From NCBI GenBank assembly GCA_001051155.2, contig JYIP02000006.1, forward strand, positions 3,844,001-3,908,000: a DNA stretch of 64,000 nucleotides, read 5' to 3'. Positions 1 through 64,000 of this stretch are shown here, piece after piece; positions within the stretch are counted from its first letter, which is position 1, and every line of letters starts with the position of its first letter. This DNA is from Chrysoporthe austroafricana (lineage: Eukaryota; Ascomycota; Sordariomycetes; Diaporthales; Cryphonectriaceae). The position numbers and the translations under genes are program-made. The notes under the pieces are model-generated. The model did no database searches, was not told the DNA's origin, and saw nothing but the letters and a program-made list of their open reading frames with translations.

Positions 1-22
1 CTCCGGCTGTCGCATGGACACC

Positions 23-3000
23 TCAGCCCTCGCAATGCCACTCGGCAAAAACGCACCACTTCGCGATGCGATCTGCAAGCACCAGACCCCTCCACACGCC
101 ACGCTCAGAGCACTTGATGATCGTCTCCCACGTGCCCCCGTCGCTGACCTCGTCCTCACCGCCGCCCATGCTCCTCGCGGAACTACCTATCCCAACTCCA
201 CGGCCTCGATCCTCCTTCCTCATAAGCCGCAGGATCTTGCCGCCGGGCGTCTGGATCGCCAGCTTCGCAGGCTTCTTGCCCCCGCCGCTTGTGTTGCTGT
301 ACGAGCTCGGGTTGGAAGACGCCGACATGCTCAAAGCTGATGCCGGTCGGATGAACGGGATGGGACTAGCATTGCCCGGGTTTGATGAGGGCGTCATGGC
401 AGAGCCCTCTGGCGCGGACGAAGGGTGCTGCCGAACGGCGAAAACGAAGGTATTATTGAGCGCGAGGCGCTGGCACTGCGGCTGCGCAACGTAGATGTCG
501 TGGCGCTGTGCGTGTGGCGTGGGGTGCCGCGTAACGAACTCGTATGCCGGGTTTTCGCCTGTGTGGATGATGGGGATCGCGAAGGCCATTGGATGCGGAA
601 TGTCCTTGATGCTGTGCATGAGGCCGCGCTTGCCGGCGTAGACTTTGAGCGTACCGTGACCTTCGTCGCCGGGGAGGAGAGCCTTGACGGTGTACCGCTT
701 CACGCCGCCGAACCATTCGCATTGGGCGAGTGCACGCTTCTTCATCACGTCGCCGCTCTCGTAAAAGTCGCCATCTGAGTCCCGCCTAAGGGCGCGAGTC
801 TCCACTTCTGCAGCTATTTCGACGTCGGCTGGCACGTTGAATGTGATATGTACCATCTCGAGGTCTTCGATCCGGGTGAGAGAAGTGTTGTAATCAACCA
901 TCTGCAGGTCGTTGATAAAGTAAGGCGGGCAGGCGCACGGAAGATTCAGCAGTATCTCGTGAGCGACAGGAGGGCAAAGGTGCTGCTGTTCGTGGTCCTC
1001 CGGCATATGCGTCCAGCAGAGTTCCGACGGACGTGTGAGAAAGTACCAGAAATCGGCAGAACCACTGCCAACACTAGAATACAGAACACGCTTGGGATTC
1101 GAGGGACTCGCAAGACAACAGTCCATCATGCGCCATTCCCCATCGACCAGGACAGCATTCCACCAGTGATTCGGTCGTGGCAGCATGTTGGTCTCCGGTA
1201 TCTCTCCAGGCGTCTTGAGATAACCTCGAACGACCTCGCAGTCAAGGCCGACGGCACCACACATCTCCATGACCAGAACAGCATACTCCTGCGCACAAGC
1301 CCGCTTTTGTTGTATGACCCGACGGGTGTCAACTTCATCACTCCCCTCAAAGTCTTCCTCCCAGCAGATGATTTCTGCCACCCAGGTGAAAATGGCTCGG
1401 AGTCGCTGAACGTCGCTGCGGTACGGCCTACAGACGTATGTTGTTGCCAGAGTAACGGCGGTCGTCATAGGCGGGAGACTCTTGATGAAGCGAGAATTCT
1501 TGTCGACGTTCATAAAGTTGATAACCTGGTAGTCCGTTGGGTTGTGGATCGGCTCGCCATCTCCGCCTTCATCGCCCTCAATGCTACCGTAGAGCTCGTC
1601 AACCGGGTCGAGGGCGGGATAGTCTAGCATCAGACACCTGTCCCTCCGCTCGTTCCTCTCGTTACGGCTTAGGGTGTTCGATCGATTCACATCTCGGCGG
1701 ACTTGAACCCAGTCAGTACCAGAAGCCAGGCCCATCTCTCGCGCGGCAAAAGCCGCAGGGCCAGGAAAGCCAGTCCCTGTCGATGAGATGGCACCCATCC
1801 CCATCCCGCTCCCCATCGTCGGAGGCATGGGCGATGACTGCAGAGACTGCATCGAGCCGCCACCACTCGTCGCAATACTACCTCGGCCATTTGCAACGCC
1901 CGTCTTAGCCGTGTCCATGAGTTTCTTGAAGAAGTTCCTCTTCCTCGGCGTGGGCGGGGCAAGCCCTCCCAGGTTACCCATCGGGTCATCGATAAAGCCG
2001 GCTTGAGACTTCGGCCGTGCGGCAGCATCGGAGGCGTGACTACTGTGGTAACTAATTCCGGTAAAAGGAGACTCCGGCCGGCCCAGACCAAGGTCGTGCA
2101 TTCCGAGCGCGCTCTGGGCGCGATTCCTATTCTTGCGAGCCATACTCCCTGCGCTGGTTGCACTGATACCTCCGGCCGACACGCCGCTCATCAGACTCCG
2201 GTTCGTGCTCTGCGTGGCCGAGCTGCTGTTGGTCGAATTCGTCTTGGTGGTCAACGTCCGGCCTAACACCTTGGTGATGTCGTATCCCGACCGCTTGTTT
2301 CGCAGCCTGCGGTCCTGGCTCTCAGTACGAGTGTCCATTGAGGATTTCGGCCTCTCAAAAACCCGGCCCTTAGGGGGTGGTGGAGGAGGCTCGTCGTCAA
2401 CGGCTTCGTCGGCCACGGTCGAACTATGCGCGTGCATATTCCGCAGTCGCGTCTCCATTCGCTCCACATAGGTGCTCAACTCAGGGGGGCGGCCATCCTG
2501 CTCGTAACTTACTGCATTTGTGTGGTTTTGTGAGGAGTCGGCGCTCCCAGTACCGTAGCCAGAATCTCCATGCGCCTGGGCCAAGGATGCCTGGGGCCGT
2601 GCGGCCTCTCTTCTCTGCCTCCTCGATTTGTGGCTGACCAGGTCGAAGCATTCCGGAGACCAGGGGTCCAGTGGGGCATCTGGGGTGTCGGGCTCTGGGT
2701 CGGGCTCGCGGGACACCCCAAGGGCATCCAGCTGCTCCATCACGCCATCCATTGCTTCTCTCAGGGGGGAAGGGGTCATGTTGAGGCCAGATCCGGAGGC
2801 GGAAGGGGAGGGCGACGGCACTCGAGGAGTGTGATAACCGTGCCCCGACGCAGGAGGGCGATATGGCTCGTACTCGACCCGATTCTCATATGAAGCGTGG
2901 GACGTCTGCCTGGAGAGATCTGGCTCCATCCGACTGTCGTAAGAGCCGTAAGAGCCTTGCCGGCGGGCATCCTGTTGTATCCTACTATCGTAAGAGGCAT

Positions 3001-3871
3001 GCGATCCGTGGCGGCTCAGATCGTGCGGTATCCGAGAGTCGTAGGACAGGTGTGAGGCGTGTCTGCTCACATCTACGGGCGGCCGCGAGGGGATCTGGCT
3101 GTCGTAAGAGAGGCTAGGGGCGTGTCTAGCAGTAACGACGTGCCGATGAGGAGGAGGGGGAGGAGGGGCGTCGTCCGGGCCGTCGAGCGACGACCTGTGT
3201 CCCTGGTGAAGGTGGGCATTGAAAGACGGAGCAGGAGAGGGCATCCTAGACCCGTGTCCGTGCAGCTGCGGGGTCTGAATCCTGCCAACGTCGTCCTGGA
3301 CGCTTCGGTTGGGGTGTGTTGTAAGGGGGGGCTGGGTGGCGGATGTGTCTCTCGACCGAACGGGACTCCCTCTGCGGATGGGCGACTCCCTGCGGACAGG
3401 ACCCTCTCTGAACGTCTCTGGTTGTTTTGCGGTCGTGTAGTGAGGGGCTTTGGCATAAGCCTCGAACGGCTTTCGGAAAGTCTTGGACTTGGACGGCGTG
3501 CCCTGGGGCGGCGTATTTGCTGCGTGTATCATGGGGCTCGTCGTTCGGCTCATAGGTCGGAAGTCGTCGGGCAGAACCTCGACGAAGTTGGAGGGGAACA
3601 GGCCGACCATCCTCCTATCCCGTCGCAGCCTGCCCATCCACCACGAACCGTCGCCCGCGTTGAGACATTCTATCAGGTCGCCTTCTATGAAGCCAAGGTC
3701 TCGTTTTGACTGTGCGCGTGGCGCGTCAGCAGGACCGTCGCGGGGAGGGAGGGGAAGGGGGTGGGCGAGGGGCAAACAGCTCTCGTCTCTGCATACCTCT
3801 CCTCCGAACGAGTACACGGCCCTGCACCAGCATGGGAACCGCGTGGGGATAGACGGCGGAGGGGGCACCAT
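23..3871 (-). CDS. cyk3: Cytokinesis protein Cyk3 (SH3 + transglutaminase-like)
   Basis: Exons, in transcript order, are 3871-3797 and 3709-23; the 87-nt in-frame intron (gtatgc...cacag) interrupts the SH3 domain, and removing it gives about 1253 residues. An SH3 domain lies near residues 13-75 (ALYDY-like AVYSFGGE, then GDLIECLNAGDGSWWMGRL and GLFPSNFVEVL). A long Pro/Ser/Arg-rich disordered middle follows, with repeated SRHxSHxSYDSR tracts. A transglutaminase-like fold sits near residues 760-890 (FTWVAEIICW, RACAQEYAVL, RPNHWWNAVLVDGEWRMMDC). The C-terminus ends in a conserved Cyk3-type block (TWETIIKCSE, GLVLADR, WCVFAEW). Cyk3 proteins act at the division site in septum formation and actomyosin-ring function. 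The start ATG immediately precedes the SH3 domain. Whether the transglutaminase-like domain is catalytic cannot be decided here. The whole gene is inside the window. Confidence 0.9.
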   Translation of the reverse strand: MVPPPPSIPTRFPCWCRAVYSFGGEVCRDESCLPLAHPLPLPPRDGPADAPRAQSKRDLGFIEGDLIECLNAGDGSWWMGRLRRDRRMVGLFPSNFVEVLPDDFRPMSRTTSPMIHAANTPPQGTPSKSKTFRKPFEAYAKAPHYTTAKQPETFREGPVRRESPIRRGSPVRSRDTSATQPPLTTHPNRSVQDDVGRIQTPQLHGHGSRMPSPAPSFNAHLHQGHRSSLDGPDDAPPPPPPHRHVVTARHAPSLSYDSQIPSRPPVDVSRHASHLSYDSRIPHDLSRHGSHASYDSRIQQDARRQGSYGSYDSRMEPDLSRQTSHASYENRVEYEPYRPPASGHGYHTPRVPSPSPSASGSGLNMTPSPLREAMDGVMEQLDALGVSREPDPEPDTPDAPLDPWSPECFDLVSHKSRRQRREAARPQASLAQAHGDSGYGTGSADSSQNHTNAVSYEQDGRPPELSTYVERMETRLRNMHAHSSTVADEAVDDEPPPPPPKGRVFERPKSSMDTRTESQDRRLRNKRSGYDITKVLGRTLTTKTNSTNSSSATQSTNRSLMSGVSAGGISATSAGSMARKNRNRAQSALGMHDLGLGRPESPFTGISYHSSHASDAAARPKSQAGFIDDPMGNLGGLAPPTPRKRNFFKKLMDTAKTGVANGRGSIATSGGGSMQSLQSSPMPPTMGSGMGMGAISSTGTGFPGPAAFAAREMGLASGTDWVQVRRDVNRSNTLSRNERNERRDRCLMLDYPALDPVDELYGSIEGDEGGDGEPIHNPTDYQVINFMNVDKNSRFIKSLPPMTTAVTLATTYVCRPYRSDVQRLRAIFTWVAEIICWEEDFEGSDEVDTRRVIQQKRACAQEYAVLVMEMCGAVGLDCEVVRGYLKTPGEIPETNMLPRPNHWWNAVLVDGEWRMMDCCLASPSNPKRVLYSSVGSGSADFWYFLTRPSELCWTHMPEDHEQQHLCPPVAHEILLNLPCACPPYFINDLQMVDYNTSLTRIEDLEMVHITFNVPADVEIAAEVETRALRRDSDGDFYESGDVMKKRALAQCEWFGGVKRYTVKALLPGDEGHGTLKVYAGKRGLMHSIKDIPHPMAFAIPIIHTGENPAYEFVTRHPTPHAQRHDIYVAQPQCQRLALNNTFVFAVRQHPSSAPEGSAMTPSSNPGNASPIPFIRPASALSMSASSNPSSYSNTSGGGKKPAKLAIQTPGGKILRLMRKEDRGRGVGIGSSARSMGGGEDEVSDGGTWETIIKCSERGVWRGLVLADRIAKWCVFAEWHCEG

Positions 3872-6046
3872 CTTCTGCGAGGCTCAGGGAGCGGTGAGCA
3901 CGCGGTGGGGGGGAGGGGAGGGAGAAGGTCTGGAGGTGTTGTACTAGGCGCGCGTCGAACGGTCGGACAGCATGTTAGGCCGCACGCAACACTGATTGAA
4001 CGGCAAGATGCGGTGTTGTTGAGAATACAGACAGGTCCGTCCCGTCCAGGCCCAGGTGCGAGGTCGAGGTCGAGGTCGAAGGGTCGAAGGTGTGTCGGTG
4101 GGGCGGCAGCATGCAGTTACCTGGTGCCGTCACAGGAGGTATCTGGGTGGCTGGGGAATTTCAAGGGTTTGGATCAGAAGCTCTGAGACGCTGGCGGCCT
4201 TGCACCCAACGGTAGGGAATAAATCGTGAGCATATTGCGGTGTGGTGACGGACGAGATGAGGTGCTGAGGAGCTATGGCCGTCCTGCGCCTCTGGTATGC
4301 TTGCATGTATCGCAGGCCGCCGCAACTTCGAGTGACTGGAATCCAGAGGTACAGTATGGGCGGCAGACCCAAACTGAGACAGCATGTAAACATTGGGGGA
4401 GGGCCCCCCATCCCGGTCTCGCTGTCCCAGGCTCCCAGGCCGCTGTCCACTAGGACGGCCCACCCTTCAGCCTCAGTGGGGCCCCGACACGGGGTACCAG
4501 GCCTGAAGCTTCGGCTGTTTCCGTGGCAATTACAGGACACCACTGCAGTGAACTACTGCCTCGGCAGCGGCTGCGCCTGTACACAGCACAGTATGGGCGT
4601 ACATACCAAAACCATAGTACCCAGCAGAGGGGCTGAGGGGGGTGGGATGGCTCGGCATCTTCCTGCACCTCCTGCACCCCACGATGTGTGATGTCACGAG
4701 CCAAGTTTTCTGCCGCTGCTTCTGGGGAAGGCGAGGCGAGCATCCAATTCCCCATATGCAACCTTTTAAGATTGCCTCCAGATAAGGTTCTCTGATCTTG
4801 TCGCTCTCGTGCAGGCCCTGGCAGAGCAGGCGCAGTACCCACTGGGGCTGGCTGTGAGCTCTGGGGTCGGGTCGCTGCTATGTGCCTCGGCTCCCTCCCT
4901 CGCACCACAGGCTCTTCTGGCCGTGCTTGGCCATGCTGGACATGGCCTCGCGTGGCTGATGAGAGCTCGGACGGGAATGTCGGCACGGTACCAGCTGAGG
5001 CAGTTCCCCACTTGAGGTTTTTCTTCTTCCTCTCTTATAGGCGACCCTGCAGGCATCATACCTGGAAGGCTCCCTATGGGGGCCCTTATACCTGCGTATG
5101 CCTGAGGTGTTTCTTCCAGAAATCGTACGTTGCCAGTGGAGATGTTGGCAGGGTGGTACTGGCCCGTCGAGAGGATAGCCGCTCGGGCTGTGTCGTCCAC
5201 CACAGGCATGTCTCACGCCCACAGCCAACCGAGGTGCTCACCACCCCTCCGGGCGATGCAGATAGTCGACCTCGCGGCAGATACTCGACCAGTAGCGCAC
5301 GTAGCAGAGCACTAGGACGGATGCGGCTGCTGCCGTCCCTCCACACACGGCAGGCTTGCGTCTGCACTGGGAGGATGCCACAGCATTGGCTGCAGAGGCG
5401 CGCGCCTGGAATGCAGGCCTGGTTGCACTGCGACAGGCTCTGGCATGCGCCTATAAAGAATCCACAAAGCCGCGCGCACCCCTCTCGGGCCTCCCCCCTC
5501 TGCCATAGTATCCTGCTGGCCGGTGGTGACGGCAACTTCTCCTGCTGCCCAAGCAAGGCCCATTATGAACTGTCTGTGGGCCATTTGAAGCCTCACTTTC
5601 GACATCTGGACAAGGGCCTACCCTGGCTGCCCAGTTGTCCTGGCTCAGCGTGGTCGTCAGTAGCTCCGGATGCCACGAATGTCTGGGGGCGCTGGACCGA
5701 GTGGCGGCCCGAGCTCCAGCTTTCAATTAAAGCCGTCGCCCCACCAACCACCTCAATTCAAACAATCGAGATCCACCCGCGCCAGTGGACTTTGGCTCTC
5801 AGCTCGGGACCTCCCAGACCCTTGACATATACGCCGACAACATCAATTTTCTTTGTGGCCAGTCTTGAGACACTGCTGCCGCTGTCTGTGATATCCTTAC
5901 TCTGTGCTGGGTGGTGGCTGTCCCGTGGCGAAGGAAAAAGAAAAGTTCGAGGGCTGCTGCGGCCAAAGACGGTCAAGCTGCTCGGCTGCCACATCAGCGT
6001 ACCCACTTTGGCTCACAGGCGGTGTGGAAACACACGCGACGAGACC
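3872..6046. other. Divergent intergenic region, cyk3 / GCK-III kinase
   Basis: This 2.2 kb separates two divergently transcribed genes and presumably holds both promoters and leaders. I see no conserved protein domain on either strand. The frame of the downstream kinase stays open from about 4880 to its ATG at 6047, but the implied peptide is Cys/Trp/His/Pro-rich without recognisable similarity, so I treat it as leader or promoter DNA. Confidence 0.5.
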
Positions 6047-8176
6047 ATGGCGGATGAGGATATCGCCAGTCACTATCAGGTCCTGGAGGAGCTGGGCCGT
6101 GAGTTTTCACCCGTTTTTACACTTCCAGCCCTTGATCATGTGGGCGCCATGGCTGACCTGACGGCCCCAACTAGGTGGCAGCTTCGGCGTGGTGTACAAG
6201 GGCATCGAGAAGGCGACAGGCGAGGTGGTCGCCATCAAACACGTAGGGCACACTCCAGCCGCCCCCTCATCTCCCGCGTGAGCAGAGACACTGACAGCCG
6301 CCAGATCGACCTCGAGTCCAGCGATGATGACATCCTGGAGATCCAGCAGGAGATCTCGGTCCTCAGCACGTGCGCGAGCCCCTTTGTCACCCAGTACAAG
6401 GCGAGCTTCCTGCGAGGGCACAAGCTATGGATCGTCATGGAGTTCCTGGGCGGAGGCTCGTGTCTCGACCTGGTCCGTCCGCCCTGTTCCCCCCAAACCC
6501 CCCGGCGCTGCCTTCGCATGCTAACCCTGCCGCAGCTGAAAGCCGGCAATTTCGAGGAGGCCAATATCGCCATCATCTGCCGCGAGCTGCTGCTGGGTCT
6601 TGAGTACCTCCACGCCGAGGGCAAGATCCACCGCGACATCAAGGCCGCCAACGTCCTGCTGGCAGAGAACGGCAAGGTGAAGCTGGCGGACTTCGGCGTC
6701 GCCGCGCAGCTCACCAACATCAAGTCCCAGCGGAACACCTTTGTCGGCACGCCGTTCTGGATGGCACCCGAGGTCATTGAGCAGGCCGGCTACGGCTTCA
6801 AGGCCGACATCTGGTCGCTGGCGATTACGGCGATGGAGATGGCCAACGGAGAGCCCCCGCTGGCCAACATCCATCCGATGAAGGTCCTCTTCCACATCCC
6901 CAAGAACCCCCCTCCCAGGCTCGAGGGCCCCTTCAGCAAGTACTTCAAGGACTTCGTGGCTCGGTGTCTGAGCAAGGACCCCGACATGCGGCCGACCGCG
7001 AAGGAGCTCCTGAAGCACAAGTTCATCTCGGGCGCGGGTAACGTGGACGCCCTGCAGGAGCTCATCGACCGCAAGCACATGTTCGACGCCCAGCAGACCA
7101 GGAGGCTGCACCCCGTCTACTACCAAGAGACCCTGCAGACCCTTTCGCACAAGGACGAGTCAGAGGAGTGGACTTTCGACACGGTGAAGTCCGTCGTTCC
7201 GCCTCCTCCGCCACCGCCCAAGGACGCTCCCAAGAAGCGTAACCCGTCACCCACGGCAGAGGACGCTGCGATGCGGAAGGTAGACCCCAACGAGGCGCCG
7301 CTGATCGAGGTGTCGCCTCCGCCTACCACTATGCGAAAGACCACAGTGCGGCAGGTTTCAGGCTTACTCGAGCGACGCCGCTCGATCGTGCAGGTCGATG
7401 TCAACGGCTCGCCGCGGTCGTCGGTCATCGCCCGCCAGCCCCTGCAGATGGACATGTCGTACGGTAACATGGGCTCTTCTGCACGCCCCTTCAGCCGCGT
7501 CCCGTCTGGTGACTCGGAGTCGTCCGGGCAATCGACCAGCACGTCCACTTCCGGCGAGTCGAATGCCGAAAACCGCGATCCTCGAAAGCAGCCTTCCCCA
7601 CGCACGCTCTCAAGCAAGGAGGCAGTGCTTGGCCACAGGCTGTACACCAAGGCCCTCGAGCCCACGCTGGCGGAGGCCTTCGCGCAGACTTCCGGCACCA
7701 AGAAGCGAGAGGCGCTGGCTCAGCTGTCCGACGCTTTCGAGAACCTCGATCTGGTCGACCCCGAGGGCGCCTACCAGCTGATGCAGGGCCTCGTCGCCGC
7801 CATGGCGAAGGACAGGAAGCTCGCACCGGCCATCATGAGGAGCCCGGTCCTGCAGAAGGCGCCGGAGGGCTTTACCTACGGGACCGTCATCAACATGAAC
7901 AAGCAGCTCTCCGCGCCCAACAGCCCCGCGAGGGCCGCCAACCGCAGGCGCCGAGACAGCACAGTGCCCGAGAGCGCCCCGGCCACGCCGTCCAAGGGCG
8001 GCAAGTCGGACGAGACCAGGCTGCGCGATCTCGAGAAGGCCGCGCTCGAGGCGCGCTTCCCGGGCCGCGAGGCCGTGCCCGGCATGGAGCACTGCAAGCA
8101 GCTGTCTGAGCAGCTGTACAGCCGCTGGGCCGGCAACCTGCAGGCGCGCTGGCCTAGCGTTGCGAGTGGCCACTGA
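6047..8176 (+). CDS. Ste20-family protein kinase, GCK-III type (Sid1/Nak1/MST3-like)
   Basis: Exons are 6047-6098, 6175-6242, 6305-6472 and 6536-8176, giving 642 residues. Introns 1 and 2 are required to rebuild the glycine loop. The N-terminal kinase domain has [12 protein letters not shown] (16-27), the VAIK lysine (Lys39), HRDIKAAN (128-135), DFG (148-150), activation-loop Thr168 in GTPFWMAPE, and APE (173-175). [19 protein letters not shown] and [11 protein letters not shown] are typical of the germinal-centre kinase III group (fungal Sid1, Nak1/Kic1 and MST-1; animal MST3/4). These act in the septation-initiation and morphogenesis (RAM) networks. A Pro/Ser-rich linker leads to a helical C-terminal segment ([19 protein letters not shown]). 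The third intron has a GTCCGT donor with a good gctaac branch. Which fungal paralogue (Sid1 or Nak1-like) it is cannot be settled by eye. Confidence 0.9.
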
Positions 8177-9030
8177 AGCACGCTCGAATGGGGTCTCGGC
8201 GCGCCACCACTGTCTTAATTCTGTTCCGGCCTAGCAATGGTGCTCGAAGCATTTGGCCTAGACTTACCTCGGGATAAACTTGTACAACATCAGTGATCTC
8301 GAACGCTCTTTAGATGTGCTTCGACAACAGGATTTATCCTTCGGCTTAAGGCTGAGTGAGAAGCCATTGAGCATCTGGCTGCAATGGACCTAAGGAGGGA
8401 CGAAAAGGCTCGTGCTGGCCTGTGAGTGCTGTCGAACATGACGACCATTGGCCTATCAAATGTGCATTACAACGTCGTCGAGCACATTGACAGAGGACTT
8501 GAGGTCGGTCATGACACCTCCATCGGATGGAAATGAGATGACAGGAAGTTAACGGTTGATGGAAGGTAATGACAGGGTCTGTGCGTGGAATCGTCATGGG
8601 TCGACGCAGCACGCGAGCGCACGATCCGAAACGAATCTCCTGCATGTGCAAGAGCGTGCGCGCGCTCTTGGAGACCAACAGCTGCGAGGAGTTTAGGATT
8701 ATTTGTCGGGCTTCTACCTCGGATGATGGACACCCGGTCCGAGAGCTTACTCGGGCGAGACCCGAGGTGGGCCGCGGCATCCTCTTTCGATCTGGATATC
8801 CTGTGCTTTGTATAATAATTCTGCATTTGTTTTTTTTTTTTTTTTATTCTCTCTCCCTTCAGCCTGGCGTTGGCGAAAAGAACTGGTCCTTTAGGTACAT
8901 AGACGGCATCGAGGAGATTATATCGTAATTCAATAGGATTGGTTTAGAGAAACCCCTGGCCCCATGGCCTGCAATAGCGTACTTCAGCAATCGTGACCAT
9001 CCACATCGTTCATTCGCCCCAGGCCCTCGA
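8177..9030. other. Convergent intergenic region, kinase / rai1
   Basis: This holds the 3' flanks of two convergent genes. It includes an 18-nt T run near 8829-8846. No coding signal, tRNA or recognisable repeat was seen. Confidence 0.5.
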
Positions 9031-10884
9031 TTACGCTGCTGCCTCGACCTCATCAGCCTTGTCATCGACCGGGTCCATTCTAGGTAAGGACAACTTGATA
9101 CGGTGGCTAATGGCCGTCGGGTTAGCATGCTGGCCCTCTGAGGAGACAAGAATAGGAGGGAAGGCCAATCGTCCCGGGGTTTTCAATGACGCCTTAGGCA
9201 GTAGGGTTGCTCTGCACAGAGAACAGCCGCCAAGACGGCTCAGAGGAGCGAATGCGCTGCTCTAGGAAGACTTACTTGATGAACTCCTCCGTCAGTATGC
9301 TGCCATGCCCAGTGTCCTCTTCCGTCTTGAACACCTCGATATGGGCGTCCCTCGGACGCCGCCGTATCCTCCAGACTCCCTCGTCATCGATCTTGGTGCG
9401 CAGCCCTGTAGGGGGGAAATAGTCAGTCTCGACTCCGAACTCCATCCTACTCACACGTCCTCCGGCGTGTCCATGAACTTACAATCCAAAAAGTCGGCCG
9501 CAAAATTGATACACACATTCCCGTCCCACCGGCGGTTCCTCCTGGCCACCGTCGCCGGGATGCCCTCGACGTCGATCTCCTCGACCTTGCGGAGGATGCC
9601 TTCCCTGGAGCGGAAGCCGACCATGATCTTGGGCACGCCGAGCAGGAACGACTGGATCCAGAACTTGAGAAGCTTGCGCTCGAAGTTGTCGTAGTCGCGC
9701 TCGTTCCGGATCTCGGCCGAGGTCTTGAGCTCCACCCAGTGGGTGGGATCGCCCTGCTTGCGGGGCTTGGAGTCCCAGACTATGTTGATGGAGGATCTAT
9801 GTCAGTGCGCTGGCGAGGAAAAGGGGCACGGGTGGAGGGGGAAGGAGGTGAAAATGGACGCACTGGCATCGACCTCGCCACCGAGGCAGAGGATGGTCTT
9901 GCCTACGCCCGTCCGCACCACGGAGCAATACTGGGCCTCGTTGCTGACGGTCTCGTTCGCACGGCCCTCGATGTAGTCGCGGGACGTCTCGCCCCATGGG
10001 GCGGGCAGTGTTGCGAGGGTCTCAAATTTGTAGCCTAAGCACCAACGTCAATGGGATTGAACCAGGGAAGAAAACTGCCGATTTCCATACCCCAGAATCC
10101 CATCTTCTCTTGGGATATCGGCCCTCGCCATGGCTGGGCCGCTTGTTGTGCCTGAGATTCCATGCGGTAGGCGTGGTTCTCTTCGATGAAACTGATGACT
10201 GGGTCAGCTTTCGGATGGTCGGGGTGGGTGAGTGTTGGGCTGCGTACATGCAGTCCTTCACAGCAGTCAGTTGAGGGTGTCAGATCCAGAGAGCTTGAGG
10301 AGAGCGCACTTGGTACAAGGTAGCATTCAATTCGAAACTAATTACGGTCAGCGAATTCTTTGAGTTATTATCGCCATCAATAGCGGGGGCGTAGACATAC
10401 CCATCTCGATCGTCGAAAGGACTTGCCATGATCTGTCGAGTCTCATTAGATCCACCTTCCTCACTGGCACGCATTCAAGCAGACATCTCACCTTAGTGAG
10501 ACAGCCGCGCCAGGTCACTATCTGGGCATCGATCTTCTTGCCATTCTTCTTCTCATAGTCCATGATAGTCTTCAAGAGGCTATCCAAATGCTCGTCGACA
10601 CTGTCATCATGCTTGATGAACCTGTCGAAACCCTGGGATAGATCAACGCCCAGCTCAGGGGTGTAGTACCACCTCAAAGACCTATCTCCGAGATGGAACT
10701 CGTGGTCATCATTATATGAGAAACATGCGAACTCCTATAATGGCGTCAGACACCAGTATACAGCGACGATTTGCGATGCAAAGTTTGGATGTGCTCTTAG
10801 GGTTCTACATACCTTGGGCCGCTTTACGGCCTCACTTGGTCTCGCAAATCGGCCGACGGGCTGTATTGAGAACGAGGTGTCCAT
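9031..10884 (-). CDS. rai1: Rai1/DXO family decapping nuclease (Rat1-interacting protein)
   Basis: Exons, in transcript order, are 10884-10813, 10734-10492, 10432-10401, 10337-10310, 10255-10248, 10191-10091, 10034-9864, 9779-9483, 9405-9276 and 9106-9031, giving 385 residues, the usual size for Rai1. The start reads MDTSFSIQPVGRFARPSEA. Family motifs are FIKHDDSVDEHLDSLLKTI, TWRG, the GYKFE glutamate (Glu166), the GGEVDAIWDSKP acidic motif (Glu215, Asp217), WVELKTS (Glu235, Lys237) and KFWIQSFLLGVPKI. The acidic residues and lysine form the metal-binding nuclease site in the DXO fold. Family members remove incomplete or non-canonical 5' caps and assist Rat1/Xrn2. Every junction restores the family reading frame; exon 5 is an 8-nt micro-exon giving Asp-Cys-Ile before FIEENH. 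The last exon supplies NHRIKLSLPRMD before the stop. Confidence 0.93.
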
Positions 10885-11792
10885 GCTTAAGTGGTGCTGC
10901 CGTGATTGTGCCAAGAGGGACGAATATCGGTGTGAAATTCCATGAGGCCAGATGCGCCGGCTCACGCAGTGCATTGGTCGGTGCTGGGGGGGCAAAGTTG
11001 CTCTGGTGACCTCGTCGTCAATAAGGGAAACACAAGGCTCGGGCCTGACAAGTTCGAGTTGAGCCTTGAATGGCTCGACGTTTGGGCCCTGAGAATGCCT
11101 AAATAAGCTGTGGTCTGTGCGTTCTAGCGGCGCAACTCAGGCGTTGGGGTCTTCCCTGTCTTTGTGCTAACATGTGAATTCCTCAGAATTGCTTTTTTCG
11201 ACTACAACACCTCTTATGAGATGTCTAGCGTTGACTACCATTCTTTTCTGACTATATGTACTTACTTATTTTTATGGTGAAATGACATGGGATGAATCAG
11301 GTGGAAGTGAGGGCTCCTCAGGATGTATGTCCATCATGCGATCATGCGTTCACGCTGTTTGTTAGGAATTTGCATCTGTCCATCTCGCGGTGCAGACAAA
11401 GCGATGCCGAATAGCGTGCTGACCCAGAGCCGCAGCAAATTGGGCCCCAAAAAATGAGCTGAACATAAGAGACGACTTAATTTACAGATCAATTGAGCAA
11501 GACCGACCACGTCAATGTCGTAGGTAGCTGTTTTGCGTCGCTTCTGCCCAGTCTCTTCCGGATAGGTGAGACCTTCATTATCTCGTCAACCTGGTTAGGC
11601 GGCGAGAAATGCGGCTGCCTTTGTTGGAATCCCTATCTGCTAAGCTTAGAATGAAATTATTTACATAATACATTAAATTGTTGCCGGACAGATATTTCTT
11701 ATGCCCAAGCTCTACAGTTTCGTTGGCACAGTCACATAATTCCCATTGAAACGGGTTGATCAACGTGCCAAACACCCGATTACTGAAGCTGC
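10885..11792. other. Intergenic region upstream of rai1, downstream of acid phosphatase
   Basis: This contains the rai1 promoter side and the 3' flank of the acid phosphatase gene. Base composition is less GC-rich than the coding DNA around it. No domain-bearing frame, tRNA or repeat was recognised. Confidence 0.45.
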
Positions 11793-13540
11793 TTAATACG
11801 GCGGCAGCTCCTGCAACCATGGACTCGTCAGATCCGTGTAAAAGCTGGCGCCCGCCACAGTGGTCGGGGCACCGGGAGTTGTGACATTGCAGTTCTCGGC
11901 CCAGTTGCCTTCGGCGGCATACTTGGTCGAGATGTAGTCGGCATAGTCGCTCAGCAGGCATGACCCGCCAGGGCCGTTCTTGCAGGAAGGCAGCGTGTAC
12001 ACCGCATCGTTCAGCTTGATCCGGATGTATGTCGCGTTCGTGCTGCCCGTCGTCGTCGTGTTCGTGCTGCTCGGCGTCGTCGTGTTCGTGCGGCTCGTCG
12101 TCGTCGTGCTGTTGCAATGCCGTGGCTGGCGGACGACGCTCGTGCGGTTCGTGCCGCTGCTCCCGCTGCTCCCGCTGCTACCGCTCACGGCGCAGTTCAG
12201 CCGCTCGAACGCGATAGTGCCCCGCATGGTGACAAAGTGCGAGGCGATGAACAGGCGGTCGGGGTTCATCTCCGTGCCCGAGAACGCCGCCTCGTTGTCG
12301 AACACACCGCTGGCGGTGACAAGCTCGACGAGCTGCCCGTCGTTCAAGAATGAGACCAGCAGGTTCGGCAGGGTGAACTCGCTGCCGTTCGCAGCCGTGC
12401 CGCTGATCCCGGGGCCCTCCTGCAGAAGCCCGACCAGGGCGTTCAGGTAGGGCATCATCATGGTCTGCTCGAGATCCGTACCGGGACCCATTCCGTACCA
12501 GTACCGGATGTCGTTAGAATACTCATACTGCTGCAGCTCGTAGTCGGTGAACACGTTGCACCAGGGTGAGAGCCGGCCCGTGATCTGGGATTCGAAGCTA
12601 CTCAGTGTTAGCATCCTATTGCGGAGCTTTGTTCTGCTGAAAGTCTATTTTGGGGGGGGGGGATAAAAAAAAAGGGGGTACTTGCCCACAGAGGTATGGC
12701 ATCTGCGAGATGTCGGTCGACTCAAAGGTGAAGTTTCCCTCGATCAGAGCCTGCAGACGCTCCTGGATCGGCGGAATATATACGTCCGCCCACTCAGTCG
12801 CATAGTCACCACCCGACGAGTCGTAAAAGTTCGGGCACTGGTCCGACGGCGAGAGGGAGTTGCCGATGTTGCCCGTATACCCGGTGGACGTGACGGAGAC
12901 AACACTGCCGTGCTCGGCCGCAGTGAAGCCGAGGAAACCCTGGACGAAGAACTTGGCCGTCTGCAGCACGCGCGTGTAGTTGTTCGCCCAGACCATGAAG
13001 TCGTCGCCGTCGTGATAGAGCTGCGGGTACCTCGTCCGGAGCATGTACCCAAGGTCATGGGCCTCCTTGGCACCGGTGGGGGACTCCATGGACGTCTGGA
13101 GGGCGACGTTGGTGAGGACGGTCTGCCAGTCCTTCATGAAGGACAGCACCCCCGTAGGCGTATAGTTGCCGGAGGAGAACCGCTCCTGCATGTCGACCCA
13201 GCCTGCGTACGCGCCCGAATCGGGGTACCGAGAGCCATGCCGCGTGATATACGCGGCCTGGTCCACGTAGCAGTTCTCGGGGGTGTCTGGCGAGATGCCG
13301 TAGACATTGGGGCCTGGAGCCTTTCGTCAGAAACCTGCGGCTCTCTTCATGTCCCCATGAGCTCTCGGGAGCAGACTTCTTACCGGCAAAGTAGGGGCTG
13401 TTGGCGCCGAGCCACTTCAGAGGCTCCGACGCAGACTCGCTAGCCGGAAGATTGATGTCATTGGCCGGCGCGAGCATCTGCGCCGCCTTCACCACGCTCA
13501 CCAGGGCCACGGAGGCCACCAGGGATGATACGGCAGGCAT
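11793..13540 (-). CDS. Secreted histidine acid phosphatase
   Basis: Exons, in transcript order, are 13540-13384, 13313-12686 and 12597-11793, giving 529 residues. An N-terminal signal peptide (MPAVSSLVASVALVSVVKA) predicts secretion. The phosphohistidine motif RHGSRYP is at 77-83 (AAYITRHGSRYPDSG), defining branch 2 of the histidine phosphatase superfamily (fungal acid phosphatases and phytases). C-terminal landmarks are SPWCNVFTDYELQQYEY, FLNDGQLVELVTASGVFD and SHFVTMRGTIAFERLNC. At the usual HD proton-donor position the closest match is Asn-Asp (LNDGQL). A Ser/Thr/Asn-rich insert with many NTT/NST sequons precedes the C-terminus, consistent with heavy glycosylation. The second intron (12685-12598) uses a GC donor (gcaagt), the only choice that joins LCG to FESQITG in frame. 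It probably hydrolyses external phosphomonoesters. Confidence 0.9.
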
Positions 13541-14720
13541 TGTTGCGGCCTTGTCCCGGTCTCTGAACGGACTTCACGAGGTGTGGGCAGGACGCGGTTG
13601 TCTTGAGGACGACAAGGGGCAGATCGAGGTGCTGTGCGCGGCCCTCAGAACTCCTCAAGTGGCCGAGGTCCAGGAGAGTCCGGGCGACGGGCCTACATAT
13701 ACTGTCGCGGCTCTCGCCCACGCCCATCGATCGTCAATGCCCCCCTCGTCGCTTGACAAGGTCGCACGCATGACGGTTCGGGAGTCGGCGAGGCTCACCG
13801 CGGGCATAGACCCCGGATTGGGAGTCGGTACGAGTCTATTACTTCTCAAGGCTTCCTCGGCAGGGTTGCAGCGACTGCAACTGCGATCGCCACGGGAGCA
13901 CGTGTCGATAGGCAGGCCTGCTGTTTGCCATTGGGTGTAGTTGGTGGTTTTCCAGCTCCGGAAATTGGACGGGTCCATGCCGTTCTGAGCAGTGACCCCT
14001 GAACCATGCCCGCAGGAAAAGGCCTTGTAGGGCTCGTTCCGCGGCGAGGGACACCCCATGTGCTCGACCTAAACATTGAACTTCGGATGAACCACCGACA
14101 AAAGATCACTTGTGATAGGAGACAGAGCACGAGGCTCGGCAGCAGCAAGCCGAGAGGTTGACGTTGGGATCCTGGTTGTGGAGTCAGCCAGCCGTCCAAG
14201 ACTCTATTGACTCGAGAGATCGCTTGGGGCCCCACCTGACGACTAAACGAGCGAGAGACGGTTCGACAGAAGTTGATAAGTTGTTCTGCATAGTAAGTAG
14301 AAACAGTGACTATCTCTTCTGCCATCCGTCATTGGCGTTTCTTGATCATGCCGTTCGTTTCCCTTCGAGTACGTGAGGTAGCTGGCTTGGAATCATAACT
14401 CTACTATAATTCCTCAACGACAGCCAGGTATTTGCTAGACCTCTATGGGAGGGTCTTGTAAGTACAGACGTAGGTATAGCCAGGGCTGGGGCGGTGTTCT
14501 TTTTATCGCGAGTTTCCTGTCAAATAAATGGGGGTTTTTTGAGGTTTTTTTTACTCCCTTCTGTCGCTGGTGCGGAAGAGGTAGAGCACGGCACAGCTGG
14601 AGATTCCGGACTTCCATCGGAACCCCAAGCCGGAGGTTCTGTCTCCAAAACCTACACCTCGTCAGACTTTCTCTAAATGTAGACCTACTCACCATCACCT
14701 AGGCGGGGTTGGCCTCCACC
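13541..14720. other. Divergent intergenic region, acid phosphatase / Zn2Cys6 factor
   Basis: This is the shared upstream region of two divergent genes. Apart from the CACGTG at 13899 I see no recognisable element. Small open frames on the minus strand have no domain. Confidence 0.45.
13899..13904. promoter_or_regulatory. CACGTG E-box in the phosphatase/Zn2Cys6 divergent promoter
   Basis: A perfect CACGTG lies 359 bp upstream of the acid phosphatase start codon. CACGTG is the core site of the bHLH phosphate regulators Pho4 and NUC-1. Regulation here is inference, because one hexamer may occur by chance and it also sits 817 bp from the Zn2Cys6 gene. Confidence 0.35.
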
Positions 14721-16103
14721 ATGAATCAGACTCAGGGCAACAGGTCCGCAAAGCGAACGTCCGCTCCACGAAAGAAAGCCTGTCAGGGCTGTACGGTCGC
14801 CAGAGCTCGCTGCGACCTCGTGCGCCCAAGCTGCTCGAGATGCGTAGACAAGCTGGTAGAATGCCAGTACTCCGTCCCGGCCGCAGCTGGTGCACGTGTC
14901 AGCAGGGCTTCTTGGTCGTCGCCATCCTCAGCGCCTCCAATAGGTGCTGAATCGCCAGGCCTACCATCTCCCACGCTAGCCTCCTCTCATACCCCTTCGC
15001 TATCACAGACGTACGGCGCCAACCTCGCGGGGCCTCCAGGGAATGCGGCTGGCTTCAGACAGGCATCCCGCGGCGGGGCTCTTCACGCGGCAGCTCCTAG
15101 GTGTACGGGTGACACCGCTGTCTTCGATGATACGACTGCAGCGCTTCTAGCGCCTCTGGACGTGTCGCGGATCCGAGATCGTTGGCTGGACTACTACTTC
15201 ACGCCAACAACGAAACAGATCAAGGAGTATCCGGCACGTGTCATGGCACTGATGGTGAGGACGATGTCGACATATCCGGCGATGTGGATACGGAACGAAT
15301 CCCACCTCCCGCCTTTCATACATCCAGCTCAGTGCTGCCACCAGGAGATCATGCCGGCGCCGCTCGCCAATTGTCTCAGCCTCCTAAGGCTGTGTCAGAA
15401 CGCTGCTGCTGGGAGTGAAGACCTCGTCCGAGATAGCGTCCACAGAGAGCTGAGCCGGCTAGTGACTATGATCGAGGAGGACGTGCAAGATCAGACATTG
15501 AAGCAGCATCTCTCCTGTCTCGCAGCACTGCAGGCATATCTGCTCCTGTCTATGCACTCGTATCTCGCCTCCAAGGCCCAACCAGACCTTGGAATTTTCG
15601 GGCCCGACTTGATCTCAACATTGCATGACCTGGCTTCCAAGGTCTCCGCAGCAGGCGTGCTCTGCCCCGAAGAAGTCAGCGGTGCCTCATCCGCGGGGAG
15701 TTCAGCGCCGCGATGGGAGAGCTGGATCATCGCCGAGGCGAAGAGACGGACTCTGTTCTGTGTGTACATGTTTGAGGATATCTACAACTATGGGAACCAT
15801 TCCACTACGTATCTGGGGGAAGAGCTCGCGCCGCTGCTGGCGCCCGGCTCCAAGTGGTTGTGGCAAGCCCGCGATAGGACTTCATTCGAAGCAGAGTACA
15901 CGGATTGGACGAAGGCCTGGGGCGGGCAGCGGGGTCTCGCCATCTCTGAACTGTGGCCGAGAGAGGTTGGAGGGAACGTCGATGAGGCGACGGACGTACA
16001 GCGGAAACAGGAGACGAAAGAGAGGATATCGAGGTGGGCTGAAGGCGTCGACGAGTTTGGCATGTTCCTGCTGGCCGTATGTACGGTGACTCACAACACC
16101 TAG
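14721..16103 (+). CDS. Zn2Cys6 (Gal4-type) transcription factor
   Basis: A single exon encodes 460 residues. The start is the ATG in good context (ccaccATGa) 20 codons before the zinc cluster. The binuclear cluster has Cys21, Cys24, Cys31, Cys38, Cys41 and Cys48 (spacing 2-6-6-2-6), beginning CQGCTVARARCD and ending KLVEC. Basic residues before the cluster (KKACQGC) and a Ser/Pro/Ala-rich linker follow the usual fungal plan. The rest contains a helical regulatory region (LDYYFTPTTKQIKEYPARVM, AEAKRRTLFCVYMFEDIYN) like that of short fungal C6 proteins. It is presumably a nuclear DNA-binding regulator; its target is unknown. It is divergent from a secreted phosphatase, which could be a target, but no direct evidence supports that. 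Confidence 0.85.
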   Translation: MNQTQGNRSAKRTSAPRKKACQGCTVARARCDLVRPSCSRCVDKLVECQYSVPAAAGARVSRASWSSPSSAPPIGAESPGLPSPTLASSHTPSLSQTYGANLAGPPGNAAGFRQASRGGALHAAAPRCTGDTAVFDDTTAALLAPLDVSRIRDRWLDYYFTPTTKQIKEYPARVMALMVRTMSTYPAMWIRNESHLPPFIHPAQCCHQEIMPAPLANCLSLLRLCQNAAAGSEDLVRDSVHRELSRLVTMIEEDVQDQTLKQHLSCLAALQAYLLLSMHSYLASKAQPDLGIFGPDLISTLHDLASKVSAAGVLCPEEVSGASSAGSSAPRWESWIIAEAKRRTLFCVYMFEDIYNYGNHSTTYLGEELAPLLAPGSKWLWQARDRTSFEAEYTDWTKAWGGQRGLAISELWPREVGGNVDEATDVQRKQETKERISRWAEGVDEFGMFLLAVCTVTHNT

Positions 16104-16624
16104 ATCTACTGTATAATGCCACGACCCAAAGTAGTCCTCTAATAAGACAATGTGAGATGTAAAATATACGTGCAGCTAGGAAAGATTGTGGGGCTTTCAG
16201 GTGCTATGGCAGAACATCCAACACAGCCAATTAATTACCTGTGGAATCAGATGTGAGGATGAGAGAGGCGTCTGTAACAGTGCTGAAACAGACTGCAGCC
16301 TTCCGCTTCCGAGTGTTTTAGTGGCATTTGACCACTGACCACTGTAGCTGCTAGGAACAGCTCGCAGGGGCTACCACTACGCTATCGACTCCCATCCCGC
16401 ATATTGCATACGTAGTTGCAGCCTCGGACTCGACGAAACATAACTCCTCTAACTTCGCCTCGGGCACTCATTCTCCTCGAGCGCGTCGCCCACCACGCTC
16501 CTCTTACCGTCCGGTTCGATCGACTGACCATGCAACACCACAGACGCACGTCTGACAGATAGCTCCCAGCCCTGAGTTTGCCCTCCACACGGCGGCGATC
16601 CTCAGCCAAGGCCCTCCCTCCGCC
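16104..16624. other. Intergenic region before sec8
   Basis: This holds the 3' flank of the Zn2Cys6 gene and the leader of sec8. It is relatively AT-rich near 16120-16260 and CT-rich close to the sec8 start, as expected for a fungal 5' leader. No other feature was seen. Confidence 0.45.
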
Positions 16625-19600
16625 ATGGCGAACCGCTACGCTGGCTATGGCCGCAACGGCAACGGCTACGGGGGCTTTGGCCGCAAGAACAGCGGCGAAC
16701 AGGACTACGACCCCTACGGCGACGGCTATAGCAGCGGCGACCGCTACGCGACACCTCCGCCCATCTCCTCCGCCCGCACGACGCCCTCCCAGTCCTCCCT
16801 CCCGCTTCGCGCCCCTCCCTCGCGATCCCAGCTCCAGGCCCAGCAGCTCGGCCAGCAGGCCCAGTGGACGCACGCCGAGAGGCAGATCAACGAGGTCCTG
16901 GGCATGATCCAGAAGGACTGGCCGAACCTCTGCCAGGATGACTGCATCCCCGTGCAGCTGGCGCTGCAGCTGCTCGACAACAGCTCCGTGGGAAGGGCGC
17001 ACGAGTACAGAAACTTCCAACAGACGCATCAGTACCTGCAGGACTCCCTGAAGGCGATCGTCCACGACTATCACCAGGGCTTCAACTCGAGTATTGGCAC
17101 GTTCCACAAGATCCAGGGGAGCATCATGGCCAGCCAGAAAAGGGTGCGGGTGCTGAAGGAGAACCTGGCGAACAGCAAGATCGCACTGTGCACGACGGAC
17201 CCGGAGCTGAAGAAGCTGTACAACTCGAGCCAGATGTACGACGACCTGCTGCAGACGCTGAACGAGCTGGAGGAGCTGAGGCAGGTGCCAGACCAGCTGG
17301 AGGCCAGGATCTCCGAGAAGAGGTTCTTGACCGCGGTCGAGGTGCTGCAGAACGCGCTGCGGAGGCTGAGGAAGCCCGAGCTGGATGATATAGGTGCCCT
17401 GAGTGAGCTTAGGAGTTATCTGGCGAATCAAGAGACGGCGCTGATGGATATCCTGGTGGAAGAGTTGCACGAGCATCTATACCTCAAGTCTCCATACTGC
17501 CAGGAGCGGTGGCAGAACCTAGCGAAGAGCCAGGGAGCGTTTCGGGATGACATTACAGAATCAGGGGCAGTGGTGCCATTCTTCGAAGTGTTAACCAGTA
17601 TGGATCTCGACAGCCCGATACAGGAGGACCCTGGCAGGAATCCGGAGTCTGACACTTTCTCCTACGTCGCCTTGTTGGTGGAAGCTCTGAACAAGCTGGG
17701 TCGCCTGGAGACTGCTGTCGACACCATCAAGCAGCGATTGCCGGTCGAGCTATTCAGTGTTGTCAACGAGACGATCAACGAGGTGGACCACAAGCATCCA
17801 AGTTCGCTGAGGGGTGTCTCGAACGGCTCAGGCGGACTTCACATCTACAGCAACCGAGAGACACAAATGAGGGCAGACGTGATCTACGACCTGCTCTGGA
17901 CATTGTACGGAAAATTTGAGGCAATAGCGGAAGGCCACAGACTATTCCACGAGTCTATCAAGGCACTTATTCGACGAGAAGGTGGCGGCAACAACGCTAC
18001 TCTCCTGGGAAGTTTCAAGGAATTATGGAATCTATACCAGAACGAGATACGGTCGCTGTTGCACAACTACGTGACGACCGACGCGGATCTCTACCAGTTC
18101 AACACACCTCAGCCGGGTGCGGCGAACGGCAGACTGGACGCACATCGTGAACACCTCTTTAAGTTTAACGAGGCAGACTCGAAATCCGCGGAGCTAGTCA
18201 CGGAGTTTGAAGAGCTCGACAAGACTATTGAACAGGCCGTGCCTGGCCTGACAGCGGGCCAGATCAAGGGCAAGGGTGACAAAAAAGCCGGAAACCGGGC
18301 AAACGAGTCCAGGAAGAGCACGGCTTTCACATATGGCAGCCGAGATCAGCAAGAGAGTTACAAGTCATTGGTGGAACCGAATGTCTTCAACATGAGCTTG
18401 TTGCTGCCACCGACTCTGGTTTTCCTGGGGAGATTGAAGAACATCGTACCGCCAGGCTCAGACTTGGCGACCAGCACACTCACGACCTTCCTGGACAACT
18501 TCCTGGTGAACGTTTTCCAGCCCCAATTAGACGAGACTTTAGGAAAGCTGAGCGATACGGTATTTGGCGAGGCAGACGCCTTCCAGCAGGATGCGGATTG
18601 GAGTCAGACCGCTCGGCGGCCTGTCTTCAAAGGTGCCACGGACTTCTTTGCCGTCGTCACGGCCTTTTGCAAGATGTTGGATACAATACCGCATGATCAG
18701 GCATTGAGTTCGCTAATCATTACGCAAATGATGAGGTACTACGACCGGTGCTTTGGCTGGTATAAGACGCTGGTTACAAAGACACAGGAAGGGACGACCA
18801 CAAACCAGGCGCTGCGTGCTTCAGCCATCATGGCAACCAACAATGGCGAGATACACGAAACTATTCAGAAGCTGTGGACAGCCGACACCCTTGATGCTGA
18901 TCTTCTTGACAAGGAGGTGGCACTGCTGATCGCAGAGACGAACGAGAAGTCTCTCCAGATCGGCGACATCATCTTCGACAGAGATACGATCTCTTCGCTG
19001 TGTCTGCTATATACCAGCATGAAATGGCTGTCCGTCAAGGTCTCGGGTCTCCGACATATCACGCGGAATGAAACCGACTCCAACCGGTCCAGCATACCCA
19101 AGCCCGGGAAGCGGAGGTGGACACTGCTTAACGATCCGAGCAAGGCGACTGCAGAGGATGGACCGGTGTTCCTTCCAATGACGCAGGAGACAGTCCAGTA
19201 TGTATCTCACCTAAGAGCTTGAGGACCTGTGACCCGATATGGCTGACATGATTCTAGATCTTTCGACGGCGTTGTGTCCTCGTACGAGGAACTGGCCGCC
19301 ACGTCTTTGCTGACCCTTCACATGGAGGTCCGATGTCGCATTGCCTACTCTCTGCGCGTTGCCCTCGATCCCAAAACAGCACCCTATCTCCTCGACCAAG
19401 ACGTCAAGGAGCCCGACCCACAGATCATATCTCTCAATTCAGAGCTTGTCGCCTACGATGAAACCGTCGTCAAATTCCTACGTGAGCGCGAGGTAGCCTT
19501 CATCCGGACCGGCCTAGGCTTACTGATCAATTCATACCTCATCGCCAATGCTTCGATGGTAGCGCCTATCAACTCGAGGGGCTCAGGTCGCATGCAGCTC

Positions 19601-19927
19601 AACATCTTGGTGCTACAACAGAACCTCAAGAACATCGAAGCCACCGTGGACCTGGCGCGGGCGGCCAACTATTGGGCCCTCTTTGACAAGGGCGCAGACG
19701 CCATCGTCGCGAAAGCTAAAGAGGATGCGGCTAAGGCAATTGCGGGTGAGAGCGCTGGTTCGATCGGGCGAGATCCGGACCGGTTCACGTACGATGAGCT
19801 CAAGGCGCTCATCGAGCTCTGCTACAGTGAGATGTTGGCGAGCAAGGAGAGGGGCATCGAGAACAATGCCAGAAGGATGATGGGCGACAAGCTGCTCGAG
19901 CTTAGTGAGCACATGTGGCAGAGCTGA
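16625..19927 (+). CDS. sec8: Exocyst complex component Sec8
   Basis: Two exons, 16625-19197 and 19258-19927, give 1080 residues, the normal Sec8 length. The 60-nt intron (gtatgt...ttctag) joins QETVQ to SFDGVVSSYEE in frame. A Gly/Tyr/Ser-rich disordered start (MANRYAGYGRNGNGYGG) precedes the conserved N-terminal Sec8 helical region (ERQINEVLGMIQKDWPNL, ELKKLYNSSQMYDDLLQTL, LEELRQVPDQLEARISEKRF). This is the exocyst rod module. Sec8 helps tether secretory vesicles to the plasma membrane at growing tips and septa before SNARE-mediated fusion. The rest is alpha-helical, with a C-terminal block ending SEHMWQS. The gene is complete and shows no damage. Confidence 0.94.
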
Positions 19928-20347
19928 AGCAGAGATAAGGAGTCGGACGTGCTTTAAAAGACTTGGTTAATTGTATGGATATTGAATTCGTAGAACAGGG
20001 AGCGTGGAGTTCAATCCAGGAAGGTTCGGTCTGATGAGCTACAGGAGTTGATGAGGACTTAGCGCGCTTAGTGATGAACTCGCCCGTAAGCTCAGGCATT
20101 CAAGGCATTTGCCAGCAGCGTTGTATAGGTGAAGATTGATTATAGTGTCCAGCTTCTGTTGTGGTGGTACCTGCAGGACGAGAGGCCCCGGGTCTGGGTA
20201 GGGGCTGCAGCTGTGGGCAGCTGGTGCCGGCTGCCGCCATGTTGCCGGCCGCGAGGCTGAGCTTGACGTCGAAACTTTTTGAAGCTCGGCGACGCGCCTC
20301 TGCTTGGCGACAGATCCCTCACACCCACTGCGACCAGCTGCAGGAAG
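19928..20347. other. Intergenic region and leader of the uL5m gene
   Basis: This lies between sec8 and the mitochondrial ribosomal protein gene on the same strand. An upstream ATG at 20239 is listed separately. Nothing else was recognised. Confidence 0.45.
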
Positions 20348-20364
20348 ATGGCGAGCTGGCGTGA
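20239..20364 (+). promoter_or_regulatory. Upstream ORF overlapping the uL5m start codon
   Basis: An ATG in strong context (gccgccATG) at 20239 opens a 41-codon frame, out of phase with the uL5m frame. It ends at 20364, just past the main ATG at 20348. If it lies in the transcript it would reduce main-frame initiation. The peptide is Arg-rich (MLPAARLSLTSKLFEARRRA), somewhat like a mitochondrial presequence. The transcription start is unknown. Confidence 0.35.
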
Positions 20365-21564
20365 CATGGCGCGGCCATTACGGCGACTGAGGATATCACA
20401 TATATCGCGGCAACCAGCACCAAGCTGTGCACGGAGATGGTATTCGGCAGAAGCAGCCGCTGCAGCACCGGCTGAGCCATCACCACTGGAGGACCTGGAA
20501 CCGGACTCGTCATTAGGAAAACCGGGCCCAACGCCAGAGCACTTACAGGAGTACACCAGTCCGTGGAAACGTGCACGAGAGAGAAAATACCAGCTTCCGG
20601 CTAGCAAGTACGGCTCATAACCCTCAGCATCTCAGCAAAGCGCCCTCCCACTTGTCGCATTCATACTAATTCGTCCCCTCTTCGTGCTCTAGATATCAAT
20701 ACCACCCACCCAAGTTTGACCGCGGCCCGCTGCATCCCATCCAGTCCCCTCCCTCCTCCGACCCCATAGCCCGCGACTACCAGCCCGGACCCTTCTACTT
20801 CCCGCGTCTCAAGGAGACATGGCAGTCGACCATCGCGCCGGACCTGATGACCCTCACCTACAACCACAGGCCACCAGGCCAGCAAAAAGAAGAGCCCATT
20901 GGCCAGCGGCTGCGGTCATGGGACGGATCCTCGCCGTACCACAAGAACCGTCCCTTGCGGGGACCTAGAGGAGGAACGACGCTGAGGCCGGTCGAGAGAG
21001 ATATCACGTTCAAGAACGTCCCAGAGATCCTGGCCATCTCGATGTCGACATACCAGCCGAAGGCTATCAAGGAGCCCACCTACCTGCTGGCCGCGCGCTC
21101 GGCCATGCAGGCCGTCACGGGGGCGAAGCCGGAGATCATCCGCATCAACAAGGGTGTGTCGCAGTGGGGTATCGCGAAGGGCAACTTGGCGGGCGCCAAG
21201 GCGACGGTGTATGGGGAGCAGGCGTACGAGCTGCTGGACAAGATGATCCACCTCGTCTTCCCGAGGCTCAAGGAGTGGGCGGGCGTCAACGCGGGCTCGG
21301 GCGATGATACGGGGAACATCGGGTGGGGGTTCACCCCCGAGGAGTTTGCGCTGTTCCCGGAGATCCAGGTCAACTATGATGCCTATCCGCCGAAGGTGAG
21401 TCCTGATCAAGTGTGCTCCTAGAGCTCAAGAATGCTAATGGTGTCGTGTGCAGACGATCCCTGGAGCGATTGTCAACGTCCAGACGACTGCCAAGTCGGA
21501 TAGACACGCGAGGCTGCTACTGCAGGCTATGGGTGTGCCGTTCCATGGCAAATTTGAAAATTAA
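20348..21564 (+). CDS. mrpl7: Mitochondrial large-subunit ribosomal protein uL5m (Mrpl7-like)
   Basis: Exons are 20348-20607, 20693-21395 and 21454-21564, giving 357 residues. The Arg-rich N-terminus (MASWRDMARPLRRLRISHISR) is a plausible mitochondrial targeting sequence. The ribosomal L5 core is recognisable in ERDITFKNVPEILAISMSTY, EIIRINKGVSQWGIAKGNLA and FPRLKEWAGVNAGSGDDTGN, and the C-terminal ribosomal_L5_C block continues through FPEIQVNYDAYPPK into TIPGAIVNVQTTAKSDRHAR. uL5 lies in the central protuberance of the large subunit, where it contacts 5S rRNA in bacteria; fungal mitoribosomes lack 5S rRNA but keep the protein. Both introns restore the frame (KYQYHPPKFD and PPK/TIPG). An upstream ATG overlaps the start region. 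Confidence 0.9.
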
Positions 21565-21866
21565 GCCGACGGACCGCTTAGTTAGCATATCTTGAACCGC
21601 TCTAGCATCTAGAGGCCAGGTGTGGCAATCACTAGCGCAATTAGTTGCTTTACTGTGTCATATTGTACAGCATCATGTCACATACAATAGAAAGGGAAGA
21701 TGCGTGGAGCCGTACAGAAAATATGTCTCATCGCAAAAACCTATGCTTTTGTGGCCATCTTTATATATATGGGCCGGATTCCGCTGCCGAAACGCCCTCA
21801 ACGCCGCCCATGCAAGACCTTTCATGAACATCTGGGTATCATGTAGCCGTCCCTTCCCGTTGCCCT
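21565..21866. other. Convergent 3' flanks, uL5m / fes1
   Basis: About 300 bp of AT-richer DNA lies between two convergent stop codons. It should contain both polyadenylation regions. No gene or repeat was seen. Confidence 0.45.
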
Positions 21867-22529
21867 CTATGCCGCAGCGTTGGCAGCATCCTCCTTCGCC
21901 TTGTTCTTGAGAGCATTCATGACCTCGTCCACAGCATCCATATTGGTCGCATCGACCTTCCCCTCGCCCTCCTTCCGCGCCCCCTTCTTCTCCAGCTCGG
22001 CAGCGACGACGTCCATCGCGGGCTGGAAGTTCCTGCACGCCGAGCTCAGCGCGTACACGGCCTTCCGCCTCACGACCTCCTGCTCGGCGCCGCTCGTGGC
22101 CATGCGGACCAGGCTCGGCAGCCCGCCGGCGGCGAGCAGGCCCTGCTGGGACTTCTCGTTGTTCTGGACGGCGGTGCCGACGCACCAGGCGGCGTACCGG
22201 CGGAGCTCGGCCTCGTCGTGCTCGAGCATGGACAGCAGGGGCGCCCACAGCTTGAGGGTGACCATGTTGTTCGCGTTGTCGAGGGACTCGATGAGCTGCT
22301 CGAAGTTGTCGAAGGCCGTCAGCTTGTCGTCGAGCGGGACGGCGGGGTCCGCCGACGTGATGACCTGCATGGACTGCACCATGAGCTCCGCGTCCGAGGG
22401 CCCGCCGAGGAGAGAGGCCAGGACGTCCGGGGTGAGCTGGGTGGCCGGCCGGGCATCGTTCGTTCGGTCCTCGCCGGCCGTCTGTGCCTCGATGCTCCAT
22501 TTCAGGAGCTCGCTCAGGTTCTTGTCCAT
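21867..22529 (-). CDS. fes1: Hsp70 nucleotide exchange factor Fes1
   Basis: A single exon encodes 220 residues. The N-terminus MDKNLSELLKWSIEAQ is the Fes1 signature. It is followed by armadillo-like helical repeats (DNFEQLIESLDNANNMVTLKLW, ELRRYAAWCVGTAVQNNEKSQ, RRKAVYALSSACRNFQPA). The C-terminus is charged (ELEKKGARKEGEGK) and ends in an Ala-rich helix. Fes1 (HspBP1 in animals) promotes ADP release from cytosolic Hsp70, so that misfolded clients are released for degradation. The start ATG is the first in frame and matches the usual family N-terminus. A five-unit heat-shock element about 230 bp upstream suggests Hsf1 control. Confidence 0.93.
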   Translation of the reverse strand: MDKNLSELLKWSIEAQTAGEDRTNDARPATQLTPDVLASLLGGPSDAELMVQSMQVITSADPAVPLDDKLTAFDNFEQLIESLDNANNMVTLKLWAPLLSMLEHDEAELRRYAAWCVGTAVQNNEKSQQGLLAAGGLPSLVRMATSGAEQEVVRRKAVYALSSACRNFQPAMDVVAAELEKKGARKEGEGKVDATNMDAVDEVMNALKNKAKEDAANAAA

Positions 22530-24917
22530 AGTGGTGGTCGTCGTCGTGGTTGGGTTCTTGGTACCGGTCGGTTGCCCTTGTGGGGAACGTAGTAATCTAG
22601 GGTATTCGGCTTGTGGGCCGAGATTGGTGGGATGGATTTGGGATGCTTGGTCGTTCAGGGGGTGATGATCGTTTGGAAATGAATATGGAGGAAGGCCTGG
22701 CTTGTGTGTGGTGATCAGGATAATATTGTGTCTGGACGGCGTTGGGCTGTGGTCGCTTCGGGAAGGTTCTCGAAAATTCTCGGCAGGGTTTAGCGCTTCT
22801 TCAGCCTTGCGTCGCTAGGCCCGTTCTTTTCCCCCCCCCTTTTTTTTTTCCTGCGACTGAGGCTCCCTCCGCTGCTGGCCACGCTGGGAGGCTGCGCGCA
22901 GTGAGGGCTGGACGAGTTCGCCATTCAGCATTGGCAAGGGCGGTATACGCATCAGCTCTGGTCTATCTCTTGCGTATCTCGCGATGCGTATCAGCTCTCG
23001 GATGCAACATGGGGTTTCTGCTCACCGTCGCCAGGGGTCTTCTTCTGGAACCCCAGCTCGAGCTTCGGCAACCCCGCGCCCCACCGTCGAGATGATGGAG
23101 GCGCCCCTCATTACCCTTTTGGTGGCGGCCTTTCGAAGATGCAATTTGGCGGGAGCCTCAACGGCGGCAGGGCCAGCTCCCTCCAGGCTACAAGACGCTA
23201 CAAGACGCAGAGGCTGCTGGGGGACACCACAGCGGCTCTCGTCTTCATCTCCAGGCGAATCTCGGGGGTTTCGGCCCGCGGACATTATTCGCAAAAAGAC
23301 CGCCCGGGAGGGGCGCCGGAATCTCCAGCGCCAGCCGTCAGCCTTGTCCATGTTGGACGACTTCCAGCCCCCTCCCTTCGCCACATGGTACCCAGGGCCA
23401 GATGGGTGTGATGGGTGTGCGTCTGGCTCATGAGCCGCTGACGATCTGGACGGCATCTCAGTCGCCGGGGCTTACGGGAAGAGAGTCAGCTTTTCGCCTC
23501 TTGCTTGCGCAATCCCCTCCTAGCCCAGGGCGAAGCCTGCTTGGCGCTCGACGTCCCGTGCTGTCCGGATCCGACTGGACGTCTATACCGGGCGGACTAC
23601 GTACGGAGCGACCCTCATCGCTCCCGTCTCGGTCTCGGCATGTCAGGAGTTTCATGTGTCTGTAGATGTTACGTCAGTCCCGCGAGGTCGTCGATCCCGC
23701 CAGGTGTTCGACGCTGGAGGGCCACGGGACTGTGCGGTAGATATAGACGATACTGCCTGTCCGCTCCCAGAGCAGGGACCATCCGCCTTCCACAAGAGAT
23801 GTCGACCGCGATGATGACATGCCGGACCCGTCTGGGCATGCATTCGGATACATACGTGCCAGCGGCAGGCTTCCACGTCGAGGCCTGGAGCGCATGAATG
23901 CTCGTGTGCCATGTGCCATGTGGGAGGCTTGCCCGATCTGGATAGCTTCTTCCGCCCGCCCGTGACACAGCCTGACCGCATCGCTCTGCCCTGCCAAGAG
24001 CGATTGCGTACTGCCCACAGGCAGACGGATAGATCTTTCTATTTCTGCTGCTGACGCTCCGTGTACGCCAGCCACCCCGTTGGAGGCGCCGCCGGGGTTT
24101 CTGCGTGTGACATATGCAGGCAGACGTGCGTACAGGTAGTATGATTGGGGAGAGCCTCCAGCCGCCGTACCTAGGCATCTCTCTTGGCCAGCCCTGCCCA
24201 GGAATCGCGAGGGCGCGCGGGAGACCCGAGAGCTTGTGCTGGGGGCCATTCGGGTCCGGGGCGGGAACCACTCCCACCAGCTCTGGGACTGGGAGGAAAT
24301 CACCGACCATTGCCAGCAATCCAGCGTCGACCGTCCCGGGCCCCAGGCTGGCAGGCTGGGGCAGTAGGTGACAGGTGTTCAACAAGAGTTGGCAACTGTG
24401 TTGGCCCCCTTTCGAGGACCCCCCTGTCGCCGGCCCCCCAGGCGCTCGCCCGCCTGCTGGGTACACTGCTGGGTACACTGTGGCATGCCGCTGAGTTAGC
24501 AGCAGAGCTGCTAGCGGGCGCCCCACTAGTTGCCCGTTCCAGTGACTGGCGAGCGCCTGTGCGGCCAGTGACAATGAGCCGCCTCAGCCCTCTCACGCCC
24601 TCTGCGCCCTCCTGAGGTCCTGGCTCGCTGCCCCGCTTTTCTTAGGCCGGCCGGGCGATGGCTTCTTGCCCACATCAAATCTCAACGGTAAGGCCCAGCT
24701 CCTGCTTCCAGCTTCCCCTTTATCAACCACCCAAACCACCACCCTTTTTCTGCCCAACAACTTTCCTGTCGACCACGACAACCACCACAACTCACTCATC
24801 CCAGCCACCGTCCCGTTCGATCTCGAGCATCGTCCGGACCCTGCAGCCTGTTCTCTTCTTCCTGACCTTATCTTGACGCCCCTTTCTACTACCTTTTCTA
24901 CTACGTAATCATTCACA
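22530..24917. other. Divergent intergenic region, fes1 / act1
   Basis: This 2.4 kb region carries the fes1 promoter (with the heat-shock element) and the actin promoter and leader. From about 24690 to 24890 the plus strand is strongly C/A/T-rich with CCACC and CAACC runs, typical of the leader of a highly expressed fungal gene. Homopolymer C and T runs occur near 22836-22852. Open frames in the middle are GC-driven and lack domains. Confidence 0.5.
22757..22779 (-). promoter_or_regulatory. Five-unit heat-shock element upstream of fes1
   Basis: Five alternating triplets, each two bases apart, form a perfect array: TTC at 22757, GAA at 22762, TTC at 22767, GAA at 22772 and TTC at 22777. This is the canonical binding site of trimeric heat-shock factor (three or more inverted nGAAn units). 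It lies 228-250 bp upstream of the fes1 start codon, a sensible promoter distance for an Hsp70 cochaperone. Confidence 0.8.
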
Positions 24918-26626
<1,709 letters not shown>

Positions 26627-26627
26627 G

Positions 26628-26692
26628 GTGAGCTGCCCCCCCCCCTCCCGGCCCAAGATGGCGGCGGCAGCACGGCTGACCCCGCTCTGCAG
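26628..26692 (+). other. Probable 3'-UTR intron of actin
   Basis: One base after the TAA stop there is a consensus donor (gtgagc). A branch-like ggctgac and the acceptor ctctgcag follow 65 nt later. The size and signals match the coding introns of this gene. Splicing is inferred, not shown. Confidence 0.5.
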
Positions 26693-27157
26693 CAGATCAA
26701 ACAAGCGACGAGGAGTCGCCGATCTCGTAGAGCCGAAAGGACGTCTCGACCAGATCAGCCACGATGCAGAGCCCCAGATGCGCATCCGCGCCTGTCGAGT
26801 CTCATATTTACGAAAAGTTTTGGCCATGGTGCCCTGGCTCTCCCGGCGCGGAGGTTGTGCGGCCTTATGTTTCTTAATTGGGTGTGCATAGAAGGGCGGA
26901 CAATGCAGTACAATCAGGGCTGATCGAGAAAGAAGAAAAAAAAACACCTTTTGTTTTCCTGCGCTGCGCGGATGCGATGGTCCTTTTCGTGGTCTTATGA
27001 GCAGAGACAGATGCGTCTTAGAGAAATGCGACGAAGAGTTATCCATCCGCGAGGATCCTGCAACTGCTACTGTGCATCTCTCTTCTGTTGCGAGTGCCTG
27101 GGTATCTTCCTAACACGTAGGGCTTGATGATACGAGTATCTGATGTGCGGGAGACGC
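26693..27157. other. Convergent 3' flanks, act1 / mitochondrial release factor
   Basis: Untranslated and terminator DNA of two convergent genes, with an A-rich run near 26930-26945. No further gene was seen. Confidence 0.45.
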
Positions 27158-27818
27158 CTAGGCCCCCTTGCTGTTCGCCTCTCCGGCTCCGCTCCCTGCA
27201 TTCCCGTCCTCATCGTGATCTTGCTCGTCGCCCTCATGCTCATCGCCTGCCTTCCCGTCCGCTGCCTGGCGATGCTTCCTCCGGCTCTTCTTGAGGGCGC
27301 TCGCCTTCTTCTTGGCTAGTATCCTCGCCACGACGGCGGACCGGCTGTTCTCGCCGTTGAGGAAATCGTCGATCTTCTCGGCCAGGTGCTCCCTCGCCAG
27401 CTTGCGGTTTTGCTCGCGGGACCTGGTCTCCTGGCACTTGACGACGATGCCGGTGGGGATGTGCTTGAGCTGGACGGCGGAGTTCGTCTTGTTCTGGAGG
27501 GGGGAGGGCACGGCGGGCGTCAGGTCAGCGCCGTAGGGGTGAGGTGGGATCCCGCGTAGGGCCCTCGAGGGAGGGGGGGAGGGGACCCACGATCTTCTGG
27601 CCACCCGGCCCGCTGCCCTTCAGGTAGGCCTCCGTGATCTCCTCGTCCGGCGGCGGCTTGGGCCGGGGAGGGTACCTCGTCTTCCCGCGCGGCGAGGCGG
27701 TCGACGTGAAGCCCGCCGCCGCGGAGCCGGGGACGAGGGGGCAGCTGGGCCTCAGCAGGAGGAGGAGGCCACGGCTGCTGGCCGCCGCCCCGAAGCCCTG
27801 CGCGCCGAGAAGCCTCAT
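27158..27818 (-). CDS. Mitochondrial GGQ release factor-like protein (mtRF-R/C12orf65, Rso55 type)
   Basis: Exons, in transcript order, are 27818-27591 and 27493-27158, giving 187 residues. The Arg/Ala/Ser-rich N-terminus looks like a mitochondrial presequence. The RF-1 domain core is [20 protein letters not shown], with the peptidyl-tRNA hydrolysing GGQ at 72-74, split by a 97-nt intron just after the motif. It continues with [20 protein letters not shown] and a Lys/Arg-rich helix ([20 protein letters not shown]). There is no codon-recognition domain. These short factors (C12orf65/mtRF-R in animals, Rso55 in yeast) rescue stalled mitochondrial ribosomes. The C-terminus is an acidic and Gly-rich tail. 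ICT1-type rescue is an alternative, but the short layout favours the C12orf65 group. Confidence 0.85.
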
Positions 27819-28314
27819 CGTCGGGGGTTGTCGCCGCTGCCCTTTCTCCCGGCGTGTGCACCGAAACCGCCTTTCGAGAAAACGAGGCTCGCGAAGCCGA
27901 GACCGAGAGGCCAGCCCGGATTGGGTTGGGGGGCGGCACGGCGGTGGGTCGGCGGCGAGAGCCAATCACGGGCGCGCAGGGCGGTCGGAAACCCCGGCAG
28001 GCGGTAGATTTGATTGCGGTCAATGTCGGTCAGGGACCTTTCAGCGCAGGGTGAATTCTGCCTCCCTCTCCCAACGCTTTGGTTCACGCGGTTCTTGTTG
28101 TATCTGGACATTTTGCGCGCGCCTGTTGATTGATTTGGACTGTCTGCCGCCGCCTCCCTCTAACGACGACACTTGACTCCTCCTCCTCCTCCTCCAACTC
28201 CTCCTCAATTCCTACACCAGGACGCCACGATACCACTGCCAGTCGAACCCGTATATCGGATCCACGGGAACACCTGCGTATCGAAACATTCGTCGAGCAA
28301 GCCAGACAGCCACG
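27819..28314. other. Divergent intergenic region, release factor / SPT small subunit
   Basis: About 500 bp holds two divergent promoters. A (CTC)n-like stretch lies near 28180-28202 in the leader of the plus-strand gene. No further feature was recognised. Confidence 0.45.
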
Positions 28315-28786
28315 ATGTCGTCCGGATCAACGATGCAGTCCTTCGTGAAGTGGCTGCAGCTGAAGATCTACCAGGTAGAGGTGACATTTAGTGTATACAT
28401 CTTCACACCGCTGGAAAAGTTCATCTTCTGTAAGCCCCCCCCCCCAAAGGGAACAGCCCATCCTCCTTGGCTGCAGTCTTGGACAACTTCATCTCGTCAT
28501 CCCTCTACTTACACAAGCCTCTCCTCCCGCAGGGTCCATCGTCTTCCTCCTCTTCTCCCTCAGCGTCATCGCCAGCATCCTCTACCTCCCCCACCACATC
28601 ATGTTCCTCGTCGGCCGCGCCTGGTTCTACATCCACGGCGACTCGGCGCTCGAGGTCGCCCGGGAGACGGCCCGCACGCTCGTCCAGAACGCGGGCTCCA
28701 CGAAGACGGCCGCGGCGGCGCTGGGCGCCGAGACCGCGAGGGCCGCCGCGCGTGCTGTCGGGGAGGCCGTCAAGGCCGAGCTGTGA
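28315..28786 (+). CDS. Serine palmitoyltransferase small subunit (ssSPT/Tsc3-like)
   Basis: Exons are 28315-28429 and 28533-28786, giving 122 residues. The N-terminal amphipathic segment KIYQVEVTFSVYIFTPLEKF matches the ssSPT family pattern (YxYxVTxxLYMLxPxEKxxF). One hydrophobic transmembrane helix follows (WSIVFLLFSLSVIASILYLP), then HHIMFLVGRAWFYIHGD. The small subunit sits in the ER membrane and activates the LCB1/LCB2 enzyme, which condenses serine with palmitoyl-CoA in the first step of sphingolipid synthesis. The Ala-rich C-terminal helix (about 45 residues) is longer than in animal ssSPT. The 103-nt intron falls at Phe/Trp, directly before the membrane helix. Confidence 0.82.
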
Positions 28787-29199
28787 GGCGGCGGCCTGCT
28801 CGCCCCGGCGGGGTTGGGGGTGCGTGCCCCCACGGATCGAGGCTGGCAGGGGCGGGGTGTGCTTTCATCAGACCGGAGGGCGGGGGGCGGGTGTCTCCTT
28901 TATAAAGGCAGACGCGCCCCGGGAGAGATGTGTATATATATGCATGCCTGGCGGGACCACCACGAGCGCGTTCGTCTGCTCGGGTGCCCCCGGTCTGGGA
29001 CAAGGCGTTTTCATGCAGTCAGGCCGGCCTGGTGGCTGCTTCGGCATAGACTGTACGGGTATGATTTACGGCATGACATGGGCATGATACTACAAGAACC
29101 GTATTTAATGTTTAGACCTGGCTCTCACCGAGCTCTAGAGGAATGGATGCACTGTTCCACACCTGGCTCCTCTGTTTTTCCCTTGTGTCCTGCCCGTGC
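28787..29199. other. Convergent 3' flanks, SPT small subunit / elp2
   Basis: This holds untranslated DNA of two convergent genes. No repeat or gene was recognised. Confidence 0.4.
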
Positions 29200-31842
29200 T
29201 CACAGGTTCCTGACCTTGTAGATCCGGAGGGAGCTGTCGTCGCCCGCTATGGCGAGCTCGTGTCCGTCCTCGTCCTCGTCCCCACTGCATGGCCGCCATG
29301 AGAGCTGGAGGACGGCTTTGGGAAGGCAGATTCTGTTTGTTGCGAGGTCAGTCATGTTCCTATCCAAAGACGCGCAATGGAGGCACGCATTCGACTTACT
29401 CTGGCTCGAGCGTCGATGTGGAAACGACGGACACATCACCGCCGTCCACCTTGAGGGTATGTATGTTGATCTTGCCTGCCTCGCTGCCGGAGGCCAGCAC
29501 GAGCCCGCCGTCTCGGTCTGGTCGTGCGAGGAAGTCCACGGCCGTCACGGGCTGGTCACCCACGACGGTCGCGGCCAGCCCGAACCTGCCCTCCTCCTTC
29601 ATCGCCCAGATCTTCACGTTCTTGTCCCTCCCGGCCGTGGCGAAGACCCGGCCCTGCCCATCCGCGACGGTCGGCGCCCAGGCCGCGTCGAGGATCATCC
29701 GCGTGTGGCCCTTCGGCTCGGCCTGCAGCAGCGCGTACCCCATCTCGCCCTCCTTGGCCGCCCCCGCCGCCCGCCGCTCGAAGACGGCCCACTGCCTGTC
29801 GCGGCCCACGCTGAGCAGGTAGCGGTCGTCGCCGCTGAAGCGCAGCCGCGTCGCGGTCAGCGCGTGCGCGGCCAGCGGCGGCCGCAGCTCCGTCCACCGC
29901 GCCGTCTCGAAGATGCGGATCACGGCGTGGTTCAGGCTGCTCGCCCTGCACGCGCTGGCGACCAGGGCCCCGTCGTGGCTCGCCGCCAGGCACGAGATCT
30001 CGTACCCGTGCCCGTACAGCTTCTCCACCTCGGGCCACAGTGTGTGCCGCGACAGGGCCTCCTCGAGGGGCGGCCGGTGGGTGTCCAGCGCGGGCCGGCT
30101 CGCGACGTCGCGGTCGGCCTCGGGTCCGGTGCCGGTGTCCCCGTCGGCGGCGGCGGCGGCGGCAGCATCGTCGTCCTCAACCGTGGCCTTGTTGCTGAGC
30201 CCGAGGACGGGCATGTTCGCCGCATCGGGCATCGCGTCCGCCTCCCCGGCCGACCCGACGCCCGCCACGCTGTGCAGCAGCCTCGCCACGGCCCGCGGCT
30301 CGGCGAAGACGCGCATGAGCTTCTCGTCGGCGCCCGAGACGAAGCGGTCCCCGGGGAGGGCGTCGATGCAGTTCAGGTCGTAGCCGTGGATCTGGGGGCG
30401 CGCCATCTCGTGCCACGTGCCGGCGGCCCGCCAGCGCGCGTGCAGGCGCGTGGTCTGGTCGCCGCCCGCCGAGAGCAGGTAGCCGCCGTGGCGGGCCCAC
30501 GCGATGCCGGCGACAGGCCGGACGTGGCCCGACACGGCGACGCCCTGCGCCCAGGCCGCCCGCGCCGGGTCCCAGTCCCACCGGCGCCAGGCGCCGGTGC
30601 GCCCGAGGGTGAGCACGGCGGCGCCGGACGGCGCCCAGAGGCCCGCCCAGAACCCGCCGATGCTCCCCGTCGCCGTCGTCGCGCCCTTCTCGCGCGAGAT
30701 CTCCCCCAGCCGCGCGGCCGTCACCCAGAGCCCCGAGGCCGGGTCCGCCTCCCAGATCGCGAGGGAGTTGTCCGCCGACGTGGACAGGAGCCGCGGCGCG
30801 CTCCCGGCCCCACCTGCGTGCCACCGGGCGCTGTAGATCCAGTCGTCGTGGTTGAAGAGGAGCGCCTCGAACGTCACCGAGTAGTCCGCCCCGGCCCCGG
30901 TCCGGAACCGGTGCGCCTTGTTGCCCGGCGACCGGCCGGGCAGGTAGGCGCCGACGGTGGGGTCGGACGCGTTGGCCGCCTGCGCGGGCAGCTCGGCGCC
31001 GGCGTGAACCCGCCAGAGGCGGATGTACTTGTCCTGGCTGGCGGAGGCGAGGAGGAGATCGCCGGAGGGGTCACCGGGCCGCTCGGGCGTGAAGTCGAGG
31101 GAGCGGATCCAGCCCTCGTGGCCGGTGAGGGTGGCGCGAAGGGCGAAGTCGGCAGCGAAGGAGGACAGGGCGAGGGAGCCGGTGTAGACCTGGATGATGT
31201 CCCTCGTCCCAGCGGAGGCAAGGATGAAGCTGTCGCCGCCGAGGGGGCTCAGGGCGACGGCGAGGGGGAAGTACTTGGGCCTGGTCGTCTCGACCGTATG
31301 GAGGACCTTGATCGCGGCGCCGTCGAAGTGCCACAGCTTGATCGTGGCGTCTGCCGCGCCCGTGGCGAAGATCGTGCCGGCCTGGGTGTCCTCGTCCCCG
31401 CGCTGGCCTGGCCCCAAGGCCGCGATGCAGTTGATCGGCGCCGTGTGCTCCAGCACAGTCTGGACGCACGAGGCGCTGCCCGTCTGGGCCTCCAGCCTCC
31501 ACAGCTTGACGCAGTGGTCGTCTCCCCCGCTGAGCAGATGCACAGCCCCGTCTCCCGCCCTGCCAGGGAGGAACCTCACAGCCTTGACGAGGTCCTTGTG
31601 CCCGCTGAGGAGCCTCAGCACGCCCCTCGGTATTGGGTCCTGGGACACGGTACGTTAGCCGGGGGCATGTCTCAACGGTGTCTCAACGGCGGGACGGGGC
31701 TCCTTCTCACATCTGGCCTCCATAATGCAATGTTCGTGTCGGCGCCAAACGCAACGGTGCCGTCGACGTTCCAGTCCGCCGCTGCGGTCTGTCGGTTGGC
31801 GCCTATAGACAGGTACTCGACGTCGACCTTGACATCTCCCAT
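29200..31842 (-). CDS. elp2: Elongator complex protein 2 (WD40)
   Basis: Exons, in transcript order, are 31842-31711, 31639-29400 and 29332-29200, giving 834 residues. The N-terminus VEYLSIGANRQTAAADW is the Elp2 signature. A double WD40 propeller follows, with many repeat cores (LLSGHKDLVKAVRFLPG, LLSGGDDHCVKLWRLEA, ATGAADATIKLWHFDG, LTGHEGWIRSLDFTPE, YGHGYEISCLAASHDG, FATAGRDKNVKIWAMK). Elp2 is a scaffold subunit of Elp1-Elp2-Elp3, which installs the carboxymethyl group at wobble uridine 34 of tRNAs on the way to mcm5U and mcm5s2U. Both introns restore the frame (RPD/DPIPRG and LEP/EICLPK). The gene is divergent from urm1, which acts in the thiolation arm of the same modification. Very high GC leaves a long antisense open frame that is not a gene. 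Confidence 0.94.
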
Positions 31843-32212
31843 GGTCGCCTCGTCGAATCTATCATAGTTCTGCGTGGACAGAGAGAGTCTCACGAACTCG
31901 AGGGTCCGTCGTGGAAATTCTGCCTGGCGCTGGTGATGAGTTGAAGTTTGGAGTTGACTTCCCAAATTTTGAGCTGCACAGTGCCGCAATTCGCACTGTG
32001 CGGGCAGTCGGACAGGTCAGTCAAATCGTCTGGGCTTTTTCATGGTAGCGAGTTCCTTGGCCCAGATAAACTTTTGACTACACAAACCAACGCCCGCAGA
32101 GCCGCAATCTCCACGCCGAGGACGAGGCCGCGTGTCTGCCAGGCAGCAGGCAGGACAGCAGAGGGTTAAGCCGTCACCTCGAGAAGCGCACGGAGAAGTG
32201 CGCATCATCGTC
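31843..32212. promoter_or_regulatory. Shared divergent promoter of elp2 and urm1
   Basis: 370 bp separates the two start codons. Both promoters must lie here or overlap into the genes. I recognise no named element. Co-expression of the pair is inference from layout and function. Confidence 0.5.
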
Positions 32213-32978
32213 ATGGCGGAGACAGGAGCGGCAGACGTGGCAGAGGCGGCAGAGACGCCGCAGGTGGCCATCACCGTTGAGTTTACGTGAGTCAAGCCTT
32301 GTCCCTGTCCTGGTCCTCTGCGTTCTGCCATCTCTGTCATCTCAGCCGCAGGCGTTCGTGGGCTCCATCCTGTGGTGTGTGTGTGCGCCTGTGCGTGTGC
32401 CTGTGCGTGTGCCTGTGCTCTGCTGTGCTGCGCTGCGCTGCGGGCTGCGCACGGCGTGACGAGACAGACATCAGACATGAACACAGTATCGATCGCCCGC
32501 GTGCGAGCCACATGGCGCAGAAATATGGAGACGCGGGAAGGGGGGAGAAATACGATGGCAAGCCATGCTGACCGCCGCGCCTCCAGGGGCGGGCTGGAGA
32601 TGCTCTTCTCAGACCAGCGGCACCACAAGCTCGCCATTCCAGCCCGTGACGGGGACGGCAAGCCTGTGACCATCGCCTACCTCATAGGCCACCTCTGCGA
32701 GAACGTCATGGACGACAGCCGCAGGGAGCTCTTCGTCCTGGACGGCCACATGTACGTTACATACATGATATCCCCTCCCATGTCGGGCGGTTCTGCCTCT
32801 CTACATCCACACCCTCCCCCCCTTGAGGACGAGAGAGCCCAGCGCTGAACCTTCCCGCAGCCGCCCAGGCATCCTGGTCCTGATCAACGACGCGGACTGG
32901 GAGCTCGAGGGCGAGGAGGCCTACGAAATCAAGAGCGGTGACAACATCCTGTTCGTCTCTACGCTACATGGAGGCTAG
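32213..32978 (+). CDS. urm1: Ubiquitin-related modifier 1 (Urm1)
   Basis: Exons are 32213-32286, 32587-32751 and 32861-32978, giving 118 residues. The fold reads [55 protein letters not shown] and [20 protein letters not shown], and ends in FVSTLHGG with the exposed Gly-Gly (residues 117-118). Urm1 is adenylated and thiocarboxylated by the E1-like Uba4. It then supplies sulfur, through Ncs2/Ncs6, for 2-thiolation of wobble uridine in tRNA. It can also be conjugated to proteins. The first intron is 300 nt, several times longer than its neighbours, and contains a GTGTGCCTGTGC-type repeat. About 15 residues precede the usual Urm1 start. Confidence 0.93.
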
Positions 32979-33329
32979 CCCGGGTGACGGCGACCGGACT
33001 CCCGGGTGCATGCGGTCAGCCGGATCATTCGACAGCGCGCGCGGTGCGACATGGTCGCCGACCCCATCTGCGGCCCGGGCGAGGGCAAGGTGGTCACCCC
33101 CCTCTCAGGCCTCAGGCAGTGCTGAGAGGCAGGACCGGCCCATCCTTGTCGGCAGCCTGCTGCTGGCGACCGCTGGGCGAACGAATGGGCCTCGATCGCG
33201 TCGCCCGTGTCGCAGCGCCGCAATCACGTCTATGGCCCCGGAAGGGCCTCTCCCACACTCCCGTGCCGCCTTCGCATATACGCATGTGTCTGAGACATTG
33301 TCTGGCCGGGCGGTTGACTATGAGAACCT

Positions 33330-33330
<1 letters not shown>

Positions 33331-33374
<44 letters not shown>
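33331..33374. repeat. (GT)n microsatellite
   Basis: About 44 bp of GT dinucleotides, with one GC interruption near its left end. It lies about 350 bp downstream of the urm1 stop. Confidence 0.95.
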
Positions 33375-33375
<1 letters not shown>

Positions 33376-35027
33376 GAATGCGTCGATGGGGTGGGAAGAT
33401 TATCTCTTGTCTGCGGCTAGGGGCGCGCGGGCGTGCGGTCGCACATCTTGGCGAGCAGGACATGGCCAGTTCGGTGTCAGGCCACTGTCACCTCCATCTC
33501 AAGCGAGATGACACCTCGACACCGGGCGAGGTGCCGATGCACGTCGGAGAGATCGTACCTGCCAGCGCATCCTCGGGTGGGTACGGCGGGAAATCGAGGA
33601 TGGATCGATCAGCAACATCTGTGCGCTGCAGTCGAGAATTCTATTCTTCCCGCCCGAGGCAGGCCAGCAGGCAGGCGTGCGCGGCCGGCGCGGAGCGGCA
33701 TGTACGGCAGGGCAGGGTGTGGTCAGCAAGTTATTGCGGCATTCGCATTAGTGCCGTCCTGGCCTCCCCTCTAATCTCCTAGCACGCCCTGTCATGCCAT
33801 GCCGACAGCATGCGTGACTGAGTCTCTTGTATGTGGCGCTCGTTGATTCCCCCGTCCGGTGCAGCAGGCTAGCAGACAGCGGCAGAGACAAGTCAGTCAA
33901 TCAGCCTATTTTTGGACAGTCTTTCGACGTCGATCACGACGCCCTCGGCCCTGCTGCGTGCAGGCATCCGGGGTTGGCGCTGCTAGCAGTGGTCTACTAG
34001 CCCGCGGCGGTGAAGAGTTCGTGTTGAGGTGTGGTGGTGGGAACCGACTCGACGAATCTGTTGACCTTGTGGGTTGCATCGCATGTGTCTGGCTGCCCTG
34101 CCGTGTCTGCAGATTGGGTGGCGGACCAGGCGCCAGCACGTCTACCAGCCGTCGCGGAAGCCACCCTCGCATGTTTTTTTTTTTATCTATTTAACTTTTT
34201 TCCTTCTTCTTCTATCTGTTTCCGTCCTGTAGGGTCAGGGCGGTGAGGTCGGTAGGTGTGCCGTGCTTGCTTCCAGAAAGACGATGCTGCAATACCACGT
34301 AGGTGAGTTGTCATTTCGATCTCCTGATCGCCTGCCTGGCCGATGAGCGCCCGCTGCGTGTGTGCGCGTCCGTACGTGGTGTATGCATGCATGCATGCAA
34401 CGTTTGCGATCTGCACGGCGCGACGAGACCCAGAGTCGATGCGGTATATCGGAGGACAACAGCGCCCTGCCCTCGCCTGAGACCTTTCCGATCTTCTGAG
34501 ACTGCAGCGCTGAGAGGGGGGGGTGGCCAGCATGTATCGCCTACCTCCAGAGGCCTGAATGCCCCCCCCCTTGTCATGATCCCCGGCATGCTTGGGTGCA
34601 TGTATAGACCAGCACACAGTGGCCATTAAGAGGCGCACATCGTATACTGTACTATACCTACTCTCGTTTACGTGCAGCAGCTAGCAGCCGGGGGGGAGAG
34701 AGGCCCCGCCGCACACACCTCAACCCTGCGAGGGGGGCTACAGGACCAGCTGCCGGGCTCGGACGCGGGCCAGATGCAGGCCCACCACCACCACCACCCC
34801 CGGGGGACGGGGGGGGCACTGGGGAATTATCAATCCTTCGGAGGGGACCTATCGCCGCCCCCCCCTGGCCATCCGGCCTGGAGACTCACCTCCCCCCACC
34901 GGCCACCGAGAAGAGCACCGTCAATGGTCTGCCTGATCCCCCCCCTCCATCCTCTATCTGGGCATGGACTTGTCTCGCGAGGCGAGGGTCAGCCTGTTGT
35001 CCTGTAGGAGAGGACGTTTTTTGGCCG

Positions 35028-35051
35028 CTGCTGCTGCTGCTGCTGCTGCTG
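35028..35051. repeat. (CTG)8 trinucleotide run
   Basis: Eight CTG units in non-coding DNA, directly after a T run. Confidence 0.9.
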
Positions 35052-36325
35052 ACGCCCCCGGTTTCCTTACGGCCGCACCACCACCATCACCACCACCCTC
35101 TTCTATCTGATCTCGCTAATCTGAGGGGGGCGGGCGGGTTGAACCCTCTTCACCGGTAGCCAGCCGGTGCTGCGCAGCATTCCCAGCCCGACCTTGTCAT
35201 CTCTGGGTCGGGTTCGTTCCTCTTGGCAAGGGGAGGGGAGGAGGTGGTGGGAGTTTCAGCACCCCAGTTGTGAATGATGGGTGCCTCTTCCGGGCGGGAC
35301 TATCTTCAGGCCATGGTGCTCGGCGGGCGGAGCCAGGCGGATGCTCTGCTTAGGTAGGTAGCCTGCCTGTTTGTCTGCTGTGGGGATGCCCGGCTGTAGG
35401 ATTGCGTAAGGCTTGCTCGCCGGTACCGAGGAAGGGCTGAAGTTCCGTAAGGGCTGAATCTCCGTCAGGGCGAGGGCAGCCGGGTGTGTGGACCATATGA
35501 GACCCAAAACAGAGGTGGTCTCGGGCAGCAGGATCCCAGAAACTGTTTTACGGGCCTTACGTGCTGGCCTTACGTCTCGAAACAGCGGATCACCGGCACC
35601 CACGGGTCCCAGAGCGTCGGTAGCGATTAGCCATTAAATCCGCACTACCTAGATAAAAGCTGACGGGGCGGTCGCCCCCGGCCGTCATCTGCCAGAACCG
35701 GTATGCTATCTCGCGCGCGAAGGATGTCCTACCCTGGGGAATAATGTGATGTTATGCCTCGGGGGCCCAGGCCGCGCCTCGCCTCGGCGCACAACTGCCC
35801 AACGTATGCAAGCGATCAAGTCTGGGCCCGACTGCGATCGGTAAGGAAGTTCCCAAGGGTCTAGTATCCCGTGCTCGTGACAATATACCGGAGCGGTATT
35901 CCACTTCTGCTTAAGAGACACCCCTTTTTTTTGTGTGTGTGAGAACAACGGACTTCATGGAAAAACCAACATTATTTGAAACTCATCGGACTGTCCGATA
36001 TCCGATCCGATCCGACCCCGTTCCCTCTGCTCCTGGTTTCGCCGGCGATACCCCCCCCCAACCCCTTCTGCCCGCCCCAGACACCGCCGTGTGCTGCCAA
36101 CTCCGCGGCCCCCTTGCCGTTATCTATGGTGGACCCCGAGCCGTGGATGTATCGTCCGAATGATCCTAGTAACTCGAAACAATTCGTAACAGACATGACA
36201 AGCCATCAAGACGCGGAAATAACATCGCTGTGAGAATGTACATAAACGTGGAGGCTGATGCAGTGCTCGAACGACAAGGCGCCTGTGGTACATGCTCGAG
36301 ATTATTGTTGGACATCAACGTAGGA

Positions 36326-36480
36326 AGGAAAAAAAAAAAAAAAGAAAAGAAAAGGAAAGGAAAAGAAAAGAGTAATTGTAGGAGATAGTCCATGAGCTGC
36401 TGCAAGAAAAAAGAGAAAGAGAGAGGAAAGGAAAGAGAGGAAGAAGGGAACCGTAAAAAAAAATAAAAAAAATAAAAAAA
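36326..36480. repeat. Purine-rich (A/G) tract
   Basis: About 155 bp, nearly all A and G on the plus strand, including several A runs of seven or more. It lies 3' of the C2H2 gene and may be part of its terminator or untranslated region. Confidence 0.8.
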
Positions 36481-36842
36481 TTGAGATGGTAATGGAAAGT
36501 CCCCCGCAAGTCTAGCCTGACAGCCAGACCTGATTTGAATTGCTTCGCCCCCTTTTGTATCGCTGAACTGTCCTGAAAATGCTGTTTTGCCTGCCCCTGG
36601 CTGGTTGCTGCGTCGCCAAGGGCTGTTCGTGCTCGCGTCCTTGTCCCTGATTCGTTCCGCGTCTATTGCGCCGACGCCCGCATTTGGTGGTGTCATCTCA
36701 ATGTTTCTCATGTCGCATCGTTTTCGCTCGCTAGGTCCTCCTGTACGCCGTATCATCTGGTCAATCGTTGGTGTTTAGCCCCTCCTTTTTTCTTTGCCTT
36801 TTCTTTTTTTTTTTTTTTTTTCTAAATAGAAGGAGGAGCCCA

Positions 36843-38558
36843 TCAGTGGTATTGTGGCCAACTCATGCCGTAGGCCACAGGCTGGGGCAGACCGTGGTAC
36901 ACCTGGTGCTGCGGCTGGTGCATCACGGACTGAAGGTAACCCGCCTGCGGCTGTGCTTGCTGCGGAGGGCAGGGCAGGCCGTGGTAGTGCTGCTGGTCGT
37001 AGTAGGACCTGTATTCCTGCACGGTGCTGGTCGACGCTGGGCTCACGGGGGTCATCTCGCTGGGGGCGGACTCCCGCTTCCGCTCCTGTAGCGCCTCTGT
37101 CTTGTCCATCTTGTGCGCCAGGCCTCGCCCCTTGATGCCGCAGTTGCTGTTCTTATAGATGCGGAGGAGCGTCTCCAGCAGGGTCCGGAGCTTCACAGGA
37201 AGACCCTCGAATGTCTCCAGGTTTTCCATCAACTTCATGGATGACTCGATCTCCTTGCCGTGGAACTTGCCGATGTGAACCTGAAAAAAGATAACAATAG
37301 TGCGGTTAGTGTTAATGAGCCTTAAGGAACGGGGCGGCAAAGACATATAGCTCACCTTCATGTTGCCGATCGTGCTGAACTGCTTTGTGCAGCCTTCCAC
37401 CGGGCATGGCTGCTTGGGTGCGAATTCGTGCTTGTTCCTAACGTGAACCTTCAAGCCTCCGTTCGAAGAGAACCTAAGACCGCAGAGATGGCAACCGTAC
37501 GGCTTTTCCTGCGTGTGCTTCCTTTTGTGTGCCTGGAATTACCACCAGAGTTAGATATCTGTAACAGCGTGTCGCTTAGAAAATACTACATAGCAATTAT
37601 GGAGACTTTACCTTAAGGTTCCCTGGCTGCGATACCCGCATGCCGCATATGTCACATTCCTATCGATATGTTAGAAAATATGAGTACCTAAGCCTAGGCC
37701 AAAGGTTGTAGACTTGCATGTGGTTTTTCGCCGGTGTGAGATCGCAGGTGCGTTCTGAGCTGTGCTCTCTGGTGAAATCGCTGCGGGCATATGTCACAAC
37801 CAAATCTCTTAAACCCCTTGGGTTTGGTGTCCTAGCCAATCGCCCGTTCGTTAGCATTGTGTAAACCTTGCCATTGGGGGAAGGATCTGTTGTCAAATCA
37901 CCTCTTCTGGTGCTGGAGACGGTATTGACTCCGGCGTTGCTGTGATGTGCTTCTGTTCGCTCTTGGGCCGCATCACCAGCTCGTTTGCTTTCCTCAGGAG
38001 GATGTCCACGGGCTTTTTCGACTCGAACTGGAGCGACCCGTCGGTCTTGATGTACTTGGGGCACGTCTTGGATGTCTTGGGCTCGCCGCCTGCGTCATAC
38101 TTTACCGTCGAAGCCGTCCTCTTGGGGGCCCGCCGGTCTGTGCCCCCCCGTGCGACGCTCGCCGTCCGCCCACGGGCGAGGCGCGTGTCACGCTCCTCGT
38201 CCAGGGGCGGCGTTGGCGGTGCCGTGGGGCGCAGAGGGGTCTGGACCGGCATCTGCGTGAAGGCGGCGGCAGCAGCAGAGGTGGGTGTCTGGTAGGCATA
38301 CGATTGGTAGTTGGCAAAGTGGCTCTGGCTCCCGTACGACGAGGCAGAGACGGGAGTTACAGGACTGCTGGCGTACGAGGTCGGCAGGCTGTACTGGGGG
38401 GCCAGCGTGGCCGGCTGCAGGGCCGCCGTCGATGAGACTGCCCGCGGGTCAAAGGGCACTATCCCGCCCATCATGGAGTATTCAGGTCCGGCGGCCTGTG
38501 GTTGCTGCCACCGGCCCCAGCTCTGGGGGCCCGCTGGTTGCTGCTGGTAGGGCGGCAT
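36843..38558 (-). CDS. C2H2 zinc-finger transcription factor with four fingers
   Basis: Exons, in transcript order, are 38558-37902, 37831-37718, 37659-37612, 37532-37356 and 37280-36843, giving 477 residues. An N-terminal Gln/Pro/Ser/Tyr-rich region ([12 protein letters not shown]) and a basic patch precede four fingers. Finger 1 uses Cys231, Cys234, His247 and His251; finger 2 Cys259, Cys262, His275 and His279; finger 3 Cys287, Cys290, His303 and His308; finger 4 Cys316, Cys321, His334 and His339. A TGEKP linker joins fingers 1 and 2. Each finger boundary is near an intron, and the intron between fingers 1 and 2 (37717-37660) uses a GC donor. The tail is Gln/Tyr/His/Pro-rich (activation-like). 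I do not recognise the orthologue. An in-frame ATG at 38606 is an alternative start 16 codons upstream. Confidence 0.87.
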
Positions 38559-39380
38559 GGTGACGATCTGGGGAGAGCAGTCCGGCGTGAGACTGGTAAG
38601 CGTCATGTATGCCAAGGGCTTGAGACAGTGTTTCGCCCCTGGACGCGGAGTGATTCGTGGGTTGTCGTCGCGAGAGGGGAAGAGGGAAGACCTGTCTGGC
38701 CCGCTGGTGACAACAATGCCAAGAAGGGGGTGGGTGATAGGGTGGTAGAGGTCTTGAGGTCTTTGTCTGGATGTCGAAAGAAGTCGAGGAGAGGCGTGGT
38801 GAGACTCCGGGGCACAGCCGTCGTATATCAATGAGTTCGGATGTGAGTAGATTGGACTTGCTAGCCGGATGTATAGTCATCGACACCCGGGGGATGAAAA
38901 GCAACGGCAACCATTTCCAAGATCTTAGACTCCCAGGGGGGATCTCGAGATTGGCGAACGCCAGGGACGACTATGGTATGTCACATACATAATGGGTCGT
39001 ATGTGCCTCTCGACAGCCCCGGACTGCAGACTAGGGTCCAGGTATCGGAGTACGTACCGACGGGGCGCGCGTTGGGCACAAGCGACTACACTGCCTCACA
39101 TAGTACCACTCCCCCTCAGGTTTCTATGTCCCGTTACCCTCCCCTGCTCCCCCCTGCCCGAGGGCAAGACACTCAAAGGCGGCTGGCGATTTACCTGCTG
39201 ACGAGGTACCTATGTACTCTGGGCCGGTACCTCCATCGCAGTGGCGACGACCAGGTATGTTGATGGAGCCGGCAGCCCACGGTAAAGCGTCGGTCAAAGG
39301 GACCGGGTAACCCACGTTATCCTAGCCGGAGGTGTGGTGCGAGGCCTGAAGCCTGAACCAGGGTGAGGGACTGTGCTGGT

Positions 39381-39469
39381 GAGAGAGAGAGAGAGAGACC
39401 GAGCGCTGGAGCTGAGACTACTGCTGCGCGAGGCCTCGGCCCAGAGAAAAAGAGAGAGAGAGAGAGACA
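39381..39469. repeat. Two (GA)n microsatellite tracts
   Basis: (GA)9 at 39381-39398 and an A5(GA)n tract at about 39445-39468, 50 bp apart in non-coding DNA. Confidence 0.9.
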
Positions 39470-40670
39470 CGCCCAGCCCGGGGGACAGAATAGACACTGC
39501 GGAGAATAACCAGCGGCTGGCCAGTGACGGGGCCTGAAGGGGCAGGCTGGCAGGAGAGTGACAGGCTGCAGTGCCTGGTGGTGATGGGATAGACCCAGGA
39601 GGAGAGACAAGTGACGACGCCATGTTGAGATCAGCCTGTCAACGTTTTCTGCCACGACGTGCCTCCATGCTGGCGGGCAAGTGGCCTGGGGGGTGGGCGT
39701 GAGACACTGACGCAGCGTATCGTCGGCACAGTATTGGGCGCTCTCCTCTCTCTGGTGGGAGGGGGGGACTCGAGGAGGTCTCTTGGTATGGGGGTCACAG
39801 CGAGGAGGAGGGCAGATGGGGCGTGGAGGGCGCCCCCCTCCCTGCTGCTGCTGCGCCCGGGCTCGAGGTGTTCTAGAGCTGCCCTGCTCTGTGCTGCTGA
39901 GGGGCGTCGGGGTTTGGACTGGCAAATTGTCGGGTCATTGCCGGCGAGATGAGCCCTCGGCGCCATTCAGCACCGGGGCTGCGACCTGTCGCAGCTGGTT
40001 GTTGTTGAGATTGTCGAGGCGTCTGGAGGAGAGCTCTCGAGGTGTGGCAGAGATCGAGCTCGTCCGACCAGGGTCTTAGCTGCGACGCTAGGACGCCCAG
40101 AGATGGATCGATCATGGGTGCGGTGGTGCGCTCGAATACTTAGGTAGATACAGCACCGCGGGCTTGCGAAGAAGGTGTGTGTGCCTGCGCGATGCTATGC
40201 TGGTATGGCGGCTCCACGGCGGGCCAGGGGGGCCCTGGCCCAGGTGGTCCTCTGGATGGGGGTCCCCCTCTGCCCAGCTACAGCAGTACTAACTGGGGGT
40301 CGCTGCTATGTACCCGCCCCCCCTGGGGGCCCCACGCTCACCCCCTCTCATCTGCCACTAGCCCAGTAGTGGGTAGCGGCATGCCGAGGTAGCGTGTACC
40401 ACGATGCTGCAGTACTGGAGTACTGCGGTACCCTGCCCGCCGCCCGTCCTCCGCAGGACGTCAGGGTACACAGTACTCAGCACTCGCTACCTGGTACTCG
40501 GTACTCTCCTAGTCGGGCCCCCTCGTACCCAACATCACTACGTCCACGTCTCGGCCGTCGCCAGAGTGATCTTTGACGCCCACCAGACGAGATTCCCCTG
40601 CCCTGCCCTCGACATCAGCTCCAGGGCGGCGCCCACGGTACAGCTGCACGGGCACAGCTGCACGGCACGG

Positions 40671-40696
40671 CATGGCATGGCATGGCATGGCATGGC
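40671..40696. repeat. (ATGGC)5 pentanucleotide repeat
   Basis: Five tandem CATGG/ATGGC units, preceded by two variant copies (CACGG). It is non-coding. Confidence 0.9.
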
Positions 40697-43110
40697 AGAC
40701 TGGTAGTTCCTGCCGTCCCACCCCGCGGGCGGTGGGCGGCTACAGGAGCGCGCATGATGATGGATGGCGATCGCCTCAAACGGTCGACGCGCAGCATCGT
40801 GCCATCATCTCCTCGGACCGCTGGGCGAGCGCACCCCGCGGGCGAGCCCCTCTCCGAGAAATCACGACAAGCCACATCGACCCCGGGTGGATCCTGATTG
40901 TCCTCGAGGGCAGGCCGCGATACGACAGGTGTCAAGAGTTGGCTTGATAGCCCGTACTCTGCCGTGCCTGCGTCTGCGCCTGCGTCTGCGCCTGCGCGTC
41001 TTCTGCTGCATGTCTCTGCTGGCGCCTCTAACGCTCCCCACCCAACGGCGGCCCAACGCAAAAGAGGGGCATGGGGCTCGCTGATCAGCTTCTTCGTCCC
41101 TCGCCTGCCCTCGCTTTCAGCCTCGTGCCGTCGGACTATGGGTTGACTAGCCGCTCGCAGGGGCCGTCGAAGCAAGGGACAGCACGTCATGGGGTGCGCG
41201 ACGGCGGGTTCGTGCCCTGACGCTGCACTTTCGACGAGCTGCTGAACCAGCGTGGCACCTCTCCGTTCGGCACAAACCTGCAGTAGGGCCCACTCTTCCC
41301 TGAGAGAGGAGGACCTGGAGGTCCTCCCGGAGACGAGTGCTGTGGTGTGGTGTCTCGAGTCGCACTAGGACTGCACCCGCCCACTGCCGCCCTATGTCAA
41401 GCTGTCAGGACCGCGAGGGGGCCTGTCCACAAGGCGTCTCCTCTGCGCGGCCCTGCACACCCGTTAATTTCCCTCCACTCGCAGCCGGACACATCTTGAA
41501 GACCGCAGCTTGAAGCCCTCGACGGCCAGGCATGCTGCAGCGACCGCCAGGCCGTCAGCGCGCCCTGCTCCGGTTGACTTCTCTGGGCCCCTGGCATCTT
41601 GCCACATACTGCAGCACGGGGATCAAGCTGATTTCGCCCGGTGCATGTCAGATCTCCACAGGTTGCGATCCGTTATGACCTGTCACTTGCTGTGGGACCG
41701 GCCGGTTCCCTCGTACTCGGGTTCCTGGGCGCAGGTCATGGTTCAGAACTTGGCTGCCTGCTCGCCCGTCCCCGGCACGATAGCTTCGTCGGTGCAATTC
41801 CGCCCGCCTCTGTCCGCTCTGTCAGCTCAGCTCAGCTCGCATGTGACGCCGAGGAGCACGGCGGCCCCGGCCACGTCCTTCTCAGCAGGACTCGTGCGTG
41901 CCTCCGGCCCTCTGGGTGGCGTCCGGGCCACTGCGACCAGACGCGAACCGATCACATTGCTTTTCCACCCCGGGGTAAGCCGCCCAAAGCACGAGGGCCC
42001 GCCGACCTGGTCCGGGGACTCCATCCGTCCTCCGCGCGGCGCCCCTGTTCGCCGTCATGGGTTGCACCAGCGCGGAGGGATTGCCTTCTCAACTTAAGCC
42101 CAACGTTCTCGTGCATCCTATACCATGCTAGCACACGGCTGCTGCCCGCGAGATCGATCCCTCCCAGATTCGCAAGAGATTCTGTTCCAGGAAAGCATGG
42201 CGCCGCGCGCACATTGTTTCGATCTTGCATCCTCGCCGCACAGACTGTAAGCGGGTGCGCCATCTACGAGGCACAGTGCCGAGTTGCAACCACCACAGCA
42301 GGCGGCTGAGGCTGCATGCACCGGCAGCCGGTAGAGCTTCGGTTCAAGGAGTTTTTTTTTTATTTTTTATTTTTTTTTTTTTTCATTCTGATTATCTTCA
42401 TTATTTTGTGCGATGCGAGTGGCAGCCCTGCGTGGCTTGAATCTCGATCTAATCTATCTGCGGATCGCCGCAGGGTAGCTCTTCGGGCGACACCAACGAT
42501 GGCGGAGAGCTCTCTGTTGCAGGTCAGTGTGGTGTCGTAGAGAGACACGAACTCACCCTCCGTGCTTGTTACTGCGTACGACATAGCAGGATCCCCGAGG
42601 CTGGACTGCCCCCGCCGTGCCTGTCAAGATCGCTAGCGCCTCTGAATCGAGCCGAGCCTAGCCCTTCCGCCTATCCTTCGGTTACGGTCTCCCGGCGCGT
42701 TGTGGATTTAATTATCAGACGGATTTAATACTCTGCGCTCAGCCTATCGGGTATGCTCTAGCGAGCAACAGATACGGGGAATATCCCTTCACGCTCGGGG
42801 CGTTTCCGACGACATCATTGAAACGTGCCCTCTCCCGAGCACGGGACCATCGCAGCATCGACACGGCGGCCTTCAGCATCGTGCACGCGCTGTCGGCGTG
42901 GCGTCTTGTTTCAAGGCGCACACAGGCTTGTCGATCGTCGATTCGTCGCAGGGGCAGAGAGAGACGCGGCAGCCCTCAAGCTTTACCCAGTCCGGCCCTG
43001 CAGGGCGTGCAGGGCGTGAGCCTTGTACCGTAGGGTGCTTGTAAGAGCCACCCCGTTCTTTTTTGGGGGGGGGGGCTTCTGTTTTGTTTTTTTACATGCA
43101 AGCTTCTTTT

Positions 43111-43760
43111 TCAGGCTAGGACAGGCTTGTCGGTGTAGCGTCTGGCCTTGTTACGGTTCGTGTATCCGGATGGTGTCATCCGACCGCTTCTAGACTGAGT
43201 CCCGACAATTCGGTACATTCCCAAAACCTCTTGAGCTTTGTGGAATGTATCCAAGGTTCTAGAGACTTTAGCTAGTCTTGCGTCTCGAAGGTCGAATCGG
43301 TCGAGGGCGGTATTGAGAGCATTGTCTGGTCCAGCACGGCATTCAACAGGACAATAGTCAATGAGGAACGCCTTCATTCGTACGTGGTCAGGTTTCGTGG
43401 TACTGACTATCTGTTAGGACATACCGGGTGCTGAACCTACGAGTCTGGTCCTCTCCCCAGCGTACACTGCCAGGAATTCGCCACAACTCGTCAGCATGCG
43501 ACTCGTTCGAGCTGCCAACGTCGCGACGGATGGCAAATGAAGCCTTGTTTTCAAAAGAGCGGTCTCGACTGGCTATTCGAAAGGCTTGATGATGCAACGA
43601 CTCGGCGCCTGCAATGCTGTCAACCTCATCACAAGTCTCGTACTCGGCTCTGCCCTGCTCTCGATTACTACGTCTACCCCGACCTGGCAACCACATCTCC
43701 CGCATCTCTCGGAGAAACCTGGGCTTGGGCAGAGTTCACCGCCTGACCTGCAGCAGGAGA
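43111..43760 (-). other. Possible unrecognised gene or gene fragment
   Basis: On the minus strand two adjacent open stretches look more protein-like than the surrounding DNA. One (about 43760-43440) reads ASFAIRRDVGSSNESHADEL and then ELWRIPGSVRWGEDQTRRF. The other (43377-43111) reads DNALNTALDRFDLRDARLAK and then VSRTLDTFHKAQEVLGMYRI. A consensus donor (gtatgtcc) follows the first, but the obvious acceptor does not restore frame, so it may be two pieces of a decayed gene or chance. No known family was recognised and no reliable start was found. Confidence 0.25.
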
Positions 43761-44743
43761 GATTAGGTTTTGTCTGCCTCTCGATCATCTAGCACCCAAT
43801 CAGACCGTCGAGATGATGCCCATGGGACGTTCCGAAGAACAAATTCGTCGCCAAAGCCTCGGACCTTTTTGCTACTCTCAGAGATACCATGTACTATAGT
43901 ACTGTGGTACAAACCATCTGTCATATTTGACGTGAAACTTAAGGAGGGGATCAGTGGATCTGTATGTCAGATCAGGACCCATGCTGCGGGACCCCGGGAC
44001 CAACAAGCCGGCGAGCTGTCAGATTGACCGATGCAACTTTTTTTTTTTTCAGCAGAAGCCCCTCTGCAGCAGGACGCGCATCAAGGTACATCCGATTGTT
44101 GAGATCCCCGTTGCTATCTGCGGTCGGCACGATCGAGCAGCTGCAGCCGCGCAGCCCTCCCCCTCGGGTTTGTGACCTGTCAGTCGCCGGAACGACTACG
44201 CGAAGGCCCCCGAAGGCGCCGTCGAACCAGCCGCAGACGATGGCAATACCTCGCTGCCTCGAGCTCCTGACGTCAGTGCCTCCATGTGACCGTGTTGGGG
44301 GACGTTCCTGTTTTGCTCCCTCCCTCCCTCCCTGCCTCTCTCTCTCCTGCTGTCGAGTCGGTATGACCATCGATGGCGCCAGAGACCCCTGTGCGGGAAA
44401 ACCTTAAGGGCTCTCTGGGGGGGCCACGGGGCCACGACCACCTCCGACTCGTCCCACCCGTGGGCGGCGCTTGGCCCGTCTCACATCGAGTAGGCCAGCG
44501 CCCCGAGCTGTGTGGGCCCCGCTCGCGCGGGAGCCCTTGCAGCTCGATGCAGAGATTAGCGAGGGCGGGAAGTGGACACTCGGGGCAGGCGAGGCTACTA
44601 CGACTGAGCATGCGATTCCAGGCGGGAGTGGGTTTATCTCCGCCATGTTCAGCCCGCGCCGGTGCGGATCGCGACTGGGGGCTGATTGCCGGATCTGCCC
44701 AAGCTTGCGAGCGTGGTGAAGGTGCAACTTTTTCCTTGCCTCT

Positions 44744-44778
<35 letters not shown>
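44744..44778. repeat. (GT)n microsatellite
   Basis: About 17 GT units in non-coding DNA. Confidence 0.95.
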
Positions 44779-44779
<1 letters not shown>

Positions 44780-46501
44780 ACAGCATGACAGCGGAGCACG
44801 GTATGTTGGGTTCAGGGGTGCGTTGCACAGCCAGAGAGATAGTACCCAGTACACGGTACCTGACGCCCCGTATAATCCCTCCCGGGCATCTGGCCAGTAT
44901 GGGCCCCCCCGTGGATAGTATGGAAGCGAGATAAAGTTTCGGCAAGTGGCACCAGACGCCATGAGAGCAGGACTAGCAGCGGACCCGCAGATCTGGTCAG
45001 GACGGGATATCGAATCATCCTGCGGCCCTCCGACGCCGCGCCGTCAAACCACCGAGGCCGATGACGAACGATTCTGATCTGTCGCCTCTCATATTTCTCA
45101 AACCAGCTCGCCCTCGCGCTGCAAGGATAGCACGGGGGCGAAGGGGGCTTTTCCATCACGATCGCGCACCGGCGGCATCTCGCGATCACGAGCAATTCCG
45201 ATAAACCCACCTCGGGATGTACACCGCCAATCTCAGCCCACGCTCCCCGCGCTGCATCTGCCCGTCCTAGCTGGCAGTAATAAGGCAGCTGGGGAGAGGG
45301 GGCCGCGTTGCATATTACTGCAGGGGGGCCCAAGCACCAGAATTTTTTTCCCCGGCTCGCCGTCTGCGTATTACCTGGTAACCTCACGGCTACTTCCGCT
45401 GCGGGCGGCTGGGGAGAGAGTCCGGGTGGGCGCGCGGACAGGCGAGGATGTGGTCTAGTTGGTCGGCGACGCGGGAGACGCTCGCTTTGATTAGCACAAT
45501 CAACAAGGTCGTCTCCCTCCTGGGGCGGCCGCTGCAAGGGCTCAGACAGGCGGGAGCTTGTTACGAGGCGAGGCCCTGCACGAGCAACACCCGGGCGCAG
45601 GTGATCGTTCCTCCATCGAGCGAGCGATCGCGCGGGCCTACGGGGCCTCGACCTGCAGATATGACGAGGGACGGGCGTCGCAGGCAAACCCGCAGACATA
45701 GGGAGGCCGTGGGAGGGTAGATCCGGCTGTCAGCGTGCAGCGACCTTGGGAGGTCTGGACCGGAACATTTGCTTTTTGTGGAGGGGGGTCCCCGATTCCC
45801 TGGCTCCCACATGCTTGCCGAAAGGTTTTGGTATTTGATGTCAACGTTGGCGTCACCGAGAGCCCGTTAAAGACAGAGCTCTGCGTTGCTGAGATTATCA
45901 AGTGGCCGTGGCTCGTCGAGCCTTGTATATCGTCGACAATTAATCTTAGGCAGGGCAAGAAAAGGGGGAGCAGGAGAGATCGTTCGGTGGTACAAAATCC
46001 CCAACCTTCCAAGATCTCCGTGTGCTATCTTTTAATAAGTTGCATGTCCATACTATAGTGATCTGAGACACCGCGAACCCCTCGGGGGCACAGCCGTTCG
46101 CAGCCAACAGCAACCCGGAACAGAGACGCTGCAGCGTGCCTGCTGCATCGGCACATGGTGTGTCACGGCGCATACACGGGGAACGACAGGAAAAAGCGAC
46201 AGCCGCACGTGGAGGGTTGCAATGTGCAATGAGGCGCTTCTGGAAAGGTCGCCGCGGCAGAAGCATCGCTGGGATGTCAAGACAAGCGGTCGCCGATCGC
46301 CTCGAGGCGAGACACCCCCGTCCTCGTGAGCCTCTCATACGACGGGGGCGTTTTTTTTTTTTTTTTAAGAGGTCCTTTCTTTCTGTCTCCTTCTACTCGG
46401 TGAAGTAGATCGTGGCGGATCAGGCGCACATCTTCGGCGGGTGGGGGACACTCCCCCTTTAGACGCTGGCGATAACTCACTTGTGAGTGCTGGAGGACGG
46501 T

Positions 46502-46546
46502 GAGGAGGACGAGGAGAAGGACGAGGACGAGGACGAGGAGGAGGCG
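46502..46546. repeat. GAG/GAC triplet repeat
   Basis: An imperfect run of GAG and GAC triplets, resembling an acidic low-complexity coding tract, but it has no surrounding gene that I can define. Confidence 0.8.
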
Positions 46547-47994
46547 ACATGGTCATTTACGCGGTAGAACCACACCTGGCTGGTGAGATGTCAACTTGAT
46601 TGACGGCACAATTTTCGCCCCGCGTCATCGTACTGATTTCCTACCTGTTTTTCGATGCCACCGCCCCTTGCTCTCCCATCCTCATTTCCTCCATCTCATG
46701 CGCCCCTGAGTGCCCGCGTCGATGAGGGCGAGCTGGATACCTCGTAGGGCGGCCTTGCCTCCTCACTTCCAAGGCCCCCGTCGAGCACGCACTCCGAGCC
46801 TCGGACCAATTCCACCAGCCCTAGGCAGTCAAATGACGTCCGCGAGGTGCGGGCTTCCAAGACCTGGGGCGCTCGACAAAGCCACAATCAGGTCATCCTG
46901 TGCGCCATCAGGGGCTTCACCACGCCAGCACGCCAACATTCCTGTCTCCCAGGGCCTCGGTTCCACAGGGCTGGCTGGGGCGCAGGTGGCGTCCTCACCG
47001 AGGTGCCAGGCGACACGCGAGGGGCGTTTGAGGCCCGGCTGTCGTCGTTGGTTGGTGTGGTTGGGTTGTGGCGGTAGCACGAGACCTCTGCCAGCCACCC
47101 AGCCCGGCCCTAGCCCCCTTCGCTACCGCAGGACCGGCGCGTGCCTTCTGGTAGGCGTACCGCGTAGCTGGGACGGGGCTTGGTGGAGGGACGAGCTCCG
47201 TCTGCCCCCTTCGCCTGGGCTAGGTCCCGCGCGGGCTGGCCGCTGACACCGCTAGCGCGAGGAGGAAGGCCTTCCCTGGTGTCGAGATTTGGCTGTGGCA
47301 CTACGGTCGTGGCACTATAGATGTGGCGCCTTGTTTATGGCAGGAGGCTATTGCTGACGGCGTGCTCCGGTGCCGGTCTTTGCCTAGTAGGATCTCTCTT
47401 TTTTGTAGTCCTAAGTTGACCTCGCGTTGGGAGGCCATCTCGTGTTTGATAGCGGTACTTGATCTAGTAACCCGGCGCGGATCGTCCAGCTGTGAGGTCT
47501 CACCTTGATGAGCTGAAGTTGTCTTGTACCGGTGGCGCTCTGAACGTGCTCGAAAATTGCAGCTTATGGGTGGCAGAGGTCGCCCGAATGATCCTCATCA
47601 CCGCTTCGTGCGTAAGTGGACGGATCTCTCGAAATCTCGCCGTGGCTGAAGGCTGAGAGGTGATGTCTGCACTATTCGACCAGACAATGGGTGTTTCACT
47701 TTGCCTTCGTACAGCGTGACGGCCGTAAAGCGGCCGCTAAGAAACTGAGAGTTTGTGTTCCGTAATACCTCGTTGAGCCTTACCCGGTCGCTGCTGAAGT
47801 TGAAGAATGGCTTTGAACTTCGGCTGATAATAGGTTGCGGCTAGGAATACTCGTCATTATCAATCTGACCAATAGATCCGAAGGTATCCCAGAGGTCATG
47901 GTGCACAGGCAGGATCCAATGATAGAATAGGTAAACCCTTCCATGCGCAAACAATCGATGGTATAGGGGCCGGATATCCGGGGACATACAATAT

Positions 47995-48485
47995 TTATGT
48001 GTTCATGAAACCCTCAACCTCATAACCACCCAACATGCGAACATCTCAGGATCGGGCGCAACTCGGAAGATACGCCTCGGGGAAGGAATCGTTGCAGAAT
48101 CGCTTTGCTTGGTCCGTGAGAAGGAATTTCTGCGCCGGAACATGGAACCCGATCTTTGCCTCAACACGATGTCTAGAGCAAGAGCTAAGCAGTTGGTAGA
48201 CTGCCAAAGGAAGGGTGTCATGTGGAATACATTGGCAATATATGATATAGCAATATAACCTGCTATCAGAATTGCTGAAAGTTTGCAACATCTGGAAACT
48301 CAGCATGCCTTGAAACATTTGCCCCCCCCCCATATGTTGTTCTCGCCGTCATGAAACTCCCAGGGAATGTCGTCCACCTAGAACGTCTCCTTCTCCAGGT
48401 CGGAAACTTGGCGCAAATACGGCTCTTGCTCAATGTCTCTCGTCAAATGGTGGTTCAACCAACCGTCGATGTAAACCGTTGACGT
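47995..48485 (-). pseudogene. Broken protein-coding relic, family not recognised
   Basis: Read on the minus strand, a protein-like frame begins near 48485 (VYIDGWLNHHLTRDIEQEPY, then LRQVSDLEKETF). It meets an in-frame TAG at 48378-48380 and continues VDDIPWEFHDGENN. It shifts frame at a ten-base G run (about 48330), then reads MFQGMLSFQMLQTFSNSDSR, CIPHDTLPLAVYQLLSSCSR and HRVEAKIGFHVPAQKFLLTD. A TGA at 48046-48048 precedes DVRMLGGYEVEGFMNT and the final TAA. The residue pattern is far better than the random frames around it, so I call it a decayed gene with two stops and one frameshift. Both stops are one C-to-T change from sense (CAG, CGA). I cannot name the family. Confidence 0.4.
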
Positions 48486-50151
48486 TTACCTTCCTGCTTC
48501 GTTCGCTCACGAAATGATAAGTAATACCAACCGTTCCTTCGGATGGGATAGCTATCACCTTCCAGAGTGCCGTCCGCCTGGGGCTCTGATTCTTGACTTG
48601 TTATTAAGGTAGGGATGGTACAAGGGCTAAAGCTTCGAACAATCATATGTTCATGCTTGAGGGCCGGCTGGAAAACTGATCATGACCTTTACAAAGAATC
48701 TCGGCTAGCTGCTCTATTTGTTGATAGCTTTATCAATAAGATCAGTCATATCTTTTAGCACGAACATGCCCTTTCTTTTTCACATTTGCAAATCCTAACT
48801 TAGTCAGTGTGATGTGATATTACTCTGTGCTACCATAGCTGACAATATAAGTTGTTCCCCTGCCTTTCAAGCAGGTCGAATAGCTGAGTCTTCTGTTATC
48901 CTCCCCAACCATCCCAGAATGAGTTCTGCAGAGTCCGCGCCTAATATGAATATACTGTCTCATCCTGTATAACAGTGAAGAAGGACGGTTTTCACCTTGA
49001 TCTCTGCTGTTCTGTGAGATCACACAGCTCCAGGCCCCTAAAAGAAGAAAGGGGATCAGCATACGTGTTATCGTGCTTCTTTAACAGTATGAAGGACAGC
49101 TTCCTGCCCCTTCAACAGCGACTGAAGGTCAGCTTTCTGCTCCTTCAACAGCGACTGAAGGCCAGCTTCCTACTCCTTCGACAGCGACTGAAGGCCAGCT
49201 TCCTGCTCGGTCCTGCTCGCAAAAAAACACACACGGATCACATGGCCCTTTTCGTTACTGAATGGGATAGTTGTATGATGGTCATGTTGGAGTGGCCGGC
49301 CAAAAGTCACAAGCCCTGTCACCAGAAAAAGATATCACTTGAACAAGGGCAAATGCGATTTGAAAAAGATAGAGGTGATAGCGAAAGTTTTCCGCCAAGG
49401 CGAAGTCATGGCCGACCAAAGCATGCCCTAAGCTCGAGACATCCGGCTACGAAAAGGACCGTGGGCGAAAATTTTCTGTGCGAATGGTGCACGATGAAGT
49501 CCTCACCAGAATGAGGAAGGTTTTACGACCAGGAATTTCGGCAGTCCGCTATGCATAAGTGAGAAACATTTGCGTTAGGGAACATTACAGAGATCTTTGT
49601 GTCCAAGCCCGATGAGACGGGCCCAGTATTGTGGTCAGTATCCAGAGCCCTAGGAAAGTGCTGTAGAACTTGATGAAGCAGCAAGACGTCAACGTCCATG
49701 GACCGGAATTCTTTTCAGGTTGCACAACATGGGATCCGTGAGGCGATAGTGACCGCATCGAAACGGTCGCGATTGGCAGAGGATGATGGCCATGTACTAG
49801 TGAGGACTATCATGGTAGACAAAAAGGCCTACCGACGTGATGAATTCTAGAGAGGTCAATGATAGAGCGGTGAGGAAACCTTGACGGAAAGGTGAGAGTG
49901 ACAGGTAGCATTCTTTGACGGGAGTGCGACAGACGGCATCACGACAAGCATAACGCGAGACTGCCAGTACTGTAATAAATATATTGTTCATTCGGAGATC
50001 GTCGTCTCTCCGGCTCGCGCGAGCCGATATTGTGTCTAAAATTACAAGTATTGGGTATCATTTTTATGCAAATGGTCCTTCCCAGATGCAACCGAGCCAC
50101 CATATCCAGGCCCTGGGGCCTAGCCCCCCCCCCTTTCGGCGACAAACGCCA
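48486..50151. other. AT-rich island, part of a probable repeat graveyard
   Basis: This is lower in GC than the rest of the window and contains a 33-bp minisatellite. Some short frames look protein-like, but no transposase, reverse transcriptase or terminal repeat could be recognised. It may be a remnant of mobile DNA altered by repeat-induced mutation, which is inference from composition only. Confidence 0.4.
49094..49210. repeat. 33-bp tandem repeat, about 3.5 copies
   Basis: Units start at 49094, 49127, 49160 and 49193 (the last is partial). Each contains CAGCTT(T/C)CT and AACAGCGACTGAA (GACAGCG in the third). The length is a multiple of three, and the plus strand stays open with an 11-residue repeat of the type LLLQQRLKASF. 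It may be the remains of a coding minisatellite. Confidence 0.85.
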
Positions 50152-51224
50152 TCAGGGCTCCCGGCGCTCGCCGGAGTTGTCGTCGAGACGCTGGCTGAGC
50201 TGTGGCTTCAGCCACTCGTAGACCACGAAGGTGACACAAGTCGCCGGCAGGGTCCTACCCACAGCGGGGACAAGGCCCCTCCAGAAACCTCGGAAGCCAG
50301 CCTCTTTGTACAGCTGGGCTGCGACGCCCTTGACGCCCTTTCCGAACCTTGTCTGCGCACCATCGACTTGAAGGCGGCTTCGTATGACTTGGTACGGATA
50401 GACAACGGCGACCGAGCCGACCTTTGCCACCGTGGAAAAGGCCACTGTCCATCCCTGTGGGATCTCCACCTCCCGTCCATCACCTCGCTTTGCGTCCACC
50501 ACGCCGAAGGATCCGTTGCGATAACGCTTCTTCAGTTCGTCGTACATCGCGAACTGGATGCCGCCTTGCAGCACACCAGTTGTGCTGATCCAGAAACCGC
50601 TGTAGAACGCCTTGAATCCCTCTTTGCGGTAGACGGTCGAGATGGTGTCCCATGTTGTTCGGTATTTCTTGTGGACGGATGGATCGGCCGCGAGCATACG
50701 AGTCTTGACGACCCATATGGGATTGGTGAGGGCCTGGGTTCCGAAACCGGCAACGATGGACGCCATTCCGTGATCGTACCAAGCAAGATTGTCCTTGCTG
50801 GGGGAGGCGTTCGGGGATGAGGATCCCGACTGGGTTCTGGCAGAGATGATGGATTTCTCCGTGTATGCCTTGAGCGCGAAGAATGCGCTCCAACTGACCG
50901 AGTTGCCAATGACATTAGGAGTGATGGCGCGGTAGAAGGCGGCGACGGGGCGTTCAGATTGCCAGAGCTGCTTGAAAACGGCCATGGTAGTGAGAGGTGC
51001 CTGTGAACCGCCCTTGCGCTCGTGTACTGTAGGCGTCATTGTCAGTCGAAGCGTCCGGCGCCCGATAATACACCATGATCGGGTCCAGGACACTGACTCT
51101 GGAGGCGTGTCTTCACGACATCGAATGGCTGACCGACGAAAGTCTGCAGCACGCCAGAGGTGAAGCCCGCGATGGCCTCGACAGCCAGGGACGCACCCTG
51201 ATCTCCCTTCGGTCCCTCCTTCAT
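50152..51224 (-). CDS. Mitochondrial carrier, FLX1/SLC25A32 (FAD/folate) type
   Basis: Exons, in transcript order, are 51224-51098 and 51026-50152, giving 333 residues. Three carrier repeats are visible, with signatures PFDVVKTR, PIWVVKTR and PYQVIRSR. Diagnostic stretches are AIAGFTSGVLQTFVGQPFDV, AFYRAITPNVIGNSVSWSAF and TQALTNPIWVVKTRML. The Pro-Ile-Trp in repeat 2 is characteristic of the FLX1/SLC25A32 branch, which moves FAD or folate across the inner mitochondrial membrane. The intron (gtcagt...ctacag, 71 nt) joins KTRLQ to IHERKGG. The ATG at 51224 has good context (gccgccATGa); open frame continues upstream but starts outside homology. Exact substrate cannot be assigned from sequence. 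Confidence 0.88.
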
Positions 51225-51923
51225 GGCGGCAAGCTTGATCAATGTCGCATCGTATGAATGAACGTGAGAATGCTCAGAGAGAAAATTCTGGCAGGAGAAG
51301 CGGCTGTGGTTTGACGGCAACAGATCTGGCTGAGGCTGAGAAATAGATGAAAGAGCTCCAAGAATTGGAGGTGAGAGACCGGGCGTGACGTATGGAGCTG
51401 CTTATCGAAAATTTTTGGCCGATAAGCCGCTAAGATATCCACGCCTCCCAGGGGTCAGCGCGGTCGCGAAATTGAGGTCTGCGGACGCGACAAGAACAAG
51501 AGCCACGTGAGCCTGAATAGAACGGGCCCGGGTTGTCTCGAGCTTTCTGCAGTGGCCTTGCACTTGTGGATAGATATGCCGCAACCATGGTCACTTGCCC
51601 CGGCCGAGAGGACCGGCTAGGCGCGCACGTGGACGGAGCCACGGCTGGGGAGATTGGTATCGCATTTTCCCTAGGGCTGTCTGACCGTGTCCCACGCATC
51701 AGGATAATGTACAATCAGCAGGCACTTCCTCCCCTGTGGAGGTGGAGGGGTCGGCCAGGCTGTAAATCATGTCGACCTCACTTTCCCCAACGCCTTTCCA
51801 TGCTGTGGAGATGCTGTGGTTTCTGACCGCATAGCATAGCCGCATGCCTCCATACGCAATCACTTCAGTGTGATAGCGCCTGTTGCAGAAGACTCCTGGC
51901 CTCGTCTTCGTCTAGCTTCACAC
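51225..51923. other. Intergenic region, carrier promoter side and tom7 3' flank
   Basis: 700 bp between two minus-strand genes. No gene, repeat or recognisable motif was seen. Confidence 0.4.
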
Positions 51924-52338
51924 CTAGGAGAGCGGCGACAGCAGACTAAAGCAGGTGTCAGACAGCTGTTCAAGACCTCTAGACGTTCAACTTGGGGGGA
52001 AGGGGGTCCAAACCGGTGCAGAGAAGGCCGAGGCTCACTACGAGTGTAGCCTAGTCCCGATGTTAGAGCCCATTCACATGCCTGTGATCACCGCGCAGGA
52101 CATCAGGTCACCGTACCAAGGTAGAGGATCATTGGCAGGTAGCCACTGCGATGGTCATGTCAGAACTGAAGCCACCAAGTTGAATATCGGTCTCAGGACA
52201 TACTAGTGGACGGCAACGCGTGCGACCTCGATGAGCTTGCCAATACGCTCCTATCGCGAGCCAAGTCAGCAATTGGTTCTTCTTGCGGCTGTCATCGTCA
52301 TCGCAGCCTACCTTGGACTCCTCGGACAGGGCAAACAT
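51924..52338 (-). CDS. tom7: TOM complex subunit Tom7
   Basis: Five tiny exons, in transcript order, are 52338-52312, 52250-52204, 52145-52117, 52050-52014 and 51945-51924, giving 53 residues. They assemble to MFALSEESKERIGKLIEVAR, then [20 protein letters not shown], then PRPSLHRLLSPLS. This matches Tom7 throughout: a short cytosolic segment, one transmembrane helix and the conserved Pro-rich YTRS tail. Introns are 61, 58, 66 and 68 nt, each with GT-AG borders, and each junction preserves frame. Tom7 is a small subunit of the outer-membrane protein import channel that tunes its assembly and stability. The start is fixed by the family N-terminus; upstream in-frame sequence is open but has no ATG. 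It is divergent from hsh49 across about 400 bp. Confidence 0.9.
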
Positions 52339-52741
52339 CTTGACTTTGTGATCTCGAAAGTCAATGACTCTGATGATCTTGATGAGCTGTTGATGTCGTC
52401 GATAAGGAGTTGCTGTGGTGGGGGCGGTGCTGCTGTCGTCGTTGGTGGTGAAGGCTGGTGGTGAGTCGACGGCAGGTGTCGCTTTGATGGAGTTCTCAGA
52501 TGGCGACGACCTGGGATTGAATTTCAACGGCGAAGGAGCTTTTGCAGCCCCAAGCCCCAAGACTTTAGGGCCCCACCTGGCGTGCAGGGATCGGGGAGCT
52601 TACCCCTGTCTGTATGACTAAGCTGCCAGACCTCACCCAAGGAATTTCTGCTGCTGCAGGCTGCAGGCCCAGCAGGTCGCAGTGAGGACACACCAAACCG
52701 GCCGGACAGAGGCTTCATCTCGACACACTACAGTCGTCGCC
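52339..52741. promoter_or_regulatory. Divergent promoter of tom7 and hsh49
   Basis: About 400 bp between two divergent start codons, partly of CTG/GTC-rich low complexity near 52380-52470 (the tom7 leader). No named element was recognised. Confidence 0.45.
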
Positions 52742-54003
52742 ATGGCGAAGCACTGGTGAGTACTTCCACTATCCCCTTTGTCCTGTTCTCGCTCATGAGC
52801 TCGAGTTCTGACGGGTCGCAAAACAGGGAGCAGAACAAGGACGCGACTGTCTACGTCGGCAACCTCGACGAGCGCGTCAGCGAGGCCAACCTCTGGGAGC
52901 TCATGACCCAGATGGGCCCCGTGTACAATGTCCACATGCCTATGGATCGTGTGTCGCGGACACACCAGGGTTATGGCTTCATCGAGTTCGACACTCCCGA
53001 GAGCGCAGACTATGCCTCCAAGGTTCTGAACGGCATTCGCCTGCATCAGAAGCCGATTCGCGTCAACAAGGCGAGCGCAGACAAGCAGAAACCCACGGAT
53101 ATCGGAGCCGAGCTGTTCATCAACAATCTGGACCAACAGGTGGATGAGAAGATCCTGTTCGATACCTTCTCGCAGTTCGGAACGTTGGTCTCGCCTCCGA
53201 CCGTCATTCGTGACCAGAACAATGTCTCCAAGGGGTACGGTTTCGTGTCGTACGACTCGTTCGAGGCCTCCGATGCCGCGAGGGAGACGATGAGTGGGCA
53301 GTATCTGCTGAGCAAGCAGATCACCGTCGAGTATGCCTACAAGAAGGACGGTAAGGGCGAGAGGCATGGCGACGAGGCCGAGAGAAAGCTGGCTGCGGAG
53401 GGGAAGAAGCACAACGTCGTGCCGGAGCAACAACCGCTACCACCGGCCTTCCTCATGACCGCGCCTACCTCGGCATCAGCAGCACCGAACGCAGCAGCTC
53501 CTCCTGCCCCGGTTGGCCCCTATGGCGGCGACATGGCTGCCATCCCTCCGCCTGGCCCATCCTCTGCTCCGGGTATGCCACCCGTTGGTCTCCCGGCCGG
53601 TTTTGCACCGCCAGTCGTGCCGGCAGCAGCCGCCACAAGCGGTCTTGGAATGCCTCCACGGTTCGATCCAGGACACGGCGGACCGCCGATGCCACCCGTG
53701 GGCTTCGGCCGCGGTGGTAGCAATCTCCCACCGGCAGCACCAGGGCTTCCAGCTCGACCGCCAGCGCCGAGTGTGGGTTTCAGTGGCTCGGTCAGCAACT
53801 TCCACCCGGGAGGTCCAGGTCTAGGTCGCGGCGCTCCGCCGGGACAAGCGCCACCGGGCTTCGGCATGGCTCCTCCACCTGGGTTCGGTGCCCCTCCGCC
53901 GAATGGTGCTACACCACCTCCTCCGCCTGGTTTCATGCCACCACCTGCCGGATTCGGCGGCCCGCCTCCCGGACAGGCTCCTCCCGGTTTTGGACGTCGT
54001 TGA
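52742..54003 (+). CDS. hsh49: Splicing factor 3B subunit 4 (SF3b49/Hsh49)
   Basis: Exons are 52742-52755 (14 nt) and 52827-54003, giving 396 residues. The start [20 protein letters not shown] matches the family and proves the tiny first exon. RRM1 has RNP2 VYVGNL and RNP1 [11 protein letters not shown]2 has RNP2 LFINNL and RNP1 KGYGFVSY, then [21 protein letters not shown] Pro/Gly/Ala-rich tail (about residues 215-396, with repeated PPPGFG and GQAPPGFG) is typical of SF3B4. The protein belongs to the SF3b part of U2 snRNP and contacts pre-mRNA near the branch site. The intron is 71 nt. Confidence in the identity is very high. Confidence 0.95.
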
Positions 54004-56625
54004 AGAGCCTGATAGACAACTATCTAGTGACCGCGGAACTGTGCCGCGAGCTCTTTTCGTCCTTCAGTCGGGTAGGTCACAAGAGGTGCTAGAGAGCCTC
54101 TTAGGATTCAGTCAACACTCGTGCTATGGGAGATTCGTTATTAAACTCGTTGACTACAAACTACGTGTGCTGCTTTCGGCCTGGGTGGGTCGTGCTCTCA
54201 GTAGGCTATGCTGGGAGTACAACGGCGATACTGCTATGTTACCGCGGAAGCACAGCTTCAGTTAGCCAGGTCACGAATGCAAATCCTGGCTTATCCAGCT
54301 CACCTGGCTTGAGCTGGTGCTCTAGGGGCATTCGATGAGATGGCTAATATGCCTTGTCGCGGGTACAGGGCCCGGTCGAATCCAAACAGTATATCTCTGG
54401 AGGATATCGTCACTCCAATGGTCAGCCAAGTAAGAGGTGGTCCATCTCGGTTGCGATCGTGAACACGAGAGAAGGACGACCTGTGAAGTCGACACGAACC
54501 CAGCTCGGTGGCTTTCGATGCGAGCCTGATCTTTGGTAGGAGGGGAGGGCCGAGCGAAGTCGTTCGAGGTATTCGAGGGCACGCAAACACAGGCTGATAG
54601 CCAGTCCGAGCCTGAATAGTATGTCCGAGTGATTCCAAAACTTGAGATACCCAGAGATGAAAATAACATGAGCATTTACAAATTCAAGTGTTCGCTTCGA
54701 GATTCCGCTGACATGCGAGTCCCGCGCTGCTGCGCTACATTTCAAGAGCAAGCTTGATAACGCGGTTAACAGACCGACAGCAGGCACAGTCATTTGGACA
54801 CGGCAGAACATACATGCAGCTACGAACGTGGATATGGGGCCCGAACAGCGGGGTCCAGTCTTGACTGCTGTACTATAGCCATACAGCGAGGAATTAAGAC
54901 GTGAAAGGTCTCGGTCTGGCACATGTCTGAGCTCGATGTTTTCGCGGCCCTCAGCCTGGCATGCGACGCCATCCAGATCATCGACTTCGGGTGCCAGACA
55001 GACTATCACTCTCGATATGAATATGAACCAGAATGAAGAGTCCCGCTGGGGCGGGGGTCCTGTTGAGCAGTCCACCATTTCGCCCGAAATCTCAGAATAG
55101 ATCAAGGTATAAAAAGTCGCAGTGTAGTGCCCAAAGCGCGAGCAATGGCTTCAGCGCGGCGCTGGTGATTGTTTTGCAGCCGCACGGCACTTACGGTTTG
55201 GTTACTTTCTCTCCTACCGGCACCTAATTTGCATCTTTTTCGATGGCTTGGATGATATGTAGAGTCGGCTGATGCCATTGACCACCATAATCTTACCACT
55301 ATGTTTAAATAGCAAATTGGGTTGAGAGACTGGAGGCGAAGACTGAGCAGCAAGCAACACAAGGATCATCGCGACGCAGGTGCATTCACCAATGAATGGA
55401 GGAGGAGGTCCGCTCTTCGCCGTCCACACGGATCTTCACAATGCCTCTCTCTCGCCTCCACCGACCGTGGCTAAGCCACTGATTCCAAACGGACCAGGTT
55501 CAAGAATCCCGTGCATCTCGCATCTGGATGAAAGCGTCGATCCGAGCTTTTGAGTGCAGCCTAGGACAAGGCCGGAAGCCAGGCTAGAAACAACAGATCA
55601 GCCACACAGCATACGCATGGCCGTCTGGACTTATTTTTGGGACCGCCAATCTCCTGCGACCCTGCGGGCTCGCTGTGTTTTCTCAAAGCGGCCCGTCCGG
55701 GCCCAGTCCTGCGGCCCTCAGCCGGGCGTCACAGCCCTCCTTTCCATCCCAGCCTGCTGACGGCGCCCGGACAGGCTCAACCTCAAGCGGCCAGCCTAGC
55801 AGCTCGTATCGGCCAGTCGATGCGCTCATATTCCAGTGCCGTAAAGTCGCACGTCCGTATCAGAGGGCAGATTCTGCAGCCTGACTACGAATGGGCGGAC
55901 GAAGTATTGGCATGATCGGCAGTTGAGGTAGAAGATGGAAATAAGCTGACGTCCATCTTGTCTCCGCGCGAGCGTCACACCACTCACTATACAATAGAGC
56001 AGTGCACATTCACCACTGCATGCTCTCGAGAGTCAAGCTAATTTTCGAGTGAGGAAAAAAAAAACCACAAGAAATTGGACTAAAACGGTAGAGTGTATTT
56101 CCACCGCATACTGTTCCGGGCGGATCGGCAAAGATGCGCTCGCTCAGCACGAGTGGTGCCCGGGCTCGTCCTACGCCATCTCACGAGAGCGGGAGGATTC
56201 GACGAGTCTTCGCGGCCACAGGTGACGGCCTCTAATAAGCTCTCTAAAACGACCAAGCTTCTTTATGCGTCGCGGGATGCTGACGCTCCGGGAATCAGGT
56301 TGACGAAGGCCCAGGCGGAGGGCCTTGCAATACGGCGAATGACATATCGAACTCGAGACTGAGGCTCAACGCGTGTCCCGACAGACGACCAGCGCTCCTA
56401 TATAATGTTCTTGGCTCGGCTGTCTCCGGGGTAGAGTTTTCCTCTCTCGACCAGCACTCGCTCGCCCAAGTCATTCCCTCTCTAGCTGCTCTGGTAGCAG
56501 CTCGACCTTCGTTCGTCTGAAGCAGGCTTCACATTTCCTCCTCGGAACATCATCATTCGTTGCGACACTGCTGGCCAGCGTCACCCCAGCCCCCTTCCGG
56601 CTTTCTACCGCGCCCACTGCCCAGC
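54004..56625. other. Intergenic region, hsh49 3' side to precursor promoter
   Basis: 2.6 kb with no recognised gene. The minus strand has a 200-odd-codon open stretch near 54422-55068 with an ATG but no domain (see findings). An A run lies near 56055. A TATATAA box and a CT-rich leader precede the next gene. Confidence 0.4.
56399..56405 (+). promoter_or_regulatory. TATA box candidate for the repeat precursor
   Basis: TATATAA lies 221 bp upstream of the start codon and is followed by a pyrimidine-rich leader (about 56440-56560). The position is compatible with a transcription start near 56430-56450, though no start site is known. Confidence 0.4.
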
Positions 56626-58641
56626 ATGCGTTTCCAGGTCGCGGCCAGCGTCGCGCTGCTGCAGCTCCAGAGCTGCTTGGCGGCGCCCGCGTCCACCGCG
56701 TCGAACGGTGAGATCGACAAGATCCTCAAGAACCTCAACCTGACCCACGACCCCCTCCTGGCTTGTCCCGCTATCGCCCGAAGGGGCCTCAAGATGCAGG
56801 GCTGTCCCACGGAACATCTGCCCGGCGAGACCTTGCCCAAGACGACGATCGGAATTCCGTTGGAGGATGGCGTGGACACCACCGCCTCGACCGCATCCAA
56901 GCGCTGCGTCTACCGGAGAGAGGACGGTATCGACTTCACCACAGACTGCCCAGAACCCGTAAGCTGTGGCAAATACGGGACTATGTGTGACATCGCCAAG
57001 CGCTGCGTCTTCGCGAGGGTGGACGGCACAGAGTTCAATTCAGACTGCCCGGTAGCGATTGACAACTACTGCACCGACAAAGGGATCTGTACCGAGAAGA
57101 GAGACCTTGCCCCGGGTGAGGAAAAGAGGTGCGTCTACCGCAGGGAGAACATGGAGGACATGTTCGGCCCGTGTCCAGTACCTGAGGGAGAGATCATCGC
57201 CAAGCGCTACAACATCTTTCCCGGCGTGAACATCTCTCCTGCCTCGGGAGGCGTGGTCAACAACCGCATCGGCTCCGCCACGACTGACAAGATCGCCCGG
57301 TCCTCGGGCCTGTCGTCCATCTTCGACGAGTGTGGACTGCTCGCCCGCAGGGGCGAAGAGCTCCCCAAGCGGTGCTTCCTCGGAGTTGGCCCCGAGATCC
57401 CCAACAAGGTCCCTCTCGACCTTGATAAGACCGCCACGGCCTCGAGCAAGAGAAGCGCATTCTCAGGCCTGTCCGACATCCCCTGTGCGATCGCCCGCAG
57501 GAGGGGCGATGAGCTCCCCAAGCGGTGCTTACTCGAGGAGCCCACCAGGATCCCTAGCGAAATTGCGAAGGATATCGAGGACTTGGACAAGAGGAGCGTA
57601 CCCTCAGGCCTGTCCAAGATCTGGAATGACTGTGACGCGATCGCCCGCAGGGGCGATGAGCTCCCCAAGCGGTGCTTCCTCGGACTTGGCCCCGAGATCG
57701 CCAACAAGATCCCTCTCGACGTTGACGGGACCGCCACGGCCTCGAGCAAGAGGAGCCAATTCTCAGGCCTGTCCAACATCTGGAAGGACTGTGACATGAT
57801 CGCCCGCAGGGGCGACGAGCTCCCCAAGCGGTGCTTCCTCGGACTTGGCCCCGAGATCTCCAGCGTCCCTGTTGACCTTGACAAGACCACCACGACCTCG
57901 AGCAAGAGGAGCGCATTCTCAGGCCTGCCCCACTTGTGGGGTGGCTGTCCAGAGATCGCCCGCAGGGGCGAGGAGCTCCCCAAGCGGTGCTTGATGGAAA
58001 CCTTCCCTGACATTGACGAGACCGCCACGGCCTCGGGCAAGAGGAGCTTATCCTCACACCTGCCCACCACGTGGGGTGGTGAGTGTGACATCATGCTCCG
58101 CAGGGGCGAGGAGCTCCCCAAGCGGTGCATGATCGGCGAACTCGAGCCCGAGATCTCCAGCGTCCCCCTTGACCTCGACAAGACCACCACGACCTCGAGC
58201 AAGAGGAGCACAACCTCGGGCCTGGCCAGCCTCTTCAGCAACTGCGGCGAGATAGCCCGCAGGGGCGAGGAGCTCCCCAAGCGCTGCTTCCTGGGACACG
58301 GCCCGGTGGTGTTTCACGGCAACGAGCTCCCCGACACCATGATGGGCGCGGGGGGCGCGGCGGAGGCCAAGAGAGGTCACCACGAGGCCAAGAGGCCGAA
58401 TGGGATCGAGACGCCGATGGCCAAGCACCCCGCCAAGACCCAGCAGATGGGCGCCAGGTCATCGATGACGCCCGGATGGATGACCACGTCCGAGGGGTAT
58501 TCGCACTGCCCCATCATCGCCCGCCGGGGAGATATGGTCTACAGGAGGTGCGCGTCGGAAGAACTTCTACAGGATCAGGAGAATATGGTGCCGAAGCAGA
58601 ATGCCGCGACTCTGCTAGGGCTTCCAGCCCAGGGGCTCTGA
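56626..58641 (+). CDS. Secreted Kex2-type repeat precursor (KEP-like), novel peptides
   Basis: A single exon encodes 671 residues. A signal peptide (1-20, MRFQVAASVALLQLQSCLAA) leads to a propeptide ending in Lys-Arg at 92-93. Three Cys-rich modules follow (94-126, 127-159, 169-194), starting CVYRRED, CVFARVD and CVYRREN. From about 225 to 553, two peptide types alternate, each ended by Lys-Arg. Type A is SxxSGLxxIWxDCxxIARRG followed by DELPKR (seven copies). Type B starts with Cys (CFLGLGPEI...) and ends in TATASSKR or a variant (seven copies). The element Cys-x2-Ile-Ala-Arg-Arg-Gly, or a close variant, occurs nine times including one before and one after the array. Lys-Arg and Arg-Arg are Kex2 sites, so the secretory pathway should cut this into many small peptides. 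No tailoring oxidase (UstY-type) or tyrosinase gene is within the window. I do not recognise the peptides. Confidence 0.85.
   Translation: MRFQVAASVALLQLQSCLAAPASTASNGEIDKILKNLNLTHDPLLACPAIARRGLKMQGCPTEHLPGETLPKTTIGIPLEDGVDTTASTASKRCVYRREDGIDFTTDCPEPVSCGKYGTMCDIAKRCVFARVDGTEFNSDCPVAIDNYCTDKGICTEKRDLAPGEEKRCVYRRENMEDMFGPCPVPEGEIIAKRYNIFPGVNISPASGGVVNNRIGSATTDKIARSSGLSSIFDECGLLARRGEELPKRCFLGVGPEIPNKVPLDLDKTATASSKRSAFSGLSDIPCAIARRRGDELPKRCLLEEPTRIPSEIAKDIEDLDKRSVPSGLSKIWNDCDAIARRGDELPKRCFLGLGPEIANKIPLDVDGTATASSKRSQFSGLSNIWKDCDMIARRGDELPKRCFLGLGPEISSVPVDLDKTTTTSSKRSAFSGLPHLWGGCPEIARRGEELPKRCLMETFPDIDETATASGKRSLSSHLPTTWGGECDIMLRRGEELPKRCMIGELEPEISSVPLDLDKTTTTSSKRSTTSGLASLFSNCGEIARRGEELPKRCFLGHGPVVFHGNELPDTMMGAGGAAEAKRGHHEAKRPNGIETPMAKHPAKTQQMGARSSMTPGWMTTSEGYSHCPIIARRGDMVYRRCASEELLQDQENMVPKQNAATLLGLPAQGL
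57313..58290. repeat. Coding tandem repeat of the precursor gene, about 155 bp per unit
   Basis: The DNA for the RRG-D/E-ELPKRC segment is nearly invariant. CGCAGGGGCGA plus GAGCTCCCCAAGCG starts near 57347, 57495 (with a 3-bp insertion), 57647, 57806, 57961, 58099 and 58259. Unit length varies from about 138 to 160 bp because the flanking peptide parts differ. Confidence 0.9.
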
Positions 58642-58971
58642 ATGGAACTCGAGCAGAAGCCCCACGAGGCTGGGGACTGTCCCGTCGTCGCTGGCAGTGC
58701 TAGACAACACGGGCGCAAGAGTGGGTCAATCACAAGCCGGTGCAAGAATTAGCTGGAGTATCACGTAACACCCGCCTTGTGTATTCCGAACATGGGCTCT
58801 ACAGAAGGGCCTCAAGCCAATATCTTCAGGGCACACATCGCTGCTGGAGACATGTCGCGCTAAGGACTCCCAAAGGCGCGGCTGTACCTAGCGGCGTTGT
58901 ACGTCACCACTCAGCTCACGTAACAATGATGATTTTCCTTTTGTGTCGCACATACAGCGCCCTAAGTAGCA
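58642..58971. other. Intergenic region, precursor / 2H phosphoesterase
   Basis: 330 bp between two genes on the same strand, less GC-rich than either. No distinctive element was seen. Confidence 0.4.
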
Positions 58972-59790
58972 ATGGCCCGCCGTGATCTTATAAGTCGTCT
59001 CTGCTATAGTAGTTCCGTGGCAGCCTCGCGCTCGCACCCAGTGCTGCCGATAATGCAGGGCACGCCCAGGCCGGCAGCTCCCACCTGGGCAGCCGTGACC
59101 GCGCGACACTTATCCGCACAGCCTCGAGCCACCGCCGCCCGACGATTTCATGGCCCGCCGGCGTCAGGCACAGACACGAGCGCCCGGGCCCGCGCGAGAC
59201 GGTCTCCCTCCCCACACCACCGCCCGCGCGCGTCGCCCGCCGGCGAGGACGTGTACGTCCTCACCCTGCTCACGGACCGGGCCCACCACGCGCGGATGAC
59301 GGCCCTGCGCAGGAGGTACTTCCCGGCGCGGCTCAACAAGCCCAGCGCGCACCTCACGCTCTTCCACGCCCTGCCGGCCCGCCGGCTGGGCTCCTCCGTC
59401 GTCCCCGCGCTGGAGCGCGCCACCGCGCAGACGGCCCCCTTCGCGGTCCGCGCCACTGGGCCGTTCCGCCTGAGGAAGGGCATCGCGGTCTCTCTTGCCG
59501 CGGACGAGGGGGGCGGGCGGGCGGCAGGCGTCCGCCGGGCGCTGCAGGAGGCTTGGAGGCGGGAGGGCTGGCTGAGTGAGCAGGATGCTGGGGGGTGGAA
59601 GGGCCACTACACGATCATGAACAAGGTCGATGACGAGACTGAGGTTGAACGGGCGCTGGAGGATGTGAAGAGCGGGTGGAGGGATGATGTCGGGACGGCC
59701 GAGGGACTCGGGCTGTGGAGGTATGAGAGGGGTTGGTGGGTGTGGGAGAGGAAATTTGCCTTCACTGGTAGCCAGGTCGGTGGACGATAG
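58972..59790 (+). CDS. 2H phosphoesterase superfamily protein (2'-5' RNA ligase-like)
   Basis: A single exon encodes 272 residues. Two HxT motifs define the 2H fold: HLTLFHALP with His127 and Thr129, and GHYTIMNKV with His212 and Thr214, separated by 85 residues. The conserved GEDVYVLTLLTD strand opens the domain near residue 91, and the C-terminus GLWRYERGWWVWERKFAF is usual for fungal members. Such enzymes act on 2',3'-cyclic or 2'-5' phosphodiester bonds in RNA or nucleotides. The substrate here is unknown. The first 90 residues are Arg/Ser/Ala-rich and without acidic residues at the very start, so they may be a mitochondrial presequence, or the real start may be the ATG at 59053. Confidence 0.82.
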   Translation: MARRDLISRLCYSSSVAASRSHPVLPIMQGTPRPAAPTWAAVTARHLSAQPRATAARRFHGPPASGTDTSARARARRSPSPHHRPRASPAGEDVYVLTLLTDRAHHARMTALRRRYFPARLNKPSAHLTLFHALPARRLGSSVVPALERATAQTAPFAVRATGPFRLRKGIAVSLAADEGGGRAAGVRRALQEAWRREGWLSEQDAGGWKGHYTIMNKVDDETEVERALEDVKSGWRDDVGTAEGLGLWRYERGWWVWERKFAFTGSQVGGR

Positions 59791-62700
59791 CCTCATCGCG
59801 GGGCGCCGTCATGTTCACTGTGCCTCTCTCACAGGAGCTATCCTTTCACAATAGCCCTTCAAGTTGGTGGACGTACCCTGTTCTCACAAGAGTTGTCCCA
59901 ATAGTCAGTCGCGCCGCTGAGGATCGTTCTAGGCGAGTCACTGGTGATGTTTTGCCTCTTGCCCAGCAGGTATACTGACCTATCATGCTCCATACTAGAT
60001 AATGCGAAAATCTGTCAAGACAATAGGGCGGACGGAGTGCCCGCCGGCATCAAAAGCCCAGACACGAGCACCCGAAGGCGTCAGTCCAGACATGAGCGCC
60101 CTGACTAGACACTGCGAAGACACCATAGGCGGAGGCCGAAGCTCGCCGTCTGTCCTGGGGATCCTAGATCTCGCGAGACGTCAAACCGAGCGGCCCTCGA
60201 ATCAGGAAAATCCCTTGGGCGCCCCCCAAGAGCGGTACGCCAGACAGCACTCGGCACGTGTTCGTCGCCGGAAGGGAGCAACGAGCATCGGCCAGCTGTA
60301 CTCCACCCGCATGCCGACGAGGAAGATCACACGGTGCTCCAGGCGATGCACGGCACCTGACCGCGGGCGCTCCTGAGGTGCGCTCCCTGCACCTCGCCCG
60401 ATCCAGCCGAACGTGACCGGAAGGAACCGCCGCTATGGCTCATGGGCACAGATGCAGCGTCACATACCTGTTGGTCAAGGGACGGTGGCACGGTGGGTGC
60501 GGGAGGAGTTCCACCTGTGAAGGGGAGGCATCGGCAAGGGGCGCCAGGAGTCTCTGCAAGGAATGTAGATCGGCGGATCGCAGCCGGATGGAGCGTTGGG
60601 GCCAGCAAGGGGCAGGGCAAGACACCCACGGAGATGACGACTGGCACTCGAGGGCGCGCCCAACGGCATGGCAGGTCTGGCAGGTGAGCAGGATGCTTAC
60701 CGTTTCGACTCCGCAAGTCGAGGGCGGCCGGTTCTGCAGGCCAGGACGCGGCTTCAGGGACGCCACTTCCAGCCTGTCATTTGTGACGGACCACTGACAG
60801 AGGCTCGACCTGTCGGGTCGCTGTTTCGGAGTGTCATCACTATGCATACCTGTAGAGGAATTTCGAGCCCCCGAGCCTCTCGGCTGTTGTATGAGAACGG
60901 CAGGAGGATAGGGCTATTGCACGCATCACTCGTTGATCAGCCAAGGAGGCCTGACAGCTCTGCGTGCTGATGTCTCTGAATCCCAGCAGGCGAGAGTCGC
61001 TGCCACTGCTGCTTGCGCCTTGGGAGGCCCGGAGGGGAGGCGCCCCAGCACTTGCGGAAGCTCGCCAGAGCGTTCTGGGCGTTTGTTGAGGCGGGCACCG
61101 AAAATAGCAGCGATGGTGTGTTCCAAGTTGAAGCTCGCCTTGCCCTTTGTAGACCCATGCATTCCAGCCATATCAAGACACACCTCTATTACTCCCGTAG
61201 GCGAGGGCTCAAGCGCCCGCAGCTGAACCCCCCGTTCCCAACAGCCCTGACGTGACGTCTTTCCAGACATTCTGAGGGGGACAGAAGCAACTTCTCAGCG
61301 CATTAGACCACTGTCACTTATCATCCATCGAGCCATCTCGAGATCCACGTGTGTGGCTTGGATGCCGTGTTGCCCGGCCAGGATATTGCTGGCGAAGAGG
61401 CTCGGCTGTGCTCAAAGCCCACGGTGCGGTGCCTTTGTTTCATGCGCCCCGACGGGGCTTTGCCCGAGTGTCCTTCGGTTCTTTCCGCCGGGATGCTGAC
61501 TGACGCATCCGGCCACAAAATGGGATGCAGAGGTTTTACGTGACACAGGCCAGGCCGCGTCAGAGGTGCGCACGAGTTGGCTCGCGGGGACAGGCTCCGG
61601 CATGGTGGACAGCGGGTAGGCTCCGCGGGCCCGATTTCTGTTTCGGTCGGCCCGGGGCGCGCAAGAGTCGCCCGATCAAGATGAGGCAGACAGTCGTGGG
61701 GAGCGAGTCATGGGGGCCGGGCTGAGCAGGCAGGCGTAGAGCCGAGAGTAAAGGGGACCGCAACAACAGTCGCAGGCGTCAGCCCTACGGCCCGAGGCTG
61801 GAGGCCCTTCCCCTTGATGTTGCCGGACCCAGATCGAAATCTCCGAGACTGGGAGGATTACAATAGACAGGGCACGCCGGCTGTGGCTCTCGGTGCTGGC
61901 TGGCGACGCCAGCTCTGGCACCCGGTAGAAGAGGCGTCCAGGGCAAGACTTCTGCCCTGGCCAACCTCTTTCGATGAGCGGCTTTTCACTGCTCAGGGTT
62001 TCAGCCGCGGCGTCGCATAGACGACGGCGACAACGTCTAAGCCCTGGGACGGAAGGGCCCCGCGAGGTTGAACCTGAGCCAACACATGCAAGAGTGCGGC
62101 CCAGCACCTCGTAGATGCCGCACCTCGATATTGGTATCCACTGCCTCGAGGCGTACCACGCAATGCTCGCGTGCAGGAGGGTGAGACAGGAGGAAAGACC
62201 CTGGACGAAGCCCGAGGTGGCTGGCCAGCACAGCTCGTGCTGGCAAGACCTCTCTCTCTCTCTCTCCAGCATCCCGTCGGGGCCCTGCAACGGAGACTTG
62301 CTGGACGGCCACGATAACGAGGTTACCCAGCCCGGTATGTCTGAGACAAGGTCGAGGAGACGAGAGGCTCACCTGCTCCTGTGAGGCACCAGCAGGTGCA
62401 GCACGGGCAGCCCTCCGGGCGCTGGTAGGGTGATCACTTGCACGACCTGGCTCGTGGTTGGTGGCGTGCTCCGCAGCAAATGCAGACGCAGATGATGGCA
62501 TGTCTGAGGCGCTCAGACGAGGCCACTGCTTCGTGCATGTGCGAGGGCGAGGGCGATGCGGTAGTCCAGGTCTAGTTGGCAGAGACGGCCCATGGTCAGC
62601 GAGTGACAAGATAAGAAAGGGCCAAGCTGTTATGCACCAGCGGCCATCATCTGCAGCAGGCGGCTCCCGCACCTGTGACCATCGTCCACATCACTATCGT

Positions 62701-64000
62701 CGAGATGGCCCAGGTCAAGGATGCCCATCAGCCCGAGATCGAGCACACATCGACGCTCGAGCATCGAGGGCGCGACGGGGTCGACCGTTGGAGCTAGATC
62801 GGACCCAACCTCGACTAGAGGCATCGCTAGCGCCCCTGGGGTCGAGGGTCTCATGATCTCAGTTGGATCCCGAGGTGGACGCTAATCCCTGAGCTCTTTG
62901 TGCAGCTCGCCTGCTCGCGAGCGCCCGGGGGGCTGCGCCTACCACATCACGGCACAGGTACAGGCGCAGCGAGGTGCAGCGCCGGCGGTGCTGATTGGCC
63001 TCTGGCGGCCTGCCTCTCAGGTCGACTTCTGATGCATGTGAAGCGTCGAGCCTCCAAGGCGTACGGATTGCAGAGAGGGAGGGGGTCTTCCTTCTCGAAG
63101 GGGTTACACCGAAGACGACATCCGGAAGGGTGATAGACGGACGGCCTTGCCCACGGCTCTGTGCTGCTATTCCTGTCCACGGGGCGGGCGCAGGACGCAG
63201 CAGAGGATCGCCGCCCTGCCATGTGTGGGCATCGTCCTGAAGCTGTGGCAGGCACTTTAGTGCCTGCGGGCTTGGGATGGGAGACGTCGTGGAGAGGAAG
63301 CGAAGGCGTGAGGAGGCTGTCTGGCCCGTCTGGGTCTGCTCGACGAGTCCTCGACGGCCAAGGATGCTCTGCTCTGCTAGAGGAGGCGGAGGTCTCTGTT
63401 ATCTGGAGAACGGCCCAGGCAGGTGAGCAAACGATGGGGATCCTATAGCTGCCAGAGCTGCCATGAGATTCGTGTCGTGTCTCGTCTGGCTTTGGCAGTG
63501 ACGCATGCCCCACCGCGACGGGAACGGCAAAACCGACCAACTTCGTGCAAGCTCCAGACCCACGGAACGACCCAGCGTCTCACTGCCACAGACTACTACC
63601 ATCATCATCACCACCACTACCACCACCACTACCACCACCCACCCACCCCCTCTCCCGGGCCCTCGTCATCACAAGCGCAAGTGCCCCGCCTCCCAGGGTC
63701 CTACTACTAGGTATGTAGTGCTGTACAGACGTATTGTAGGTATCTCGAGGGCACAGGCGAAGCAGCAGCAGGGACCTGGCAGCCCAGGAAGCAGCTGCTC
63801 AGCGACGGTGAGCCGTCGGTGCCGCCGTAAGGTTCGGAGAGCAGTGTATCCTTTCTGGTCTTCCCTGCCACACGCTCGAGGTAGACTCGAGCTCGCCGGG
63901 CACCAATTCTCCCCGCCGGGCGCTCAATGGCTGCCGGTCCTGGTGATGGAACCGTCCGCAAAGCTTCACCATTTGAGGAAGGGGGAGCTCTCCAGAGATT
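59791..64000. other. Right-end region without recognised genes
   Basis: 4.2 kb of GC-rich DNA. Open frames are numerous, short and mutually overlapping on both strands, and none carries a recognisable domain. A CAT/CAC trinucleotide tract lies near the end. A gene with very short exons could be hidden here, but I cannot support one. Confidence 0.4.
63599..63650. repeat. CAT/CAC trinucleotide tract
   Basis: About 50 bp of CAT, CAC and TAC triplets followed by a C-rich run; non-coding as far as I can see. Confidence 0.85.

Follow-up and report, generated by a model that had tools for sequence, protein, structure and literature searches.

Proinsulin is the precursor of a two-chain peptide, and its connecting piece, which lies between dibasic sites, is removed after the disulfides have formed. 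The core of dikaritins contains tyrosine. Fungal KEP proteins are defined by a signal peptide, repeats and Kex2 sites (PMC6339444). In the yeast killer toxin K1, as described in PMC13211469, processing by Kex2 yields an alpha and a beta chain with one disulfide between them, a bond that is likely made before the cut. Alpha-type pheromone precursors carry a repeated core of the WCxxGxxCW type, and the hybrid precursor HPP1 has three (LI)GC(TS)VM copies and a CAAX end (PMC3068285). Kex2 favours an aliphatic residue at P4 and disfavours Asp at P3, according to PMC8528282, and cleavage does not take place at every conserved KR: in Pry proteins the KR is likely left uncut in the native protein (PMC2515848).

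Here, we analyse a precursor gene from Chrysoporthe austroafricana that shares with KEPs (PMC6339444, PMC7329392) the KR- and RR-bounded repeats and the packing of several repeats in one region, and that probably shares their signal peptide as well. With the ascomycete alpha-type and hybrid-type pheromone precursors, as presented in PMC3068285, it shares Kex2 sites and repeats; unlike the pheromone precursors, the segments in its family are diverse. We consider the chances about even that each repeat is a cassette for two-chain, disulfide-linked peptides in a secreted precursor of KEP type.

Results

Architecture of the precursor

The gene is real, and is found in a single copy in the 48.15-Mb host genome (22 contigs). 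It lies in a stretch of 64,000 nucleotides, referred to below as the window, and consists of one exon, open over 671 codons from an ATG start (Table 1). A preliminary description had listed a signal peptide, more than fifteen Lys-Arg sites and an A-B-A-B array, and the sites and the array hold on closer analysis. The hydrophobic N-terminal stretch MRFQVAASVALLQLQSCLAAPAS is signal-like as judged by eye and probably serves as a signal peptide, and the relatives start in a similar way. KR sites number 20, whereas 10,000 shuffles of the residues gave 2.9 on average and 10 at most; there are also 12 RR pairs. Seven modules of 45–56 residues (A, loop, and B) alternate over residues 226–583, with A and B forms as described, and the DNA repeats agree with the modules (spacing 138–159 nt; the last step of repeat family D4 is 264).

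The KEP definition calls for a signal peptide in a protein other than a membrane protein, for which the stretch judged by eye is the candidate, and for peptide release by Kex2, of which a homologue is encoded in the genome. Cleavage at KR and RR should leave four or more fragments, which the 20 KR and 12 RR pairs provide, and at least three similar fragments should cover at least 15% of the protein, which the seven modules provide by our count rather than through the pipeline of the authors. A KEP-like precursor in which two segments alternate, as proposed in the preliminary description, is well supported.

Table 1. Features of the precursor gene, with positions in the window
Feature	Position	Strand	Remark
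Whole precursor ORF, 671 aa, single exon	56626..58641	+	Alignment with homologue P0001 starts at the signal peptide
Probable signal peptide, approximately residues 1–20	56626..56685	+	By eye; relatives begin alike
N-terminal Cys loop CPAIARRGLKMQGC, residues 47–60, one dibasic site	56764..56805	+	Similar loop in P0001, P0005, P0006, and P0007
KR-bounded 33-residue 4-Cys unit CVYRREDG..., residues 94–126	56905..57003	+	
KR-bounded 33-residue 4-Cys unit CVFARVDG..., residues 127–159; first loop without dibasic pair	57004..57102	+	
KR-bounded 2-Cys unit CVYRRENM..., residues 169–194	57130..57207	+	
Module 1, residues 226–276: A part, loop 57331–57375, B part; no dibasic site immediately before A	57301..57453	+	
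Module 2, residues 277–323, loop 57484–57528	57454..57594	+	
Module 3, residues 324–376, loop 57631–57675	57595..57753	+	
Module 4, residues 377–428, loop 57790–57834	57754..57909	+	
Module 5, residues 429–473, loop 57946–57990	57910..58044	+	
Module 6, residues 474–527, loop 58084–58128	58045..58206	+	
Module 7, residues 528–583, loop 58243–58287	58207..58374	+	
C-terminal Cys loop CPIIARRGDMVYRRC, residues 628–642, last cassette copy	58507..58551	+	Repeat family D4; compare the C-terminal CPIIDRR loop in P0002–P0004

Because no dibasic site directly precedes the A part of module 1, its A chain could be longer than the module boundary indicates. The three units at 56905–57207 start with Cys directly after KR. 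Four Cys are present in both the first and the second, and the units would form a class of their own among the small Cys-rich products.

Relatives and genomic surroundings

In protein database searches, where alignments were scored for the 7991–7995 candidates sharing most words, a homologue was found in Cryphonectria parasitica, M406DRAFT_349617 (P0001; 481 aa, annotated as hypothetical, E 3.7e-98). P0002 also came from the first database search, and alignment searches added P0003–P0008 and then P0009; P0008 was not recovered in the last alignment search. P0006 and P0007 look 5'-truncated. All family counts given below cover ten proteins, i.e., the window precursor and P0001–P0009. P0001 resembles the precursor in having a signal, three Cys-rich units, and four A/B-type modules, but it is shorter (481 compared with 671 aa), has fewer modules, and its gene model does not include the C-terminal loop. 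P0009 has no Cys cassette and seems to match via a different conserved stretch near the C-terminus. By eye, a second conserved stretch, [IV]VL[QR]PG[ME][ED]P[IV]DTP[TM][QH][IV]GDLTLHIG, follows KR or RR in P0002–P0007 and P0009, and is absent from the window protein and P0001; in P0009 it occurs without the cassette.

Genome protein searches with P0002 and P0005 matched only the precursor gene, i.e., they revealed no paralogue. A codon pattern for C-x2-I-A-R-R-G matched 19 places in the genome, compared with five for the reversed control pattern; six of the 19 are in the precursor gene, and the other 13 are in open frames with at most two KR. In the precursor, Pfam gave only sub-threshold matches (DUF7130, 0.0072, and PP_M1, 0.094, both below cut-offs). 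None was obtained for P0001, P0002, P0005, and P0008, the four of nine relatives that were scanned, and no precomputed Pfam match is listed for any relative. A PDB sequence search with the precursor returned no match up to E 1, and no killer toxin is among the matches listed in the Pfam, protein database or PDB sequence searches.

The Pfam scan of the neighbours covered 58 of the 106 open frames of at least 150 aa in the window, with the 25 commonest of 44 families listed, and the ten nearest frames were rescanned. Three of these ten have matches, namely to a mitochondrial carrier, an RRM, and a 2'-5' RNA ligase-like family. Beyond the window, ten of the 15 frames in the next 9.9 kb were scanned, and two have matches, to a kinase. 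The next gene downstream of the precursor, also on the plus strand, is 2'-5' RNA ligase-like (58966–59790; PF13563, 74.9 bits).

The genome has at least 50 matches to UstYa (DUF3328), 49 of them over the cut-off, as exon pieces. Some are clustered (for instance at 575–582 kb on contig C4 and 257–262 kb on contig C16), a hint of dikaritin-type clusters elsewhere in the genome. P_proprotein has one genomic match, on contig C21, in a Kex2 homologue with subtilase (Peptidase_S8) and P domains.

Neighbouring cysteines frame the predicted cutting sites

A typical cassette has the form C-x2-I-A-R-R-G-[DE]-E-L-P-K-R-C, with Kex2-type sites between neighbouring Cys about 14 residues apart. The 14 segments of the array, seven of type A and seven of type B, have a single Cys apiece, and within every module the two are spaced by 14 across the predicted cut sites. 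Twelve Cys gaps in the precursor are exactly 14 (11 within pairs and one between), compared with 0.67 expected, and this number was reached in 0 of 20,000 random-placement trials; of the 108 gaps between successive Cys in the whole family, 38 have this length, 35 of them within and three between pairs. For the family counts, signal peptides were cut at positions chosen by eye, the first 81 residues being removed for P0009, and neighbouring Cys were assumed to pair in order. With signal ends set in this way, the number of Cys is even in all ten proteins, and 45 pairs spaced by 13–15 residues (41 distinct loops) occur in nine of them, P0009 having none; the gaps between pairs (n = 49) range from 1 to 107. 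Since repeats and orthologues are not independent, these counts overstate significance, and taken protein by protein the Cys spacing is non-significant in three of the ten (P0003, p 0.08; P0004, p 0.08; P0009, p 1.0).

KR or RR is present in 43 of the 45 paired loops, and the two loops without a dibasic pair (CVFARVDG... and CVMEREDG...) keep an aliphatic-x-x-R sequence. As a control, 58 other ORFs in the window have KR or RR in two of 24 Cys gaps of 13–15 residues, which is a rough figure because many such ORFs are non-coding. An L, I, V or M occupies P4 in 64 of the 69 in-loop dibasic sites, compared with 22 of the 79 outside loops, and while the residue varies from loop to loop (IARR, IVRR, LPKR, IPKR, FVVRR, FVAKR), its aliphatic class is mostly kept. 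Asp occurs at P3 in six in-loop sites. By the site pattern used, 22 of the 41 distinct loops have two cutting sites, so that some loops would be nicked once only.

The preliminary description had proposed two families of small secreted peptides. This is probably wrong: given one Cys in each segment and a spacing of 14 across the cut sites, a single disulfide-linked peptide with A and B as its two chains is the likelier product. LPKR/C, where A meets B, probably belongs to a Cys-framed cutting cassette and is no ordinary spacer.

Conservation and predicted structure

Among modules 1–7 (21 pairs), the mean identity is 0.74 for the loop interior (0.62 without the dibasics), 0.38 for A, and 0.36 for B. 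For all 12 loops in the precursor (66 pairs), the values are 0.43 for the interior (0.34 without dibasics), 0.29 for A, and 0.24 for B, and when the precursor or P0001 is compared with the other relatives (500 pairs), they are 0.35 for the interior, 0.26 without the dibasic pairs, and 0.20 and 0.21 for the chains. Identities of 0.66 for the loop, 0.30 for A, and 0.28 for B came from loops chosen by their KR/RR end, which overstates the contrast, and the comparison of all 45 loops is preferred. Because the interior without dibasics is barely better kept than the chains at distance, it is mostly the Cys residues, their spacing, and the cutting sites that persist, which is what a device for the processing of variable payloads should show. 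In modules 1–7 taken by themselves, the data suit a conserved active loop equally. The GDELP sequence is well kept in these modules; all five residues of G[DE]ELP fall inside P4–P3' of one of the two sites, which may account for their conservation. The pN/pS ratio among modules is 2.12 for A (bootstrap 1.03–6.23), 0.91 for the loop, and 1.12 for B, values that we do not rely on since GC3 is 0.83, which can inflate the ratio, there are only seven units, and the copies may be homogenised.

The AlphaFold2 model of the full precursor is poor (mean pLDDT 43.9; 508 of 671 residues below 50). Block means of 70–79 are found at residues 31–60, 231–250, 331–350, and 391–400, which correspond to the loop at 47–60 and those of modules 1, 3, and 4, and modules 2, 5, 6, and 7 and the C-terminal loop are below 50. 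A single module modelled by itself has a mean pLDDT of 61.3, with a helix at residues 7–19 that runs through the first Cys to IARR. A fold search of a 53-residue module against the PDB gave no match with E <= 0.001.

Discussion

Proposed processing

In the processing route that we propose, the signal peptide would route the precursor into the ER, and the two Cys of each module, 14 residues apart, would join as a disulfide before any cutting takes place. In the Golgi, the Kex2 homologue would then cleave the loop behind IARR and LPKR and separate the modules behind SSKR. Removal of the basic residues from the ends would fall to a Kex1-type carboxypeptidase. GDELPKR would be excised in the manner of a C-peptide. 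The released module should consist of an A chain of 14–18 residues and a B chain of 17–28 residues that starts with Cys, with a single disulfide holding the two together. Seven such heterodimers, alike but not identical, would come from each precursor, together with Cys-rich units from nearer the N-terminus. Disulfide formation, in-loop cleavage, the joined product, and its function are all steps that we infer from the sequence. The Cys spacing, the even Cys numbers, the single Cys of each segment, the dibasic sites within the loops with their P4 residues, the conservation at distance, the Kex2 homologue, and the K1 precedent speak for this route. Against it stand the good conservation in modules 1–7 of GDELP, which would be discarded, the loops with fewer than two sites, the Asp at P3 of some sites, the poor AlphaFold2 model, the three proteins without significant spacing, and the observation that conserved KR sites elsewhere may escape cutting. 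As the chains vary while the cassette stays, our guess is that the products act as an extracellular signal, or as an effector or antagonist.

Alternative readings

The main rival to the two-chain reading is that Kex2 cuts between modules only (at SSKR and DSAKR), so that each module of about 45–56 residues would be a single chain, with the intact C..IARRGDELPKR..C loop as the active, receptor-binding part. The high identity of the loop relative to A and B in modules 1–7 is as this reading would have it, as are the AlphaFold2 confidence, which is highest at four loops, and the module helix from the first Cys to IARR; some loops also miss one of the two sites yet retain both Cys and the spacing. 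However, judged by P4 the in-loop sites are better Kex2 sites than those outside, no stable module fold is predicted, and at distance the loop interior without its dibasics is hardly better kept than the chains, and we regard an intact loop as unlikely. A classic KEP, from which A and B are released separately, each with a free or later-paired Cys, would account for the KR sites that bound both segments, and KEPs with two motifs are on record (77 of 1193 in PMC6339444). A fixed Cys spacing across the cut and an even number of Cys in all ten proteins would be unneeded if A and B were separate, and separate release appears quite improbable to us.

That the protein is not cleaved at all, but is a secreted or wall protein in which the dibasic sites provide charge or binding, is a very unlikely reading in our judgement. 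It would agree with conserved KR sites elsewhere that are sometimes left uncut, as reported in PMC2515848, and the peptide products of the precursor are predicted from its sequence, but the excess of KR over expectation and the P4 pattern argue against it, as do the mostly low-confidence model and a Pfam result without a domain over the cut-off. We assign the lowest probability, close to nil, to a dikaritin-type RiPP precursor with cores cyclised by UstYa proteins. The probable signal peptide, the repeats, and the Kex2 sites are compatible with such a precursor, and UstYa matches exist in the genome. The preliminary description had proposed a search for UstY-type genes beyond the window, and among the 50 UstYa matches listed for the genome none is on contig C19, which carries the precursor; residues 226–583 are devoid of Tyr, and the Pfam matches in the nearby frames and beyond the window are to the carrier, RRM, ligase-like, and kinase families given above. 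As for pheromones, the preliminary description had recognised no known core, in agreement with the motif searches: WCxxGxxCW occurs in none of the ten family proteins, nor does (LI)GC(TS)VM of the hybrid type, and the precursor ends in LPAQGL. With none of the listed UstYa matches on the contig, no Tyr in the modules, and no pheromone motif, the dikaritin and pheromone readings were set aside.

Implications

Returning to the reading of each repeat as a two-chain cassette, we tentatively suggest that the gene family encodes a tandem library of diversified, disulfide-linked two-chain peptides, with the connecting piece excised from a Cys-framed double Kex2 cassette. By analogy with other secreted-peptide families that combine constant processing signals with variable payloads, it is possible, at a similarly tentative level, that the cassette is held constant while the chains diversify. 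KEP mining as described in PMC6339444 cuts in silico at KR/RR and seeks repeated pieces, and would list A and B separately and miss their probable joining. If the cassette reading is true, one fungal gene can supply many two-chain peptides in an insulin-like way, more cases could come to light by searching for dibasic loops framed by Cys, and peptidomics after reduction would misassign such products.

Comparison with known systems

The terms "disulfide" and "disulfid-" are absent from the main texts of PMC6339444, PMC7329392, and PMC9769878, and no description of Cys-framed Kex2 cassettes in repeat precursors was found in the papers searched, whose supplementary tables may list the family. KEPs with two motifs being known already, what appears to be new in the precursor is the Cys-framed cutting cassette with its double site. 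Unlike in KEPs, the alternating segments of the precursor have single Cys 14 apart across the sites, and it is the Cys-framed cassette that forms the constant part. The precursor differs from proinsulin in having one predicted disulfide per module, a connecting piece of 5–7 residues, tandem repeats, and a fungal origin, and we claim no homology between the two. The likeness to the K1 and K28 killer toxin precursors, as far as these are described in PMC13211469, is that Kex2 excises a middle piece and leaves chains joined by disulfides, a route with which the pattern seen here is compatible, as a prediction only. K1 and K28 are single large toxins with folded subunits, whereas the precursor would offer many small cassettes in one chain.
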